Part shown: piece by piece, positions 1-64,000 of the stretch
Layout of the letters: each line of letters begins with the position of its first letter
Position numbering within the stretch: the stretch's first letter is position 1
Assembly: GCA_013215945.1 (NCBI GenBank)
Contig: JABSOM010000007.1
Location: 124,001 to 188,000, forward strand
Reading direction: 5' to 3'
DNA length: 64,000 nucleotides
From: Campylobacteraceae bacterium
GTDB lineage: Bacteria > Campylobacterota > Campylobacteria > Campylobacterales > Arcobacteraceae
The notes under the pieces: generated by a model
Seen by the model: only the letters and a program-made list of their open reading frames with translations
What the model was told of the DNA's origin: nothing
Databases searched by the model: none
Position numbers and translations under genes: made by a program

Positions 1-21
1 TTGTCCAGCCCTAGGAATTTT

Positions 22-474
22 TTATAAATAAAGAGAAAACCTTTTTTTATCTTTGTTTTTTGCACCCATTTTTTCATAAAATTTTATTGCTTTATAATTA
101 TTACTTGGTGTTTGCCATTCTATATGATTACATCCCAAATTTTTTGCATGTTCTTTAATTTTTGACATGAAATTTTCTCCCAGACCCTTTCCTCTATGAG
201 ACTCTTTTATATACAAACAGTCCATGTGTAAATAATAATCAGCATCCCAGGTTGAGAATTCTTTTATCACTGTTGCATAGGCAAGGATTTCTTTATTTTG
301 TATGGCTACAAAACAAGTAATGTTTGAATCTTCTTTAAACAAAACAAGGTGTAGTTTTTCCTCCTTGCCTGTTTTATCATAAGATGTATTTTCGTATTTT
401 GCATGTAGAGCACATAAGTTTATGAGCTCTTTTATTTCTTGTTTTTGTATTTTTCTTATTAAAATATCACTCAT
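22..474 (-). CDS. GNAT family N-acetyltransferase
   Basis: Small GCN5-related acetyltransferase that would move an acetyl group from acetyl-CoA to an unidentified amine. The fold is recognisable from the acetyl-CoA loop ESHRGKGLGENFM, a preceding LHMDCLYI strand, and a C-terminal WQTPSNNYKAIKFYEKMGA segment typical of the family. I start at 474 (MSDILIRK) rather than at the upstream ATG at 561, because the upstream part would overlap the rhodanese gene in another frame and reads as its shadow. From 474 the gene begins 1 bp after the rhodanese stop, so the two are probably translationally coupled; no clear ribosome site is visible. The length of 150 residues is normal for GNAT. The substrate is unknown. 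Confidence 0.8.
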   Translation of the reverse strand: MSDILIRKIQKQEIKELINLCALHAKYENTSYDKTGKEEKLHLVLFKEDSNITCFVAIQNKEILAYATVIKEFSTWDADYYLHMDCLYIKESHRGKGLGENFMSKIKEHAKNLGCNHIEWQTPSNNYKAIKFYEKMGAKNKDKKRFSLYL

Positions 475-475
475 T

Positions 476-868
476 TTAACAAGCACAAGAGATGGAACTT
501 GCTTTTTGTCCTTCTTTTCCTTTGGTTTCATAACCATCTCGTAACCACCAATCATGTCCACCCATTAATTCTTTTACTTTAAAGCCTAATTTACTCATAT
601 TTAAAGCGCCTTTAGTAGAACCATTACATCCAATACCATCACAATAAGTAATATAAAGAGTGTTTTTATTAAAATCTTTTGTAGAGTTTTCATTCATATC
701 TTGGTGATAAAGATTAATACTCGAAGGAATATGTGAACGATCATACGCTTCTTTATTTCGTACATCAATTATTACAATATCTTCTTTATTTGTAATAGCA
801 GCAAATAAATCTGAAGAATCTATTTCGTATTTTAATTTGTTTTCGTAGTGAGAAATTTGTGTTTTCAT
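476..868 (-). CDS. rhodanese-like domain protein
   Basis: Single-domain rhodanese-like protein of about 130 residues, presumably a cytoplasmic sulfur carrier or persulfide enzyme. Visible marks are the VIIDVRNKEAY motif, the SHIPSSINL segment, an active-site region YCDGIGCNGSTKGA that carries two cysteines, and the C-terminal GGHDWWLRDGYET stretch. The loop is longer than the classical CxxGxR type and resembles the GCN(G/A)(S/A)TK subgroup. The C-terminus adds two more cysteines (CAC). The start at 868 follows AAAAAGGATTAAT, a good ribosome site; the longer start at 892 does not have one. It is divergent from an AraC regulator and coupled to the downstream acetyltransferase. Confidence 0.8.
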   Translation of the reverse strand: MKTQISHYENKLKYEIDSSDLFAAITNKEDIVIIDVRNKEAYDRSHIPSSINLYHQDMNENSTKDFNKNTLYITYCDGIGCNGSTKGALNMSKLGFKVKELMGGHDWWLRDGYETKGKEGQKASSISCAC

Positions 869-975
869 ATTAATCCTTTTTCTTGAGTGCATTATATCAC
901 TAGAGAAAAATTAATTCTACACAATTCTTACGTACTTTATTATCTATTCTTATTCATTTTGTTCTCTTTTTATAT

Positions 976-981
976 TATAAT
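976..981 (+). promoter_or_regulatory. TATAAT -10 box of the AraC/GyrI gene, leaderless layout
   Basis: A perfect TATAAT ends 5 bases before the ATG at 987, in a T-rich stretch between divergent genes. No ribosome site lies between. If this is the promoter, transcription would begin at or next to the start codon, giving a leaderless mRNA. The position is seen in the sequence; the start site is inferred. Confidence 0.5.
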
Positions 982-986
982 AAACA

Positions 987-1871
987 ATGCATAAAAAATT
1001 AACCCATTTAAAACACAGTATCTTAGCCAATGATTTGATGTCATATATTTACGATAATATTCAAAGTGATATTAATATGGATGAAATGGCAAACAATTTT
1101 TCAATAAGTAAATGCCATTTCCATAAAATATTTAAAGAACAAACCGGCATGGCAATATATGAAACAATTAAATCCATTCGTTTACAAAAAGCCAGCAATA
1201 TTTTAATTACTAATAAATATTCTAATATTAGTGAAATAGCTAATATGTGTGGGTATAGCTCACAAACATCTTTTATTAGAGCTTTTAAACAAAGATTTTC
1301 TCAAACGCCTACGTATTGGAGAAAGGGTGGTTATAAAGAGTATTCAAATAAGATAATAAATGCGGCTACAAAGAATAAAAAACCTTCTATTGATTTCTAC
1401 AATTTAGAACAAAACCTAATTAAAGTGAAACCACGAATGGCTTATTATATAAGACAAAAAGGCTACAGTGCAAATTACAAACAAACCTGGGAAAAATTAA
1501 AAGCTTGGGTATACAGCAATGATATAAAAGAATACGAGCAGATTGGAATCTATCATGACAATCCAACACTAACACCTTTAGAGGAGTGTAATTATGTGGC
1601 TTGTATTGTTCCTAAAGATGAGAACTTACGTTTAAGCCAAACGAATCTGCCTCAATTAGAAATTCAAGAGTGTTTGTGTATTACTTTTAAAATAGAATGT
1701 TTGCATGAAGATATTCTTTTATTAATACAATGGGTTTATCATGAGTGGCTTCCAACTAGTGGTTATGAAACAATAACAATACCTTCTTATATAATAAAAG
1801 AAAATGAGGACTTTTCCTCTTCAAACAATATAATTAAAGGCATATACCATGTACCTGTTAGGTATGTATAA
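987..1871 (+). CDS. AraC family regulator with GyrI-like effector-binding domain
   Basis: Transcriptional regulator in the Rob/SoxS-plus-GyrI architecture. Residues about 15-112 hold the double helix-turn-helix (INMDEMANNFSISKCHFHKIFKEQ and ISEIANMCGYSSQTSFIRAFKQ), with the DNA-binding half first. Residues about 135-294 look like a GyrI/effector-binding domain (PRMAYYIRQKGYS, IGIYHDNPTLTP, then YHEWLPTSGYE), which in relatives binds small lipophilic or cationic molecules. It is transcribed away from the rhodanese/acetyltransferase pair and may control it or itself; that is inference from position only. The start lacks a Shine-Dalgarno sequence and is preceded directly by TATAAT. Confidence 0.85.
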   Translation: MHKKLTHLKHSILANDLMSYIYDNIQSDINMDEMANNFSISKCHFHKIFKEQTGMAIYETIKSIRLQKASNILITNKYSNISEIANMCGYSSQTSFIRAFKQRFSQTPTYWRKGGYKEYSNKIINAATKNKKPSIDFYNLEQNLIKVKPRMAYYIRQKGYSANYKQTWEKLKAWVYSNDIKEYEQIGIYHDNPTLTPLEECNYVACIVPKDENLRLSQTNLPQLEIQECLCITFKIECLHEDILLLIQWVYHEWLPTSGYETITIPSYIIKENEDFSSSNNIIKGIYHVPVRYV

Positions 1872-1958
1872 AATTAGTAAATACATAAGAATTTAAGTTG
1901 GCTTCAAAGTGCAAATATGCTAATATTCCACAATGAATAAAACAAAGATTAATACTAC

Positions 1959-4016
1959 ATGCCTTTAAAAAACTTAAACTCCGAACAGCTTGAAGCAGCT
2001 ACTTGTACAGGTGGACATAACCTAATTATTGCCAGTGCTGGTACTGGTAAAACGTCTACTATTGTAGGCCGTATTGGCCATTTGATTAATTCAGGCGTAA
2101 AACCTAAAGATATTATGCTCTTAACTTTTACTAATAAAGCTGCTGCTGAAATGGTTGAGCGAGTGGCTAAATTTTTTGGTATGGATATTGCAAAAGAAAT
2201 GATGGCTGGAACCTTTCATTCTGTTTCTTATAAACTACTCAAAGTGCTTGACGTAAAAATTACGCTTAAACAACCAAGCGAATTAAAAACACTTTTTAAA
2301 TCGGTTTATGAAAAACGTGTTTTTTATCACCGAGATGATGAAACCAATCCTTATGATGGTGGATATTTATACGATATGTATTCACTGTTTTTAAACTCTA
2401 CCCATGGAGAAGAGTTTGATGATTGGGTAATTGAACGTAATGAAGGACATGAACTTTATACGCCTATTTATACAGATGTTGTAAAAGAGTTTAATGAACT
2501 AAAAATCAAATACTCTTATGCCAATTTTGATGATTTATTAACCCTAATGATTGATAAACAAAAAGAGACAGAGTTTACGTATAAAGAAATCTTAGTAGAT
2601 GAGTATCAAGATACCAATCCTTTACAAGGTAAATTATTAGAAGGTTTTAAACCTCAGTCTTTATTTTGTGTTGGAGATTATGACCAAAGTATTTATGCTT
2701 TTAACGGTTCTGATATTGGAATTATTTCTTCGTTTGCTACGCGTTATGAGGGTGCTAAAGTTTTTACTTTAAAAAAGAATTACCGATCAACTAAACCTAT
2801 ATTAGATTTAGCAACAAAAGTGATTGAACACAATGAGCGAATATATGAAAAACATTTAGAAGTATTTAGAAAAGAGGCTTTGTATAAACCAAAGTTATTA
2901 ATGTTTTCAGAACTCTTTGATCAATACGAACATATATCAAAATTAATAGCCAAAAGTTCTACTCCAAATGATGAAATTGCTATTATTTTTAGAAACAATT
3001 CAAGTGCTGATGGTATTGAAGTGAATTTAAGAGAATATGATATTCCTGCTCGAAGAAAGGGCGGGCATAGTTTTTTTGATTCTTTGGAAGTGAAATTTAT
3101 ACTTGATATTATGAGTTTATTAATGAACCGTAATGATATGATGAGTGTTATTCATATTTTGGAATATGGAAAAGGTATTGGAAAAGCCATTGCTAAAGAT
3201 ATTTTTGATGCTTTAATGAAACTGGGAAATGGAGATTTATTTACAGGTTTATTTAATCCAGATCCTTCTGTTAAAAACCCTTATTTAAGTGCCAAATCTA
3301 AAAATATTCAATTGGGATTATTTGATGATTTTATTGAGTTAGGTTCTGTTGCTAAGTTTAAAGATTGTGGTTTTGAAGAGAATTTTCTAGGAAATGCTAT
3401 TTTAAAACATCCTAAGTTATCGTATGAAGGGGGACTGTTTTTACACGAATTTTATCTTATTGTAAAATCCTTGAAAAGAGTGACAAATCCTAATTCTTTG
3501 ATTGAACATGTAATTAAATCTAAGTTATTTGCCCATTTAAAAGAAATCCTTTCAACCAAAAGAGGAACACTAAAAGATGGAAATCTGGATCCTAAATTAA
3601 AACTTGCAGCTGAGCTAAAAATTGGTACCAAAGCGCTTTTATTAAAAAAACTAGCAACGCATTATAAAGAATTGCATAAGTTTATTAATGCCATGGTTTT
3701 AGGTGGTGGAGAAATGAGTGCAGGGGAAGGGGTTCATTTACTTACTGTTCATGCCTCAAAAGGTTTGGAGTTTAAAGAAGTTTATATTATTGATTTAATG
3801 GATGGAAGGTTTCCTAATAGAAAACTGATGGCAAAGGGTGGTTCTCTTGAAGAAGAGAGACGTTTATTTTATGTAGCAGTTACAAGAGCCAAAGATATTT
3901 TGTATTTGTCTTATGCCAAATATGATCGTGTGAAAAAAATAGATTTTATACATTCTCAGTTTTTACGAGAAGCTGGTTTGGTTTCGGGCGGAGAAAATAA
4001 AGAAGAAAAAAAATAA
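1959..4016 (+). CDS. UvrD/Rep-type superfamily 1 DNA helicase
   Basis: ATP-dependent 3'-5' DNA helicase of the UvrD/PcrA/Rep family, acting in repair or replication restart. The SF1A motifs are in order: Q motif LNSEQLEAA (about 6-14), Walker A ASAGTGKTST (about 26-35), motif Ia LLTFTNKAAAEMVER, Walker B/motif II VDEYQDTNPLQ (about 212), motif III GDYDQSIYAFNGS, motif IV LKKNYRST, motif V LLTVHASKGLEF (about 600), motif VI EERRLFYVAVTRAKD. The length of 685 residues is close to UvrD/PcrA but lacks a long C-terminal tail. Its stop lies 1 bp from the stop of the convergent cyclase gene. uvrD, pcrA or rep cannot be told apart here. Confidence 0.9.
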   Translation: MPLKNLNSEQLEAATCTGGHNLIIASAGTGKTSTIVGRIGHLINSGVKPKDIMLLTFTNKAAAEMVERVAKFFGMDIAKEMMAGTFHSVSYKLLKVLDVKITLKQPSELKTLFKSVYEKRVFYHRDDETNPYDGGYLYDMYSLFLNSTHGEEFDDWVIERNEGHELYTPIYTDVVKEFNELKIKYSYANFDDLLTLMIDKQKETEFTYKEILVDEYQDTNPLQGKLLEGFKPQSLFCVGDYDQSIYAFNGSDIGIISSFATRYEGAKVFTLKKNYRSTKPILDLATKVIEHNERIYEKHLEVFRKEALYKPKLLMFSELFDQYEHISKLIAKSSTPNDEIAIIFRNNSSADGIEVNLREYDIPARRKGGHSFFDSLEVKFILDIMSLLMNRNDMMSVIHILEYGKGIGKAIAKDIFDALMKLGNGDLFTGLFNPDPSVKNPYLSAKSKNIQLGLFDDFIELGSVAKFKDCGFEENFLGNAILKHPKLSYEGGLFLHEFYLIVKSLKRVTNPNSLIEHVIKSKLFAHLKEILSTKRGTLKDGNLDPKLKLAAELKIGTKALLLKKLATHYKELHKFINAMVLGGGEMSAGEGVHLLTVHASKGLEFKEVYIIDLMDGRFPNRKLMAKGGSLEEERRLFYVAVTRAKDILYLSYAKYDRVKKIDFIHSQFLREAGLVSGGENKEEKK

Positions 4017-4017
4017 A

Positions 4018-5517
4018 TTATAAATTTTCTATTTGTTCTTTAATTCTATCCATGGGCATAATTCTAGAACGTACACGATTCTTACCTGATTTTTTTGCAG
4101 CATACAGAAGATTATCTGCTGTTTGTAAGATTTCATCAATACAGGTATTTCCTTGCATTTGAGCTACTCCAAAACTAGCAGTGACTCCTATTTTTTTTGT
4201 ATTATTATGAGTGACTGCTTGTTGTAAAGCAGCTCTTAAAATTTCTGCTTTTATTCTTGCTTCTTCAAGATTACATCTTGGCAAAGTAATTGCAAACTCT
4301 TCCCCACCTAAACGCCCAAAAATATCTTCTTTTCCCAGATGAGGTTTAAAAGCTTTAACAAACATTTTTAGTATTTCATCTCCTACATCATGACCATAGG
4401 TGTCATTAATTTGTTTGAAGTTATCAATATCTATCATAATAAGAGATAAGTCCTCATTGCAGTCATTTGCGCTTAAGAATGTTTGTTCACTAAGACAAAA
4501 GAAACTTCTTCGGTTATTTATTTTTGTTAAATAATCGGTATTCGCAATAGCAAAGAGTTTTTTATGAGCGATTTCAAGTTGTTTAAGAGTGGTTTTTGTT
4601 TGTTTTGTTTTTAAATTTACCAAACGTTCTAGCTGTTTTTTATTTATATTAAGAAATTTTTGGAATTTATAGATTAAAAAGAAAATGAGTAATAAAGAAG
4701 TAATTATTATAAGGTTATAAAATAGAATTTTCTTTTTTCCTTGCTCCAGCATTATGTAATCATTTTTTGTTTTGATGGAAAAGGAGTAGTTCATATTATT
4801 ATCATAAAAATGAAATTGTTTATAAATACTATTGTAAAGAAAAAGGCTTGATACTAATATTTGTTTAAAATTCTTAGTATTATAAATTTGATATTCTTGT
4901 TTAGTAAATTTGATATTATTTTTCTCTTTTACAGTGAAAATAAGAGCATTATATTCTTCTAGTTCTTTTTTTTGAATTTCAATTCCTGTATAAAAATAAC
5001 CGTTTGTTCTTTTATTTGAATTTGAACTAGTAATCTCTTCTTTTGTAATAATAAAAAATCTTCCATTCATGTTTAAGATAGAAGAAGTTATATTTTCTTT
5101 AAACGTTGAGAGGATGTATTTATTGATTTTTTCGAGATTAATATTCCCTTCATAGGAACTTTTATGGGCAAAAATATTATTGTTTTCTAAATCATTAATA
5201 AAAATAAAACTTAAGCCCAGATTTTCTAAGGCATAAGAGCCTACTTTATAGTGTTTATAAATATAATCTGGATTTTTGTTTGTCATGAAAGAATAAAGGT
5301 CATCATCTCTTGCGTAATCAGATGCCATGTGTTTGCTGTGTTTAATGTTTCTATCGATACTGCTAATAAAGTGTTTGGTATTATTATTATTAATGCTTCT
5401 CTCAATGTCTTCAAATACAGAAGAAAAATAAAAATAAGAAAATATACTAATAACAATTGTAGAAATGATTGCAAAAGTAATAAATATAAAGTTCTTCTTT
5501 TGTGAGCTTAAAGGCAT
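4018..5517 (-). CDS. membrane-bound GGDEF diguanylate cyclase
   Basis: Makes the second messenger c-di-GMP from two GTP. The protein has a membrane segment at about 11-33, a periplasmic sensory region of roughly 230 residues of no family I recognise, a second membrane segment at about 265-288, a short coiled linker, and a GGDEF domain from about 330. The active-site loop reads GRLGGEEFAI, so it should be catalytic. The inhibitory RxxD site five residues ahead is not present (GKED instead), so product feedback through this site is not expected. The metal-binding region SLIMIDIDNFKQINDTYGH is intact. It is monocistronic, transcribed divergently from valS and convergent with the helicase. Confidence 0.9.
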   Translation of the reverse strand: MPLSSQKKNFIFITFAIISTIVISIFSYFYFSSVFEDIERSINNNNTKHFISSIDRNIKHSKHMASDYARDDDLYSFMTNKNPDYIYKHYKVGSYALENLGLSFIFINDLENNNIFAHKSSYEGNINLEKINKYILSTFKENITSSILNMNGRFFIITKEEITSSNSNKRTNGYFYTGIEIQKKELEEYNALIFTVKEKNNIKFTKQEYQIYNTKNFKQILVSSLFLYNSIYKQFHFYDNNMNYSFSIKTKNDYIMLEQGKKKILFYNLIIITSLLLIFFLIYKFQKFLNINKKQLERLVNLKTKQTKTTLKQLEIAHKKLFAIANTDYLTKINNRRSFFCLSEQTFLSANDCNEDLSLIMIDIDNFKQINDTYGHDVGDEILKMFVKAFKPHLGKEDIFGRLGGEEFAITLPRCNLEEARIKAEILRAALQQAVTHNNTKKIGVTASFGVAQMQGNTCIDEILQTADNLLYAAKKSGKNRVRSRIMPMDRIKEQIENL

Positions 5518-5636
5518 ATTTTATCTTTAAAATAATTTTATTTTAGTATATCAGAAAAGTTTACAATAATTGCAATAAATTACATCTACAAAGTGTATAG
5601 TTTTATAATAAAATATTAACGTAAACAATTTTTGGT

Positions 5637-5642
5637 TATAAT
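5637..5642 (+). promoter_or_regulatory. TATAAT -10 box upstream of valS
   Basis: A TATAAT box precedes the valS ATG by 30 bases, leaving room for a short leader that contains the ribosome site AGGATTTT. A further TATAAT lies at 5604-5609. No strong -35 is seen, which fits the T-rich, -35-poor promoters known in Campylobacterota. Confidence 0.4.
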
Positions 5643-5672
5643 CGCGATAATAATGATTATATAGGATTTTAA

Positions 5673-8354
5673 ATGAGCGATAAATACGAACCAGCAAAGA
5701 TAGAAGATGACTATTATGCACTTTGGGAAAAACGGGGTTATTTCGAAATAGATGGTAATAAAAACATACAAGAAAAAGATAAAAACTTTTCAATTATGAT
5801 GCCTCCTCCCAATGTCACTGGTTCTTTGCATATTGGACATGCATTAACATTTACATTGCAAGATATAATTACACGTTACAAACGAATGGATGGTTATAAA
5901 ACCTTATGGCAACCTGGTACGGATCATGCGGGAATTGCTACTCAAAATATTGTTGAGAAACAATTAATTGCTGCTGGAACGTCTAAAGAAGAAGTAGGTC
6001 GTGAAGAGTTTTTAAAACATGCGTGGAAACAAAAAGAAGTAAGTGGTGGAAATATAGTTCACCAAATGAGAAAACTAGGTGTTACTCCTGCTTGGAAACG
6101 TGAGCGATTTACTATGGATGAAGGTTTAAAAGAAGCGGTAAAAGAAGCTTTTGTATCTTTATTTAATGAGGGGCATATTTCACAAAATACTTATATGGTA
6201 AATTGGTGTACACACGATGGAGCTTTAAGTGATATTGAAGTTGAACATGAAGAAGTTCAAGGTAAGTTTTATACCATGGTATATAAACTTAAAGATGATG
6301 CCGGACAAATAGAAGTAAAAACAACCAGACCTGAGACTTATTTTGGGGATACTGCTATTATGGTTCACCCAGATGATACTAGATACAGTGCACTTGTTGG
6401 AAAAGAAGTATATTTACCTTTAACAAACAGAAGTATTAAAATTATTACAGATACTCATGTTGATATGGAAGTAGGAACGGGTATTGTTAAAGTAACACCA
6501 GCCCATGACCAAAACGATTATGAAGTAGGAAAAAGACACGATTTAGAATTTATTAAAGTATTTGATGAAAAAGGTATTTTAAATGAATATTGTGGAGAAT
6601 TTCAAGGAATGGAGCGCTTAGAAGCAAGAGAACATATTGTTAAAAAACTTCAAGAAGAAGGTTATATTACTGAAATTGAAGACCATGTTCATCAAGTAGG
6701 GCATTGTTACAGATGTAAAAATATTGTAGAACCTTTTATATCTCAACAATGGTTTTTAAGCAATGAAATGGCTCAAAGTTCCATTGATAAAACTAAAGAA
6801 CAAACGAAAGAGCGAGCAAAAGAGGGTACAAGTTTATTTCATCCTCCTCATTGGATTAATTCTTATACTGCTTGGATGGATGAATTAAGACCTTGGTGTA
6901 TTTCGAGACAATTATGGTGGGGACATAGAATTCCAGTTTTCACGTGTAATGAAAGTAAGTGTAACCATCAATGGGCAGATAAAGCGGATGAGCCAGAAGC
7001 TTGTCCTAAATGTAACAGCAAAGATTATACACAAGATCCAGATGTTCTTGATACGTGGTTTTCATCTGCTTTATGGGCAATGTCGCCTTTGGGTTGGGGA
7101 AATAACGATAAATTAAAAGATTTATACAATGAAAATGATGAAAAAGATTTTTATCCAAACTCTTTATTAATTACAGGTTTTGACATTATGTTCTTTTGGG
7201 TTGCACGAATGATGATGATGGGTGATCACTTTAAAAAAGAACTTCCTTTTAAAGATATTTATATGCATGCTCTTGTAAGAGATGAAAACGGTGCAAAAAT
7301 GTCAAAATCTAAAGGAAATGTAATCAATCCTTTGGATATGGTTGAAGAATTTTCAGCAGATATCGTACGATTTTCACTGGCATATTTAGCCGTTCAAGGT
7401 AGAGATATAAAACTTGGGAAAAAACACTTAGATTTATACAGAAACTTTACCAATAAATTTTACAATGCCGCTAACTTTTTTATAATGAACTTAGAAAATC
7501 AAAATGAAGCCAATAATACAAATATTCCTATTAAGTTTGCTGATTTAGAAGATATTGAAATTAAAACAGCTCTTGGGAAATACATGCTTTCTAAACTTGC
7601 AATTACTACACACGATGTTAGACTTGCTTTAGATACGTATAAATTTAATGAAGCAGCAGCTGCATTGTATAAATTTGTTTGGAATGAATTTTGTGATTGG
7701 GGAATTGAGTATTCAAAAGCGTCAAAAGACTCATTATTTGAATTAGGAGCTATTTTTAAAGAAACACTTAAATTAACTTCACCTTTTATGCCCTTTATTG
7801 CAGAGTATCTATATCAAAAACTGTCATTGACTAAATTAGAAGACTCTGAGTCAATTATGATTAAATCTTATCCTAAAGTGCTTAAAAGAGATTTAGAAGT
7901 TGAAAAAATGTTTGCATATATAGAAGAAGCAATTACTTCAGTACGACGTGCAAAAGTAATTATTGATATGGGAAACAGTAAAATTTCTAAAGCCTATATT
8001 AAAATAGATGTAAATATTGATAAAGAAATAGCAAAACCTTTTATTGAAAAACTTGCGAAAGTAATAGAAATAGAATTTGTTGAAGCTAAAATAGAAAACT
8101 CAATTACAGATGTATCTGATAATTTAGAAGTATATCTGCCAACATCAGAAATTGATATGACCCCTATTATTAATAAATTAAGCAAACAAAAAGAAAAAAC
8201 ACAAAAAGAATTTGATAAACTAAATGGAATGTTAAAGAATGAACGTTTTGTTGCAAATGCACCAGAAGAAGTAATTACTGCTAATAGAAAAGCCCTTGAA
8301 GAAGCGCAAAATAAATTAGAGAAAATTAACAATGAACTTAAGGCGATAATGTAA
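5673..8354 (+). CDS. valS: valyl-tRNA synthetase
   Basis: Class I aminoacyl-tRNA synthetase that charges tRNA-Val and edits mischarged threonine. Signatures are PPPNVTGSLHIGHAL (HIGH motif, about 43-57), the CP1 editing domain with TTRPETYFGDTA (about 210), a zinc-type cysteine cluster within CNESKCNHQ and CPKCNSKD (about 425-450), GAKMSKSKGN (KMSKS loop, about 545), and a C-terminal coiled-coil tail rich in Lys and Glu (about 825-893). The length of 893 is normal for bacterial ValS. The start follows AGGATTTTAA. A 10-bp stem hairpin follows the stop directly. Confidence 0.98.
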   Translation: MSDKYEPAKIEDDYYALWEKRGYFEIDGNKNIQEKDKNFSIMMPPPNVTGSLHIGHALTFTLQDIITRYKRMDGYKTLWQPGTDHAGIATQNIVEKQLIAAGTSKEEVGREEFLKHAWKQKEVSGGNIVHQMRKLGVTPAWKRERFTMDEGLKEAVKEAFVSLFNEGHISQNTYMVNWCTHDGALSDIEVEHEEVQGKFYTMVYKLKDDAGQIEVKTTRPETYFGDTAIMVHPDDTRYSALVGKEVYLPLTNRSIKIITDTHVDMEVGTGIVKVTPAHDQNDYEVGKRHDLEFIKVFDEKGILNEYCGEFQGMERLEAREHIVKKLQEEGYITEIEDHVHQVGHCYRCKNIVEPFISQQWFLSNEMAQSSIDKTKEQTKERAKEGTSLFHPPHWINSYTAWMDELRPWCISRQLWWGHRIPVFTCNESKCNHQWADKADEPEACPKCNSKDYTQDPDVLDTWFSSALWAMSPLGWGNNDKLKDLYNENDEKDFYPNSLLITGFDIMFFWVARMMMMGDHFKKELPFKDIYMHALVRDENGAKMSKSKGNVINPLDMVEEFSADIVRFSLAYLAVQGRDIKLGKKHLDLYRNFTNKFYNAANFFIMNLENQNEANNTNIPIKFADLEDIEIKTALGKYMLSKLAITTHDVRLALDTYKFNEAAAALYKFVWNEFCDWGIEYSKASKDSLFELGAIFKETLKLTSPFMPFIAEYLYQKLSLTKLEDSESIMIKSYPKVLKRDLEVEKMFAYIEEAITSVRRAKVIIDMGNSKISKAYIKIDVNIDKEIAKPFIEKLAKVIEIEFVEAKIENSITDVSDNLEVYLPTSEIDMTPIINKLSKQKEKTQKEFDKLNGMLKNERFVANAPEEVITANRKALEEAQNKLEKINNELKAIM

Positions 8355-8377
8355 ACAAAACAGCTTAGCTGTTTTGT
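8355..8377 (+). terminator. hairpin after valS
   Basis: Perfect 10-bp stem (ACAAAACAGC pairing with GCTGTTTTGT) with a TTA loop, starting at the base after the valS stop. There is no long T tract, so it may attenuate rather than fully stop transcription into the lipoprotein gene. Confidence 0.5.
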
Positions 8378-8402
8378 AGAAGATAAATATAATAGGATTT
8401 TA

Positions 8403-9161
8403 ATGAGGTTAGTATTCACTGTTTTAATTTTATTTATATTTACTGCTTGTAGCACAACACAAAAAGACTACAGTACTTTTTTTCAAACCCAATCTGCTTC
8501 TATTATGAAGAGTAATTATGTAAGTTCAATAAACCTTCTTTTAAAACTACAACAAAAACTTAATACTAGAAATCCCAATTCTTATAATCATGAAAAAAAT
8601 CAAGAAATGACTTCTTTGATAAAAAATCTATCAAATAATGTTTTCCTTACTTTTAAGAATCAAAAAGTTACGGATTATAAAATATATTTAAATTTGGCCT
8701 TTTCAAAAGAAAATATTAAAAACAGAAATGATTTTTTAATTCTTGGAATCTATTATTTAATTTATCAATCTTATGAAATTAATAAAGGACATAAACTCAC
8801 CTCGTATTTTTATAATATTGATAAGTTAAAAAAACTGCATCATAATTTACAAGTGATTAAGTGGAAAATTAAATCGGCTAAAAAATTAGATGGTTCCTAT
8901 ATGTTTTTAACTTGGCAAAATAATTGGCAAATTGAATTGGCAAAAAAACTAAAAAAGAATAACAATATCAAATTAATTGCTTTAGAAAATTTGGAATATA
9001 TTAAAAATAAAAAAGAAAGTTTTTTATCTTCTTCTAATTTTTCTTTTGAAGTTATTTTAACTCAAATGATAGATCGCTCAAACAACTCTTTAAAAATCTT
9101 AGATGTAGATGTTACTGATGTTGGGTTTGATGCTTTAAAAAGTATTTTTATTTTCTTATAA
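8403..9161 (+). CDS. putative lipoprotein of unknown function
   Basis: I do not recognise the family. The first 16 residues form a lipoprotein signal ending in a lipobox (FTAC, Cys16) followed by Ser-Thr-Thr, so the mature protein should be lipid-anchored at a membrane. The rest (about 235 residues) is Lys/Asn/Leu-rich, mostly helical in look, with no Cys or metal motif. It lies 48 bp behind valS with a hairpin between them. A TATAAT box at 8388-8393 sits only 9 bases before the ATG, with AGGATTTTA in the gap, so it may have its own near-leaderless promoter. It converges on the RND gene. Confidence 0.75.
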   Translation: MRLVFTVLILFIFTACSTTQKDYSTFFQTQSASIMKSNYVSSINLLLKLQQKLNTRNPNSYNHEKNQEMTSLIKNLSNNVFLTFKNQKVTDYKIYLNLAFSKENIKNRNDFLILGIYYLIYQSYEINKGHKLTSYFYNIDKLKKLHHNLQVIKWKIKSAKKLDGSYMFLTWQNNWQIELAKKLKKNNNIKLIALENLEYIKNKKESFLSSSNFSFEVILTQMIDRSNNSLKILDVDVTDVGFDALKSIFIFL

Positions 9162-9169
9162 AAATAAAA

Positions 9170-12100
9170 CTACTTGAGTTTATTTACAAAAGTATACATA
9201 ACAGGTAAATACACCAAGTTAAGCACAGTCCCCCAAGCTAGTCCAAAGCCTAAAGCAATAGCCATGGGTTGAAAAATAGCTGCCTGTCCTGTGGGGAAAA
9301 ACATTAAAGTACAAAGTCCTACTATTGTTGTAATTGTTGTTAATACAATTGGTCTAAAACGTTTGGCAGAATAATAAAAAACTTCTTCTATATTTTTGGC
9401 TTTAGTTAAAAAAGTCATCATTATAATTCCATCATTAATAACAACACCAGCTAGCCCTAAACCTCCAATAATAGAAGGCAAACTAAGATTTAAAGAAAGT
9501 ACATTATGTCCTATGAGTACCCCTAGAATTGAAAAAGGAATAACAGACATAAGTATTAAGGTATTTTTAAAAGAATTAAATAAATACAGCATAGATAAAA
9601 AAATCAGAACCAAAGCAAGTGCGCTTGCCAGAAGCATATCATTCTTTAGTTCTTCTTTTTTTTCTTCTTCCCCTTTAAAAGTAAGTTTAATCCCATCTTT
9701 TCTTGCTTCTTCTAACAAAGGTTGTATTTTTTCTATCAGTTCACTGGCTGTTATTATTTCACTGTTTACATTGGCATATAAAAAGAAATTAACCACTCCA
9801 TCTTCTTTTAATAAACTTTCAAAGGATTTTATTTTTACAAAAGTTGTTACTTCACTAAGTCTTACATATTTTGAGTCTTCTATTTCAATAATAAGATTTT
9901 GTAAACCGTCTTTTTCATCTTTATTTAATGACTGAATTTTTAAATCAAGCATTCCTTCTTCATCAAATAAAACTGTTTTTTTCTTAGATAAATAAATATT
10001 AGATATTTTTGTACCTAAGGTATATTCATTAAGCCCAAGACTTTCACCGTAAGCATTTACTTTTAATTTAATCTCTTCTATTCCAAAATTAGCAGAAGAT
10101 GCAACATTTTTTATGCCCTCAAGTGTTTTTATATATTTTGTTATTTTATCAATATGTTCAACACTTTTGTAATAATTACTTGAATTAAAAGCAATTTTCA
10201 AGTCCGCTTTAACAGGACCTACTTTACGCTCTTTTACAGAGATATCGCTTAAGTTGTATTGTTTTTCATAGTTTTGTTTTTTTAACCAAGATTTTACTTT
10301 TTTTGCAATGACAAAAGATTTTTCATCTCTTATTCTGTTTTCTTTATTGTAATAAAAACTTAAATAAGGTGTGATATATTTATCCACAAAATTCATTGCT
10401 TTTAGTTTTTCTAATTCAATGGTGACAAACATAACATAAGGATATCTCTCAGAATTCCCGCCATTATCACGTCTGTAACCAGCAACGGAAGAAACTTCTT
10501 TAATAAAAAAGTTCTTTTTTTCTTTTAACAAATCTTTTTCTATATTTTGTACGATTTTATAGGACTGCTCCAGAGTGGTATTCACGTCTGCTTTAATCGT
10601 AATATTGATTTTACTGCTATCAAACCTAGGAAACATATGAAACTTAGAATTGGAAACTAAGGTATATATTAATAAAGGAATAAAAATAATAAAAAGAGCT
10701 AAAAAAGGTTTTTTCCAGCTCATGAAAAAATGAATTAATTTAGAATATATTCTATTAGCAGGTTTCCATGAAAGAACTTTTGCACCTTTTTTCAAAGTAT
10801 GGGCTGCATGAATAGGTAAAAAGATAAAAGATTCAATCAAAGAAGCAAAAATCAATGCAGAAAAAGCAATAGGTATTAATTTTAAAAGCTCTCCCATTGT
10901 TCCACTTAATAAAAGCATAGGAATAAAAGAAAATAAAGTTGTTAGCGATGCAATAGTAACTGGTTTTGCCATCTCTTTTGCTCCAATAACAGCAGCTTCT
11001 TTTGGTTCCATTCCTTCTTCTATGTGTTGTTGTATATTTTCACTTACAACAATAGCATCATCAACAACTATTCCAATAGCTATCATAACCCCAATTAAAG
11101 AAATCATATTAATGGTATAACCAAAAAAATAAAAATATATAGCGCCCATTACAAAAGAAGTAGGAATACCAATGGCTATAATTATTGCCATTCTGGTATT
11201 TATTAAAAAAACAACTAAAATAGTGATAAGTATAATTCCTAGAATAATATTAGAGATAACAATATTTAAGCGATCAACGATTCTTGTTGAATTGTCGTCT
11301 CTTAAAATATACGTAATATCCGAATTTTCTTTTTGCAGTAGTTTTACTGCTTCTTTAATTTCTTTGGCAAGTACAATTGAGTTTCCTGTATTACTCATTT
11401 TTATTTTTAGATTTAAGGCATTGTTACCGTTAATTGAAAATAAAGTAGATGTATCTTCATAACGTTTGTTTACCTGTGCTATGTCTTTTAAATAAATAAA
11501 TTTATCTCCCAATTTTAAAAGAGAGTTTTCGAGTTCTTTTTTATTTTTGGCCCCATTATAAGTAGATAAAAAATAGTGTTTTTCTCCTTCAATTTTACCC
11601 AAGGGAAAAATATAAGAAAGCCTTGATATTGCTTGGTATAAAACATCTTTATTAATATCAAGAGCTAAGAGTTTTTTTTCATTGATTAAAAGTTCATAAT
11701 ATTTATCTGAGTCTCCATACATAGAAACTTCTGCAATATGTTTAAGAGAAAGAATTTTATCTTTTGCATATTTTGCTACTTCTTTAATTTCTAATACATT
11801 TAATGTTGAAGACGTAATACTTAATTCTATTAAATCTCTTTTTATTTCTATTACACTTACTCTTGGTTCATCCATATCATCAGGTAAAGAGCTTTTTAAA
11901 TTGCTAACCACATCTTTCATTTTGTTAGCAGTATTGTATTTGTTTGAACCAGGTTTTAGTTCAACAACTAAAGTAAAGCGTGAGGGTGAAATTATCGAGG
12001 TGATATTTTTTATGCCTTCAATATTTTTAATGTCTTTTTCAAGATCATTAACAGCAAGTTTATTTAAAATATCAACAGATGCACCGCTATATGAACCACT

Positions 12101-12247
12101 TACAGTAATAACATCTAATTCAAAATTAGGAAAAATTTCTTTGGGTGTTTTTATATAAGAGTAAATACCAAGGGCAAATACTAAAAAAAACAAGGTGTAG
12201 TTCATTCGTGAATTGTTAATAAAAAAGCGAATTGTTTTTTCGAACAT
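9170..12247 (-). CDS. RND superfamily efflux permease (AcrB-like), orphan
   Basis: Inner-membrane proton-driven transporter of the HAE/AcrB group: N-terminal membrane helix (about 12-30), a large periplasmic loop, a six-helix bundle at about 330-480, a second periplasmic loop and a final bundle at about 860-1020. The proton relay pair is intact in GIVVDDAIVVSENI (two adjacent Asp), and the second repeat carries GLAGVVINDGIIMM. The length of 1025 is typical. No adaptor or TolC gene stands beside it, so it must borrow partners or belong to the adaptor-less branch of the family. It is last in a same-strand series after lapG and lapD homologues, 105 bp from the latter, possibly with its own promoter. 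Confidence 0.88.
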   Translation of the reverse strand: MFEKTIRFFINNSRMNYTLFFLVFALGIYSYIKTPKEIFPNFELDVITVSGSYSGASVDILNKLAVNDLEKDIKNIEGIKNITSIISPSRFTLVVELKPGSNKYNTANKMKDVVSNLKSSLPDDMDEPRVSVIEIKRDLIELSITSSTLNVLEIKEVAKYAKDKILSLKHIAEVSMYGDSDKYYELLINEKKLLALDINKDVLYQAISRLSYIFPLGKIEGEKHYFLSTYNGAKNKKELENSLLKLGDKFIYLKDIAQVNKRYEDTSTLFSINGNNALNLKIKMSNTGNSIVLAKEIKEAVKLLQKENSDITYILRDDNSTRIVDRLNIVISNIILGIILITILVVFLINTRMAIIIAIGIPTSFVMGAIYFYFFGYTINMISLIGVMIAIGIVVDDAIVVSENIQQHIEEGMEPKEAAVIGAKEMAKPVTIASLTTLFSFIPMLLLSGTMGELLKLIPIAFSALIFASLIESFIFLPIHAAHTLKKGAKVLSWKPANRIYSKLIHFFMSWKKPFLALFIIFIPLLIYTLVSNSKFHMFPRFDSSKINITIKADVNTTLEQSYKIVQNIEKDLLKEKKNFFIKEVSSVAGYRRDNGGNSERYPYVMFVTIELEKLKAMNFVDKYITPYLSFYYNKENRIRDEKSFVIAKKVKSWLKKQNYEKQYNLSDISVKERKVGPVKADLKIAFNSSNYYKSVEHIDKITKYIKTLEGIKNVASSANFGIEEIKLKVNAYGESLGLNEYTLGTKISNIYLSKKKTVLFDEEGMLDLKIQSLNKDEKDGLQNLIIEIEDSKYVRLSEVTTFVKIKSFESLLKEDGVVNFFLYANVNSEIITASELIEKIQPLLEEARKDGIKLTFKGEEEKKEELKNDMLLASALALVLIFLSMLYLFNSFKNTLILMSVIPFSILGVLIGHNVLSLNLSLPSIIGGLGLAGVVINDGIIMMTFLTKAKNIEEVFYYSAKRFRPIVLTTITTIVGLCTLMFFPTGQAAIFQPMAIALGFGLAWGTVLNLVYLPVMYTFVNKLK

Positions 12248-12311
12248 TTTAATCCTATATGAATATAATTAAGTAATTATAAGAAAATAATATTAATGAG
12301 GTATTAACGAA

Positions 12312-12350
12312 AAGGAGCTCATGCATAGCAAGAGCTGCTCTTAAGCCTTT
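12312..12350 (-). terminator. possible hairpin between LapD and RND genes
   Basis: The short spacer contains a 13-base palindrome (AAGAGC-T-GCTCTT at 12330-12342) nested between AAAGG and CCTTT arms. Read on the minus strand it could fold after the LapD stop. The pairing is imperfect and there is no clean T tract, so this is a weak terminator call. Confidence 0.3.
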
Positions 12351-12352
12351 AT

Positions 12353-14569
12353 TTACCTACTTGCAGCGTAGAGGTTAATGGATTTAATGAGATTTAAATC
12401 GTCTTCATCTTTAACATTTTCTGCATATACTTTTATATTAAGTAAATGAGAGAGTTCTTGCATAGACTCAACAAAAGCTTGTTTTCCAGCATCTTTATTG
12501 ATTCCAGAAGTATAATCTCTTGCTAATCTAATATAATTTATTTTTAAATCTTTGATACGATCAAGTGGAATAAATTTTGACTCAAAACGTTTCACAATGA
12601 TCTTTCCACCAGCTGTATTGATTTTATGAGAGAACTTTTTAAATAAATCAATATCTTTTGCTACTCCATAAGCAGTAATTGAAAAAATAAGCTGAGAAGA
12701 AATACTTGTATTTTCTTCTAATGTTCTTGTAATCCAATCAATAAATAAATTATCGCTTATAGAATCAAGCGATAAGTTAATAGAAATATCATGGGCTATT
12801 TTATTGTATTTTATATGATTAATAACTTGATTAACAACGGCTTTATCAAAATCAATAATCTTATTATACTTCTCAGCAATAGAAACAAAGGTTCCAATAG
12901 GAATTTGCACATTGTTTTTATCTTTTGCATGACTAAATGCTTCTTGCATTACGAGGGTATTCATATTACTGCCATTTAGTACTTTAGCATCACCAATATA
13001 TCCTACTTCAAATTTTGAATTTTCAATAATATCAAAAATTAAATCTTTCCATGAAAGCATATCCCGTGCTAAATCATTTTCATCTCTAATTATAGCTTCA
13101 TTAGGGCCTAATTGTTTTGCCGCTTCACACGATTCATTAGCAGCGATTAACATTTGGGGTGTTGTTCCTATTTGATTAAAAGGAGTAGCGCCCATATAGG
13201 CAATATTATTTTTATCCACTTCTTTCCCAAAAATTTCAAATTCATTTTTTAAATAAGCGGTAAGTTCTTTAATATCTTTTGAATTCTTATTTTTAACAAT
13301 CATTGCAAATTCAGAACCAAAGAATCTGTAGGCAGAAATTTCAAAAATAAAATGTTTTTTCGTTTCATTTAAAATCCTAGCAAAACGTTTGATAAAACTA
13401 TCTACATCAGAAGAAGAATGGTTTTTAGCATAAGAACCAAGATCTGCTATTTTAATGCTTAATACATATCCATCTGTTTTTGTAATGAACATTTTTTTCA
13501 TATCGGTTTCAAAGGTTTGTAACAATTGTAAACCCGTTAAATCATCTAAAGATATTTTTTTTGTCATATTTTCAAGATTTTTATTGAGTTTTTTAATAAT
13601 TCCTTCAATTTTCCCAGACATTTCATTCATGGCAATAGCAACATTTTTAATTTCTGTGGTAAAAGGAAGTTTTGAAATTTTCGAAAATTCTCCTGATGAA
13701 ATGTTTTTAGCCAATTTTTCTATATTTTTTAGAGGTTTTAAAATAAACTGTAAAAAGAAAACTAAGAGTGACATTGAGATAATAAAAGCAACAAGGGCGT
13801 AAATAATAGCTGCTTTTGCTTGTTCATATAGTTTGGCATAAGCATCCCCTGGATTTGCAGAAACATAAATAATAGCTGCTGTATTCCAACCATCTGATAT
13901 TTCACTTTTTTGTTCTTTCATTTCAAGGGTAAAAGAATCAATAAACCACTGAGGAATATAATCAAACTTCACATTTCTAGTTACTTTGGCTAATACTTTA
14001 TTCATAGTAATAATGCTGCTAAGTTCTTTTTTCTCTCCTTCAAATTCAATGCTAAAGTGAATAGGAATATCTCCTCCTTTTAAATAACTATCATTTGGAA
14101 TAAAATTATATACTTGTGTGCTTTGTTCTTCATTTGCTATAAATTCTTCATTTTCTAAGGATGCAAGTTCTTTTAATAAATCATCATCTTCATGCATTCT
14201 TTCTATATTTCCATAAACAGCATCGGTAGATACATTAGATACTTCCCATGCTTTATCTAGTGCAATAGTCTTATTTTGAATTAAAAGTTCATCTTGAATA
14301 AAAGTAAAACTGCTATCTTCTAAACGTAATTCTTTATAAAATCCTCTGTTTGCAATAGCTTTAATAATAGATACAATCTCAGGGTCTTTTTTATCTTTCA
14401 TATACGCTTTTAACGTTAATCCAAGAGAAGTAGCTGTATCTTGAGCTTTGGTAGTAGATTCTAATTGTAAATACTCTTTAGTATTATTAACAGATATAAT
14501 AAAATTTCCTGTAAATATCATTAAAAATATAAATGATATGATTATATAGAGTTGTTTGGATAAAGACAT
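12353..14569 (-). CDS. LapD-type c-di-GMP receptor (degenerate GGDEF-EAL)
   Basis: Inner-membrane receptor predicted to bind c-di-GMP rather than make or break it. Order: membrane helix at about 7-28; a periplasmic LapD_MoxY-like domain whose output end GWNTAAIIYVSANPGDAY matches the LapD strand bearing a conserved Trp; a second helix at about 250-272; HAMP-like stalk; GGDEF domain with a ruined site (RFFGSEFAM instead of GGDEF); EAL domain with a ruined motif (EVGYIGDAKVL). In the known system c-di-GMP-bound LapD holds the LapG protease in the periplasm. The LapG homologue lies 10 bp upstream on the same strand, which strongly supports the call. The EAL domain ends early, at INLYAASR, without the usual final strand. 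738 residues. Confidence 0.85.
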   Translation of the reverse strand: MSLSKQLYIIISFIFLMIFTGNFIISVNNTKEYLQLESTTKAQDTATSLGLTLKAYMKDKKDPEIVSIIKAIANRGFYKELRLEDSSFTFIQDELLIQNKTIALDKAWEVSNVSTDAVYGNIERMHEDDDLLKELASLENEEFIANEEQSTQVYNFIPNDSYLKGGDIPIHFSIEFEGEKKELSSIITMNKVLAKVTRNVKFDYIPQWFIDSFTLEMKEQKSEISDGWNTAAIIYVSANPGDAYAKLYEQAKAAIIYALVAFIISMSLLVFFLQFILKPLKNIEKLAKNISSGEFSKISKLPFTTEIKNVAIAMNEMSGKIEGIIKKLNKNLENMTKKISLDDLTGLQLLQTFETDMKKMFITKTDGYVLSIKIADLGSYAKNHSSSDVDSFIKRFARILNETKKHFIFEISAYRFFGSEFAMIVKNKNSKDIKELTAYLKNEFEIFGKEVDKNNIAYMGATPFNQIGTTPQMLIAANESCEAAKQLGPNEAIIRDENDLARDMLSWKDLIFDIIENSKFEVGYIGDAKVLNGSNMNTLVMQEAFSHAKDKNNVQIPIGTFVSIAEKYNKIIDFDKAVVNQVINHIKYNKIAHDISINLSLDSISDNLFIDWITRTLEENTSISSQLIFSITAYGVAKDIDLFKKFSHKINTAGGKIIVKRFESKFIPLDRIKDLKINYIRLARDYTSGINKDAGKQAFVESMQELSHLLNIKVYAENVKDEDDLNLIKSINLYAASR

Positions 14570-14579
14570 TATTTCCCCT

Positions 14580-15224
14580 TTAAATTCTGGTCATTAAATC
14601 TTGCCAGGCTTTTAAATTATTTGAACCAATTTTAATACTAGACTTTCCTTTATTTTTGGCTTGCCATAGTCCATTTGCATTAAATGAATAAATTGGTTTC
14701 AAATCCTTTCTTTTACTTGCAAGTTGCAGTTTTTTATTTACATTATCAAGTACAATTGGTGTTGAGTTTTTTTTGTGATAATACGTAAGTACCATATGTG
14801 CTTCTTCATATTTTGTTCGTTTTCTTAAAAGTTTAACGTAGGTAATTCTTAGTTTATGTTCAGGTATTCCTAATTTAATCAAAGAATAGTATTTAGCAAT
14901 AGCATAATCTTCGCAATCTCCTGCTCCTGTGCCCATAAATTCAAAAGGAGCCGCCCAATAATCATTCTTTCCCCAGTGTGCTAAATCTCTTTTGTATTTT
15001 ATTTTATTAAAAAAATCATTAACGTTTTTAAGTTTATGAAGGACTTTTTTATTTTGAGATTCTTGCATAATTCTGTCCCATATTTCAACTCTTTTGGTTG
15101 CTTGTGGGCCGTATTTTTTGGAGAATTGTGCCATTTTTTTAGGCGTGATATTAACATTAGAAGTTGCAGCAATAATACTGATACAAATAGTGCTTAAAGA
15201 GAGGATAGATAAGAGCTTTTTCAT
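14580..15224 (-). CDS. LapG-type periplasmic cysteine protease
   Basis: Bacterial transglutaminase-like cysteine proteinase (BTLCP, LapG family). A signal peptide spans about residues 1-20. The catalytic triad is visible: Cys104 in GAGDCEDYA, His143 in EEAHMVLTYY and Asp160 in PIVLDNVN. The acidic residues around Cys104 fit the calcium site known in LapG. In characterised systems LapG cuts a giant adhesin near its N-terminus to release the cell from a surface, and LapD sequesters it when c-di-GMP is high. The LapD homologue follows 10 bp downstream. No adhesin or type I secretion gene lies in this window, so the target must be elsewhere. Confidence 0.88.
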   Translation of the reverse strand: MKKLLSILSLSTICISIIAATSNVNITPKKMAQFSKKYGPQATKRVEIWDRIMQESQNKKVLHKLKNVNDFFNKIKYKRDLAHWGKNDYWAAPFEFMGTGAGDCEDYAIAKYYSLIKLGIPEHKLRITYVKLLRKRTKYEEAHMVLTYYHKKNSTPIVLDNVNKKLQLASKRKDLKPIYSFNANGLWQAKNKGKSSIKIGSNNLKAWQDLMTRI

Positions 15225-15299
15225 ATTTCTTATCTATCTTGTTGTGATTGTTTCATATACTAACCTTTGATACTAACCAAGAGTTCAGTATAAAAGAAA

Positions 15300-16613
15300 T
15301 TATTTTAATACTTTCTTAAGTGCTTCTTCTGAAAGTTTGTCTTGATCGTATTTAACAATAGCAATATTTTCTGAATTGTTAATATACCACTCATCAATAG
15401 CTTCTATATCATGAAGGCTTTCCAGTTTTTCTTTATTAATTTCTTCTAAAGAAATATATAAATTCTTTTTCTTTAATGGATTAGGAATTGTAAAAATCAA
15501 AACAGCCCATAAAACACAAATAACAGCTATTACTATTACAATATCATTTAAGGAAACGCTTTCGTAAAAAACTCCACCTAAAATTCCACCTAAGAATGTT
15601 CCTAAATAACCAAAAGAATTAAAAATCGCTAGGGTAAAACCTCTTTGATGTACTTTTGCAAATTTAGTAGCTAAAGATTGCATAATTGGTTCATGCATGT
15701 TAAAACCAACAAAAAATACAACTACTCCTACTCCAAACATAGTAGCAGTTTGGGCAGTTCCTATTATTAAATAAGAAATAGCAAATAAAATAACTCCAAT
15801 AATCAGAATTTCTTTAAACTTCCCTTTTTTCTCAGCAATAATAGCAGCAGGTGCCATTGCAAGTATTCCCAGAATCATTGCAGGTAAATAAACTTGCCAT
15901 AAATCTTTTAAATCCCATGAAAAAGTTTGTATTAATACCATTGGAATAATCATAAATGCAAAAGTCATTAAACCTTTTTGTAAAAAGTTTGTAATATTCA
16001 TTTTTACTAGGTTTGAATTTAAAAATACTTCTTTAAATTTAGACTTTCCATTATACGAATGGGTAATTTTTGGAGGGTTTGGTACTTTTTTTACTAAAAT
16101 GTAAATCGAGATACAGGCCATAATTGCTGTTGCATAAAACAAGGTTGAAACTCCAGCATAAGCTCCAATAGTAGGACCTGCTAACATAGATATAGCAAAA
16201 GACATTCCAATAAATGATCCCATTACTGCCATTGCTTTGGGTCTTTGTTCTTCTTTTACTAAATCACTGATCATTGCAATAACAACAGCAGCAATAGCTC
16301 CAGAACCTTGTAAAAATCGACCCACTAATAAGGTGTAAATATCAGTGGCGATTGCACAGACTAAAGAACCAATAATGAAAAGCAATAGCCCTGCAATAAT
16401 AGTTCCTTTTCTACCTACTTTATCACTAAACATTCCAAAGGGTATTTGAAATATCATTTGAGTTAGTGCATAACCACCAATAGCTAATCCAACAAGAGTT
16501 GTAGTTGCACCTTCTAAATTAATAGCGTAAACAGACAGAATAGGTAAAACAAGAAACAATCCTAAAAATCGCAAAGCAATAATTAGTGAAAGTGGTAATA
16601 TTAATTTAAACAT
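15300..16613 (-). CDS. MFS transporter, YajR-like with C-terminal YAM-type domain
   Basis: Drug/proton antiporter-like major facilitator with twelve predicted membrane helices. The motif A loop is intact (SDKVGRKGT, about 69-77), and a second conserved loop follows helix 5. After the last helix there is a soluble tail of about 65 residues (ISLEEINKEKLES to the end) with the pattern of the ferredoxin-like YAM domain of YajR. The start at 16613 is chosen because GGGATT lies 7 bases ahead; the longer frame would begin with TTG at 16625 and swallow that ribosome site. It lies 75 bp ahead of the LapG gene on the same strand. The substrate is unknown. Confidence 0.85.
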   Translation of the reverse strand: MFKLILPLSLIIALRFLGLFLVLPILSVYAINLEGATTTLVGLAIGGYALTQMIFQIPFGMFSDKVGRKGTIIAGLLLFIIGSLVCAIATDIYTLLVGRFLQGSGAIAAVVIAMISDLVKEEQRPKAMAVMGSFIGMSFAISMLAGPTIGAYAGVSTLFYATAIMACISIYILVKKVPNPPKITHSYNGKSKFKEVFLNSNLVKMNITNFLQKGLMTFAFMIIPMVLIQTFSWDLKDLWQVYLPAMILGILAMAPAAIIAEKKGKFKEILIIGVILFAISYLIIGTAQTATMFGVGVVVFFVGFNMHEPIMQSLATKFAKVHQRGFTLAIFNSFGYLGTFLGGILGGVFYESVSLNDIVIVIAVICVLWAVLIFTIPNPLKKKNLYISLEEINKEKLESLHDIEAIDEWYINNSENIAIVKYDQDKLSEEALKKVLK

Positions 16614-16743
16614 AGTTAATCCCAATTTTAGTTAAAATATTTAGGATTATATACTAATTTATTTTAATAACTATTAAAATTCTAAAAGTAAGAAATGATA
16701 TTTTATAAAAGTATTAAATGTACCCACTAATAAAAGGCAAAAA

Positions 16744-17331
16744 ATGAGAATTATATTAGCAAGTAATAACAAAGGCAAAATTGAAGAATTTAAAAAACTT
16801 TTACCAAAGGTTGATATTATCCCTTATAGTGAAATTTTAGGAGATTTTGAAATAATTGAAGATGGTTTAAGTTTTCAAGAAAATGCCATTAAAAAAGCAA
16901 AAGAAGTATATGATAAATTAAATGATGATAACTGTATTGTTATATCAGATGATTCTGGAATAACTGTACCTGCTCTTAATGGGGAGCCAGGAATTTATTC
17001 TGCACGATATTCAAAAGAAGGTAGTGACAGCTCAAATAACAACAAATTAATAAAAAATCTAAAAGAAAAAGATCTTAATAGTGCAGATGCGTATTACACG
17101 GCTTGTATTGCTATTGTTTATAAAAATCAAGTATATACGGTTCATGCTTGGATGCACGGAATTGTAATCACACAAACAAAAGGAGAGGGTGGGTTTGGTT
17201 ATGATCCTATGTTTATTCCAAAGAATTATGATAAAACGCTAGCTGAATTACCCTATGAAGTGAAAAAATCACTCTCTCATAGAAGTAAAGCGCTTCATTT
17301 AGCTCTTAAAATAATAGATTTATTGCTCTAA
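16744..17331 (+). CDS. rdgB: XTP/dITP diphosphatase (non-canonical purine NTP pyrophosphatase)
   Basis: House-cleaning enzyme of the HAM1/RdgB family that hydrolyses dITP, XTP and related deaminated purine nucleotides to monophosphates. Motifs in order: [12 protein letters not shown] (about 4-15), VISDDSGI (catalytic Asp pair, about 66-73), [11 protein letters not shown] (about 79), GGFGYDPMF (about 150) and SLSHRSKAL (about 178). At 195 residues it is normal length. Start follows AAAAGGCAAAAA. Its last 12 bases overlap the convergent gene at 17320-17637. Confidence 0.96.
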
Positions 17332-17637
17332 TAACTCTTTGTGTAAAGATATGAAAAAACCTTCTTGTTTGTATTTTACAAATAAGTCGGTTTTTATATC
17401 TTTTTTAAAAGCATAAATTTCGAATAAGTCGTTTTCTATGCTCATGCTCTCTTTTATAGGGTATTTTTTTATATATTCTTCTAAAAAGTTTAAATGTAAT
17501 TTTGCTTGTTGATAAAGAATAGTTTTGCTTTGATTTTCTTGTTTAAGATTTATATTTTTCAAGATATCCAAAGATACATAAGAAAATACAGCCAATAAAA
17601 AAATACTTAATAAAAGTATATAAGATTTTTTATTCAT
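17320..17637 (-). CDS. small membrane-anchored protein of the pseudopilin cluster
   Basis: Not a recognised family. One membrane helix at residues about 5-26 and a polar 79-residue tail outside. It has no pseudopilin cleavage motif (the start reads [11 protein letters not shown]), but it overlaps the preceding pseudopilin gene by 8 bp and shares its strand and operon, so it may be a third minor subunit or an assembly partner. It overlaps the end of rdgB on the other strand by 12 bp. Confidence 0.65.
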
Positions 17638-17968
17638 TTAAAAAGTCTTTTTTGCAGATCTCTTTTATACAAATATTTAAAAAATAGATTTTTTTGTTTT
17701 TTACTATAGAAAAACTGCTTATATTTTCCAATAAAAGTTTGTTCTGAAAATATAAGTTTTTATTTTCATATTTTAAATCTTTTACTTTTTTTATATTATT
17801 TTGTATGAAAATAAAAGTGGATAATAAATCAAGGTCAAGAACTCTTCTTTGTAAATTGTGTTTATTATTTTCTTGCATATTTTTAATAAACAATACAGTA
17901 GAGCTAATTATTATAGATGTAAGTAATAAAACAAAAATTACTTCTAAGAGGGTAAAAGACTTTTTCAT
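17630..17968 (-). CDS. prepilin-type N-methylation protein (minor pseudopilin)
   Basis: Class III signal MKKSFTLLEVIF: short basic leader, conserved Phe-Thr-Leu-Leu-Glu with Glu at +5, then a hydrophobic helix (to about residue 27). This is the substrate signature of prepilin peptidase. The remaining 85 residues are short for a pilin. It overlaps the upstream pseudopilin gene by 4 bp and the downstream one by 8 bp, so the three are made together. Likely a minor subunit of a type II secretion or type IV pilus-like machine whose main genes are elsewhere. Confidence 0.8.
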   Translation of the reverse strand: MKKSFTLLEVIFVLLLTSIIISSTVLFIKNMQENNKHNLQRRVLDLDLLSTFIFIQNNIKKVKDLKYENKNLYFQNKLLLENISSFSIVKNKKIYFLNICIKEICKKDFLNE

Positions 17969-18216
17969 GGAAGGCTGTACTTAACTAGTGTATAAGAATT
18001 ATTTTTCACTTCTTGTTTATTGACGCTAAGTGTTTGTTTTATTTTATCTTTAATAATATGGATTTTTACAGGTGTTTTTTGAGTAAATATTAGTATATCA
18101 TCTGTTTTGTTTTCATTAATAGTAAGTATGTTAAAAAAACCACTTACTACTAAAGATAAAATAATAATGCTAAGTAAAGTCTCTAAAAGAGAAAAACTAT
18201 TTTTGGCCAAGCTCAT
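17965..18216 (-). CDS. short prepilin-type pseudopilin
   Basis: Class III signal: leader MSLAKNS, then FSLLETLLSIIIL, with Glu at +5 and a hydrophobic helix. Only 83 residues, at the low end for a pseudopilin. Its start lies inside the last 20 bases of proC, so translation is probably coupled to proC. Role inferred as a minor subunit with its two downstream neighbours. Confidence 0.75.
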   Translation of the reverse strand: MSLAKNSFSLLETLLSIIILSLVVSGFFNILTINENKTDDILIFTQKTPVKIHIIKDKIKQTLSVNKQEVKNNSYTLVKYSLP

Positions 18217-18964
18217 AAGCTCTAAGATAGGCAGCTTCTACTGCTTTTATCATTGCATCTCTTACTTTATTTTCTTCTAATGCGGCAAGTCCTGCTGCTG
18301 TTGTACCTCCAGGAGAAGTTACTTGATCTTTTATAAGTGCTGGATGATTGTGTTTTAATAAATATGCCGTACTTGTAAATAATCCAGCAACAAGTTTCAT
18401 ACAATGAGCTCTCTCTAGTCCGGCTTTTACGCCTCCATCTGCCAGCGCTTCTGCAATAATTGCTAAATATGCAGGTCCACTTCCAGCAATTGCTGTTGCA
18501 ATATCCAGTTCATTTTCAGTATTTACCCATAAAGTATCCCCAATTTTTGAGAAAATTTCGATGGCATCATTTTTGACTTCTTTATCTCCTGTAATAGAAG
18601 TCATAGAAGCATTATGAGAAGCTGCAATATTAGGCATGGTTCTAATATAATGTTTTGCGCTTAGGTGTTTTCTTAAGGTATCAATTTTAGTTCCTGCAAG
18701 AATAGAATATATGGTATTAGCTTTTCCACTTAAACGTAAGGATACCGATTCCAGCGCATAAGGTTTAACACAAAACAATATATTCTTACCTTCAATGTCT
18801 TCATTGTTTTCATTGAGTCGTTTCACAGATATTTCTGGATATTCTTGTTTAATTTGAGAAAGTTTTTTTTCATCCCGCGAGATTACTTCAATGTCGTAAT
18901 CTTTAACCAATCCACGAAGCAATGCTTGTGCCATATTTCCATTTCCGATTAATGTCAGTTTCAT
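18197..18964 (-). CDS. proC: pyrroline-5-carboxylate reductase
   Basis: Last step of proline synthesis: reduces 1-pyrroline-5-carboxylate with NAD(P)H. The Rossmann start is clear (LIGNGNMAQALLRG, about 4-17), followed by the family signature AGSGPAYLAIIAEALADGG (about 160-178) and VTSPGGTTAAGL near the C-terminus. The length of 255 is slightly short but complete. Start follows AAAAAAGGCTATTT. First gene of an operon with three overlapping pseudopilin-like genes. Functionally linked to arginase and ornithine cyclodeaminase at 38-40 kb, which also lead to proline. Confidence 0.96.
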   Translation of the reverse strand: MKLTLIGNGNMAQALLRGLVKDYDIEVISRDEKKLSQIKQEYPEISVKRLNENNEDIEGKNILFCVKPYALESVSLRLSGKANTIYSILAGTKIDTLRKHLSAKHYIRTMPNIAASHNASMTSITGDKEVKNDAIEIFSKIGDTLWVNTENELDIATAIAGSGPAYLAIIAEALADGGVKAGLERAHCMKLVAGLFTSTAYLLKHNHPALIKDQVTSPGGTTAAGLAALEENKVRDAMIKAVEAAYLRAYELGQK

Positions 18965-19068
18965 AAATAGCCTTTTTTATTTCATTCTTTTTACTATAAA
19001 TTAAGTATAGCAAATCTTTCCTAAGCAAATATTAGATAAAATAACCGCTTTAACAAAGGGGCAATAAT

Positions 19069-19734
19069 ATGCAAAGTACAAAAAAACTATCTATGTATTT
19101 CAAATCACTACTTTTTATTCTATCTTTAGCCGTTTTCTTTCAAGCGTGTTCTTCTAAAAAAATTACGGTTTATAATCAAAGTGCAAGTTATTGGTACAAT
19201 GAAATGATTACATCTATTAATCAAGGGGATTTAGATGCAGCTGATGATACCTATACTTCATTAAATTCTGAACACAGAAATTCTCCTTTAATTCCAACAT
19301 CTTTAGTAATATTGGCAAATGCTCATGTAGAAGAAGAAGAGTATGAATTAGCAAATTATTATTTGGATGAATATTTAAAACGTTTTGCGCAAAGTAAAAA
19401 TGTGGATTATGTTAGATATTTTAAAATAAAATCAAAGTTTTTGGCTTTTAATGCTGAATTTAGAAATCAAAAACTGGTAAGTGAAATTCTTGATGAAATT
19501 CAAGAGTTTATTGTTAAGTTTCCAAAATCAAAATACTTGCCACTTGTACATACTATGAATACAAGACTGGGCTATGCAAAAGCTATTTTTGATGATGAAA
19601 TTGCTGCTTTGTATACTAGAATTGATAAACCAGAAGCAGCTGCTATTTATAAAAAAAGAGTTGAAGATAGTGCTGTTAATTTAAAAGAAGTAGAAAAAGT
19701 ACATACTCCATGGTATAAACGAATATTTCAATAA
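19069..19734 (+). CDS. bamD: outer membrane protein assembly factor BamD (ComL)
   Basis: Lipoprotein of the BAM complex that inserts beta-barrel proteins in the outer membrane. N-terminal lipoprotein signal with Cys at about residue 27 (VFFQACSSKK), then tetratricopeptide-like helices: YNEMITSINQGDLDAADDTY, LANAHVEEEEYELANYYLDE and a third repeat to about residue 180. The length of 221 matches the family. Start chosen at 19069 because GGGGCAATA precedes it. It lies 8 bp ahead of lon, so the two share an envelope/protein-quality operon. Confidence 0.9.
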   Translation: MQSTKKLSMYFKSLLFILSLAVFFQACSSKKITVYNQSASYWYNEMITSINQGDLDAADDTYTSLNSEHRNSPLIPTSLVILANAHVEEEEYELANYYLDEYLKRFAQSKNVDYVRYFKIKSKFLAFNAEFRNQKLVSEILDEIQEFIVKFPKSKYLPLVHTMNTRLGYAKAIFDDEIAALYTRIDKPEAAAIYKKRVEDSAVNLKEVEKVHTPWYKRIFQ

Positions 19735-19742
19735 GGAACAAT

Positions 19743-22160
19743 ATGGAATTAGAAAATTATGATGAATTTCCACAAGAACTGCCATTAATTATAGAAGACG
19801 ATGTATTTTTATATCCTTTTATGATTGCGCCACTTTTTTTAAGTGATGAGACAAATATCAAAGCAGTTGAGTATGCAATAGCAGAAAATAAATTGGTTAT
19901 TGTAAGTGTTTCAAAAGCTGGTTTTGAAGGTGCAAGAAAAAAAGACAATTTTTATGATGTAGGCGTTATTGGCAATATCATGCGAAAAGTCTCTCTTCCT
20001 GATGGAAAAATTAAAGTATTATTTCAAGGTTTAGTTAAAGGTAAAATTTCTTCTTTTAATGAAGAAAATAGCACTTTTGCACAAGTAGAAATACTTGAAA
20101 ATATTGTTTCAAAAGAAGAGAAAATCAATTCTTTGATTGATTTATTAAGAGATCAGGTGAAAAAACTTTCAAGACTTAATTCAAAGTTTCCTGCTGATTT
20201 AATTAAAACCATTGATGAAAACAATGATGCAAGTAGAATTGCAGATTTAATTTCATCTGTATTACGCGTTAAAAAAGACGAAGCGTATATATTATTTTCA
20301 GAAGTAAATTTAGAAATCAGATTAATTGATTTAATAGAAACCATAAAAAAAGAGTGCGAGAACTTACGTATTCAAAAAGAGATTACACAAAAAGTAAACT
20401 CAAAAATCGAAAAAACACATAAAGATTATTTCTTAAAAGAACAAATTAAAGCCATTAACCAAGAATTGGGTACGGATAATAAAAAAGACGAAGAAATAAA
20501 AGATTATAGAAAAAAACTTAAAAAAATTAAAGCACATATGCCCAAAGATGGTTATAAAGAAACCAAAAAACAAATTGATAAACTCTCAAGAATGCATCAA
20601 GATTCACCCGATGCTTCCTTATTACAAACCTATATTGAACAAGTACTGGAATTGCCTTTTGGAAAATTTGCCAATGAAAAAATCTCTGTTTTAAATGTTG
20701 AAGAACAATTAAATAAAGATCATTATTCATTAAGTAAAGCAAAAGAGCGAATTTCTGAATATTTTGCGGTAAAAGAATTATTAGAAAAAAGAAATATTAA
20801 TAATTTAATGACAAAAGGAACTGTTTTATGTTTTGTAGGACCTCCTGGTGTTGGTAAAACATCTTTAGCTAACTCTATTGCAAAAGCATTAAAAAGACCT
20901 CTTGCTAGAATAGCTTTAGGTGGAATGGAAGATGTGAATGAATTAAGAGGACATAGAAGAACCTACGTTGGAGCAATGCCTGGTAGACTTGTTACTTCTT
21001 TAATTGATGCAAAACAAATGAATCCTGTAATTGTATTGGATGAAATTGATAAAATAGGTGCTAATAATAGAGGCGATCCAAGTGCCGTAATGTTAGAAAT
21101 TTTAGATCCTGAGCAAAATCATGAATTTAGAGATCAGTATTTAAACTTCCCAATTGATTTATCTCAAGCTATTTTTGTAGCAACAGCTAATGATGCCAGA
21201 AGAATTCCTCCTGCTTTAAGAGATCGAATGGAATTTATTGAATTATCTTCCTATACACCAAATGAAAAATATCATATTGCAAAAGACTATTTAGTTCCTC
21301 AAGAATTGGAAAAACATGGACTTAAAAAATCAGAAGTAAATTTAAGTAAACCTACGCTGGAAGTTATTATTGAAAAATATACAAGAGAAGCAGGGGTTAG
21401 AAACTTAAGACGTGTTTTTTCTAAATTATTTAGAAAAGCAGTAAAACAAATTGTAATGAATGAAGATTTAAAAAAAGTATCTATTACAAGTAAAAATATA
21501 AAAGAATATTTAGACAATCCTATTTTTGAAATAGATCAAGCAGACAAACAGAATCAAGTTGGTATTGCAAATGGTTTAGCATGGACTGCTGTTGGTGGCG
21601 ATGTATTAAAAATTGAAGCCATTAAAATTAAGGGAAAAGGAATGTTAAGTGTTACTGGAAATTTAGGCGATGTAATGAAAGAATCTTCGCGTATTTCTTT
21701 TTCAGTAGTAAAAGTTTTAATTGATAACAATAAAATTAAAATTGATCAAGACAGTATTCCTTTAAATCTTAAAGAAAAAGATGACAAGATAAAATTAGAT
21801 TCATCTGAAATTTATAAACGTTACGATATTCACTTACATATTCCAGAAGGTGCAACCCCTAAAGATGGCCCAAGTGCTGGAGCTATTATGGCTGTATCTA
21901 TTGCATCTATTTTATCAGGAAAAAAAGTACGTTCTGATTTAGCAATGACGGGTGAGCTTACTTTAAGTGGAAAAGTATTACCTATTGGGGGATTAAAAGA
22001 AAAACTAATTGCTGCTTATAAAGCAAAAATGAAAACAGCATTAATTCCACGTAAAAACTACGAAAGGGATTTAGAAGATATTCCAGAAGAAGTAAAAGAT
22101 GCTATGGATATTATTCCTGTTGATAATATAGATGATGTATTAAAATTAACGTTGGTATAG
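19743..22160 (+). CDS. lon: ATP-dependent protease Lon
   Basis: Cytoplasmic AAA+ serine protease that degrades misfolded and regulatory proteins. N-terminal substrate domain (about 1-200), coiled linker, ATPase with Walker A GPPGVGKTS (about 367), Walker B VIVLDEIDKIG (about 430) and arginine-finger region PPALRDRMEFIEL. The C-terminal peptidase shows PKDGPSAGAIM with catalytic Ser and GKVLPIGGLKEKL with catalytic Lys. 805 residues, full length. Start follows AAGGAACAAT directly behind bamD. The next gene begins 8 bp downstream. Confidence 0.98.
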   Translation: MELENYDEFPQELPLIIEDDVFLYPFMIAPLFLSDETNIKAVEYAIAENKLVIVSVSKAGFEGARKKDNFYDVGVIGNIMRKVSLPDGKIKVLFQGLVKGKISSFNEENSTFAQVEILENIVSKEEKINSLIDLLRDQVKKLSRLNSKFPADLIKTIDENNDASRIADLISSVLRVKKDEAYILFSEVNLEIRLIDLIETIKKECENLRIQKEITQKVNSKIEKTHKDYFLKEQIKAINQELGTDNKKDEEIKDYRKKLKKIKAHMPKDGYKETKKQIDKLSRMHQDSPDASLLQTYIEQVLELPFGKFANEKISVLNVEEQLNKDHYSLSKAKERISEYFAVKELLEKRNINNLMTKGTVLCFVGPPGVGKTSLANSIAKALKRPLARIALGGMEDVNELRGHRRTYVGAMPGRLVTSLIDAKQMNPVIVLDEIDKIGANNRGDPSAVMLEILDPEQNHEFRDQYLNFPIDLSQAIFVATANDARRIPPALRDRMEFIELSSYTPNEKYHIAKDYLVPQELEKHGLKKSEVNLSKPTLEVIIEKYTREAGVRNLRRVFSKLFRKAVKQIVMNEDLKKVSITSKNIKEYLDNPIFEIDQADKQNQVGIANGLAWTAVGGDVLKIEAIKIKGKGMLSVTGNLGDVMKESSRISFSVVKVLIDNNKIKIDQDSIPLNLKEKDDKIKLDSSEIYKRYDIHLHIPEGATPKDGPSAGAIMAVSIASILSGKKVRSDLAMTGELTLSGKVLPIGGLKEKLIAAYKAKMKTALIPRKNYERDLEDIPEEVKDAMDIIPVDNIDDVLKLTLV

Positions 22161-22167
22161 ATTTTAA

Positions 22168-22722
22168 ATGAGAAGAGGTGCAAGGCAAAGCCAAATAATA
22201 AATAATTGGTTTTCTCTTGTCACTATTATTTTGGTTACTGTTGTTTTAACTTTTTATCTTAGATATATAGTAAAAGAAAAACCAAGATTAAATTCTGCTC
22301 TAGCTTGTCAGTTGCTTAATAATAGCAGTGATAAAATTATAAATCAAAAATTATTAAATATCCAAGATGCTTTGATCTTAAAAGGAAGATATATTTTAGA
22401 TGGGGGAATCTTAGAAGCCCTAAATAAAACTTCTTTTATAAAAAGTAAAATAAAACTATCAAAAAGCAACAGGTACTTTATGCAAGAACTTAATATCTTA
22501 AGTACCAATACTCATAAACATTATGTAAAAATCAAATACGAATTTATTGAAAATGAAGATATAAATAATAATAGTGTTGCAAGACTATTAACATCTTTTA
22601 GAATCAATGGTAAAGAATCTTTTATTATGAATACAGATTTACTATCTTATAATGAAACAAGTATAAAAGATGCTATCTCCTGTACAATAAAGGCTTTTAA
22701 ACACAATGTTACAAAATATTAA
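22168..22722 (+). CDS. single-pass membrane protein of unknown function, coupled to rhomboid gene
   Basis: No family recognised. A basic N-terminus (MRRGARQSQ) precedes one membrane helix at about 18-37, so the remaining roughly 145 residues should face the periplasm. That domain has two cysteines (about 47 and 173) and mixed alpha/beta look. The gene follows lon by 8 bp, and its end overlaps the rhomboid gene start by 17 bp, so these two are certainly co-translated. Type II topology with its helix next to a rhomboid makes it a candidate substrate or partner, but this is only inference. Confidence 0.75.
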   Translation: MRRGARQSQIINNWFSLVTIILVTVVLTFYLRYIVKEKPRLNSALACQLLNNSSDKIINQKLLNIQDALILKGRYILDGGILEALNKTSFIKSKIKLSKSNRYFMQELNILSTNTHKHYVKIKYEFIENEDINNNSVARLLTSFRINGKESFIMNTDLLSYNETSIKDAISCTIKAFKHNVTKY

Positions 22723-23260
22723 AACATTTACTTTCACAAACATCATAATAGGCTTAACAGTCCTTATGTACTTAGTGCAAACCAATATTGAATATGGAAC
22801 CGTTCGAATGGGTCTTAATATTCTTTTTTTAAGAGAAGGTTATTATTATCAAATACTTTCAACTATGTTTGCCCATGGTGGTATTGGACATTTAGGTATG
22901 AATATGTTTGTTTTATATCAATTTGGAAATATGATTGAAAAGTATTTTGGAAAAGGTATTTTCTTATCCTTATATTTTATAGGTGGTTTATTAACATCAC
23001 TTGGCAGTTTTTATTTTATGTACAGTATTGGCTTTAATCATAATTTAGTAGGAGCTTCAGGAGCAATTTCTGTTCTAATGGGATTTATTGCCCTTGTGGA
23101 TAAAACACAAAGATCAGGAATTATTACTTGGATTTTGATTATTTCAGTAGCCCCTTTATTAATAGGTTTACCTATTGCTTGGTATGCTCACTTTATAGGC
23201 TTAGCTATAGGTTTAGTAATGGGATTTTTTATACGCGCTTATTTATTAAAAAAACGCTAG
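22706..23260 (+). CDS. rhomboid family intramembrane serine protease
   Basis: Six-helix GlpG-type protease cutting membrane helices. The catalytic dyad is visible: Ser119 in LVGASGAISVLMG and His162 in WYAHFIGLAIG. His62 and Asn66 in GGIGHLGMNMF form the oxyanion region on helix 2. At 184 residues it is the compact form without an extra N-terminal domain. Overlaps the preceding single-pass protein gene by 17 bp. Confidence 0.92.
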   Translation: MLQNIKTFTFTNIIIGLTVLMYLVQTNIEYGTVRMGLNILFLREGYYYQILSTMFAHGGIGHLGMNMFVLYQFGNMIEKYFGKGIFLSLYFIGGLLTSLGSFYFMYSIGFNHNLVGASGAISVLMGFIALVDKTQRSGIITWILIISVAPLLIGLPIAWYAHFIGLAIGLVMGFFIRAYLLKKR

Positions 23261-23262
23261 TT

Positions 23263-23444
23263 TTATTGAAAATAGGTGAAAATTCCTGCAACAAATAAAA
23301 CAAAAACAATGCCTAGAAAAATATCTTTTAAATTAACCGTTGGATTCATAATTCCACAATAAGGGCAACGTTTTATTTTTTTTACTACTTCACGTTTACA
23401 GTTTCTACAATTCTCTATAATATATCCTTTTTTTGTTTTCCCAT
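23263..23444 (-). pseudogene. small zinc-ribbon membrane protein with a frameshift in an A7 run
   Basis: Minus-strand reading from the ATG at 23444 gives MGKQKKDIL and a stop. Adding one base to the seven-A run (23428-23434 on the plus strand as T7) instead gives MGKQKKGYIIENCRNC, then a second pair CPYCG, then one membrane helix (IFLGIVFVLFVAGIFTYF) and the stop at 23263, about 60 residues. The paired CxxC motifs before a helix are a coherent zinc-ribbon membrane protein. The downstream frame has no ATG, GTG or TTG before the cysteines. So the gene is either frameshifted, phase-variable, decoded by slippage, or the base call is wrong. Confidence 0.6.
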
Positions 23445-23497
23445 AATATCAAATTATAACAAAATGTAATATTATCTTTATTTTTTTTTAAATGAGT

Positions 23498-23503
23498 TAT
23501 AAT
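23498..23503 (+). promoter_or_regulatory. TATAAT box directly before the Y-family polymerase start
   Basis: TATAAT followed by GTTTTT and then the ATG at 23510, with a T-rich stretch at 23468-23490 upstream in place of a -35. No ribosome site is present. This favours a leaderless transcript starting at 23510 and argues against the ATG at 23492, which would lie upstream of the -10 box. Confidence 0.5.
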
Positions 23504-23509
23504 GTTTTT

Positions 23510-24784
23510 ATGATTATGCACTTAGATTTAGACTGTTTTTTTGTATCTGCCCACAGAAGTATTGATAAAAGTTTGCTCAATATCCCTGTAGCCGTGGGTG
23601 GACGAAGTAATTTAAATATCTTTAATAAAAGCAAACAAAAACGTTATGTCTCAGAAAATTCTGGTGCTTTTGTTTCTTCAATTTTGAGTAAACAAGAAAA
23701 AAATCCACAGAAATATTTTGTAGATGCAGATGGACGTATACGAGGTATTATTACTACTTCTTCTTATGAAGCAAGAGCGTGTGGTGTTAAAACAGCAATG
23801 AGTGTAAATGAAGCTTTGTCTTTGTGTCCCCACCTTCATATGATAAGTCCTGATTATCCTTTGTATCATGAACTGTCTTATAAACTTCTTTCTTTTTTAG
23901 AAGAAACAACACCAGAAGTTGAGCAGTTTTCTATTGATGAGTTTTTTGTAAATTTGTCTGGTTTTATTGATGATAACGATGTTTATGATTTTGCAAAATA
24001 CATACAAAATGAAATTTTACGTTTGTTTAATTTACCTATTTCAATAGGTCTTGCTAAGTCTAAGTATTTATCCAAAGTAGCTACGAATTATGCTAAACCA
24101 ATAGGTATTAAACTTGTAAAAGAAGAAGACTCTTATGCTTTTATTAAAGATATGCCAATTGCGCATTTTACAGGTATAGGAAAAGCTTATCAAGAAAAAC
24201 TAAAAGCTTATGGTATATCTAAATTAGGACAAGTACGAGATAGAAAAGATTTATTTTATTCTTGGAAAAAACCAGGTATTCAACTTTATAATAGAATTTT
24301 GGGTATTAATGATTTTTCTTTGGAGAAAAGAGGTCCTTCTAAATCAATAGGAATTGGTCGTACTTTTGATCCTATTTTAAAACGAGAAGAACTTAAAAGA
24401 AGAGTGGTTATTTTGTGCAGATATTTGGCATTTTTGGTTTACAAAAAAAATGTCAATCCCCAAACCTTTTATCTCAAAATAAAATATGAATTTAATTTGA
24501 GTGCAAAAGCTACCTCTACAAACAATAGAATGTTTTCAGAATTACTTTTAAAAGAAACAGTATTAAAAATGTTTGATGAACAAGACATTCATCCCAGTCA
24601 TTATGTAGTACAGCTTAATGTAACAGTGAGTAATTTTATTGAACAAAGAATGGATACTTTTAATATTTTTGAATATGAAAGTGATTTGAAAATCAAAAAA
24701 CTCAATTCTCATTTAAATATTTTGCGAGACAAATATGGTATTGATATTATTAAAACTGCCAAAGAATTGTATGAAGATAATTAA
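23510..24784 (+). CDS. Y-family DNA polymerase (DinB/UmuC-like)
   Basis: Translesion DNA polymerase. The catalytic motifs are MHLDLDCFFVSAHRS at the N-terminus (first metal Asp) and FSIDEFFVNLS at about 145 (second metal-binding Asp-Glu). A little-finger region follows (RTFDPILKREELKR onward). The protein is about 424 residues, longer than a compact pol IV, with an insertion near residues 30-70 that resembles UmuC-like relatives in Campylobacterota. The start at 23510 (or 23516) gives the usual position of the first catalytic motif. It is monocistronic and ends in a hairpin shared with the convergent VOC gene. pol IV or pol V class cannot be settled. Confidence 0.9.
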   Translation: MIMHLDLDCFFVSAHRSIDKSLLNIPVAVGGRSNLNIFNKSKQKRYVSENSGAFVSSILSKQEKNPQKYFVDADGRIRGIITTSSYEARACGVKTAMSVNEALSLCPHLHMISPDYPLYHELSYKLLSFLEETTPEVEQFSIDEFFVNLSGFIDDNDVYDFAKYIQNEILRLFNLPISIGLAKSKYLSKVATNYAKPIGIKLVKEEDSYAFIKDMPIAHFTGIGKAYQEKLKAYGISKLGQVRDRKDLFYSWKKPGIQLYNRILGINDFSLEKRGPSKSIGIGRTFDPILKREELKRRVVILCRYLAFLVYKKNVNPQTFYLKIKYEFNLSAKATSTNNRMFSELLLKETVLKMFDEQDIHPSHYVVQLNVTVSNFIEQRMDTFNIFEYESDLKIKKLNSHLNILRDKYGIDIIKTAKELYEDN

Positions 24785-24812
24785 AAAGACTCTCTTTGAA
24801 AAAGAGCCTTTT
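24784..24812. terminator. bidirectional hairpin between polymerase and VOC genes
   Basis: AAAAG-A-CTCT pairs with AGAG-C-CTTTT around a short loop, with A/T flanks on both sides. It sits between two convergent stops (24784 and 24821), so it likely ends both transcripts. Confidence 0.65.
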
Positions 24813-24820
24813 AAAGAATA

Positions 24821-25255
24821 TTAAGTTGCAAATAATTCTTTTTCTATGTCTCTAAAACCTTTAAATTCCAAAGCATTACCACTTGGATCACAGAAAAACA
24901 TAGTCCCTTGCTCACCTGCTAGTCCTTCAAAACGAATATAAGGTTCAATGATAAACTCATCAATTTTTTCTTTCATCTCTTTAGAAAAATCATTCCACTG
25001 CTCAAAGTCCATAATAACACCAAAATGCGGCACAGGAACACCTTTTCCATCAACACCATTACAAATGCTTGATACTTTTCCACTTGCTCCTAGAGCAGGG
25101 TTAAGATGCACCACTAATTGATGTCCAAACATATTATAATCTACCCATACCTCAGAGCTTCTTCCTTGTTCAAAACCAAGTTTATCTCCATAAAAAGCTT
25201 TTGCTTCTTTTATATCTCTTACTTGAATTGCTAAATGAAAAGGTCTTAAGTTCAT
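24821..25255 (-). CDS. VOC (glyoxalase/bleomycin-resistance fold) family protein
   Basis: Vicinal-oxygen-chelate superfamily protein of 144 residues with two beta-alpha-beta-beta-beta repeats. N-terminal FHLAIQVRDIKEAKAFYGDKL carries a likely metal His, and the C-terminal MFFCDPSGNALEFKGF carries the matching Glu. Other candidate ligands are HLV-type positions in GHQLVVHLNP and VPHFGVI. The family includes glyoxalases, dioxygenases and binding proteins; the reaction cannot be assigned. Start follows AAAAGGAGTATTT. Confidence 0.85.
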   Translation of the reverse strand: MNLRPFHLAIQVRDIKEAKAFYGDKLGFEQGRSSEVWVDYNMFGHQLVVHLNPALGASGKVSSICNGVDGKGVPVPHFGVIMDFEQWNDFSKEMKEKIDEFIIEPYIRFEGLAGEQGTMFFCDPSGNALEFKGFRDIEKELFAT

Positions 25256-25297
25256 AAATACTCCTTTTCATTATAATAACATAGAAAAAGTAAGAAA

Positions 25298-25417
25298 TTA
25301 GGATTTTGATATTTCTTTTCTAAATGCAAAGGGCAGTTTATTTTTGTCTTTTTTTTTGTTTATTATATAAAATATTATAATAAATGTAAAAATACTACTA
25401 GTTAAAATCTCTATCAT
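25298..25417 (-). CDS. 39-residue membrane microprotein
   Basis: Small open frame that begins with a textbook ribosome site (AGGAG, 7 bases before the ATG at 25417) lying inside the end of the upstream gene. It encodes MIEILTSSIF, then a very hydrophobic helix of Ile/Phe/Tyr (to about residue 20), then a Lys-rich tail ending in EISKS. It overlaps the stop of the 103-residue gene by 20 bp, so the two are co-transcribed. Function unknown. The strong ribosome site and membrane pattern are the evidence for reality. Confidence 0.55.
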   Translation of the reverse strand: MIEILTSSIFTFIIIFYIINKKKDKNKLPFAFRKEISKS

Positions 25418-25709
25418 GTATCAACTCCTGTATTATACTTAATTCGTCAATTAAACCCTGTTTGTAATTGGGATTTTTGACATTGTTTACTTTCACTTTT
25501 TGTCGTTTTATTTCTTCATCAAAGTCATGTAAAAAGTTTTTTTCTTTGTTTAAAAAAAAATAAATCATCTCATTTAACCAAAGACTTGCATCCACGCGTC
25601 CTTTTTTATATTTATCACTTAAGGTATTTTGTGAATTGTATTTATAAAAACTTATATGGCTATCACATTGCCTTGATATTTGTTCTAATTTTTGGCTTGA
25701 TTTATTCAT
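25398..25709 (-). CDS. hypothetical protein, 103 residues
   Basis: No family recognised. Soluble, charged and mostly helical, with no signal peptide, membrane segment or catalytic motif. The central LWLNEMIYFFLNKEKNFLHDFDEEIKRQK and C-terminal IDELSIIQELIHDRDF segments look amphipathic, so a coiled-coil or dimer is possible. The following membrane microprotein overlaps its end, suggesting a two-gene unit. Confidence 0.6.
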   Translation of the reverse strand: MNKSSQKLEQISRQCDSHISFYKYNSQNTLSDKYKKGRVDASLWLNEMIYFFLNKEKNFLHDFDEEIKRQKVKVNNVKNPNYKQGLIDELSIIQELIHDRDFN

Positions 25710-25881
25710 AGTTTATACTAACAAAAAGAAAGATATTGTTTAAAAAAGATTACAATATGAAAGATTATGTGAAGCAGATAAATAAGACTTGATTAAAAGA
25801 AGTACATTTAGGAAGAAGAGAGTTTTAAGCCTTGCTGTAATAAAATATTTAATGTGCTCTTTTTATTTATAAAGGATACTT

Positions 25882-26226
25882 ATGTCAAAGGATAATTCAT
25901 CTAAATCTGTAAAAGAAGATGAAAAAACAATTCAAAATGCAAAAAATACTTTAAAACAAAAAAAGCATGAACTGCATAATCTTTCTGTTCTTTTTTCTTT
26001 TTTAGGAAATGAAGAAAGAATACAAATAGTTTATTTACTTCTCAAACATAAAAAATTATCTCTTTGTACTTTAAGTGATATCTTAAATATAAAATCACGC
26101 CTACTTGTCAAAGATTTAAAGAAATTAAAAGATGCAGGAATATTACACAGTAAAAGAGAAACATTAATTTTATGCTATTTTATCAAGCCATCCTTAGTAA
26201 AACAAATAAAAATACTCTTATTATAA
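25882..26226 (+). CDS. ArsR-like winged-helix regulator
   Basis: A charged helical N-terminus (about 1-35) precedes a winged-helix domain (about 36-114): LFSFLGNEERIQIVYLLL, then LCTLSDILNIKSRLLVKDLKKLKDAGIL as the recognition region, then a wing with KRETLILCYFIK. The classical ArsR metal site (ELCVCDL) is not conserved; only one Cys stands at that place (LSLCTLSD). So it may sense through other residues or not bind metal. It lies 12 bp upstream of the Cys-rich GDCCVxC gene, a pairing that also occurs in metal-linked loci. Start follows AAAGGATACTT. Confidence 0.8.
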   Translation: MSKDNSSKSVKEDEKTIQNAKNTLKQKKHELHNLSVLFSFLGNEERIQIVYLLLKHKKLSLCTLSDILNIKSRLLVKDLKKLKDAGILHSKRETLILCYFIKPSLVKQIKILLL

Positions 26227-26238
26227 AAAGGATAAATT

Positions 26239-26439
26239 ATGAAAATTATTTTGGAATCTGTTCTTACGTGCCCTTTTTGCAAGTATGAAAAAAAAGAGAT
26301 TATGAAAGAAGATTCTTGTGCTTATTTTTATGAGTGTACAAATTGTAATAAAATTTTAAAAGCACAGAAAAAAGATTGCTGTGTTTTTTGTTCGTATGGC
26401 AGTATTGTTTGTCCTTCAAAACAAGGGAAATTGTCATAA
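26239..26439 (+). CDS. Cys-rich GDCCVxC-type protein
   Basis: 66 residues with nine cysteines: CPFC (11, 14), Cys27, CTNC (33, 36), DCCVFC (47, 48, 51) and Cys58. The segment KKDCCVFCSYGSIVCP matches the family named for GDCCVxC, in which some members carry selenocysteine; here all positions are plain Cys and the leading Gly is Lys. A zinc-ribbon followed by a reactive thiol motif is the likely architecture. It is co-transcribed with the ArsR-like gene, so a metal or redox stress role is inferred. A decayed second copy lies at 29748-29907. Confidence 0.8.
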   Translation: MKIILESVLTCPFCKYEKKEIMKEDSCAYFYECTNCNKILKAQKKDCCVFCSYGSIVCPSKQGKLS

Positions 26440-26460
26440 GAATAGATTTTAAGTTTTATT

Positions 26461-27177
26461 CTATTGATAATACTTGTTTATAATTTCATCAATTCTATTT
26501 GTCTCTAAAAGTTTTTTCCCTGCTTTTTTCAAAGAATCTTTGTATTGCATTTTCTTAGATTTATTCGAAAACTGAATCCATGCGGTATTTTTAGTAAGTA
26601 CATAGGGTTGGGCAAAATCATTTATGTTTAATCCAAGAAGTTTTAGTTGGTATATAATAATTTCTTTAGGACCAATTATGGCATCGATATTATGATACTG
26701 CAACATTAATATGGCATTTTTATAATCTTGTACAGGAGTAATATTAAGCTGTTTATTTTTTGAGCGAAAAGCATTATACCTAACCCCTCGAGGTGTTGCC
26801 ATGTGTAATCCCAACAAATCTTCATAACTAGAGATTTTTAAGCCTTTTTTCCCAAGAACAATTGTTTCTAAATCATACATAGCAAGGAGTTTTTCGCTAA
26901 AACCTTCACTGTAATCTGATAAAAAGAAAATAGCAAAATCAATTTTCCCCAATTCCAAATGGTGTAACATCCTTTTATAAGGCAGTAATTTCACTTCCAG
27001 TTTTATATTCAATTCTTGTTCTAGGCTTTGAATGATGTCATAGCTTATTCCAGTAAGTTTTCCTTCTTCTATATAAGCATAAGGAACAATATTAAATAAA
27101 CCCACACGTAACTTTTCATTAGCATAGCTATAGATGGAAAAAAAAAGGAAATACACGATAAGAATAAGTTTTTTCAT
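26461..27177 (-). CDS. periplasmic solute-binding-like protein (amino-acid ABC type)
   Basis: Signal peptide about 1-19 (ending SYA), then a type 2 periplasmic binding fold: LRVGLFNIVPYAYIEEGKLTGISYDIIQSL at the N-terminus, GKIDFAIFFLS in the middle and a C-terminal helix around ETNRIDEIINKYYQ. The length of 238 is normal for the PBPb family. No permease or ATPase gene is adjacent, so it may act as a stand-alone sensor-type binding protein. The ligand is unknown. Confidence 0.8.
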   Translation of the reverse strand: MKKLILIVYFLFFSIYSYANEKLRVGLFNIVPYAYIEEGKLTGISYDIIQSLEQELNIKLEVKLLPYKRMLHHLELGKIDFAIFFLSDYSEGFSEKLLAMYDLETIVLGKKGLKISSYEDLLGLHMATPRGVRYNAFRSKNKQLNITPVQDYKNAILMLQYHNIDAIIGPKEIIIYQLKLLGLNINDFAQPYVLTKNTAWIQFSNKSKKMQYKDSLKKAGKKLLETNRIDEIINKYYQ

Positions 27178-27285
27178 CTGACATCCTTATAAAAATACTA
27201 ACATATAATTTCTATTTTTATGTTAAAAGCAGAATATGGATTGTTTAATAACTATACTGCTCTTTTCAAATCTAAAAAGAAGAAC

Positions 27286-27320
27286 TGTTTGAAAATTTAA
27301 AAAAACGATAATTTCAAACA
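27286..27320 (-). terminator. hairpin downstream of the response-regulator cyclase
   Basis: Inverted repeat TGTTTGAAA (27286-27294) and TTTCAAACA (27312-27320) with an A/T loop containing T7 on the minus strand. It lies 50 bp behind the stop of the cyclase gene at 27371 and ahead of the binding-protein promoter. The role as terminator is tentative. Confidence 0.4.
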
Positions 27321-27370
27321 ATTATTAAGCTAAGAATAGAGACAACAAAAAAAAATTTCTGTTTGTTCCC

Positions 27371-28636
27371 TTAGGCATGACATACCTGATTTCTACCGTT
27401 TTCTTTTGCTTGGTAAAGTGCTTTATCCGCGCGTAGAATCATACTGTCTAAAGTATCATTTCCTTGAAACTGTGTAATCCCAAAACTACAGGTTATTTTT
27501 TTAGCAATATGAAAGGGCTCTTTTTCAATATACTCTCTTAAATGATTTGCAATTTCTAGTCCTTTACTTAAGTCAACATCAAAAGCCAGTACAAACTCTT
27601 CTCCTCCCCATCGTGCAAAGAGATCATTTTCTCTTGTATGTGATTGAATAAGTCTTGAGAGATGTTTTAATATGTCATCTCCTACTAAATGTCCATGATT
27701 ATCATTAACGTTTTTAAAGAAGTCAATATCTAAGAGTAAAAATACCAAAGGGTTTTCATTCTCTTTTGCCTGTGTCATTTTCATATCTATTAGACGATTA
27801 AACATATGCCTATTGTATATTTGTGTTAAAGAATCATGACTGGCTTCATGCTTATATTCTAAAGAGAGTTGCGATATTTGTGTTATATCTGTTAAGGTGA
27901 TAATATATTGATCAGAAAAAGACTTGGCTTTTAGATTAAAAATATATTCTTTTTTATTCTGTTTAATTTTCACAAGAAGGTCTTCTTCAATAGAGCGTTT
28001 CATAACTTCTTCTGTCCACGTAATTTGCCCTTTGACCAATGCTAAACTAAAATAACCTTCTTCTTCTAAAAAAGTATGAGATAAATAATCATGTTTTAAA
28101 GTAAATTCTTCAATACTTGTTACTGAAAAAAAATCAAGAAAAGCATTGTTTACGGTTAAGTCCAAACAGCCATCGGTAACTAACACAAGATTGTCTTGAG
28201 AGTCTAAAATACTGCGGGTATACTCTTTTTCTTTCATAATTAATTTATCTTGTTCTCGTGATTTTAAATGAAAGCGCATACGAGAAAGCAATTCTGTAGG
28301 GTTATAGGGTTTATTAATATAATCGTCACCTCCTACATTGAAGCATGTTTCAATTGTTTTATCATCATTATTTGCAGTGACAAAGATGATAGGAATATCT
28401 TTGGTTTTTTTGTTTGATTTAATTATTTTTGCACATTCAAAACCATCTATTTCAGGCATCATTACATCAAGTAAAATTAAGTCAATTTTTTCCTTAAGTA
28501 AAATTTTCAAACCTTCACGAGCAGAAATAGCAATGAGTACATTGTATTGATCTTCAGCCATATATTCAATTACACTTTGAATGGTAAACAAATTTGTATC
28601 TACATCATCAATGCAAAGTATATTTTTTTTCATCAT
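27371..28636 (-). CDS. response regulator with PAS-like and GGDEF domains
   Basis: Two-component output protein that makes c-di-GMP. Receiver at about 1-120: acidic pair in LCIDDVDTN, phospho-Asp in LILLDVMMPEIDG (about 56), Lys in YINKPYNP. A PAS-like segment spans about 140-255 (ILDSQDNLVLVTDGCLDLTVNN). The GGDEF domain (about 265-421) has DIDFFKNVNDNHGHLVGDD and the active loop ARWGGEEFVLAF. The inhibitory RxxD site is present (REND, five residues ahead), so product feedback is likely, unlike the cyclase at 4018-5517. No kinase gene is adjacent. Start follows AGGAAAATGGC. Confidence 0.92.
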   Translation of the reverse strand: MMKKNILCIDDVDTNLFTIQSVIEYMAEDQYNVLIAISAREGLKILLKEKIDLILLDVMMPEIDGFECAKIIKSNKKTKDIPIIFVTANNDDKTIETCFNVGGDDYINKPYNPTELLSRMRFHLKSREQDKLIMKEKEYTRSILDSQDNLVLVTDGCLDLTVNNAFLDFFSVTSIEEFTLKHDYLSHTFLEEEGYFSLALVKGQITWTEEVMKRSIEEDLLVKIKQNKKEYIFNLKAKSFSDQYIITLTDITQISQLSLEYKHEASHDSLTQIYNRHMFNRLIDMKMTQAKENENPLVFLLLDIDFFKNVNDNHGHLVGDDILKHLSRLIQSHTRENDLFARWGGEEFVLAFDVDLSKGLEIANHLREYIEKEPFHIAKKITCSFGITQFQGNDTLDSMILRADKALYQAKENGRNQVCHA

Positions 28637-29051
28637 GCCATTTTCCTAGATATTTTATAATCATAATATTCACACAAAGTACCATATATTTTTACTATTA
28701 TTTTACTTTAATCTAAAATAATAATAAAGATCAAAGAATCAGAAGAAAGTTTTAATACTCACTTAGAAAGCTTGAGTAAAATATATAATTATATACATGT
28801 TTATTATAATATCAAATTCATTATAAAAATCTATCTCAAACTAAAAAATAAACAGTGATAAAAATTCCTAGGAAAAATACGATTAGAAGAGATTCTGATA
28901 GTTTTTGCTGATTTTATCCTTGTCTATCTAAATAAATTAAGTTCATATTTTTTTGGAAATTTGTAAATATGATAATCTCTATTAAAATTAAACCTACACG
29001 TTAACTACACGTAAATTATATATAATCCAACTAAAAAAACAAAGGAAATAA
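28637..29051. promoter_or_regulatory. divergent intergenic region with tandem ACACGT repeats
   Basis: 415 bp between divergent genes, strongly A/T-rich with no open frame I can support. Near its right end ACACGT occurs twice, 11 bp apart (CTACACGTTAA then CTACACGTAA, 28994-29014). A TATAAT box follows at 29021-29026 and a ribosome site (AAAGGAAAT) precedes the ATG at 29052. The repeats sit where an activator or repressor of the 29052 gene would bind. Confidence 0.4.
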
Positions 29052-29363
29052 ATGAAAAATATTACAAAAACTTTATTAGGAATAAGCGCAATGTTATTAC
29101 CTCTGTCATTAATGGCAGGTGAGATTAAATATTCACAAAATGAGCAAACAGTTGTACAAGGAGGCCTTAGTATTAATCTTACTGGTATCATAAATAAAAA
29201 ACAAATTAAAGGTGAAACTGGAACTATAAGTATTGATGGTAAAAATGTATTTATCGATAAACATACCTTTATATCGAACTCTAATGGAATTAAAATTGGA
29301 GAAAAAGTAATTGTTATTGCACATCACCAATACGGAAAACTTTTTGCTCTTAGTGTAAATTAA
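29052..29363 (+). CDS. small secreted protein, DUF5666-like
   Basis: Signal peptide about 1-22 (ending LMAGE), then about 80 residues of beta-rich sequence. The pattern of GTISIDGKNVFIDKHTFI followed by IGEKVIVIAHHQYGKLFALSVN (valine/isoleucine strands, GxxV, a KLFAL end) resembles the DUF5666 small beta-barrel fold, but this is a likeness by eye. Periplasmic location expected. Stands alone behind a putative regulated promoter. Confidence 0.65.
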   Translation: MKNITKTLLGISAMLLPLSLMAGEIKYSQNEQTVVQGGLSINLTGIINKKQIKGETGTISIDGKNVFIDKHTFISNSNGIKIGEKVIVIAHHQYGKLFALSVN

Positions 29364-29380
29364 AATAATACTATTAAAAT

Positions 29381-29413
29381 AGTGAAGATTAAATAAAAAT
29401 AAAAATCTTCACT
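29381..29413 (+). terminator. hairpin after the secreted protein gene
   Basis: Perfect 10-bp arms AGTGAAGATT (29381-29390) and AATCTTCACT (29404-29413) around an A-rich loop, 17 bp behind the stop at 29363. No long T tract follows. Confidence 0.5.
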
Positions 29414-29613
29414 TAATTAAAGAAAACCACTGCTTGTTTTTAAGTTAAATTCCATTGTTTGCTAGCCAGTTAAATAAAAACCCAAGCCCATTAAATTATA
29501 TATTAATGTTATATTAGTTACTAATTATATAATTTATTCATAAGATTAAAATTACATATTTCAAATAAATTTTTTTACATTTTTCTCCCTTAAATAAGGA
29601 AAACTCCCATTTT
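29414..29613. other. A/T-rich spacer without a recognisable gene
   Basis: About 200 bp with many stops in all frames and no ribosome site or hairpin I can support. It leads into a scar of decayed coding sequence (29614-29907). Confidence 0.5.
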
Positions 29614-29751
29614 TTACTTTGTTTGTTTTACAGAGTTATGAATTAAAGATAGAAGAAGATTACACGCTTTTACTTTATCTTGATCAGCTGTAATTTGATA
29701 TTGTTTATCCCTTTTTCTAAAACAGATATTTCTGAAACCATTTTTACTAAA
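29614..29751 (-). pseudogene. C-terminal fragment of an unidentified protein
   Basis: The minus strand stays open for 46 codons to a stop at 29614, with protein-like content: NGFRNICFRKRDKQY, then ITADQDKVKACNLLLSL and IHNSVKQTK. There is no start codon. Its upstream end runs straight into the decayed copy of the GDCCVxC locus on the other strand, so the parent gene was cut there. The family is not recognised. Confidence 0.4.
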
Positions 29752-29907
29752 ACAAATAAAAATACCCTTATTATAAAAAAGATAAATTATGAAAATTATT
29801 TTGAATCTGTTCTTATTGCCCTTTTATACGTATGAAAAAAAGAGATTATAAAATAAAATTGCTGTGTTTTTTCTTCTTAAGGCAGTATTATTTGTTCTTC
29901 AAAACAA
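29748..29907 (+). pseudogene. decayed second copy of the GDCCVxC gene
   Basis: This stretch matches 26199-26427 almost base for base: the end of the ArsR-like gene (AAACAAATAAAAATAC), the ribosome site, GATAAATTATGAAAATTATT, then the GDCCVxC frame. It has lost one G in codon 5-6, about 70 bp of the middle, and several cysteine codons, so no product is possible. The tail ATTGCTGTGTTTTTT and TTCTTCAAAACAAG still aligns. It is a duplication remnant about 3.5 kb from the intact gene, in the same orientation. Confidence 0.8.
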
Positions 29908-29919
29908 GAAGAACAAGTA

Positions 29920-31068
29920 TTATTTTACTAAATGATTTGGAAAATCAAGGGGAGTCTCACAACAACATTGATCCATAACTTGTTGCAGTTGTTTTTTTAA
30001 TATTGTAATAGTATGATCTCCCCCTTTTTCACCTAAAGCTCCCACTCCATACATAAAAGGTCGGCCCATAAAACAAAATTCAGCTCCAGCTGCAAGGACT
30101 CTTGCAATATCTGGACCTGTTCTAATACCAGAATCCATCATGATTTTTATTTGATTTTTGTATTTTTCTACAATTTCAAGGGTAGGTTTAATAGATGATT
30201 GCCCTGCATCTAATTGTCTGCCACCATGATTAGAAACAATAATTCCATCCAAACCCAAATCAATAGATTTTTGTGTATCTTCAAGAGAACACACACCTTT
30301 TATTACTAGGTTTCCTTTCCATTTATCTCTTATGGCTTTTATTTTATCTTCATTTAATCGGCCATTAAATGTTTTGTTCATAAAAAGAGCAAGGTGTTTT
30401 AAGTTCATACCTTTATCCATGTATTTTTTTAAGGTTTTGAATTCTGGTTGTCCATGAAGAAGGGTTTTTATTGCCCATTGTGGGGAGCTCATAATTTGAA
30501 GTATATTATTCAGAGTAATTCTTGGGGGAATAGCTAAACCATTTTTAATTTCTTTATTTCTATATCCAAAAGAAGGTACATCTGCTAAGATAACAAAAGT
30601 TTTAATACCTGCGTTATAGCAGCGCTCCATAAGATCATCTCTTAAAGAATCTTCAACAGGGTGATACAATTGAAACCAAGCTTTACCTTCTGTAATTTCT
30701 GCTATTTTTTCAATGGAAGCAGTTGATACAGTACTAAGAGTATAAGGAATATTATGTTTAAAAGCAGCTTTTGCTAATATCTCAGCAGCACCAGGCCAAA
30801 TTAGGCCTTGTAATCCTACGGGAGCTATACCAAAAGGCGCATCATAAGTCTCACCAAATAATTCTGTTTGCATAGAAATTTTATCGTATTTTCTAAGGTA
30901 ATATGGTTTCAGCTCTATGTCTCTAATCTCTTTTGTATTTTTAATCAGATTGATTTCTTCATTACACCCTCCGTCCAGATAATCAAATGCAAAACCAGGA
31001 ATTCTAGCTTTTGCTTTTAATCGCAGTGAGTCAATTGAGGGAAAATTTGGATTATACTCTTCAGTCAT
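29920..31068 (-). CDS. lldD: FMN-dependent alpha-hydroxy acid oxidase/dehydrogenase (L-lactate dehydrogenase type)
   Basis: Flavoenzyme that oxidises L-lactate or a similar 2-hydroxy acid, usually passing electrons to the quinone pool. Motifs: DYLDGGCNEE near the N-terminus, PFGIAPVGLQGLIWPGAA FMN region, GKAWFQLYHP, then VIKGV (FMN Lys), and the active-site SNHGGRQLD (catalytic His, Arg) with DSGIRTGPDIARVLAAGA and GRPFMYG for phosphate binding. 382 residues, full length. The C-terminus has an unusual CCC triplet. The substrate is taken as lactate from family likeness; other hydroxy acids are possible. Start follows AAAGGACTTTAA. Confidence 0.88.
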   Translation of the reverse strand: MTEEYNPNFPSIDSLRLKAKARIPGFAFDYLDGGCNEEINLIKNTKEIRDIELKPYYLRKYDKISMQTELFGETYDAPFGIAPVGLQGLIWPGAAEILAKAAFKHNIPYTLSTVSTASIEKIAEITEGKAWFQLYHPVEDSLRDDLMERCYNAGIKTFVILADVPSFGYRNKEIKNGLAIPPRITLNNILQIMSSPQWAIKTLLHGQPEFKTLKKYMDKGMNLKHLALFMNKTFNGRLNEDKIKAIRDKWKGNLVIKGVCSLEDTQKSIDLGLDGIIVSNHGGRQLDAGQSSIKPTLEIVEKYKNQIKIMMDSGIRTGPDIARVLAAGAEFCFMGRPFMYGVGALGEKGGDHTITILKKQLQQVMDQCCCETPLDFPNHLVK

Positions 31069-31270
31069 TTAAAGTCCTTTAATCTTAATAATCAATATTA
31101 TAATATAAAATATACAAATTAGATGGAATAATCAAATTATTTCTAGAATTTTTCTTTTTTGATGTTTTAGTTTTGCTAAGATTAAGTTAGAGTTTTTTTC
31201 AAATAGAATCTAAACTATAAATGTTAGATTTACAATAAAAATGAAGTTTTGTTTTAAGGGAGTTTGTCTT

Positions 31271-31354
31271 TGGTGCACCTGAGAAGATTTGAACTTCCAC
31301 TCCGTTAAGAACGAGCCCCTCAAGCCCGCGCGTCTACCGTTCCGCCACAGATGC
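31271..31354 (-). tRNA. tRNA-Leu (anticodon GAG)
   Basis: Complete cloverleaf: acceptor GCATCTG pairs with CAGGTGC, D stem GCG/CGC, anticodon stem CGGGC/GCTCG with loop TTGAGGG (anticodon GAG), a class II long variable arm, T arm with TTCAAAT, and encoded ACCA. 84 nt. Reads Leu codons CTC and CTT. Stands alone between lldD and a chemoreceptor. Confidence 0.96.
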
Positions 31355-31399
31355 AAATAAGATTGACAGTTTAGCAAAGATGAGCTTATTAATAATTTA

Positions 31400-31433
31400 A
31401 AATAAGTTAAAAGTGAAATCTTTTAACTTATTT
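31400..31433 (-). terminator. hairpin downstream of the chemoreceptor gene
   Basis: Perfect 14-bp arms AAATAAGTTAAAAG and CTTTTAACTTATTT around a 6-base loop, 13 bp behind the stop of the minus-strand chemoreceptor gene and followed on that strand by T-rich sequence. Confidence 0.7.
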
Positions 31434-31446
31434 AATAAAAAGGCAT

Positions 31447-33570
31447 TTAATTATCTCTAAATTTCTTTTCGTTAACTGCATTTAAAATCTGTTTTGCAAT
31501 TTCTGCTGTATGCTGAGCTATTTCATGTGTTTTAGATGCTACAGAAGCATTGTTTTGTGTTTGTTGATCTAAACGATTAACCACATTGTTAATTTGTTCT
31601 ATACTTATTTTTTCTTCCCTAGAAGAAATTTCAATGTCTTTAATAATATCAGTAGATTTTGAAATATTCTCATTTAGGACGTTATATCCAAGAATCATTT
31701 TATCTGCTATTATTTTACCTGCATTGGTTTTACTTGTTGCATTTTCAACCAAGGTTTTAATTTCTTTTGCCGCTTCTGCTGATCTGCTTGCAAGGTTTCT
31801 TACTTCTTGAGCAACAACGGCAAAACCTTTTCCTGCTTCCCCAGCAGTTGCGGCTTCAACGGCTGCATTAAGAGAGAGAATATTGGTTTGGAAAGCAATT
31901 TGATCAATTATTGTAATTGCATCTGCAATTGCTTGTGTTTGTTCATTAATCTCATTCATTGATACAACGGTGGAATTTGCTAGCTCTTGCCCATCTTTTA
32001 TAGATAAAGACAAGTCATTTGAATATCCTGACATTGTATTTATTCTAACCGTATTACTGCTTACCGTACTTGTAATTTCTTCAAGCGCAGCGGCGGTTTC
32101 TTCTAAAGATACAGCCGTTTCATTTGATGCTTTATTAAGAATATCAACATTTTCTAAAAGAATTTTTGAACTGTTTTGTAATTCTATTCCATTGTGTTTA
32201 TTTTCTCTTAACATATTGTTAATAATTTCGCATAAACTGTTTAATCCTCTGGAAATATTTCCATCAGGATTATCTATTTGATTTACAAAATTTAAAGAAG
32301 AATATTCTTCTAAACGATGTAAAATAGGGTTTATATCGCTGTTTACATTTTCATTGATTGTTGAAATCATTTTATTTAAGATATCTTTTAAATCATTCAA
32401 TGATTGATTTGATGTTGAAGAAAGAACTTGTTTATCAAGTTTTCCACTATTAATATGTTCTACTACATTTTTCACATCTTCAATTAATGCTCTGTCTTTA
32501 TCTAATTTACTTGCAATGACTTCCATTTCTTTGTCAAGAATTGCTCCCATAAATCCAAATTCATCTTTACTTATTATATTTAGTTTATGAATGTTTTTTT
32601 CTTCCCCATTTAAATATTTAAAAAATGAAATCATTCCTTCTTCAAGTATTTTTAAAGGAGCTAAAATTTTTACTAATGAGAAGTATAGAATTACTAAAAT
32701 GAGTATTAAAAGTACAATGTATAAAAGTATTGCAAAAAGTAAGTCTTGATTAATTTGTTCAAACACAGTATTTTTGTCTAATTCTATTACTAAGTACCAT
32801 GAAGTAGCAGGTATTTGGCTATAGGCTAATAATTTCTCTACATTGTTTTCACTCGCAAAGCCAAAGTCACTTTTTTTATCTGTTCTTATTTGTTTGAATA
32901 AAGAGCTTTCTTTTGAAAGAAGTTTTTCATTTTTATGAATAAGCATAGTTCCATTTTCATCTAATAAGTACGCTATACCATTATTTTTAATACTTACATT
33001 TAAAATTGAGTCAACTACTGTATCTAAAAAGATATCTGATCCAACTACACCCAATACTTTTCCATTTCTTATTAAAGGCATGAAAACCGTAACAACTAGT
33101 TTTTTAGTAGTGATATCAACATAGGGTTTTGTAATTCCTGCTTTTTTTATGTCTACTGCTTTTTTATACCATGGGCGAGACCTTGCATCAAAATTATCTT
33201 TTTTGATACTTAGGAATTCCCCACTGGATAAAAGGAAATCACCATTATCTTCAAAACCTACATATAAATCTGCAAACTTCCCCGCTTTTTTCCCTAAACT
33301 AAGTTTTTCTAAAATTATTTTGTTATGAATATTTAAGTTATCACTTGGTAATGTTTCTTCAACAGCTTTTACAATATCTATTTTCGATTTTAAATAACTA
33401 TTGATAAACTTAGATGTTTGTTTTGCTAAGTTTAGTTCTTCTTCTTTTACTAAGCTATTTTGCGCTGCATATTCATTTTGCGTATTGTAAAAACCCAAAA
33501 TAAAAAATGAACAGGATATACTTAATAATAAAAGAATTAAGAGTTTTCCTTTGATGCTTTTTATCTTCAT
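31447..33570 (-). CDS. methyl-accepting chemotaxis protein with dCache sensor
   Basis: Transmembrane chemoreceptor. Helix 1 at about 8-27, periplasmic double-Cache domain at about 35-270, helix 2 at about 278-300, a HAMP-like stalk and the cytoplasmic signalling coiled coil at about 460-700. The Cache ligand pocket shows [11 protein letters not shown] and [13 protein letters not shown], the pattern of amino-acid-type dCache_1 sensors. The hairpin tip reads [20 protein letters not shown] followed by [19 protein letters not shown], where it would contact CheA/CheW. No C-terminal NWETF-type CheR tether. Ligand not predictable beyond amino acid or related. Confidence 0.93.
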
Positions 33571-33673
33571 GATATTGCCTTTTTCTTATTTAATTTATAC
33601 TAAGATTATCATATAGAAGTGGCATAAAAGGGACATTGAGGAGCGAGTACTTTAGTAGTAATATTTAGGCATA

Positions 33674-33708
33674 AAAAAAGCCAAAGAGTTTCACTCTTTG
33701 GCTTTTTT
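33674..33708 (-). terminator. rho-independent terminator of atpE
   Basis: Strong hairpin AAAAAGCCAAAGAG/CTCTTTGGCTTTTT with T/A tracts on both sides, 24 bp behind the atpE stop. It can work in both directions. Confidence 0.88.
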
Positions 33709-33731
33709 CTAGTATATAAAATTAATTATAT

Positions 33732-34046
33732 CTACCCTAAAAATGGGTTAGCATATAATGCAATCATTGCAATAACAAGTGCATAAATAACTTGTGCTTC
33801 GATCATCGCTAAAGCAATGAACATAGTAGTCATTAATTTTCCACCTAAACCTGGGTTTCTAGCAGTACCAGCAATAGTTGCAGCAGCAGTATTACCCATT
33901 CCGATAGCTCCACCAAGAGCAGCAAGACCAAGACCAACACCAGCAGCAAGTACTGAGTAAGCTTTTAACGTTTCGTTTGCAACTTGAGCTTCAGCAGCAA
34001 AAGCAACACCAGCAATAGCTAGTAATAAAAGTACGATTTTTTTCAT
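33732..34046 (-). CDS. atpE: F0F1 ATP synthase subunit c
   Basis: Proton-carrying ring subunit. Two membrane hairpin helices: residues about 28-55 (glycine-rich VGLGLAALGGAIGMG) and about 72-98. The polar loop RNPGLGG carries the conserved Arg63-Asn64-Pro65, and Glu83 in LAMIEAQVIYALV is the ion-binding carboxylate; Glu plus the pattern around it fits proton coupling. A cleavable-looking N-terminus (about 1-18) makes it 104 residues, longer than E. coli subunit c, as seen in Campylobacterota, where atpE stands apart from the atp operon. Start follows AAGGATATAAA. Confidence 0.97.
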   Translation of the reverse strand: MKKIVLLLLAIAGVAFAAEAQVANETLKAYSVLAAGVGLGLAALGGAIGMGNTAAATIAGTARNPGLGGKLMTTMFIALAMIEAQVIYALVIAMIALYANPFLG

Positions 34047-34086
34047 TTTATATCCTTATATTTCAAAATACGTTCGGCTAGCGTAA

Positions 34087-34105
34087 CTATATCAATTTGA
34101 TATAG
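34087..34105. promoter_or_regulatory. 19-bp palindrome in the atpE leader
   Basis: CTATATCAA-T-TTGATATAG is a perfect inverted repeat 41-59 bp upstream of the atpE start. It could be an operator, or an mRNA hairpin protecting or tuning the atpE message. No known regulator is implied by the sequence. Confidence 0.4.
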
Positions 34106-34275
34106 CAATAAACACATAAATGCATCTATTTTCCTACTTGATATTTTGTTCGACATCATTATAGGGAATTTTTTTATAAAAGGACTTAATTAAGATTATA
34201 AATATTAAATTTATCAATGTTCACTTATTGAAGAATTATTAAAGTATAATGAAAAAAATTACTATAAGGATATAT

Positions 34276-35775
34276 ATGAAAAAGTTTTTTCTATATTTAA
34301 CCCTATTAATACTCGTTATTATAGGCAGTGTTTATTCTGTATTATTTACAGGCTGGGGAAATGGTGTTGTCTCAGGCATCATTAGTGATAAAATAAATGA
34401 AGAAAAAGTAATTGTATTCACTTTTGACAAATTCCTTGTTTCTACAAATAAAATTGATATTGTTGCAAATATTGACTCAAATTCAAAAATCAATATTAGT
34501 GGTGATTACAGTTTATTGGGAGCAAGTGCTGATATTAAATATGATATTAATATTAAAGACTTGACAAAATTACAAAAAATTACGGGTAAAAAACTCAAAG
34601 GTTCTTTTTCTTTAAGTGGAATTGCAGTTGGAAATAAAGAGCTTATGAATGTACAAGGAAAAACAAATATTTTTTCTTCTAAAACGACTTATGATATTAA
34701 AATGATTAATTTCGAGCCAAGTTTTATTCAAGTACAAGTTCTTAAAGCCAGAATTCAAGATGCTTTAGTAATGTTAGAAGAACCAGCTTATGCAAAAGGT
34801 TATTTAGATATCAATATGGATATCAAAAATGCACAAATAGGTACGTTAGATGGTATGATTATTACTAAAGTATACCAAGGTCTTGTAAACAATCCTGTTG
34901 TAAATAAAGCCTTTGATTTAAAATTAGTAGATAAACTTACTTTTAAAACTACTATTATTACTAAGCTAAAAAATGACTTGGCGTTAAGTTCTCTCAAAAC
35001 ATATACTTCAAAAGCAAATGTTTTTGTAAAAGAAGCAAAAGTTAATTTACGTACACAAAAAATTAACAGTGATTACAAAATCGTAGTTAGTGATTTAAGA
35101 AAATTATTTGATGTAAGTGGTACAAAAATGAGAGGTGCAATTACAATTGATGGTAATTTTGTAAAAGATGAGAATATCTTAGTAGATGGAAAATCTAAGT
35201 TATTAAAAGGTACCTTGAATTATAAACTTCTAAATGATGATTTTACAGCAAGCATAAAGAATATTGATTTATTAAAAGGTTTGTACATGATGTATTATCC
35301 AGAAGTATTTAATTCTAGTGCTAGTATAGATTTGGTGTATAATTTAAAAGATCAAAAAGGTTTGATGACAGCTATTTTAAAAGATGGTCAATTAGTAAAA
35401 AGTGATTATTCAAGCCAAATCAATGCTTTAACACGTTTTGATTTAACCAAAGAAGTTTATGAAGAAACCACCTTGGAATCAAAAATTAATAAAAACATCA
35501 TTAATTCAATTATGCATTTAAAAAGTAAACATACTACACTTGATATGACCCAAAGTGTTCTTGATACGCTTAAAAATACTACCGATTCAACAATAAAAGT
35601 AAATATCAAGGGATTAAAGTTTGATACAATTATTAAAGGGAATTTAAATGATCCTTCTATTAAAATTAAATTAGATGCCAAAGCAGCATTAAAATCAAAA
35701 ATTGATGAGAAAAAGAAAGTATATAAAGAAAAACTGGAAAATAAACTAAGAGATAAACTAAAAAGTTTGTTCTAA
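34276..35775 (+). CDS. large membrane-anchored periplasmic protein, AsmA-like in pattern
   Basis: One N-terminal membrane helix (about 3-22), then about 475 residues outside with repeated beta-strand patterns (VSGIISDKINEEKVIVFTF, KINISGDYSLLGASADIKY and similar), ending in DPSIKIKLDAKAALKSK and a Lys-rich helix. This layout (helix, beta-rich groove, NDPSIK near the end) resembles the AsmA/TamB lipid-transport superfamily, but the match is by eye. The start at 34276 is preferred because AAGGATATAT precedes it; the earlier ATG at 34249 has no such site. Monocistronic; ends in a strong hairpin. Confidence 0.65.
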   Translation: MKKFFLYLTLLILVIIGSVYSVLFTGWGNGVVSGIISDKINEEKVIVFTFDKFLVSTNKIDIVANIDSNSKINISGDYSLLGASADIKYDINIKDLTKLQKITGKKLKGSFSLSGIAVGNKELMNVQGKTNIFSSKTTYDIKMINFEPSFIQVQVLKARIQDALVMLEEPAYAKGYLDINMDIKNAQIGTLDGMIITKVYQGLVNNPVVNKAFDLKLVDKLTFKTTIITKLKNDLALSSLKTYTSKANVFVKEAKVNLRTQKINSDYKIVVSDLRKLFDVSGTKMRGAITIDGNFVKDENILVDGKSKLLKGTLNYKLLNDDFTASIKNIDLLKGLYMMYYPEVFNSSASIDLVYNLKDQKGLMTAILKDGQLVKSDYSSQINALTRFDLTKEVYEETTLESKINKNIINSIMHLKSKHTTLDMTQSVLDTLKNTTDSTIKVNIKGLKFDTIIKGNLNDPSIKIKLDAKAALKSKIDEKKKVYKEKLENKLRDKLKSLF

Positions 35776-35795
35776 ATTAAAGAAAACTTCATTTA

Positions 35796-35831
35796 AAACT
35801 TAAATAATAATTCATATTATTATTTAAGTTT
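35796..35831 (+). terminator. hairpin after the AsmA-like gene
   Basis: Perfect 16-bp arms AAACTTAAATAATAAT and ATTATTATTTAAGTTT around TCAT, 20 bp behind the stop, followed by CTTTG. Confidence 0.65.
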
Positions 35832-35945
35832 CTTTGTTCTATACTCTTTTTAAGATGTTTAGAATTAAGATGAGTTGATTTTTTTAAATTGATTTGTCCT
35901 GATTCTTCTGCTTAAACGCTTAAGAATCTTTGTTCATAAGATTTT

Positions 35946-35975
35946 CTTCTTAAACATAGTTTTATGTTTAAGAAG
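35946..35975. terminator. hairpin between convergent genes, near the Sco stop
   Basis: Perfect 12-bp arms CTTCTTAAACAT and ATGTTTAAGAAG around AGTTTT, 7 bp past the stop of the minus-strand Sco gene. The T tract (TTTTT) lies on the plus side, so it may end transcripts from either direction. Confidence 0.6.
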
Positions 35976-35981
35976 TAGTTT

Positions 35982-36545
35982 TTATAAATATTTTCTTAAG
36001 ATTTCTATTACTTCTTCTACCCCTTCAAAATGACTAATTTTATCCACTAAAATACCTTTTTTGTTAAACAAATAAATATTTGCGGTATGAGCGACGGTAT
36101 AATCGATTGATGAATTTTCTTCTTCTATTAATTTATAATATACTTTATATCGTTTAACAATATCATCTAAGTTTTCTTTAGTACTGGTTGCACCAATAAA
36201 TGTTGGGTTAAAAAATTCTACATATTCTTTTAAATTATCCACTTTGTCTCTTTTAGGATCAACTGATATAAAAAGAGCTTGAAATTTCTTTTGATCTTCT
36301 AGAGGAAAAGTACTTATTGCATGTGCTAGTGTACTCATTGTTGTAGGACATACATCAGGGCAAAAAGTATAACCAAAAAATACCCCTAAAATCTTGCCTT
36401 CAAAATCGGATTTATGTATGATTCCCTTACTTGTATTTAGTGTAAATTCATGTTCTTGTTTGGCCTGATACTCTTTTATTAAAGGGCTTAAAAAGATTGC
36501 AGCTCCTCCAAGGACTAAAGCTACTATTAGAAAGATTTTTTTCAT
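35982..36545 (-). CDS. SCO1/SenC family copper chaperone
   Basis: Membrane-anchored thioredoxin-fold protein that delivers copper to, or reduces, the Cu site of cytochrome oxidase. One N-terminal helix (about 4-21) anchors it. The metal site is complete: Cys62 and Cys66 in GYTFCPDVCPTT, and His153 in YTVAHTANIYLF. ISVDPKRD is the usual family strand. 187 residues. Third gene of a tight operon with PCuAC and an uncharacterised protein (2-6 bp gaps). Confidence 0.93.
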   Translation of the reverse strand: MKKIFLIVALVLGGAAIFLSPLIKEYQAKQEHEFTLNTSKGIIHKSDFEGKILGVFFGYTFCPDVCPTTMSTLAHAISTFPLEDQKKFQALFISVDPKRDKVDNLKEYVEFFNPTFIGATSTKENLDDIVKRYKVYYKLIEEENSSIDYTVAHTANIYLFNKKGILVDKISHFEGVEEVIEILRKYL

Positions 36546-36547
36546 TA

Positions 36548-37003
36548 TTACTCCGTATTAAATTGGTATCTTGCACCAATTAGTTTATTTTTATCAAGAA
36601 TTTCAAGATCTGCATTCCATTGCATTTTTCCTACAATACAAGTAGGTATAATACCTTTTGTTTCATAATAACCCTTGCCTGTATTTTTTAATACAAAATC
36701 AAAAGATCCCATAAACATATTTCTTGAATAAATTTTCAAATGCATTTTATCCAAAGATTGATTTGAACTGTGTACTTTAAAGTGAAGCGTTTTCATTAAA
36801 GGAATGTCTTTTGGAAAAATTTCAAGACTTAGTACTTCCCCATTTGCAATTACAATGGAACAAGGACCCTTATGTAAATCACAGTTTTTTTGCAAAACAA
36901 GTTCGCTTTTGGGACTAAGTGAAAGGTATAATTTATTAAAATCAACAAATAAATATGCAGAAATTAAGAGTAATAAAGCCAATGCACTTAGAACTGATTT
37001 CAT
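36548..37003 (-). CDS. uncharacterised membrane-anchored protein in the copper chaperone operon
   Basis: No family recognised. One N-terminal helix (about 4-21) places about 130 residues in the periplasm. Potential copper ligands are striking: Cys41-x2-His44-x3-Cys48 in KNCDLHKGPCS, Met70, Met87, Met96 and Met98 (RNMFMGS), Cys122 in GIIPTCIVGKMQWN. The rest looks beta-rich. Position between PCuAC and Sco, with gaps of 6 and 2 bp, makes a role in copper transfer to the oxidase likely, but this is inference from context and residue content. Confidence 0.75.
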   Translation of the reverse strand: MKSVLSALALLLLISAYLFVDFNKLYLSLSPKSELVLQKNCDLHKGPCSIVIANGEVLSLEIFPKDIPLMKTLHFKVHSSNQSLDKMHLKIYSRNMFMGSFDFVLKNTGKGYYETKGIIPTCIVGKMQWNADLEILDKNKLIGARYQFNTE

Positions 37004-37009
37004 CGTTTT

Positions 37010-37537
37010 TTATTTACTTTCAATCATTTTTTTGTGTTTCATAGCTGTTTCATCTTGCATTTTCATGGGCATTAAGGAATGATCCATTTTTTTCATTTTT
37101 GAATGCATCATACCTTGCATTACGGATTTAACGCTTAGCTGTAAAGTAAGTATTTCTTTATTTGAAAAATTAAATATAAATTCATGTTTATCACCTGCTT
37201 TTAAAGGTTTGTTTTTAATTCCAAACAACATAATATGTAAAGAACCAGGTTTTAATGTTGTTGATGAGTTTGCTTTAATAAGAATGTTTTTTACTTGTTT
37301 CATACTCATAACTGCATTTTTCATTGAACTGTTATGCATTTCAATATTAGATACAATATTTGACGTAATAGAATCCAAAGTAATATCTTCATTGGAGTTA
37401 TTAACAATACTTAAAAAAGCTGCTGAGTTTGGTACCATTGGGGGAGTTGCTCTTATATAAGCATTTGTAATTTCTATGCTAGAAGCATATATACTTGAGC
37501 ATAAAAGTAATAAACTTAAGATTGATTTTTTGAACAC
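37010..37537 (-). CDS. PCu(A)C-type periplasmic copper chaperone
   Basis: Secreted copper(I) carrier that hands copper to cytochrome oxidase with Sco. Signal peptide about 1-18. The family motif H-x10-M-x21-H-x-M is met exactly: His68, Met79, His101, Met103. The C-terminus (about 140-175) is an extra Met/His/Lys-rich tail (HSKMKKMDHSLMPMKM), which may bind more copper. First gene of the three-gene minus-strand operon. The plus-strand frame around it is a shadow. Confidence 0.92.
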   Translation of the reverse strand: MFKKSILSLLLLCSSIYASSIEITNAYIRATPPMVPNSAAFLSIVNNSNEDITLDSITSNIVSNIEMHNSSMKNAVMSMKQVKNILIKANSSTTLKPGSLHIMLFGIKNKPLKAGDKHEFIFNFSNKEILTLQLSVKSVMQGMMHSKMKKMDHSLMPMKMQDETAMKHKKMIESK

Positions 37538-37951
37538 GAATTTCCTTTTTTATTTTATAAATGTATTTTATTGGATTATTGTTAATTTTGTGTTAAATTA
37601 CATTTTGATAACTTAATTTTTTTCTTTAAGTAGTCCCAAAGCATAAATATGAAAAAATCACAAATATACTTTTAGTGAAAACTAAAAACTATAGTGTAAA
37701 GATATTAGATAAACATTTACTTAGTGTAAGAACTAAGAAACGTAATGGAAAAATTCGATTTTTCTCTTTTAACTTTAAGTAATAGATGAAAATTATATTA
37801 CTGCAATATGCAGTTTTAAAATAGTGTTTAAAAGCTTAGTGATAATTGAAAATGTTTGCCTTAATGGATTTGTACGTACTAATTACTCAATATCACTCTT
37901 TTTCTCAACTATTCTATAATTTTTTCTAAATTAAATTTTTTAAGGATAAAC
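37538..37951. promoter_or_regulatory. intergenic region upstream of the arginine catabolism genes
   Basis: 414 bp between the divergent copper operon and ocd. It holds a TATAAT box at 37915-37920, 31 bases before the ocd start, a small inverted repeat ACTGC-AATAT-GCAGT at 37800-37814 and the palindrome GTACGTAC near 37872. A possible GTG-started frame of 35 residues at 37675-37782 (ending IRFFSFNFK) lacks a ribosome site and is only noted. Confidence 0.35.
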
Positions 37952-38956
37952 ATGATTGTTTTAGAAATAAAAGACATCAAAGAATTGATTTCAAAAGTAG
38001 GGTATAAAGATTTTTTCTTACAACTAATTGATACATTAGAAGAAGACTATAAAAATTGGGATGATTTTGATAAGAGTCCAAGAGTTGCTAACCATGTACA
38101 TGGTGGAGTGATTGAATTAATGCCAATTTCAAATGATGAAATGTATTCATTTAAATATGTAAACGGACATCCAAAAAATCCAGATCAAGGTAAATTCACA
38201 GTAATGGCTACGGGACAACTCTCACTTACAAATACAGGTGAGCCTCTTATGTTTTCTGAAATGACACTCTTAACAGCTTTTAGAACAGCTGCAACATCTG
38301 CTATGATGGCAAAACATATGGCAAAAAAAGAATCAAAGGTTCTTGCTTTAATTGGAACTGGGTCCCAAAGCGAATTTCAATACCTTGCTTACTCATTTAT
38401 TTTTGATTTAGAAGAAGTACGGTTTTATGATACTGATCCAAAAGCTATGCGAAAATTTGAAAAAAACATGGCACAGTTTAATGTTAAATTAACGCCTTGT
38501 AAAGACTCACGTGAAGCAGTAATTGGAGCTGATTTAATTACTACTTGTACGGCTGATAAAAAATACCAAACAGTACTTACAAAAGACATGATTACAAAAG
38601 ATGTTTTTATTAATGGTTTAGGTGGGGATTGCCCAGGTAAAACTGAAATAGAAAAAGAATTAGTTGAAGCTTCTACTGTTGTAGTTGAGTTCTTGCCTCA
38701 GTCAAAAATTGAAGGTGAAATTCAACAAATGCCAAAAGATTTTACCTGTACAGAATTTCATGAAATTATAAAAGGTGAAAAAAACATTAATGTTGCAACT
38801 CATGGAACAGTACTTTATGATTCAGTAGGTTTTGCATTAGAAGATTATTCTGTATTAAGGCTGATTTATTCTCTTGCTAAAAAGAATAAAGTAGGAAGAG
38901 AAATGAATTTGATTCCTGAAATTAATGATGTTAAAAATTTATTCTCTTTGTTATAA
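37952..38956 (+). CDS. ornithine cyclodeaminase
   Basis: NAD-dependent enzyme of the ornithine cyclodeaminase/mu-crystallin family that converts ornithine directly to proline plus ammonia. Visible marks: NHVHGGVIELMPI and KYVNGHPKNP substrate region, GKFTVMATGQLSLTNTGEP, the TAFRTAATSAMMAK helix, then the Rossmann loop LALIGTGSQSEFQ and the C-terminal GLGGDCPGKTEI loop, with Asp and Lys where expected. 334 residues. It is followed by arginase at 25 bp, so the pair converts arginine to ornithine and then proline. Start follows AAGGATAAAC. Confidence 0.92.
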   Translation: MIVLEIKDIKELISKVGYKDFFLQLIDTLEEDYKNWDDFDKSPRVANHVHGGVIELMPISNDEMYSFKYVNGHPKNPDQGKFTVMATGQLSLTNTGEPLMFSEMTLLTAFRTAATSAMMAKHMAKKESKVLALIGTGSQSEFQYLAYSFIFDLEEVRFYDTDPKAMRKFEKNMAQFNVKLTPCKDSREAVIGADLITTCTADKKYQTVLTKDMITKDVFINGLGGDCPGKTEIEKELVEASTVVVEFLPQSKIEGEIQQMPKDFTCTEFHEIIKGEKNINVATHGTVLYDSVGFALEDYSVLRLIYSLAKKNKVGREMNLIPEINDVKNLFSLL

Positions 38957-38981
38957 GAGTGATGGAAAATAAGGAGTATAA

Positions 38982-39938
38982 ATGGAAAAAATAATTAAGT
39001 TAGTAGAAGTGTATTCAGATATTGCAGGGCATAAAAAAGGAGCATCTTTAGGTATTGATGCTTTAAAACAATCCTGTGAAGATTTAGATTCACAGTATTT
39101 CAAAAAATATTTAAGTGAAGCTATTAAAGATGAAAATGATGCATATAAAGAAAAAAGCGAATTTGAACATGCTAAATATATTGATAAAATTTATTTAGTA
39201 ATATCACGCTTAGCAAACAGAATAAAAGACATAAGAGAAAAAAAACAATTTCCTATTGTTTTAGCGGGAGATCATGCTTCATGTGCAGGAACTATGCATG
39301 GTTTAAGAATGGCACATCCAAACAGTGAAATAGGAGTTGTTTATATTGATGCTCATGCAGATATTCACTCCCCTTATACTTCTGATTCAGGAAATATGCA
39401 TGGTATGCCTTTGGCAATGGCGTGTAATTTAGACAATAAAGATTCAATGATTCATGATATTACAGACAAAGAAAAAGAGTACTGGGACAAACTGAAATTT
39501 TTGGCAGGAAAAAAAGAAGCTTCTATCAAACCAGAAAATGTAGTATTTTGTGCGCTTAGAGATTTTGAAACCCCAGAACAAGACTTGATAACTAAATACA
39601 ATATTCCTGTGCATACAGTTGCTGATATTACTTTAAACGGTGTATCAAACACAGTAAAGGCTATTTTTGAGAAACTAGCTCATTGTGAGCATATTTATGT
39701 ATCTTTTGATGTAGACAGTATTGATCCTTTATATGTTCCAGGAACAGGTACTCCTGCTAAAGAAGGTTTATCTTATGACCAAGCCTTACAATTAAATATG
39801 GAATTGATTAAAAATAAAAAAGTATGTTGTTGGGAAATAGCAGAAATTAATCCTATTTTTAATAAAAGAAAAGACGATTCTGATAAACTTTTTAAAATAT
39901 TAGAAAATGTTACCAATATGTTGGTAAAACATTATTAG
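38982..39938 (+). CDS. arginase
   Basis: Binuclear manganese hydrolase of the ureohydrolase family splitting arginine into ornithine and urea. Metal motifs are present: AGDHASCAGTMHGLR (His, about 97), VVYIDAHADIHSP (Asp-His-Asp-His, about 125-131) and VSFDVDSIDPLYVPGTGTP (two Asp, about 243-247). The SGNMHGMPLAMA loop is the arginase-type substrate loop. 318 residues, full length. It follows the cyclodeaminase in one operon (ribosome site AAGGAG). An agmatinase role is less likely from the loop, but substrate is not proven. Confidence 0.92.
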   Translation: MEKIIKLVEVYSDIAGHKKGASLGIDALKQSCEDLDSQYFKKYLSEAIKDENDAYKEKSEFEHAKYIDKIYLVISRLANRIKDIREKKQFPIVLAGDHASCAGTMHGLRMAHPNSEIGVVYIDAHADIHSPYTSDSGNMHGMPLAMACNLDNKDSMIHDITDKEKEYWDKLKFLAGKKEASIKPENVVFCALRDFETPEQDLITKYNIPVHTVADITLNGVSNTVKAIFEKLAHCEHIYVSFDVDSIDPLYVPGTGTPAKEGLSYDQALQLNMELIKNKKVCCWEIAEINPIFNKRKDDSDKLFKILENVTNMLVKHY

Positions 39939-39956
39939 TAAAAAGCTGGTTTTTTT

Positions 39957-39987
39957 ACATACTTTTTGATTTTATTAAAAAGTATGT
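39957..39987. terminator. bidirectional terminator between arginase and PLP enzyme genes
   Basis: Perfect 11-bp arms ACATACTTTTT and AAAAAGTATGT around GATTTTATT, between two convergent stops, with T tracts on both strands. Confidence 0.82.
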
Positions 39988-40023
39988 ATTTCATTTGAAA
40001 AGAGTATATTAAAGACTGGTATG

Positions 40024-41517
40024 CTAAAGCTCTTTGATTCTCTCAAATTCTTCAATAATATCCTCAATATCTTCAATTCCTACAGCTATTCGTATTAAAT
40101 CAATGGGAATATTATTCTGCTTTAAAAAATTTCTTCCTTTTTCACAAGTAATGAAGTCATAATGAGCCAAATATACATAAGGCATAAGAAGCGTAAATTC
40201 AGTTCCTAAACTAGGACCTTTTGGGAAATTAAGTAAATCATATACTTTTTGGAAACTTTTATTAAAAGTAAGAGAAATTATTCCCCCTACAGCTTCTTTA
40301 TGTTCCATAACTTTGACATAATTTTCTTCTTTTAGGGTATGAAAAAGTTCATCTACAAAAGGTGCTTTTTCAAGATATTTAATTAGTTTAATTGTATTTG
40401 CATTGATTTTTTGCATTCTTTTTTCATAAAAACTGCTTTGGTAAGCTAAGCGTTGAATATCTTTAATATAAGGTTTATCACAATGTTTGAAAAATTCTTC
40501 TTTACAAAAAGACAAGGGTGAGTTTTCATTTAAGATGAGTACTCCCATTAATACATCTGCATTTCCACAGGCATATTTGGTTAAAGACTCTATCATAATA
40601 TCGGCATAAGGTTTTAAGTTGATATTATAAGGCGTAGCAAAAGTAGCATCCACTATCAATGGAATATTATATTTTTTACATAAAGCAGATAAAGCAATAA
40701 TATCTACACTTAATAATAAAGGATTAGTAGGAAGCTCTGTTACAATTGCAGATACTTGTAAACCATGTGATTTTAAATATTCTTCTAATAATGAGAGCTT
40801 TTTAATATCGTAAAATATTTTGCTTTCATTGTGATGATTTTTAACCACATTCATTGTGTCTAAATATAACCATCCCAGTTGAACTAAAATAGTTCTTCCG
40901 TTTTTTGCCCCAATACTTTTAATTCCTTTTAGGGCTGAATAAATTGAGTTCATCCCAGAAGGAGATAAACAAAGATTCTCTTTTTTTTGTTTATAGGCAG
41001 CTGCTATATTATTTAATAAAACATCTTGTGCTTTATTTTCATCAGGATAAAGAACTTCTTCATGTTTGTTTTTTAATAAACCCAAGTCATATAAATAATC
41101 TTGTGCAAAACGTGAGCTTAGATTACAGCCCACGTGTTGAATGAATTTAAGTACTTTTTGTAATTGACAGGTGTTTTTAAGTACAAGAATAATTCCGAAG
41201 TTTTCATCAACATTAATACTATTGTGAATAAAATACTTATCAGCAATAATTTTTACTGCTTTTTGTGAAGATACAACAACTACTTCAAAATCATCACTTA
41301 CCTTATATTTCTTTTTTATATATAAAGCCATTTGTTTTAAATAAGGGTGTAAAATAAAACGAGGATATGCCGTAACGATTTGTTCTACAATTTGAGGTGT
41401 TTGTTCTTCATAATCAATTACATGCTGTAATTTTGGCATAGAAACTGAAACGGCATGAATATTATTAATAGGTATGCTTTGTCCCAGAGGAATTTCTTTA
41501 AAGATTTTTTTTGACAT
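40024..41517 (-). CDS. PLP-dependent Cys/Met metabolism-type transferase with N-terminal extension
   Basis: Fold type I PLP enzyme related to cystathionine gamma-synthase/beta-lyase. The catalytic region lies at about 185-497: LCLSPSGMNSIYSAL (phosphate loop), VTELPTNPLLLSVDI, LIVDATFATPYN (cofactor Asp) and the Schiff-base Lys in IESLTKYACGNADVLMG. Ahead of it are about 180 residues not found in MetB/MetC, including YPRFILHPYLKQ, which recalls the extended N-terminus of the fungal STR2-type enzymes. Reaction not assignable; it may act on cystathionine, homoserine esters or methionine. Monocistronic. Confidence 0.82.
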   Translation of the reverse strand: MSKKIFKEIPLGQSIPINNIHAVSVSMPKLQHVIDYEEQTPQIVEQIVTAYPRFILHPYLKQMALYIKKKYKVSDDFEVVVVSSQKAVKIIADKYFIHNSINVDENFGIILVLKNTCQLQKVLKFIQHVGCNLSSRFAQDYLYDLGLLKNKHEEVLYPDENKAQDVLLNNIAAAYKQKKENLCLSPSGMNSIYSALKGIKSIGAKNGRTILVQLGWLYLDTMNVVKNHHNESKIFYDIKKLSLLEEYLKSHGLQVSAIVTELPTNPLLLSVDIIALSALCKKYNIPLIVDATFATPYNINLKPYADIMIESLTKYACGNADVLMGVLILNENSPLSFCKEEFFKHCDKPYIKDIQRLAYQSSFYEKRMQKINANTIKLIKYLEKAPFVDELFHTLKEENYVKVMEHKEAVGGIISLTFNKSFQKVYDLLNFPKGPSLGTEFTLLMPYVYLAHYDFITCEKGRNFLKQNNIPIDLIRIAVGIEDIEDIIEEFERIKEL

Positions 41518-41615
41518 AGTCTTCGCTTATTATTGTAAATTTTAATATTTTTATGATTATACCTTTTTTTTAAAAAATCATTACAAGATATTAAAAAAGT
41601 AAATACCTTAATTAT

Positions 41616-42458
41616 TTACTCTTGTTTCTTTTTAGCCCCTTCATAAACAAGAAGATCTTTTTTGCGCTCAATTCCCCAGGTATATCCACTCATAGCTCCT
41701 GATTTAGCAAGAACTCTGTGACAAGGAATTAAATAAGCAATATGATTAGAAGCTAAAGCAGCAGAAAGAGCAGCAGTTGCTTTTGGTTTATTAATGCTTT
41801 TTGCTAAAGCAGTATAAGAAGTAACGTTACCATTGGGAATATTTAACAAAGCTTTCCAAATATTAATTTGGAAATTGCTTCCTTTTACATAAAGATTAAA
41901 TTTTTTGTTTTTTAAAAAGATATTGTTTAAATAATCCTGTGCTTTTATGTCATTTTTAATAAAAGTAGCTTTTTCCCATATTTCTTTAAAACGTTTATAA
42001 ACTTCTGTTTCATTGTTATCAATAAAACCAAGATAAGACACACCTCTTTTTGTAAAAGCAATTAATGCTTCCCCAAAAGGTGTAGTTCCATAACCATAAG
42101 TTAGTTCTACATTATTTCCTAGTTCTTTATATTCTTTTGGAGTAACGCCAATAATTTTAACAAATAAATCATGTAATCTAGAAGAGGAAGATAAACCTAT
42201 ATCTAAGGATGAATCCAAAATACTTTTTGATTCTTTGAGATGTTCTTTGGCATAATTAAGTGTAATGCTTTGTAAAAACTGCATAGGAGTAACACCCACA
42301 TATTCTTTAAAAACTCTAATAAAGTGGTACTTACTCATACCTATATAAGATGCCAGCGTATCAATATCTGGTTGTTCTTTAAAGTGTTCATCAATATATT
42401 TTATGACTTCTTCCATTTTTTTATGGTTTTCATTGTTGGAAAGTATTTTCTCACTCAT
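41616..42458 (-). CDS. AraC-type regulator fused to O6-alkylguanine-DNA methyltransferase (Ada-like)
   Basis: DNA alkylation repair protein joined to an AraC helix-turn-helix. DNA-binding part at about 15-110 (IDTLASYIGMSKYHFIRVFKEYVG and LDIGLSSSSRLHDLFVK). Methyltransferase part at about 115-275 with the acceptor Cys246 in LIPCHRVLAKSG, preceded by ASNHIAYL and followed by YTWGIERKKDLL. The N-terminal zinc/AdaA domain of E. coli Ada is missing, so it cannot sense methylphosphotriesters that way. 280 residues. It lies 43 bp behind benE on the same strand. Confidence 0.9.
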   Translation of the reverse strand: MSEKILSNNENHKKMEEVIKYIDEHFKEQPDIDTLASYIGMSKYHFIRVFKEYVGVTPMQFLQSITLNYAKEHLKESKSILDSSLDIGLSSSSRLHDLFVKIIGVTPKEYKELGNNVELTYGYGTTPFGEALIAFTKRGVSYLGFIDNNETEVYKRFKEIWEKATFIKNDIKAQDYLNNIFLKNKKFNLYVKGSNFQINIWKALLNIPNGNVTSYTALAKSINKPKATAALSAALASNHIAYLIPCHRVLAKSGAMSGYTWGIERKKDLLVYEGAKKKQE

Positions 42459-42500
42459 AAAATATTTTTATCTCCTTTTCCCTCTTTTTTGTTTTGAGTT

Positions 42501-43688
42501 TTATTTTTTAAAACGTGAATATACAGCGTGTAAAAATACTCCTGCTACTAAACCCCAAAAAGCAGATGAAATACCAAAAAATGAAACTCCTGATACCGTT
42601 AGTAAAAACGTCACCAAAGCAACTTCTTGATATTTAGGCTCTGCACTGGCAATAGAAAGTGCATTTGAAATTGCAGGGAAAAGTGCTAGTCCTGCAATAC
42701 TAGCTACTAGTACTTTTGGAAGTGTAGCAAAAATAACTATAAGAGTTGATCCAAAGATTCCAATAAGTAAATAAAATCCGCCCGTAGCTAATCCTGCTAT
42801 ATATCTTTTGGATTTGTAAGTATTTGCTTCTTCTCCTGTACAAATAGCAGCAGTAATGGCTGCTAAATTTAAACCATGAGAACCAAAAGGTGCTAAAATC
42901 AAGGATATAAAACCCGTAAAAGAAATAAGTGAATTAACATTGGGTTTATAACCTGCTGCTTTAAGAACGGCAATACCAGGAACATTTTGTGATGCCATGG
43001 TTACAATAAACAAAGGTATGGCTACATTTATAAAAGCAGATAAACTCCAAGAGGGTTGGGTAAACACAGGAACTGCAAAAGAAACATTAATTGAGCTAAA
43101 ACTCAAGTCATTAAAAAACAAAGCAATTATAATTCCTAAAGCAAGGGAAGCAAGAACAGCATAACGTGCAAAAAAGACTTTGCCTAGAAAATAAATCAAA
43201 ATCATAGGAAGTACAATTAAAGCATCAATACTAATAGAGGTAAAAACTTCAAGCCCAAATTTAAATAAAATTCCAGCAAGCATAGCAGCTGCAATTGGAG
43301 CAGGTACTTTGTCCATTAGTTTTTGAGAAAATCCAGAAAGACCAATTAAAAATATTAACAAAGAAGATAAAATAAATGCTCCAATAGCTTGTTCAAAACT
43401 ATAAGCAGGTAAAGCAATAACTAAAAGGGCTGCACCGGGGGTTGACCATGCGGTAATAATAGGTTGTTTGTATTTTAAACTTAAATAAATACCTGTAATT
43501 GCACTTCCTATAGATACTGCCCAAACCCAAGACGTAATTTGTTCCGCTGTTGCATGTCCTGCAAGTGCAGCTTGATATACTATTACAAATGGACCTGCAT
43601 AAGAAACAATAACAGCAATAAGTCCTGCAACTAAAGCAGAAAGAGAAAAATCATTTTTGATATTTTTTAATGATGTAGCTAAAGACAT
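42501..43688 (-). CDS. benE: BenE family benzoate/proton symporter-like permease
   Basis: Inner-membrane permease with about eleven or twelve hydrophobic helices. The family run is clear at the start (LVAGLIAVIVSYAGPFVIVYQAA) and in the middle (KQPIITAWSTPGAALL and KVPAPIAAAMLAGILFKFG). 395 residues. BenE members import benzoate or related carboxylates with protons; no aromatic catabolism gene is visible nearby, so the substrate here is open. Its promoter mirrors that of selO exactly. Confidence 0.88.
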   Translation of the reverse strand: MSLATSLKNIKNDFSLSALVAGLIAVIVSYAGPFVIVYQAALAGHATAEQITSWVWAVSIGSAITGIYLSLKYKQPIITAWSTPGAALLVIALPAYSFEQAIGAFILSSLLIFLIGLSGFSQKLMDKVPAPIAAAMLAGILFKFGLEVFTSISIDALIVLPMILIYFLGKVFFARYAVLASLALGIIIALFFNDLSFSSINVSFAVPVFTQPSWSLSAFINVAIPLFIVTMASQNVPGIAVLKAAGYKPNVNSLISFTGFISLILAPFGSHGLNLAAITAAICTGEEANTYKSKRYIAGLATGGFYLLIGIFGSTLIVIFATLPKVLVASIAGLALFPAISNALSIASAEPKYQEVALVTFLLTVSGVSFFGISSAFWGLVAGVFLHAVYSRFKK

Positions 43689-43710
43689 AAAAATCCTTAA
43701 TATAAATTGC

Positions 43711-43804
43711 CTAAGTATAGTTAAATCAAATAAAATAACAAGCCAGATATTGCTAATTACTTTTGAAAACTAATTATGTTTTTACAATATTTAACTATAC
43801 TTAG
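43711..43804. promoter_or_regulatory. mirror-symmetric divergent promoter of benE and selO
   Basis: Two perfect 16-bp arms, CTAAGTATAGTTAAAT (43711-43726) and ATTTAACTATACTTAG (43789-43804), face each other across 62 bp. Each contains a TATACT -10 box pointing outward: 43714-43719 for benE (minus) with a TTGTTA -35 at 43736-43741, and 43796-43801 for selO (plus). So the same promoter block drives both genes. Between them TAATTA occurs twice (43754-43759, 43771-43776). Confidence 0.65.
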
Positions 43805-43819
43805 CAAAAAAGTAATAAT

Positions 43820-45277
43820 ATGAAACTAAATGAATTAGAATGTAAAGTCGATTTTTTTGACTTTGATGAAAAACTTTACCAAGAATTAGAAGCAAGTCCT
43901 TTAAAAGATGCTTTTTTAATCTCTTATAATAAAGAAGGTTTTAAAGAACTTAGCTTAGATGAAGAAGAAGCAAAAAGTGAAGATTTTCTGGCTTTTATGA
44001 ACGGGGAAAAACTTCTTAATCATAGTAAACCTTATTCTATGGTATATGCAGGGCATCAATTTGGTCAATTTGTACCACAATTAGGAGATGGCAGAGCTAT
44101 TAATCTAGGAAGTGTTAATAATTGGCATTTACAAACAAAAGGCTCAGGACCTACACTTTATTCAAGAAGAGGAGATGGACGGGCAGTTTTACGCTCATCT
44201 ATTAGAGAATATATTATGGGTGAAGCCATGCATGCTTTAGATATTCCTACTACAAGAGCTTTAGGAATAATAGGCTCAAGACATGAAGTTCCAAGATCTT
44301 ATGATGAGGTAGAATATGGCTCAATCGTTCTTAGAATGTCTCCTTCTTGGATCAGAATTGGAACCTTTGAATTTTATGCAAGAAATGAGAATGCCAGTAA
44401 AAATATTCCACAACTCTGTGATTATGTTATCAAACAATCTTATCCCAATTTAGAGGGTGTTAATAAACCTTATGAAAAAATGTTTTATTCTATGGTAGAT
44501 AAAACTGCGGAACTAATGGCAAAATGGCAGGTATATGGTTTTATGCATGGGGTTATGAACACAGATAATATGTCTATGGCTGGACTTACTATTGATTATG
44601 GTCCTTTTGCATTTATGGATTATTTTGATAAACATTGTATTTGTAATCACAGTGATGTAGAAGGACGATATTCTTATAATAATCAACCTTATGTAGCACG
44701 ATGGAATTTAGAAGTTCTTGCTAATGCTTTAAGCGAAGTATGTGAAGTGAAAAAATTAACGCAGTACTTAGAAACATTTTTTCCTCAACATGAAAAAGTA
44801 TATTTAGAATTAATGTGCGAGCGTTTAGGACTTGATACAAGAAGTGTCGCAAATTATCATGTGGATTTAATTATTTCATTATTAGCAGCACTGCAAGAAG
44901 CAAAAGCAGATTATAATTGTTTCTTTTATGAGCTAAGTAGGTGTGATAACTTAGATGATATCTCTTCTGTTTTAGCTGTATGTGTTAATCCTTCTGCAAT
45001 ACTTGCTTGGTTTGAAGATTATAAAAAAGTTGTTTTGTCAGATTTAAGAGAAGAGGGTGTTAGAAGATCTCAAATGAAAGAGAGTAATCCAAAGTATATA
45101 ATTAAAAATTATATGTTACAAGAAGCAATTGATGCTGCCAAAAGTGATGATTTTACTTTAGTGAATGCTTTATTGCATATTGCTCAAAATCCTTTTGATG
45201 AGCATAAAGAATATGAGAGATATTCAAAAGTTACACCTATGGAACACGCCAATTTACAATTGTCTTGTTCTTCATAA
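43820..45277 (+). CDS. selO: protein adenylyltransferase SelO (YdiU)
   Basis: Pseudokinase-fold enzyme that attaches AMP to Ser/Thr/Tyr of target proteins, linked to redox stress. Motifs: YAGHQFGQFVPQLGDGRA (about 75-92), LQTKGSGPTLYSRRGDGRA (about 112), VLRSSIREYIMGEAM, HGVMNTDNMSM (catalytic loop) and IDYGPFAFMD (metal Asp). The C-terminus ends in SCSS; the Cys takes the place where eukaryotic SelO has selenocysteine. 485 residues, full length. Divergent from benE. Confidence 0.96.
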   Translation: MKLNELECKVDFFDFDEKLYQELEASPLKDAFLISYNKEGFKELSLDEEEAKSEDFLAFMNGEKLLNHSKPYSMVYAGHQFGQFVPQLGDGRAINLGSVNNWHLQTKGSGPTLYSRRGDGRAVLRSSIREYIMGEAMHALDIPTTRALGIIGSRHEVPRSYDEVEYGSIVLRMSPSWIRIGTFEFYARNENASKNIPQLCDYVIKQSYPNLEGVNKPYEKMFYSMVDKTAELMAKWQVYGFMHGVMNTDNMSMAGLTIDYGPFAFMDYFDKHCICNHSDVEGRYSYNNQPYVARWNLEVLANALSEVCEVKKLTQYLETFFPQHEKVYLELMCERLGLDTRSVANYHVDLIISLLAALQEAKADYNCFFYELSRCDNLDDISSVLAVCVNPSAILAWFEDYKKVVLSDLREEGVRRSQMKESNPKYIIKNYMLQEAIDAAKSDDFTLVNALLHIAQNPFDEHKEYERYSKVTPMEHANLQLSCSS

Positions 45278-45314
45278 AAAGATTTAGTATTAAATTATTT
45301 ATAAGAGGCTTAAG

Positions 45315-45779
45315 ATGAATAAAAAAACTTTTTTTAAAAAACAAAAAAGAGAAGGTATTAGTTATAAAGTGATTTTTGGATTTATTCTTTTATGTTTATT
45401 TGCTTATATCCCTTATACTTATTACCTAAGTCTTTCTCTTGAGTATACAAAAACGCAAGAAGTCTTACGTTATAAAGGAGATATCGTTTTTGATGGTTAC
45501 AAAAATAAACCGTGTTCAGTTTATTTAGAAACAAATAATTCTGAGCTTGATTTTAATAAAACAGCTTCTTTTGCTAAAAAATACGATGCCGTTGCTTATT
45601 ATAAAAATGGGGAATTAATGCTCTCTAATTATATCCTTGCGCATACAAGTAAAGAACTTTTAATGAAATACATAAGAGCTTGTGATAAAGAATTGTTACT
45701 TGCTAAACAAAATGCTGAGGTAGAATCAAAACAAGAAAAGAAAATACGAGCCTATATTTTACTTAAGGATGAGAACTAA
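45315..45779 (+). CDS. single-pass membrane protein of unknown function
   Basis: Not recognised. Basic N-terminus (MNKKTFFKKQKRE), one membrane helix at about 19-39, then about 115 residues outside. Two cysteines (about 68 and 119) could form a disulfide. The C-terminus is Lys/Glu-rich. It follows selO by 37 bp with a ribosome site (AGAGGCTTAAG), so it is probably in the same operon. Confidence 0.65.
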   Translation: MNKKTFFKKQKREGISYKVIFGFILLCLFAYIPYTYYLSLSLEYTKTQEVLRYKGDIVFDGYKNKPCSVYLETNNSELDFNKTASFAKKYDAVAYYKNGELMLSNYILAHTSKELLMKYIRACDKELLLAKQNAEVESKQEKKIRAYILLKDEN

Positions 45780-46169
45780 GTAAAACAAACTGGCTTTTTA
45801 TTTGTAATCATTCTGTAATAACTTCACGTTACAATGGAAATCATTAGGAAGAACTAATTGACAGAATAATAGAGATTCCATTGTATATTAAGTATTTAAA
45901 AAAAATCTTATACACATGTGATCTAACTCTTACAAACATCTACATATATTTATATTATTTTTCTGATATTGCGAATAAATATTCCACTATCAATTATACC
46001 AGTTGAAACTAGAGTAAAAACTATGGCTTAAATTGAACTAAAACTATATTAACACACAGTAATACTTAAAAAAGACAGTAGAAAATATTATATTGAGATA
46101 GATTATAGCTTGATTATTATTCAATAAATAAGTACTTCATAATGTATTAAATACAAGTGAAGGAAAGAA
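45780..46169. other. 390-bp spacer with an inverted repeat, no gene seen
   Basis: A/T-rich and stop-rich. The arms ACAATGGAA (45831-45839) and TTCCATTGT (45876-45884) enclose a 36-base loop and extend by a further TC/GA match, so a structured RNA or a decayed element end is possible. No open frame with a ribosome site except the start of the next gene (AAGGAAAG before 46170). Confidence 0.4.
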
Positions 46170-47159
46170 ATGCAAAAGAACAAATATATAGAAATAGTAA
46201 CATCTCCAATTGGAGGTTTAAATTTAATGCCACAAAAGATACTTCTAAATTTACATGAAAAACTAAGTAAACATTACAAGAAAGTGAAAATAACTATTAT
46301 TAAGAATAGAAAAGATTTAGATAAATTACTTGAAAAAAAGCCTGACTTGGTAGTTTCTGGCCTTAAATATTTGCTTTTTGATGAGGATTCGAAAAAAAGG
46401 GATTCTGAAAAAAAACTTTGGTTTACTGATATTTTAGAGAAACATGATATTTTATATACTGGCTCGTCTAAAAATGCTCTTAAACTCGAGTTTGATAAAA
46501 GTATTGCAAAAGAAAAAATAAGAGGGGCAGGATTAAAAACTGCGTCATCGTTTGTAGCAAAACCAAATCAGTATGACAAAGAATCATTACCTCTTCCTTT
46601 TCCTTTATTTGTAAAACCACTTTATGAAGGGGATTCTCGTGGAATAGATGAACATTCACTTGTTCATAAATTCAAAGAGTATGAAAACAAAGTAAAATCA
46701 ATATATAAAGAACAACATACGGTTTCGTTGGTTGAAACGTATTTGAGTGGAAAAGAGTATACGGTTGCAATTATAGAAGATTTTAAAAACAGTACTTATG
46801 ATATTTATCCTATAGAACTCATTGCTGAAAAAAACAGCAAAGGAGACAGAGTTCTTGGTTTTTTTGATAAACAAAGAGACAGAGAAAAGTCTTTAAAAAT
46901 TAAAGACAAAGAAATAAAAGAACTGATTTCTTCTTTGGCAATAAATGCATTTAAAGTCTTAAAAGCAAAAGGATATGGAAGAATAGATATCAAAATGAAT
47001 GATGAAGGTATTCCTTATTTTATTGAAGCGAATTTAGTTCCTGGTTTAGGATATGGATACTTTTACAGATGTTATCATTTAAATACTGGATTAGAACATG
47101 AACAAATGGTTTTAGATATAGTAAAGAGTACTTTCTCTAAAAAAACAATCAAAAAATAA
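46170..47159 (+). CDS. D-alanine-D-alanine ligase-like ATP-grasp enzyme
   Basis: ATP-dependent ligase of the ATP-grasp fold. Central loop FPLFVKPLYEGDSRGIDEHS (about 145-164), then HTVSLVETYLSGKEYTVAI, and the C-terminal metal site GYGRIDIKMNDEGIPYFIEANLVPGL (Asp, Glu, Asn, about 270-294). 329 residues matches Ddl. The N-terminal GGLNLMPQK differs from the canonical Ddl start, and the gene is in an accessory region away from cell wall genes, so the acceptor may be another amino acid or peptide. Treat as Ddl-like rather than ddl. Confidence 0.8.
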   Translation: MQKNKYIEIVTSPIGGLNLMPQKILLNLHEKLSKHYKKVKITIIKNRKDLDKLLEKKPDLVVSGLKYLLFDEDSKKRDSEKKLWFTDILEKHDILYTGSSKNALKLEFDKSIAKEKIRGAGLKTASSFVAKPNQYDKESLPLPFPLFVKPLYEGDSRGIDEHSLVHKFKEYENKVKSIYKEQHTVSLVETYLSGKEYTVAIIEDFKNSTYDIYPIELIAEKNSKGDRVLGFFDKQRDREKSLKIKDKEIKELISSLAINAFKVLKAKGYGRIDIKMNDEGIPYFIEANLVPGLGYGYFYRCYHLNTGLEHEQMVLDIVKSTFSKKTIKK

Positions 47160-47467
47160 TTCTAATATTTTACCGTATAAAATACATTTCAAAGAGTTAG
47201 CTAAAGCAGTATTTTACTTTTGTTTCTTGAAGCATATGAAGGTATGAGTGAAGTTTTGTATTACTTGGGAATATGACTATATCTAAGAATACAAATACTT
47301 CGCTGTGTAATTCTGAAAGATTTAATAGTTTATTTTAAGAGGTCTTAGTAAAAATAAATTATTTTAGCAGTATTTCCAAAATTTTAAAAGTGATGATGCA
47401 TTTAATCTCTCAGGCAAGTGATTGTCACTGATAAGACCATACACAATTACTTACTTTGTATCTTTTT
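47160..47467. other. spacer with coding-like remnants but no intact gene
   Basis: About 300 bp. The plus strand holds short runs that look protein-like but break (KELAKAVFYF in one frame, FLEAYEGMSEVLYYLGI followed by a stop in another around 47205-47275), suggesting a decayed gene of unknown kind. AGTGA-TTG-TCACT at 47417-47429 is a small inverted repeat. Confidence 0.3.
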
Positions 47468-47796
47468 TTATGATTCTTTCTTATAAAACGTTTTCCAGTT
47501 TTTTCGAGATATTTTTCTCTCTGAGCGATAAAACCTTAGCAGTTCTTTATTAGATTTAAACCATGTCTTGAATCCTCTGAAGTAATTATCCCTCAGCATT
47601 TGTTTATGCAATGACTTAAGTTTTTTGTCTGTCATTATCATTTGATTCTCCTTATAGTTTAGTTTAATGTGATTTAGTGTTGCAATGGTGTGATTAATAT
47701 CTCCTTCAACAAGTCGCGAAATTTGAAAAGTGGTTTTGCCTCTTGGGTGTAATTTACCATAAATTTATTGTTCTTATAATCTACGAAATTGTGCAT
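47468..47796 (-). pseudogene. frameshifted small basic protein gene (intact 57-residue tail)
   Basis: The minus strand from ATG 47641 to stop 47468 is an open 57-codon frame with an excellent ribosome site (AAGGAG, 6 bases ahead), encoding MIMTDKKLKSLHKQML and ending RKNWKTFYKKES. The same frame stays open 41 codons further upstream (to 47764) with protein-like sequence (KLHPRGKTTFQISRL, VEGDINHTIATLN) but no start codon. An ATG at 47796 reads MHNFVDYKNNKF in another frame and meets it near 47760. One indel would give a protein of about 112 residues. So either a broken gene or a surviving short one. Family unknown. Confidence 0.5.
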
Positions 47797-47824
47797 ATTT
47801 AGATTAAAATAGATACTATGTTTC

Positions 47825-48730
47825 ATGAATAAATACTTATCCGAAGAAAAAGAAATAGACTTTTATTCGCTCCCTCAGGCACTGTATAAAGAAAAAAATA
47901 TTAAAAATATTTTAAGATATGAGAATAACTGTATTTTATACAAAGAATCTAATGTAGATTTAATTAACAAAGAAAAGCTAATAACTTCACACTCTATTGT
48001 TTATGTCATTAATGGAAGGCTGAGAGTTAATACTTATGATGGAGATGAAGTTATTATTCAAAATGGTGAAATGATTTTTATGCCAAGAGATTCTTATATA
48101 ATTTCGGATTACATAAAAAACAATACTAGTATGAAAGTGTATCTATTCTTTTTTGACCATGATATAGCCTTGAAATTTTTAGCTCAAAATCATACACCTA
48201 GTGCTTTTAAAGAATCAGGTAGATTGTTATGTCAACTTAAAGTAACACAGAATATAAAGTATTTTATATCTTCTTTAGAATCATTTAATTTTAAGACATT
48301 AAATACTAAAGAAATTTTGGAACTTAAACTATTAGAACTCTTATATTTATTAGATGATAGTAATCAAAATAACATTATAAAAACACTATTATCTTCTGAG
48401 TCTTTTAAAGAAAAAAGAGATATAGAATCATTTATGCTTGAACACTATGATAAGAATCTTTCAATTAATGATTTTGCAAGTTTAAGCGGAAGAAGTCTCT
48501 CCTCATTTACTAGAGATTTTAAAAAGAAATATAATACTACTCCTAAAAAATGGCTTATTAAAAAAAAGATGAACAAAGCAAAAACTATGTTAGAGAAAGG
48601 GTCTAATGTAAGCTCTTGTGCTTTTGATTTAGGATATAACAATGTTTCAAACTTCATTAAAGCGTATAAATCTGTTTATAAACTCACTCCAAAATATATG
48701 CAACAAACAATTCTTTTGGATTCTGAATAA
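47825..48730 (+). CDS. AraC family regulator with N-terminal cupin-like (ExsA-type) domain
   Basis: N-terminal sensing domain of about 170 residues (VYVINGRLRVNTYDGDEVIIQNGEMIFMP is a cupin-type strand pair) and a C-terminal double helix-turn-helix at about 195-295 (LSINDFASLSGRSLSSFTRDFKKKY and VSSCAFDLGYNNVSNFIKAYKSVY). 301 residues. A TATAAT box lies at 47775-47780. It precedes the monooxygenase-fold gene by 115 bp and may control it. No ribosome site is evident. Confidence 0.85.
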   Translation: MNKYLSEEKEIDFYSLPQALYKEKNIKNILRYENNCILYKESNVDLINKEKLITSHSIVYVINGRLRVNTYDGDEVIIQNGEMIFMPRDSYIISDYIKNNTSMKVYLFFFDHDIALKFLAQNHTPSAFKESGRLLCQLKVTQNIKYFISSLESFNFKTLNTKEILELKLLELLYLLDDSNQNNIIKTLLSSESFKEKRDIESFMLEHYDKNLSINDFASLSGRSLSSFTRDFKKKYNTTPKKWLIKKKMNKAKTMLEKGSNVSSCAFDLGYNNVSNFIKAYKSVYKLTPKYMQQTILLDSE

Positions 48731-48845
48731 AAATCACTGTTTTTGACTTTTTATAAGTAGAAATCATTTTTAATTTTATATATAATTACTCACATAAAGA
48801 TTACTATGATTTATATAGTTTTCAAATATAATTAGGAGTTATAAA

Positions 48846-49136
48846 ATGAGTGTTATTGTAATATTAGAAGCAGAAATAAAAGAAGGTAAAATTAAAGAAT
48901 TAGAAAACTTACTTAGAAAATACTTACCTGAAACTAGGGCATACAGTGGTTTTGTAGATATAAAAATACATCAACAAAAAGATAAGAATACAGTTATATT
49001 TTATGAAGAATGGGAAACAATAAAAGATTATGAATCTTATCTTCAAATGAGAACAAATGAAGGTGTAATGAAAATTTTAGGAAATACTTTTATTGCCCCA
49101 CCTAGTATTAGGTATTTTGATACATTATCCCTATAG
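48846..49136 (+). CDS. antibiotic biosynthesis monooxygenase (ABM) fold protein
   Basis: 96-residue dimeric alpha/beta barrel protein of the ABM/quinol monooxygenase family: VIVILEAEIKEGKIKELENLLRK strand-helix, a central YSGFVDIKIHQ strand, then FYEEWETIKDYESYLQM helix, and a C-terminal strand. Members oxidise quinols or are small stress proteins. Ribosome site AGGAG is clear. Follows an AraC regulator on the same strand. Confidence 0.85.
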   Translation: MSVIVILEAEIKEGKIKELENLLRKYLPETRAYSGFVDIKIHQQKDKNTVIFYEEWETIKDYESYLQMRTNEGVMKILGNTFIAPPSIRYFDTLSL

Positions 49137-49434
49137 TTTAAAATGTTATTTTCTATAGAGCTGCTTTAAATTTAGCTGGCTAGTAACTTCTGCTATTTAA
49201 GAGCTCTTTAAAACTACCCTTATACTTTTTAATCTATAAGTAGAATTTAGTCGATTAATTCCAATTTTTACATTTTGAGAACTCTTTAACAACAATAATT
49301 TAGTTATTATTTATTGTATACTCATTTTAAATACAATTAAAGGAGCCTCTTCCTATTACTTAATAATTGTATTGGATAAAAAGAGGACATTATTTTCCAT
49401 GAATAAACAATTATGATAAAAGGAATAGCTAAAA
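49137..49434. other. 298-bp spacer with interlocked inverted repeats
   Basis: No gene seen. ATACAATTA (49331-49339) pairs with TAATTGTAT (49364-49372), and CCTCTT (49346-49351) pairs with AAGAGG (49381-49386). The two stems overlap as in a pseudoknot. They sit 49-104 bp ahead of the next start, so an RNA switch or a terminator/leader is possible. Confidence 0.35.
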
Positions 49435-49953
49435 ATGATAAAAAAGTTCGCCGCAATGTTTATTGCATTATTCTTCGTTGCATGTGCAGATAAACATCAA
49501 TTATTAAAATTAGGAACTACTAGTGTAAAATTAGATTCCACTAAAAGTATATATATATCCATTTCTAAAGATGGGCGATATGGTAATATAAATTATCAAG
49601 GTTCTGGAGAAAATACTTCACAAATTATTTTAATGAGTCTTTCGAAATATAGTGATAATATTGAAATTGCGAATAGCTATCAATCCCTAAAAGATGCATT
49701 AAATTATTCCATTAAAAAAGATTTTAAATATTTAGTATTCCCGACTATTCTTGAATGGGAAGATAGAGCAACAGAATGGTCAGGAATTTCCGATAAAGCG
49801 TCCATAAAAATTAGAATTATAGAAGTCAAAACTGAAAAAACATTAGACTCTGTTATTATTAAAGGAAAAAGTGGGTGGGCTACATTTGGGGGTGATCATC
49901 CTCAGGATTTATTGCCAAAACCAGTAGAAGAATATATACTTGGTTTATTTTAA
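49435..49953 (+). CDS. lipoprotein, DUF4823-like
   Basis: Lipoprotein signal with lipobox FVAC (Cys17), then KHQLLKLGTTSVKLDSTKS, IYISISKDGRYG and a C-terminal strand-rich part with EWEDRATEWSGISDKASIKIRI. The pattern resembles the DUF4823 lipoproteins by eye. 172 residues, outer or inner membrane anchor. Preceded by AAAGGAATAG. Lies ahead of an AraC gene on the same strand. Confidence 0.7.
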   Translation: MIKKFAAMFIALFFVACADKHQLLKLGTTSVKLDSTKSIYISISKDGRYGNINYQGSGENTSQIILMSLSKYSDNIEIANSYQSLKDALNYSIKKDFKYLVFPTILEWEDRATEWSGISDKASIKIRIIEVKTEKTLDSVIIKGKSGWATFGGDHPQDLLPKPVEEYILGLF

Positions 49954-50010
49954 TATAGGACATAGAATATATAACAATTTGGCACCATTAATTTATTCAC
50001 AAGAAGGTAA

Positions 50011-50763
50011 ATTAACATTAAAAATTTATACACAAATAAATATTATCCATCATCAAAACTATCCCATATTATTGATGTATATTGGGTATTAGAAAATCAT
50101 ACGAAAGAAACTATAAATATACCAATAGTACCTGATGGTAGAATGGATATTGTGTATGATAACAAGAATTTATTATTTGTAGGCAGTTTCAATGAAAGTA
50201 TTATTATCCCTTTAAAAGCAAACAGTGAAACATTTGGAATTAGATTTATGCCTTCAGTATTACCGCAACTTTTAAATATAAAAGCAAGTGAGTTTACTAA
50301 TAAAATTATACCATTAGAAGATATCTCAAAAGAACTTTTTTTACTTTTAAATTTTAATGAAAAAGTTGAAACAACTAAAGTCAATAAACTAAATAATATA
50401 TTAGAAAATTACTGTGAAGATATTATACTAAATAAAAATATGTTAAGAATTATTGATGAAATAATGTTTAAAGAAGGGAATCTTTCAATAAAAGAGATAT
50501 CTCAAACTTATGATATAAATTCAAGACAGTTAGAAAGGCTGTTTAATAATTTGCTTGGATTTAGCCCTAAAAAATTTACAAATATTATTAGGTTCTTTTA
50601 TGCTTTTAAAAGTTTAATGAAAAATGGATTTAATGAACTGTCTCTAAAAGCTTTAGGTTTTGGTTATTACGACCAAGCACATTTTAATAAAGAATTTAAA
50701 AAATTCTCAAATTTCACACCCACAGATGAAGTAATGTCGTTTTTTTACAATATTAAAAAATAG
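50011..50763 (+). CDS. AraC family regulator with unclear 5' end
   Basis: The C-terminal helix-turn-helix is clear (LSIKEISQTYDINSRQLERLFNNLLG and LSLKALGFGYYDQAHFNKEFKKF). The first ATG (50143) is too late: in the same frame upstream lies YYPSSKLSHIIDVYWVLENH and then PIVPDGRMDIVYD, the typical N-terminal signature of the DUF6597 subclass. This frame is open from 50011 but has no ATG, GTG or TTG. Another frame carries a TTG at 49979 and leads into the same place (LTLKIYTQ). So the gene has an unusual start, a frameshift, or a base error. Co-directional with the lipoprotein gene. Confidence 0.65.
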   Translation: MNIKNLYTNKYYPSSKLSHIIDVYWVLENHTKETINIPIVPDGRMDIVYDNKNLLFVGSFNESIIIPLKANSETFGIRFMPSVLPQLLNIKASEFTNKIIPLEDISKELFLLLNFNEKVETTKVNKLNNILENYCEDIILNKNMLRIIDEIMFKEGNLSIKEISQTYDINSRQLERLFNNLLGFSPKKFTNIIRFFYAFKSLMKNGFNELSLKALGFGYYDQAHFNKEFKKFSNFTPTDEVMSFFYNIKK

Positions 50764-50801
50764 TTTTTACTTATAATACCTAAAATTTAAAGGTATAAAC
50801 T

Positions 50802-51344
50802 ATGAAGTTACGTAAAATAATTATCCATTTATTTTTAGCTTTTTTGATATTAGGATGCAGTTCAAAAGCTGCCTCAATAAATCTTGAAAATAAAAACAAT
50901 GATAACACCTATGGCTATATAATAAGTGTAGATATTGAAGCATCAAAAGAAAAAGTTTGGAATATAATCACCGATTTTAAAAACTATCCCAAATGGAATA
51001 GTGTGTTAAAAATGGAAAATAACAATAATTTAGAATTAAAAAAAAACTTTGTAGTTACTATATTTGATGAAAAGGGATCAATTGAAGATAATTTTAAAGC
51101 ATTATTAATAGATAAAAAGAAATACACATACTTCATTGCTAGTCAAACATTATTATCAAGCTACTTTTTTAAAGCAACTCATCAGTTTTTGATTGAAGAA
51201 ATATCACATAATAAAGTTAGATTTACTCAAAAATGGAAACTTGAGGGTGTAGTCGGATATTTATTCGAGGACATGATTTTTGATGTATTGAAGCTATTTA
51301 AAACAATGAATCTTGAACTTAAAGAAAAAGCAGAAAAATCATGA
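50802..51344 (+). CDS. SRPBCC (polyketide cyclase/START-like) lipoprotein
   Basis: Lipoprotein signal with LILGCSSK (Cys19) followed by an SRPBCC domain: YIISVDIEASKEKVWNIITDFKNYPKWNSVL (about 37-68), a central beta-sheet and a C-terminal helix (FEDMIFDVLKLFKTMNLELKEKA). SRPBCC proteins bind hydrophobic ligands in a helix-grip pocket. Its stop overlaps the start of the next gene by 4 bp (ATGA), so they are coupled. Confidence 0.82.
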   Translation: MKLRKIIIHLFLAFLILGCSSKAASINLENKNNDNTYGYIISVDIEASKEKVWNIITDFKNYPKWNSVLKMENNNNLELKKNFVVTIFDEKGSIEDNFKALLIDKKKYTYFIASQTLLSSYFFKATHQFLIEEISHNKVRFTQKWKLEGVVGYLFEDMIFDVLKLFKTMNLELKEKAEKS

Positions 51345-51805
51345 TAGTAGAAAAAGAAATTAATACAAGTACATTAGCATACAAAGAGTTTCAACAAATC
51401 GATTATGTAGACTGTTTCAATATTACTGATATTAATTTTAATGGGGTAGATGAATTTGCAAAAGAGTACTTTTTATCTCAAGCTCTTTGGCTAAATATTG
51501 TAAGTCAAGGTATGTTTAGTAAAAAAAGTATTAAAAAGAAAATTGAAGAAAGTAAATTTCAAAAAAACACTTGCATTGGTACTTGGAAAATATTTAATAG
51601 AAATAAAAATGAAATTGTATTTGGTGATGATATGGGATTTATGGAATACAGGTTTTCAATGCTATATAATCCTAACACCAATAGAGTTGAAGTATCAACT
51701 CTTGTACACTACAAAAGTATAATGGGAAAATACTATTTTGCACTAATAAAATTTATGCACAAAAAATTTATTATTATTTCATTAAAAAATGTAGTAAAAA
51801 CCTAA
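51341..51805 (+). CDS. DUF2867-like protein
   Basis: 154 residues. QQIDYVDCFNITD near the N-terminus, GTWKIFNRNKNEIVFGDDMGFMEYRFS in the middle and STLVHYKSIMGKYYFALIKFMHKKFI at the end match the general pattern of DUF2867. In that family members occur with reductase-like or lipid-binding partners; here the partner is the SRPBCC lipoprotein gene, overlapping by 4 bp. No catalytic residue is evident. Confidence 0.7.
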   Translation: MIVEKEINTSTLAYKEFQQIDYVDCFNITDINFNGVDEFAKEYFLSQALWLNIVSQGMFSKKSIKKKIEESKFQKNTCIGTWKIFNRNKNEIVFGDDMGFMEYRFSMLYNPNTNRVEVSTLVHYKSIMGKYYFALIKFMHKKFIIISLKNVVKT

Positions 51806-52236
51806 CATATTCTGGGTGAAGTAGATAGCTAAGAACGTTTTTACACATTTTAACTTATTGTCAATTTTGTACAATTAGTTAAATTTTTATTTATATATAC
51901 TTCGATAAAAAAGGAGGGTTATAAAAGAAAATTTTGATAAAAATATCCCCCATAATGTGTTGATTCTTAAATTAAAAATATATTAAGGTTTCATAATCTT
52001 AATATATAATTTAAATTAATCCCTTATTGATAAGTAAAAAAATAAAAATCCCACAAATAAGACATAAAAAAATATTACACTTTGAAATGAAATTGATGCT
52101 ATTTTTTATTTTAGAATAAAATGTAGGTAATTGGTATTTTTTAGCTTATTAATAAACAATAGAAATATTGTTTTCCTAAAGAAAAGAGCTTTTAGGAATA
52201 GTAATTTTTTAGAATAAAAGAATTTTAAATTTATAT
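51806..52236. other. spacer with a start-less membrane-protein fragment
   Basis: About 430 bp, A/T-rich. On the minus strand 52011-52145 stays open for 45 codons without a start codon and reads KKYQLPTFYSKIKNSI, then a hydrophobic stretch (FLCLICGIFIFLLINKGLI) and a stop. This looks like the end of a membrane protein left behind. Otherwise nothing is supported here. Confidence 0.3.
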
Positions 52237-52306
52237 TGACCGAGTGTCGGTCATTAATATTCTCTTAAGGAACGAATGACTATAATTCTTTTTTGACCAG
52301 TGGTCA
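52237..52306 (+). promoter_or_regulatory. TetR operator pair flanking the efflux operon -10 box
   Basis: Operator 1, TGACCGA-GTG-TCGGTCA (52237-52253), is a perfect palindrome. Operator 2, TGACCA-G-TGGTCA (52294-52306), shares the TGACC/GGTCA core. Between them lies TATAAT (52281-52286), the likely -10 box. This is the arrangement expected for self-repression by the TetR encoded at 52321. Confidence 0.75.
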
Positions 52307-52320
52307 GTTAAGGAGAAAAT

Positions 52321-52923
52321 TTGCCAAAAATAGTTAATAAAGAAGAAAAAAGAATAGAAATTGCCATGGCTTGTGTGGATTTACTTCATGAAGTAGGTAT
52401 TAAAAAACTAACCGTTGCAGCAGCTGCAAAAGCTGCTGGTATTGGTAAGGGTACTATTTATGAATATTTTGAAAGTAAAGAAGATATTATCTTTAAAATC
52501 ATTGGTGTTCATATAGCAGAGCATAATGAAGAAACATTAAAAAAAATAGCTTTGAGCAATAATATAAAAGAGAAAATAACATGTTTGTTTGAATTCGTTT
52601 TGGATGAAAGTGAAGAAAATGATATTCATTTTAATGGATTTAAGGAATATTTATCGGTAATGTTAGCTGATACTACAGAGTCCTATAAATCATTTAATTG
52701 TGTTTGCGATGATTTTTTTAGTCTTGCTTTAAAAGATGTTTTTGAAGATGCTATTTCTAAAGGCGAATTAAAAGAAAACTCCCTTTATTTTATCAACAGT
52801 ATTGCTATTTTTAAAAAAGGACTTGCGCTTAGTAGAATGAGTGTGAATGATTTTTCTGCCAGAGATGCTTATGAAGAGTTTATAGACAATTTCTTTGATT
52901 TGTTAGGAAAAAAAAATGATTAA
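52321..52923 (+). CDS. TetR/AcrR family regulator of the efflux operon
   Basis: Starts with TTG, 5 bases after AAGGAG. Helix-turn-helix at about 25-55: LTVAAAAKAAGIGKGTIYEYFESKEDI. The C-terminal ligand domain (about 60-200) is helical with two Cys (FNCVCDDFF). It begins the TetR-DUF2798-adaptor-RND-TolC operon and its own operators lie just upstream, so it should repress the operon until a drug or bile-like ligand binds. Overlaps the next gene by 8 bp. Confidence 0.92.
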   Translation: MPKIVNKEEKRIEIAMACVDLLHEVGIKKLTVAAAAKAAGIGKGTIYEYFESKEDIIFKIIGVHIAEHNEETLKKIALSNNIKEKITCLFEFVLDESEENDIHFNGFKEYLSVMLADTTESYKSFNCVCDDFFSLALKDVFEDAISKGELKENSLYFINSIAIFKKGLALSRMSVNDFSARDAYEEFIDNFFDLLGKKND

Positions 52924-53146
52924 TAAACGATATGAAAGAATAGTCTTTTCATTTATTATGGCTTTGTGTATGTCTTGTGTTATGAGTGCCATAATTTCAT
53001 ACATAAACTTGGGTTTAGTAGATGGTTTTAGAGACATTTGGCTTAAAGCCTGGGTAAGTGCTTTTGCATTTGCTTTTCCTATTATTTTTATAATAGGTGG
53101 AAGTGTTAGAAAATTAACGGCAATAATTATAAAAAAGGAATATTAA
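52916..53146 (+). CDS. DUF2798 small membrane protein
   Basis: 76 residues with two membrane helices (about 8-28 and 45-65). The pattern RYERIVFSFIMALCMSCVMS and WLKAWVSAFAFAFPIIFI is the DUF2798 family. It overlaps the TetR gene end and lies 2 bp from the adaptor gene, so it is a fixed part of the efflux operon. Function unknown. Confidence 0.82.
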   Translation: MINKRYERIVFSFIMALCMSCVMSAIISYINLGLVDGFRDIWLKAWVSAFAFAFPIIFIIGGSVRKLTAIIIKKEY

Positions 53147-53148
53147 GA

Positions 53149-54183
53149 ATGTATAAGAATATATTAATAACATTGGTTTTAAGCGCATCTTTATTTGGTG
53201 CAGGACGTCCTGCATTAGTTGAGACAACAATAGTAAAAGAAGGACTAGTAAATCCCTTACAAGAATTTGTAGGAACAGTTAGTTTTTCGAATAACTCACA
53301 AGTAGCTGCAAAAAATTCTGGTTTAATAGAAAAAGTAAATTTTGAAATAGGTCAAAAAGTAAAAAAAGGTCAAGTTTTAGTAAAAATTGATTCTGATTTA
53401 ATTGATGCACAAATAATAGCAGCACAAGCTACGTTAGATATCGCAAAAAATGAAGAAATTAATTCTAATAAAGATTTTAGAAGATATGAGAAATTATTAC
53501 TTTCTAAATCTATTACTCAAAAAGAATACGACGATGCTTTATTAAAGTTTTCTTCTAACTCTGGAAACGTATTAGCATTAATGGCAAAACTTAATGAATT
53601 AAAAATTCAAAAAAACAGAAAAGAAATTAAAGCACCTTTTTCAGGTGTAATAGTTGAAAAATCGGTAAGTTTAGGGGAATGGGTTAATGCAGGTTCAATA
53701 GTTGCACGACTTGTTGATACTTCTAAATTAGAAATTACTTTTAATGCACCTATTTCTTTTATTGCTGGTTTACGAATGAATGATTCTTATGATCTTATGT
53801 TAAACAATAAAAGCATAAAAGCAAAATTAATGGCAGCTATTGCTTATGGAGATAAAAGAACACGAACTTTTCCTATTAAATTTAAAGCTACAGTAAATAA
53901 TGGATTTATTTTTGATGGACAAGAAGCCAGAGTTAAATTATCTAAAAATGCAACAATTAAAGCTTTGATGGTTCCAAGAGATGCCGTAATCAAGCGTTTT
54001 GGTGCAAATATGATTTTTCTTGATAACAAAGGTACTGCTTTAATGTTACCAGTACAAATCCTTGGATATATGGGAAAAGAAGTAGCTATTTCTGCTAAAG
54101 GTTTAGAAGCAGGTGCACAGATTGTTGTAAAAGGAAATGAGAGAGTATTTCCTAAACAAGCATTACAAATTATAAATAAATAA
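53149..54183 (+). CDS. RND efflux periplasmic adaptor (membrane fusion protein)
   Basis: Links the inner-membrane pump to the outer-membrane channel. Signal peptide about 1-17. Biotinyl-lipoyl-like halves frame a helical hairpin: NSGLIEKVNFEIGQKVKKGQVLVKID (about 55-80) and IKAPFSGVIVEKSVSLGEWVNAGS (about 162-185), with the hairpin at about 90-150. Beta-barrel domain follows (VPRDAVIKRFG). 344 residues. Confidence 0.92.
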   Translation: MYKNILITLVLSASLFGAGRPALVETTIVKEGLVNPLQEFVGTVSFSNNSQVAAKNSGLIEKVNFEIGQKVKKGQVLVKIDSDLIDAQIIAAQATLDIAKNEEINSNKDFRRYEKLLLSKSITQKEYDDALLKFSSNSGNVLALMAKLNELKIQKNRKEIKAPFSGVIVEKSVSLGEWVNAGSIVARLVDTSKLEITFNAPISFIAGLRMNDSYDLMLNNKSIKAKLMAAIAYGDKRTRTFPIKFKATVNNGFIFDGQEARVKLSKNATIKALMVPRDAVIKRFGANMIFLDNKGTALMLPVQILGYMGKEVAISAKGLEAGAQIVVKGNERVFPKQALQIINK

Positions 54184-54191
54184 GGTTAAAA

Positions 54192-57100
54192 ATGGATTTA
54201 ATTAAATTTTCAATTAAAAATCCTGTAACTATCATTGTATCGGTATTAATTGTTATATTATTTGGGGTATTGTCTTTAAGTAAATTACCCTATCAATTAA
54301 CACCAAACGTTTCAGTTCCAGAGATTAAGATTACAACAGTATGGCCAGGTGCTACTCCTTATGAGTTAGAACGAGATGTTATTGAAGAACAAGAAGATGC
54401 TTTAAAATCTTTAAATAATTTAATAGAATTTGAATCTAGCTCAAAAGATAATGTAGCTGAGTTAACAGTTAAATTTAAATTAGGAACTGATTTAAGAGCG
54501 GCATTGCAAGATGTATCTAATAAATTAAATGAAGTGGATTCTTATCCTCCTGATGTAAAAGAGCCTATTATTGAAACTGCAACAGCAAGTCCTGTTGTAT
54601 GGATGATGCTTCAAACAATCAATGATAACCCTCGCCATATAGATGAGTACAGAAAATTTTTTGATGATGAAATCCAACCTGCTGTAAAAAGAGTAGATGG
54701 GGTTGCTGGTACTTTTGTAGGTGGTGGACGTGATCAACAAATGCAAATTACTTTTGATACTATAAAACTTGCATCTTATGGTTTAAGTATTAAAGAAGTA
54801 ATAAGCGCACTTCAAGGTGAAAATGTAGATGTTTCTGCAGGTATATTAAATCTTGATAGACGTTCATACAGAATACGAACCGTAAATAAATTTTCAAGCA
54901 TAGAAGATATTGAAGATGTAATTATTATAAGTAATAGAGAACAAAGAATTCGTATCTCTGATATTGCTAGTGTTAATATTGGTTACGAAACGGCACAAGG
55001 TGTTGCAATTTTCCTAGGAAAAGACGGAATATTTTTAGGTGTTCAACCAAGTTCAACAGCTAATATTGTAAAACTTACCAATGAAGTCGAAGCTGTAGTA
55101 AATAAACTGAATGCTGGAATATTAAAAAAAGAAAATATTAAACTGCAATGGTTATTTGATCAACGACCCTATATTGTTGGAGCAGTTGATTTAGTGCAAG
55201 AGAATATTGCCATAGGTGGTATTTTAGCCGTTCTTATACTTCTTTTATTTTTACGTTCAATTTCACCAACAGCTGTAGTATCAGCTGCGATTCCAATTTC
55301 TGTAATGGGTACGTTTATTGTACTTGATATTATGGGAAGATCTCTTAATACTATTTCTTTAGCTGGGATTTCATTTGCCGTAGGAATGTTAGTTGATTCA
55401 GCCATTGTTGTTTTGGAAAACATCGACAGACATAGAAAAGAGGGTGCTACTGTAGCAGAAGCTGCTTACAAAGGTACCTCTGAAGTTTGGGGTGCATTAA
55501 TAGCATCTGCTTTAACAACAGTAGCTGTATTCTTGCCAATCATATTTCTTGCAGATGAAGCGGGACAATTGTTTAAAGACATTGCGATAGCAGTAACTGC
55601 TTCTGTAACTTTTTCTTTATTTGTATCGATTTCAGTTATTCCTGTTTTATGGAAGGGTTTAGCTGGTATGTCACAAAAAGAACCTAAAGAAACAAGTGCA
55701 CTTGCTAACTTTGGACATAAATTAGTTAATATTATAATGTCTGTTGTGCACTTATCCCTTAAAAATACTTTTTCAAAAATACTTACAATACTTTCATTAT
55801 CCGTATTTTCAGCATCTTTGATTTATATACTTTGGCCAAAATTAGACTATTTACCACAAGGTAATAAAAATTTAATTTTTAATATTTTAATTACTCCTCC
55901 TGGACTTTCTTATCAAGAAAGATACGATATGGGAACCTATTTAATGAAAAAAGTTGAGCCAAATATTAATAAAGATGTAGATGGTGTTCCTGGAATGGAT
56001 CGTGTTTTTTATGTTTCTTTTGGTGATTTTACACTTTTTGGAGCGACATCTATGCATGAATCACGTGCAAAAGAACTGATTCCATATTTTAAACCTATTG
56101 TAAATTCTATTCCTTCTGTTTTTGGAATTTCTTTACAATCAGGAGTATTTGAACAAGGAATTGGAGAAGGAAATACCGTTGATATTGATATCTCTGGTGA
56201 AAAAATAGAAGATTTAGCCAATGTAGGTGGAATGTTATATGGTGCAACCTCACAAGCGTTACAAGGTTCTCAAATAAGACCCATTCCTTCTATTGAGCTG
56301 ATTTATTCAGAAATTAGAATCAAACCAAATAATGATGCTTTAAAATCATTAGGAATGACTGCAAATGACTTAGGAATTGCCGTTGATGTAATAATGGATG
56401 GGAAAATAATTGGTTCTTACTCTCAAGATGGAAAGAAAAAAATTGATTTGGTTTTTAAAGCAAATGATGAATTTATACAAACACCACAAGATATTATGAG
56501 TACACAGATTTCTGTAGGAGAAGGCTCTTTAGTACCTATTTCCTCACTGGCATCGTATAAAAGTACAACCGGGATTTCAGAAATCAGACATTTAAATGGA
56601 AAAAGAACGATTACTTTACAAATTACTCCGCCTTCTGGTATGACTATTGATGAAGCAATTAAAATAGTAGGTGGAATGTTAGAAGGTATGAAAGCTAAAA
56701 ATATGATTCCTAATACTGTTGATATTGCATTAAGTGGAACAGCGGATAAACTTTCACTTACTATTGCATTATTGACGCAGAATTTTATTTTGGCACTGGT
56801 GATTATCTATTTATTAATGGCTGCTTTATTTGGAAACTTTTTGTATCCAATTGTTATTATGTTTACAGTACCATTAGCAACAGCAGGTGGTTTTTTAGGA
56901 CTTGCTCTAACGAATAAGTTCTTAGCGCCTCAACCCTTGGATGTGTTAACCATGCTTGGATTTATTATTCTTGTTGGAATTGTAGTAAACAATGCCATTT
57001 TAATAGTACATCAAAGTTTAAATTATATTAATAATGAAGGAATGGAGCATAAACAAGCAGTTATTGAAGCTACAAGAACAAGAATCAGACCTATTTATAT

Positions 57101-57326
57101 GTCTTCACTAACCTCTATTTTTGGAATGTTACCTCTTGTTTTAATCCCAGGTCCTGGAAGTGAATTTTACAGAGGTTTAGGTTCTGTAATTACTGGTGGT
57201 TTGGCTTTTTCAACTATTTTTACAATTTTTGTAACGCCAGCTTTATTAATGTTTTTTATAAAAATAGAACACAAATTTAGATCGAGAAAATCAGAAACTG
57301 CACATAAAATTAATACACAATCATAA
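54192..57326 (+). CDS. RND efflux permease
   Basis: Inner-membrane proton antiporter, 1044 residues, with two repeats of membrane helices and large periplasmic loops. The N-terminus MDLIKFSIKNPVTIIVSVLI and ISFAVGMLVDSAIVVLENIDRH mark the family. Only one Asp of the AcrB pair is present (VDS rather than VDD), as in some heavy-metal and HAE3-like relatives. The second repeat has GIVVNNAILIVHQSLNY. 8 bp behind the adaptor. Confidence 0.93.
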   Translation: MDLIKFSIKNPVTIIVSVLIVILFGVLSLSKLPYQLTPNVSVPEIKITTVWPGATPYELERDVIEEQEDALKSLNNLIEFESSSKDNVAELTVKFKLGTDLRAALQDVSNKLNEVDSYPPDVKEPIIETATASPVVWMMLQTINDNPRHIDEYRKFFDDEIQPAVKRVDGVAGTFVGGGRDQQMQITFDTIKLASYGLSIKEVISALQGENVDVSAGILNLDRRSYRIRTVNKFSSIEDIEDVIIISNREQRIRISDIASVNIGYETAQGVAIFLGKDGIFLGVQPSSTANIVKLTNEVEAVVNKLNAGILKKENIKLQWLFDQRPYIVGAVDLVQENIAIGGILAVLILLLFLRSISPTAVVSAAIPISVMGTFIVLDIMGRSLNTISLAGISFAVGMLVDSAIVVLENIDRHRKEGATVAEAAYKGTSEVWGALIASALTTVAVFLPIIFLADEAGQLFKDIAIAVTASVTFSLFVSISVIPVLWKGLAGMSQKEPKETSALANFGHKLVNIIMSVVHLSLKNTFSKILTILSLSVFSASLIYILWPKLDYLPQGNKNLIFNILITPPGLSYQERYDMGTYLMKKVEPNINKDVDGVPGMDRVFYVSFGDFTLFGATSMHESRAKELIPYFKPIVNSIPSVFGISLQSGVFEQGIGEGNTVDIDISGEKIEDLANVGGMLYGATSQALQGSQIRPIPSIELIYSEIRIKPNNDALKSLGMTANDLGIAVDVIMDGKIIGSYSQDGKKKIDLVFKANDEFIQTPQDIMSTQISVGEGSLVPISSLASYKSTTGISEIRHLNGKRTITLQITPPSGMTIDEAIKIVGGMLEGMKAKNMIPNTVDIALSGTADKLSLTIALLTQNFILALVIIYLLMAALFGNFLYPIVIMFTVPLATAGGFLGLALTNKFLAPQPLDVLTMLGFIILVGIVVNNAILIVHQSLNYINNEGMEHKQAVIEATRTRIRPIYMSSLTSIFGMLPLVLIPGPGSEFYRGLGSVITGGLAFSTIFTIFVTPALLMFFIKIEHKFRSRKSETAHKINTQS

Positions 57327-57335
57327 GGAAAAAGT

Positions 57336-58577
57336 ATGAATTTAAAAAGAATTTCTTTAGCACTTAGTATAAGTATATTAAGCTTAAGTGCTTTAAGTAT
57401 AGAAGAAGCAGTTAACACTGCTCTTCTTAATAACCAAGATATTTTAGTGAAAAACTTAGAATATAAACAAAAACAAGAAAATACAAGAGCTAATAAAGCT
57501 GGATTTTTGCCTACTTTTGATTTAAGTTATTCTTATTTACACAGAAATAAATTACTTGTTAACCAGACAAAAGATGATTCAAGTGGAGCGGCAACACTTT
57601 CTTATAATCTATTTAATGGCTTTAAAAGTAGCAATACTTTACAAAGCGCAATTGAAGATGAAAAAGCTTCATCCTATTTATTGAAAGCGAAAAAACAAGA
57701 TATTATCTTGTCAACTAAGAGTGCCTATATATCTTATTTAAATCTTGCAAAACAGTTAGAAACCTATATCAGTGCTTTTGAACTGTTTGAAAAACAATAC
57801 AATGACAGTAACAGTAAATTTGAGCAGGGATTATTAGCTAAAAATGATTTATTAAAAATTCATATTAATATGTTGGATGCAAAACAAAATGTAGTCAAAA
57901 CAAAAGCAGATTTAAAAACTTCTAAAGACAGACTCTCCAATATTATGGGTGGAAAAGATTTAAGAAATGAAGGAATAGAAGAGTTAAAAGACAAAGATGA
58001 TTCTTTAAATATTTATGCTGAAACTCTTTTGGAAAATAGAAGTGAAATTAAAGCATTGTTGCATAATATTAAAGCCTACAAAAATATTCTAGAAGTAAAT
58101 AAAGCTACGTATTATCCTAAAATAGACGCCTCTTATTCTTTTAATAAATATGGAGACTCTTTTTCTTTAGGTGGACGTGATGGTTACCCAAGTTCACAAA
58201 ATATTGCAAATTTAAGTGCTACTTGGAATTTATACAATGGTGGAAAAGATGAATCAACCATTAAGATTGCAAGAATGAAAATCCGTGAAACAATGTTAAG
58301 TTTGGAGAAACTGCGATTGGATATTAAACTTCAATATTCAGAAGCTGTATCAACTCTTGATGTTGCTGTAGAAAGTTTAGTTATTTCTAAACTTGCATTA
58401 AGTCAAGCATTTACAAATTATACTATTGTCTCGAATAGATTTAATGAAGGAGTATCAAGTACTACAGATTTAATTGATGCTAACTATTTATTATCTCAAG
58501 CTAAACAAAGATTTTATGGTGCTTTTTATTCAAAATTTTTAGCTTATGCTTCTTTGGATAGAGTAACAGAAAAATAA
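57336..58577 (+). CDS. TolC family outer membrane channel
   Basis: Outer-membrane efflux protein, 413 residues. Signal peptide about 1-19. Two outer-membrane-factor repeats of long helices separated by short strands (SIEEAVNTALLNNQDILVKN, and the second LSATWNLYNGGKDESTIKIA). Last gene of the efflux operon, 10 bp behind the permease, followed by a perfect hairpin. Confidence 0.92.
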   Translation: MNLKRISLALSISILSLSALSIEEAVNTALLNNQDILVKNLEYKQKQENTRANKAGFLPTFDLSYSYLHRNKLLVNQTKDDSSGAATLSYNLFNGFKSSNTLQSAIEDEKASSYLLKAKKQDIILSTKSAYISYLNLAKQLETYISAFELFEKQYNDSNSKFEQGLLAKNDLLKIHINMLDAKQNVVKTKADLKTSKDRLSNIMGGKDLRNEGIEELKDKDDSLNIYAETLLENRSEIKALLHNIKAYKNILEVNKATYYPKIDASYSFNKYGDSFSLGGRDGYPSSQNIANLSATWNLYNGGKDESTIKIARMKIRETMLSLEKLRLDIKLQYSEAVSTLDVAVESLVISKLALSQAFTNYTIVSNRFNEGVSSTTDLIDANYLLSQAKQRFYGAFYSKFLAYASLDRVTEK

Positions 58578-58605
58578 TAATCTTAAGGACTTCCTTAAGA
58601 TTATT
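58576..58605 (+). terminator. terminator of the efflux operon
   Basis: Perfect 14-bp arms AATAATCTTAAGGA and TCCTTAAGATTATT around CT, starting in the stop codon of the TolC gene. Confidence 0.75.
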
Positions 58606-58903
58606 GACTTATCAATTATAATAATTAAAATCATAAATAAATAAATTAAGTAAAAAATTTAAGAAAAAAATAAATTTAGTAGCAAAAAGTTACAGATGTA
58701 TTAATAGTGAAATTTATTTATTTTATAACTTTTCTTTTAAACCCCAATAATTAGGTATCTACATAGTGTAATTTAAAAAATATGTACAATTATTGTACTT
58801 AGCTACCTTACCCTAAATTGGATATACTCTTAGCATAAATCCAAATTATTTAAGATAAATTGAAAATCTTGTTTTAATTAACTTGTTTTACACAGGAGCA
58901 ATA
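58606..58903. promoter_or_regulatory. fumarase upstream region with palindrome
   Basis: About 300 bp without a gene. GTACAAT-T-ATTGTAC (58784-58798) is a perfect palindrome. TTGGATATACT (58817-58827) contains a TATACT box about 80 bp ahead of the start. The ribosome site AGGAGCAATA precedes the ATG at 58904. Confidence 0.4.
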
Positions 58904-60394
58904 ATGGGAAAAATTACAGAAAACGATATCAGACAAAGTGTTGCAGATGCTATTCAATATATTTCATACTATCATCCAGAGGATTTTATTAAAGGTATGG
59001 TTGAAGCCTATGAAAAAGAAAAATCAGTAGCAGCTAAAAATGCTATTGGTCAAATACTAATTAATTCAAAAATGTGTGCAATGGGTCATCGACCTCTTTG
59101 CCAAGATACAGGTTCAATTAATGTATTTGTAAAAGTTGGTTTAAATGCAGATCTTGATATTACAAAAGAATTAGATGATATTATTAATGAAGGGGTGGCT
59201 TTAGGATATAAAGACCCAATTAATAAACTTAGATATTCAATTGTTAGTGATCCTGCTGGAAAAAGAGTTAATACTAAAGACAATACTCCTGCTGTTATTC
59301 ATGTTTCTGTAAACAATGGTAATACCATTGATATTATTGTAGCTGCAAAAGGTGGAGGAAGTGAAAACAAATCTAAGTTTGCAGTTTTAAACCCAAGTGA
59401 TTCTATTTATGATTGGGTTATGGAAAATGCTAGAAATATGGGTGCTGGTTGGTGTCCTCCTGGTATTATTGGTATTGGTATTGGTGGTAATCCAGAGAAG
59501 TCTATGTTACTTGCAAAAGAATCTTTAATGCAAGAAGTAAATATTCATGAATTAAAAGAACGAGGGCCACAAACTGCTCTTGAAGAATTACGACTAAAAT
59601 TATATGAAGATATTAACAAGATTGGAATTGGAGCTCAAGGTTTAGGTGGACTTACTACCGTTTTAGATGTAAAAATCTTAGATTACCCCTGTCACGCCGC
59701 GTCTTTGCCAGTTGCGATGATTCCTAACTGTGCAGCTACGCGTCATATTCATTTTGAATTAAAAGGAGATGGTCCCGCAGTATTTAAAAAACCTGACTTA
59801 GATTTATGGCCAGACCTAGAGCTTCCAATGGATACTATTAAAAAAGTAAATATTGAAGATTTAACGCAAGAGAATTTATCTCAATTTAAATCAGGAGATA
59901 CTCTTTTATTATCAGGAAAAATTTTGACAGCAAGAGATGCTGCTCATAAAAAGATTGTTGAATACAGAGCTGCTGGAAAAGCCCTTCCTAATGGTCTTGA
60001 TTTAAAAGGACGATTTATTTATTATGTTGGACCTGTTGACGCAGTTGGAACTGAAGCAGTAGGCCCTGCAGGTCCAACAACAGCTACTAGAATGGATAAG
60101 TTTACAAAAGAAATGATGGAAATTGGAATTTTAGGAATGATTGGTAAAGCTGAGAGAAAACAGCCAACTATTGATTTAATTAAAGAATACAAATCTATTT
60201 ATCTAATTGCTACAGGAGGAGCTGCATATTTGATTTCTCAAAGTATTAAAGCTTCAAAAGTAGTTGCTTTTGAAGAAATGGGAATGGAAGCAATTTATGA
60301 ATTTGAAGTAAAAGATATGCCTGTTACTGTTGCAGTTGATACAGAAGGCGTGTCAATTCATACAACAGGTCCTGCACAATGGAGAACTATTTAG
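58904..60394 (+). CDS. class I fumarate hydratase (fused alpha and beta parts)
   Basis: Iron-sulfur enzyme that interconverts fumarate and malate in the citric acid cycle. The alpha part (about 1-280) has the three cluster Cys: HRPLCQDTGSINVFVKVG, GAGWCPPGIIGIGIGGNPE and MIPNCAATRHIHFELKG. The beta part (about 290-496) carries GRFIYYVGPVDAVGTEAVGP and PAGPTTATRMDKFT. One continuous frame, as in FumA/FumB. Start at 58904 follows AGGAG; the upstream TTG at 58883 has no such site. Neighbour of the SUF cluster on the other strand, which would supply its 4Fe-4S cluster. Confidence 0.94.
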   Translation: MGKITENDIRQSVADAIQYISYYHPEDFIKGMVEAYEKEKSVAAKNAIGQILINSKMCAMGHRPLCQDTGSINVFVKVGLNADLDITKELDDIINEGVALGYKDPINKLRYSIVSDPAGKRVNTKDNTPAVIHVSVNNGNTIDIIVAAKGGGSENKSKFAVLNPSDSIYDWVMENARNMGAGWCPPGIIGIGIGGNPEKSMLLAKESLMQEVNIHELKERGPQTALEELRLKLYEDINKIGIGAQGLGGLTTVLDVKILDYPCHAASLPVAMIPNCAATRHIHFELKGDGPAVFKKPDLDLWPDLELPMDTIKKVNIEDLTQENLSQFKSGDTLLLSGKILTARDAAHKKIVEYRAAGKALPNGLDLKGRFIYYVGPVDAVGTEAVGPAGPTTATRMDKFTKEMMEIGILGMIGKAERKQPTIDLIKEYKSIYLIATGGAAYLISQSIKASKVVAFEEMGMEAIYEFEVKDMPVTVAVDTEGVSIHTTGPAQWRTI

Positions 60395-60405
60395 TCTCTC
60401 TTCCT

Positions 60406-60442
60406 AAATAAAGACTATGAATAAAACTCATAGTCTTTATTT
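60406..60442. terminator. terminator after fumarase
   Basis: Perfect 15-bp arms AAATAAAGACTATGA and TCATAGTCTTTATTT around ATAAAAC, followed by TCTTTT. Sits between convergent stops and is A/T-flanked on both strands. Confidence 0.85.
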
Positions 60443-60457
60443 TCTTTTAACACATCT

Positions 60458-60733
60458 TTATTTTTTTTTAAAGTGTGAAAAAGCATTACCTTCATTTTTT
60501 TTGCGAGGTTCAATTTTTGTTTTTTCATAATTATGATTAAAATCACTTCCCCATTTTAATTTAGTAGGTATAGAAGTAGAGGCTTTATTCTTCATTAGTT
60601 TACCAAAGCTTGAACTACTTTTACTAGAGCCTGAATTCATTTGGGGTAAAATTACAAATGTGACAAGTAGTGTTAATAAAATGATTCCTCCAGTTACCCA
60701 AAGGAATGTAAAAAAATTATTTCTATCAAACAT
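60458..60733 (-). CDS. small membrane protein of unknown function
   Basis: 91 residues: one membrane helix at about 9-30, then a Ser/Lys-rich linker (MNSGSSKSSSSFGKLM) and a charged tail ending KKK. Strong ribosome site AAAGGAGGT ahead of the ATG. No family recognised. Follows the SUF operon by 78 bp on the same strand. Confidence 0.65.
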   Translation of the reverse strand: MFDRNNFFTFLWVTGGIILLTLLVTFVILPQMNSGSSKSSSSFGKLMKNKASTSIPTKLKWGSDFNHNYEKTKIEPRKKNEGNAFSHFKKK

Positions 60734-60810
60734 AGCCTTAAATACCTCCTTTAAAAAATTATTATTACATAATAAAGATAAAAAGTACCTAAATAGTCTT
60801 AAAAATTAAC

Positions 60811-61149
60811 TTATATTGAAGCCCCATTCATCATCATGATTTCAAGTCCTTCTTCTGAAATCTTACTTTTATCCCATGCTGGATCAAAAACCAAGTTCAC
60901 TTCAACTTCATCAATCTCATCTACACTTTTACTAGCGTAATGTACTTCTGCCAACAATGAATCTGCAACTGGACAAGCAGGAGATGTTAGCGTCATATCA
61001 ATATTACAAAACAATGTATTGTCTTTAAAATCAAAAGCAATTTTATAAATTAATCCTAAATCGTAAATATTAACTGGAATTTCAGGATCAAAAACATGTT
61101 TTAGGTGTTGAACCACTTTTTCTTCTATTTTTTCATAATCGTAAGACAT
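60811..61149 (-). CDS. sufT: SufT-like MIP18 (DUF59) iron-sulfur assembly factor
   Basis: 112 residues of the DUF59/MIP18 family: VFDPEIPVNIYDLGLIY (about 20-36), the reactive Cys in TSPACPVADSL (about 79) and the C-terminal FDPAWDKSKISEEG. Supports maturation or transfer of Fe-S clusters. Last in the operon, 1 bp behind sufE. The name is by family and place. Confidence 0.88.
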   Translation of the reverse strand: MSYDYEKIEEKVVQHLKHVFDPEIPVNIYDLGLIYKIAFDFKDNTLFCNIDMTLTSPACPVADSLLAEVHYASKSVDEIDEVEVNLVFDPAWDKSKISEEGLEIMMMNGASI

Positions 61150-61150
61150 T

Positions 61151-61564
61151 TTAAACCTTTTTTGCGTATTCTTTTATTTTTTTAATCATTCCCATGACGC
61201 CACTTTGCCTATTTGGTGTAATTATTTCACTTAATCCAAGTTCATAAAGAATATCATCTTCACTGTCATTAATCTCTTTTGCATCTAAATTAGAAAATAT
61301 TTCTAAAAGAATATAAACCAAACCTTTTACAATAATAGCATCAGATGTGCCATTAAAAAGTAATACTCCCTGCTTTTGTGTGCAGGTTAGCCATACTTGA
61401 GAGGTACAACCATGAACAATATGTTGAGTAATTTTATCTTCATCTTTAAAAGCGCTTAGTTTTTTCCCTAAATCAATGATGAATTGATATTTTTCTAATT
61501 CATCATCAAAAAAATCCAAGTCTTCTTTTATTTTAAATACTCTCTTTTCTACTTTTTTTGACAC
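61151..61564 (-). CDS. sufE: SufE sulfur acceptor
   Basis: Accepts persulfide from SufS and stimulates it. 137 residues with the active-site Cys in VHGCTSQVWLTC (about 53) and a typical SufE helical tail ending in MIKKIKEYAKK. Starts 1 bp after the sufS stop. Confidence 0.93.
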   Translation of the reverse strand: MSKKVEKRVFKIKEDLDFFDDELEKYQFIIDLGKKLSAFKDEDKITQHIVHGCTSQVWLTCTQKQGVLLFNGTSDAIIVKGLVYILLEIFSNLDAKEINDSEDDILYELGLSEIITPNRQSGVMGMIKKIKEYAKKV

Positions 61565-61565
61565 G

Positions 61566-62750
61566 TTAATCCTTTAACATAGAAATTGCTTTTTTTAAAG
61601 CTTTTATAAATAAATCTACATCTTTTTTATCATTATAAAAAGCGAGTGATACTCTTATTGTTCCTATGATTCCAAGTTTATCCATAATAGGTTGGGCACA
61701 ATGATGGCCAACTCTTACCGCTATTTTCATTTTATCAAGTAATATTCCAATGTCATCATGTACAATGTTTTCTATATTAAAACTTTTTGAAGCAATGGCA
61801 TCTTGTGTATTATTGTATAAAAGAATACCCTGAACATTTAATAGTTCTTGATGTAAATACTCATATAAATGTTCTTCTTCTTTTAAAACAGCTTCAAAAT
61901 CTAAATTCTTTAAATATTTTAAGGCCTCATGAAAAGCAATTACACCTGCAATATTTTGAGTTCCTGCTTCATAAACATAGGGAGAATCCAAGAAAGTACT
62001 TTCATTGTACGTTACTTTTTGAATGGTCGCACCCCCTGTTTGATAAGGATCTACTTCTTTTAAGAGGGTTTCTTTTATATAAACAGCACCTACTCCTGTA
62101 GGACCAAATGTTTTATGTGCAGACATAACAAAAAAATCACAATTAATGTCTTGAATATCAATACTTGCATGTGCCAAACTTTGAGCCGCATCAATCATAA
62201 TTAAAGCATTGTATTTATGTGCTAATGCAGTAATGCGCTTGATATCATGAATCTTTCCAAAAGCATTAGAAATATGTGTGATACTTACAAAAGCATTTTT
62301 ATGTTTTTTTAGTAATGCTTCAAAATGTGAATAATCAAAATTTAAATTATCATCACAAGCAACTACTTTTAGTCCTTTTTTTAAAGACCTATTTTGCATA
62401 TGCCAAGGAACAATATTGGAATGATGCTCCAAAGAAGAAATAATAATAGTATCAAATTTTTTTGCATATGAGTGTGCTATAAAATTAATACTTTCAGTTA
62501 CCCCTTTTGTAAAAATGATTTCACTGATACTTTTGGCATTTATAAATTCTTTTAAAGCTTTTCTTGTATCTTCGAATTTCTGAGTGGCAATATTTGCAGG
62601 ACCAAAAGAACTTCTGTGTGTATTGGCACAATAATTACTATAATAATCACTGCTTGCTTTGATTACAGATGAGGGTTTTTGTGTTGTTGCTGCATTGTCT
62701 AAATAGACAAATTCATTGTTTGCAAAAAAAGGAAAATCATTTTTATACAT
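61566..62750 (-). CDS. sufS: SufS cysteine desulfurase
   Basis: PLP enzyme (class V fold) releasing sulfur from cysteine as a persulfide. Schiff-base Lys in MSAHKTFGPTGVGA (about 223), cofactor Asp in MIDAAQSLAHA, and the active Cys in RVGHHCAQPIM (about 360), which is the short type II loop of SufS. 394 residues. Overlaps sufD by 8 bp. Confidence 0.95.
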   Translation of the reverse strand: MYKNDFPFFANNEFVYLDNAATTQKPSSVIKASSDYYSNYCANTHRSSFGPANIATQKFEDTRKALKEFINAKSISEIIFTKGVTESINFIAHSYAKKFDTIIISSLEHHSNIVPWHMQNRSLKKGLKVVACDDNLNFDYSHFEALLKKHKNAFVSITHISNAFGKIHDIKRITALAHKYNALIMIDAAQSLAHASIDIQDINCDFFVMSAHKTFGPTGVGAVYIKETLLKEVDPYQTGGATIQKVTYNESTFLDSPYVYEAGTQNIAGVIAFHEALKYLKNLDFEAVLKEEEHLYEYLHQELLNVQGILLYNNTQDAIASKSFNIENIVHDDIGILLDKMKIAVRVGHHCAQPIMDKLGIIGTIRVSLAFYNDKKDVDLFIKALKKAISMLKD

Positions 62751-63615
62751 AAGCCTTCCTTGAAAAGTTTTTTATAAAATTTTGAATATTTAAAGAAGGA
62801 ATGTTATCATAAATATCATTTTCAAAAGCTTGTAAAATCATATGTTTTGCTGCCTCTTTTTTTATACCTCGGCTCTGCAAATAATACAAAGCATTTTCAT
62901 CAATTGAACCAATACTAGAGCCATGTCCCGCTTTTAATTCATCAATTAAAATCTCTAAATGTGGATTGGCTTTTACATTACAATTATCACTTAATAATAT
63001 GGCTTTAGAGTATTGATATGCACCTGCATACAGTGCTTTTCTATTAACAATACTAAGAGGCGCGAATAAAGAGGAACTCTCATTATCCAAAATATGTTTA
63101 TTACTAATACATGAATAGGTATTTTGTGCATTATGCACCGTTTTAATATGATTTTGTACTTTTGATTTATGTAGAAGTTTAGTAAGAATATTGATATTAA
63201 GTTTAATATTCTTTTTCTTTAAATCATTGTTGATAGTATTAATGGATTCTTTTGAACCTTTTTCAATTATATGCATGCTTAGTTCACAGTCTTTATTTAA
63301 ATCACTGCTATAAGTACAGTTTAATGTACTGTCTTCTTCAATTATTTGAAGTTTACAATAATTAAGTTTTGAATTTTTTTCTAAAGTCATTTTTCTATTA
63401 GCTTGTGCTTGTATTTCTTTCGTATTTGCAAAAACTTCTAGTACATTGATACTTGCATCTTTTTCTAAGACAAATTCTATATTTGATTCTTGATTAATAT
63501 TAAGATTGTTAATTATAATTAAGGTCTTATTTTTAATGTCTTTTATGGATATGATTTTTAAGTTTGAATCTTTAATATACAAAAAATCATTGTTTTGTTT
63601 AATTGTTTTTGTCAT
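62743..63615 (-). CDS. sufD: SufD scaffold subunit
   Basis: Component of the SufBCD scaffold. 290 residues, shorter than E. coli SufD (about 420), N-terminal part reduced. Beta-helix core with IKTVHNAQNTYSCISNKH, ENALYYLQSRGI and HGSSIGSIDENA, and the C-terminal KEAAKHMILQAFEND are the family pattern. The conserved His of the cluster interface lies in AGHGSSIGS. Overlaps sufC by 17 bp. Confidence 0.88.
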   Translation of the reverse strand: MTKTIKQNNDFLYIKDSNLKIISIKDIKNKTLIIINNLNINQESNIEFVLEKDASINVLEVFANTKEIQAQANRKMTLEKNSKLNYCKLQIIEEDSTLNCTYSSDLNKDCELSMHIIEKGSKESINTINNDLKKKNIKLNINILTKLLHKSKVQNHIKTVHNAQNTYSCISNKHILDNESSSLFAPLSIVNRKALYAGAYQYSKAILLSDNCNVKANPHLEILIDELKAGHGSSIGSIDENALYYLQSRGIKKEAAKHMILQAFENDIYDNIPSLNIQNFIKNFSRKAYV

Positions 63616-64000
63616 TATGTAATCCTAAACCTTCAAAACCTTTTTCATCCAATTCTTCTGCCAAGGTATGATCACCAGATTGTGCAATTTTTCCATCTTT
63701 TATTACATGTACAAAATCGGGTTTAATTAATTGTAATAATCTGTCATAGTGAGTAATCATTAAAAGCGAACGTTTTCCATCTAACATAGAGTTAATAACT
63801 TGCGCTACTGTTTTAATCGCATCAATATCCAAGCCAGAATCTATTTCATCAAGCAAGATTAAGTCTGGGCCTAAGATCATAATTTGTATTAATTCATTTC
63901 TTTTTTTCTCACCCCCTGAAAAACCTGCATTTAAATCACGTTTTAACAAAGAATTATCAAGCCCAAACTTTTTTAGTTTTGTTTTTAGTTGTTTCAAAAA
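63599..64000 (-). CDS. sufC: SufC ATPase, partial (N-terminus beyond the window)
   Basis: C-terminal 133 or so residues of the Fe-S scaffold ABC ATPase. The ABC signature FSGGEKKRNE, Walker B DLILLDEIDSGLD and H-loop LMITHYDRLL are present; Walker A lies off the right edge. The frame continues to the last base. Starts the SUF operon as visible here. Confidence 0.93.
   Translation of the reverse strand, partial: FLKQLKTKLKKFGLDNSLLKRDLNAGFSGGEKKRNELIQIMILGPDLILLDEIDSGLDIDAIKTVAQVINSMLDGKRSLLMITHYDRLLQLIKPDFVHVIKDGKIAQSGDHTLAEELDEKGFEGLGLHNDKNN

Follow-up and report, generated by a model that had tools for sequence, protein, structure and literature searches.

A decayed arsR'-GDCCVxC copy abuts a cusA relic beside tRNA-Leu(gag) in a Campylobacteraceae genome

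Results

Genes and features at the locus

The window, the whole stretch of 64,000 nucleotides that was analysed (G000:C7:124001-188000), lies within a 3.24-Mb genome (G000) whose gene content looks like that of the Arcobacter group, and the coordinates given below are window positions. It was compared with a set of 104 genomes of the family, in which G001 is a sister species and G002 and G003 are congeners. Close to 26 kb the window carries an intact pair of genes, encoding an ArsR-like regulator and a GDCCVxC protein. Further along, on the 3' side of tRNA-Leu(gag), is a variable segment that is found in G000 only, and in which three blocks follow one another: a relic of a cusA gene, a relic of an arsR-GDCCVxC pair (arsR'-GDCCVxC, since only the end of arsR is present) and an lldD-like gene, which is the sole gene-sized ORF of the segment. 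The two relics touch each other. Positions and supporting evidence are collected in Table 1.

Table 1. Features of the locus and of the element in the congener G002 (window coordinates unless a contig is named)
Feature	Position	Strand	Evidence
ArsR-like regulator gene, intact, 114 aa; parent of the copy's left end	25882..26226	+	ORF; HTH_5/HTH_11 (Pfam)
GDCCVxC gene, intact, 66 aa; parent of the copy	26239..26439	+	NF041374, 84.1 bits (cut-off 40)
G000-only segment	29481..31229	.	blastn of window 25500-32500 vs L021 (G001): homology ends at 29480, restarts at 31230
Relic from the interior of a CusA/CzcA-type RND pump gene, frameshifted, in-frame stops	29583..29738	-	DNA match to G002 cusA
Apparent stop TAA	29614..29616	-	codon alignment: opposite Gln CAA of intact cusA
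Left junction	29735..29738	.	sequence comparison
Relic of arsR 3' end and GDCCVxC gene	29735..29908	+	alignment with 26185-26425
Right-junction hairpin	29889..29919	.	arms: GDCCVxC relic and lldD 3' flank
lldD-like FMN-dependent L-lactate dehydrogenase gene, intact, 382 aa	29920..31068	-	PF01070, 386.9 bits
tRNA-Leu(gag)	31271..31354	-	ARAGORN, Rfam
G002 element	L223 535-605, 706-1938, 13011-13094 (G002:C301)		tRNA-Leu(gag) and partial copy flanking; integrase ORFs

The intact pair and its decayed copy

The intact GDCCVxC gene is a member of the GDCCVxC domain (seleno)protein family (NF041374) and gave the single match above 40 bits when the G000 genome was searched with that profile, the relic falling below membership. 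The ArsR-like gene scores 50.8 bits with NF033788, under the cut-off of 55. Judging from dN/dS between G000 and the sister species (0.23 for arsR and 0.19 for the GDCCVxC gene, with six neighbours at 0.06-0.29), both genes look to be under purifying selection. Just upstream of the regulator gene, at 25750-25803 on the plus strand, there is also an ArsR-motif-like stretch with a stop (E 0.11 and 0.48), which is either a relic or a chance match.

A search of the genome with 26150-26480 returned the intact locus and two further pieces, 29729-29875 (84%) and 29851-29908 (88%). The first-pass annotation had described a decayed copy of the 26.2-kb GDCCVxC locus here, on the plus strand, and pairwise alignment bears this out far above chance: the local alignment of copy and parent scored 232.5, whereas none of 500 Markov-resampled controls exceeded 88, and in a tighter alignment of 26185-26425 with 29735-29908 the copy is identical to the intact G000 sequence in 160 of 173 columns and to that of the sister species in 159. 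Parent and copy share direct repeats of 75 nt (89%), 58 nt (88%) and 41 nt (80%) on the same strand at a spacing of about 3.5 kb. The left edge of the copy, previously placed at 29748, is in fact at about 29735, and the copy takes in the final 13 codons of the ArsR-like gene, the spacer between the two genes and GDCCVxC from its start codon to about codon 62. The copied block stops short of the GDCCVxC stop codon, leaving a copy that is truncated at both ends.

The lesions inside the copy are numerous. In all, the copy is short of 68 bases, lost in blocks of 46 and 16 and in small indels, and has 1 extra base; several of the indels shift the frame, in agreement with the internal loss of about 70 bp and the frameshift that had been annotated. 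The relic's start codon is at 29789, and within the first codons after it 1 base is lost. Its motif reads N-C-C-V-F-S-S-stop where the intact gene has D-C-C-V-F-C-S-Y: Asp is changed to Asn, Cys to Ser and the Tyr codon to a stop. Two motif residues, the Asp and the last Cys, are thus gone from the relic, which is also frameshifted and in both respects unlike members of NF041374. The copy thus shows two of the features by which a pseudogene is recognised, homology to an intact gene and disabling lesions. Changes specific to the relic number 9 in the 173 columns of this single known copy and no region was found to be slower than the rest (Fisher p 1.0); the best-preserved block, with 62 of 68 positions retained, spans the start codon and the stretch before it.

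The adjoining relic is an internal part of cusA

On the minus strand, 29614-29748 had been taken for the end of a truncated gene. It is instead an internal stretch of a cusA-type gene, at about 29583-29738, whose DNA aligns with G002 cusA at 69.8% over 159 columns (E 1.7e-18) and with G003 cusA at 68.6% (E 8.7e-17). The alignment score of the relic was 140, and the highest in 300 shuffles was 74. When 30 cusA-carrying loci were compared, G002 scored 121, G003 113, G121 78 and the other 27 at most 67, again with a maximum of 74 in 300 shuffles; the third-best match (G121, L195, E 1.8e-9) was not relied on. Since the matched part corresponds to about codons 174-222 of the 1053-codon gene, the relic is internal. 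The TAA that gave the impression of a gene end aligns with a Gln codon of intact cusA. When the register was fixed, the bases past the TAA agreed with cusA at 17 of 33 positions (shuffle p 0.004). An earlier test, in which this tail was free to align locally, gave no significant result, with 1673 of 2000 shuffles doing as well. Furthermore, the two halves of the relic sit in different frames and it must therefore be frameshifted near 29706-29717.

The peptides of the cusA relic had no match in Pfam or NCBIfam profile scans. With the TIGR00914 profile there was no match for the relic, and none in G000 above the cut-off. It is the DNA and tblastn matches that identify the relic as being of the CusA/CzcA type: its DNA is homologous to an intact member of the TIGR00914 heavy-metal RND pump family, but only about 5% of the gene is left, frameshifted and with stops. 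Full CusA (TIGR00914 over cut-off) occurs in 72 of the 104 family genomes, including both congeners; neither G000 nor the sister species is among them.

Nine intergenic stretches between 25.2 and 33.8 kb were also compared with 16 proteins, and beyond the cusA and GDCCVxC relics only chance-level matches were obtained (E >= 0.1). Lenient blastn gave chance matches between A/T-rich sequences down to about 5e-7, and only far stronger ones were used.

Both joins lie within short shared sequences

The relics meet at the left junction, not at 29748 as first annotated. The junction reads AAAC, as do cusA (reverse complement) and the arsR 3' end of the sister species, and the G000 arsR reads AAGC. 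On the other side, the last bases of the GDCCVxC relic, CTTCAAAACAAG, overlap the hairpin that follows lldD. Read on the lldD strand, GDCCVxC has CTTGTTTTGAAG and the lldD hairpin of G002 and G003 has CTTCTTTTGAAG; the two are alike at 11 of 12 positions, a match noticed by eye and not set against a null model. Each gene contributes one arm to the hairpin as it now stands (-10.5 kcal/mol), and no U-run follows the hairpin on the lldD strand. Both joins are thus placed within short sequences common to the joined partners, and such matches may have steered the joining; a 4-nt microhomology is common in DNA of 23% G+C, and AAAC can be a chance occurrence.

At E <= 1e-60, lldD has matches in 3 of the 104 family genomes, namely G000, G002 and G003, and none in the sister species. 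In both congeners it adjoins what we take, from reading the translations, to be NUDIX and aldehyde dehydrogenase genes.

The corresponding site in the sister species

Gene order is conserved in the sister species for the intact arsR-GDCCVxC pair, its neighbours and tRNA-Leu, and their nucleotide sequences are about 90-94% identical to those of G000 (88% around a gene for a 103-aa protein). The interval from the 103-aa gene to the tRNA, however, is filled by 282 bp without relation to the 1749-bp G000 segment, and at this site there is no cusA relic, no GDCCVxC relic and no lldD. The undisrupted neighbour gene that might have been expected here in a sister strain is therefore absent as well. 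As G002 and G003 both lack the 103-aa gene, they do not polarise the difference, which could be a gain in G000 or a loss in G001. The 103-aa protein itself (29052-29363) looks exported and has no Pfam or NCBIfam match; it has five matches in G000, two of them short, and none in G002 or G003.

Of the sites that distinguish the intact G000 and G001 sequences, the relic shares 5 with G000 and 4 with G001; a looser alignment gives 5 and 8. It is about equally close to the two intact copies, which implies an origin of the copy close to or earlier than their split, or else a relative as its source. This near-even division of the shared sites is why an origin on the G000 branch alone was rejected.

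The tRNA-Leu(gag) site in related genomes

In G002 the same tRNA-Leu(gag), beside the same MCP gene and presumably also beside atpE as in G000 (a label from reading the translation), borders an element of ~12 kb with two phage-integrase-family ORFs, a resolvase-type ORF and phage regulators, and with a 71-bp partial tRNA-Leu match at its far end. MazG-like and phage antirepressor genes are also present in it. The tRNA gene looks to be an integration site in the genus, and the site resembles a tRNA-associated integration hotspot in that the same tRNA is used by an integrase element in G002; the G000 segment differs in having neither an integrase nor an attachment-site copy, the marks of a genomic island which are both present in G002. 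The region 28601-31230 was searched for an att-like copy of the tRNA-Leu 3' end, and the best candidate (E 0.11) was rejected.

Elsewhere in the sister species (G001:C6, L226 1035-1132) there is an orphan partial tRNA-Leu of about 95 bp, 91% identical to the tRNA-Leu region of the window and not called as a tRNA, which is possibly a leftover attachment site. ORFs near it are, on our reading, presumably IS3-like. A literature search on tRNA-Leu genomic islands in Arcobacter found no paper.

Metal-related neighbours of the GDCCVxC family

The GDCCVxC family occurs in 6 of the 104 family genomes. Its neighbourhoods were examined at the best 80 genome loci of at least 569 confirmed relatives. A CusA-type match was present in the examined flanks of 13 of these 80 loci and of 0 of 52 viral loci. 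Among 147 immediate-neighbour ORFs, from 75 of the best 80 loci, 17 matched MerTP, 15 Pfam MerT, 18 HMA and 3 TIGR00914 (overlapping sets; E limits 1e-5 for Pfam and 1e-10 for NCBIfam). Of the families that can be recognised right next to GDCCVxC at the best 80 genome loci, those of mercury and copper genes are the most frequent, and a common metal-resistance origin of the relic pieces is plausible. The head-to-head order of the relics was seen in none of the loci viewed, a viewing that was not systematic; a single ancestral cusA/arsR/GDCCVxC cluster is not demonstrated, its order being found in none of the genomes read.

Discussion

The homologies of the pieces, the limits of those homologies, the lesions and the sister-species site without any of the three blocks are direct observations. 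From them we infer an order of events and a way of joining, and there is a high probability that 29583-29908 is a non-functional pseudogene scar which formed and decayed in this manner. Around the separation of G000 and G001, tRNA-Leu(gag) would have had nearby both a cusA-type pump gene and a second arsR-GDCCVxC pair, the latter duplicated from the locus 3.5 kb away or acquired from a close relative. Very short shared sequences, AAAC at the left join and, at the right, the near-identical 12-mer of the lldD 3' hairpin, would then have been the sites of deletions or illegitimate joins that fused the cusA interior with the arsR tail and the end of lldD with the GDCCVxC tail, and the pieces would later have decayed through frameshifts, small deletions and stop mutations.

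The scar is ordinary gene decay in a variable site. It is comparable to the bacterial pseudogene remnants catalogued in 64 prokaryote genomes (PMC522871), both being gene copies that are truncated and disabled, carry frameshifts and stops and lie in a variable region; there is no essential difference, the tight head-to-head join of two relics being slightly unusual. What the scar offers is a base-by-base view of metal-related gene turnover at a tRNA-flanking site in this lineage, and also a caution, as a short frame with a stop beside a duplicate is not necessarily the end of a truncated gene.

The tRNA hotspot may have played a part. It is possible, if doubtful, that the scar is the residue of a genomic island that integrated at tRNA-Leu(gag), brought in cusA together with the second arsR-GDCCVxC pair and was then mostly lost. 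This can hold together with the two deletion-type joins, since it names the source of the DNA. The G002 element, at the same locus and with its integrase-family ORFs and partial tRNA-Leu, is consistent with such an origin, as are the mercury and copper genes, and the CusA-type matches near 13 of the best 80 genome loci, that accompany GDCCVxC elsewhere. However, the G000 segment has no integrase and no second tRNA fragment, no cusA, GDCCVxC or lldD was recognised among the ORFs of the G002 element, lldD is located elsewhere in both congeners, and none of the 52 viral loci has a CusA match.

The account given in the first-pass annotation, that a local duplication or transposition placed arsR-GDCCVxC in a neighbouring gene and broke it, is unlikely. 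Its duplication part stands; the copy lies on the same strand about 3.5 kb off, and its left edge falls exactly at the truncated gene. Beyond the copy, however, comes lldD and not the missing 5' part of cusA, so that the breaking of a neighbour by the copy is not supported, and the copy is itself truncated at both ends. Transposition is without direct support because the segment contains no transposase ORF and no clean terminal repeat. The marks of an IS are likewise missing, with only imperfect A/T-rich inverted repeats present in 29481-31229; the pair 29524-29550/31078-31104 (81% over 27 nt), one of 12, was taken as A/T-rich background. Furthermore, the cusA relic has about 70% nucleotide identity to its nearest intact relative, which is in another species, so the age of the cusA break is not tied to the copy. 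As the sister species is also without full CusA, loss of the pump need not stem from the copy event. Two deletion-type joins fit the site better than a neighbour broken by the copy.

It is highly improbable that the relic is put to antisense use, with a 3' extension of the lldD transcript pairing with the arsR-GDCCVxC mRNA near its start codon as a brake, which would tie a metal-response gene to lactate use: the best-preserved block (62/68) does include the start codon with the bases that precede it, and on the lldD strand a U-run is missing behind the joint hairpin, but that block is no poorer in relic-specific changes than the remainder (Fisher p 1.0), G001 has no relic, and there was no RNA family match besides the tRNA.

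The parent GDCCVxC family, which was named in no paper found by our literature search, is of some side interest. In Flavihumibacter and Ferruginibacter (L051 and L080) the GDCCVxC match and a CusA-type gene share a strand, and no more than about 15 bp separate the start of the match from the end of that gene, a spacing that suggests an operon.
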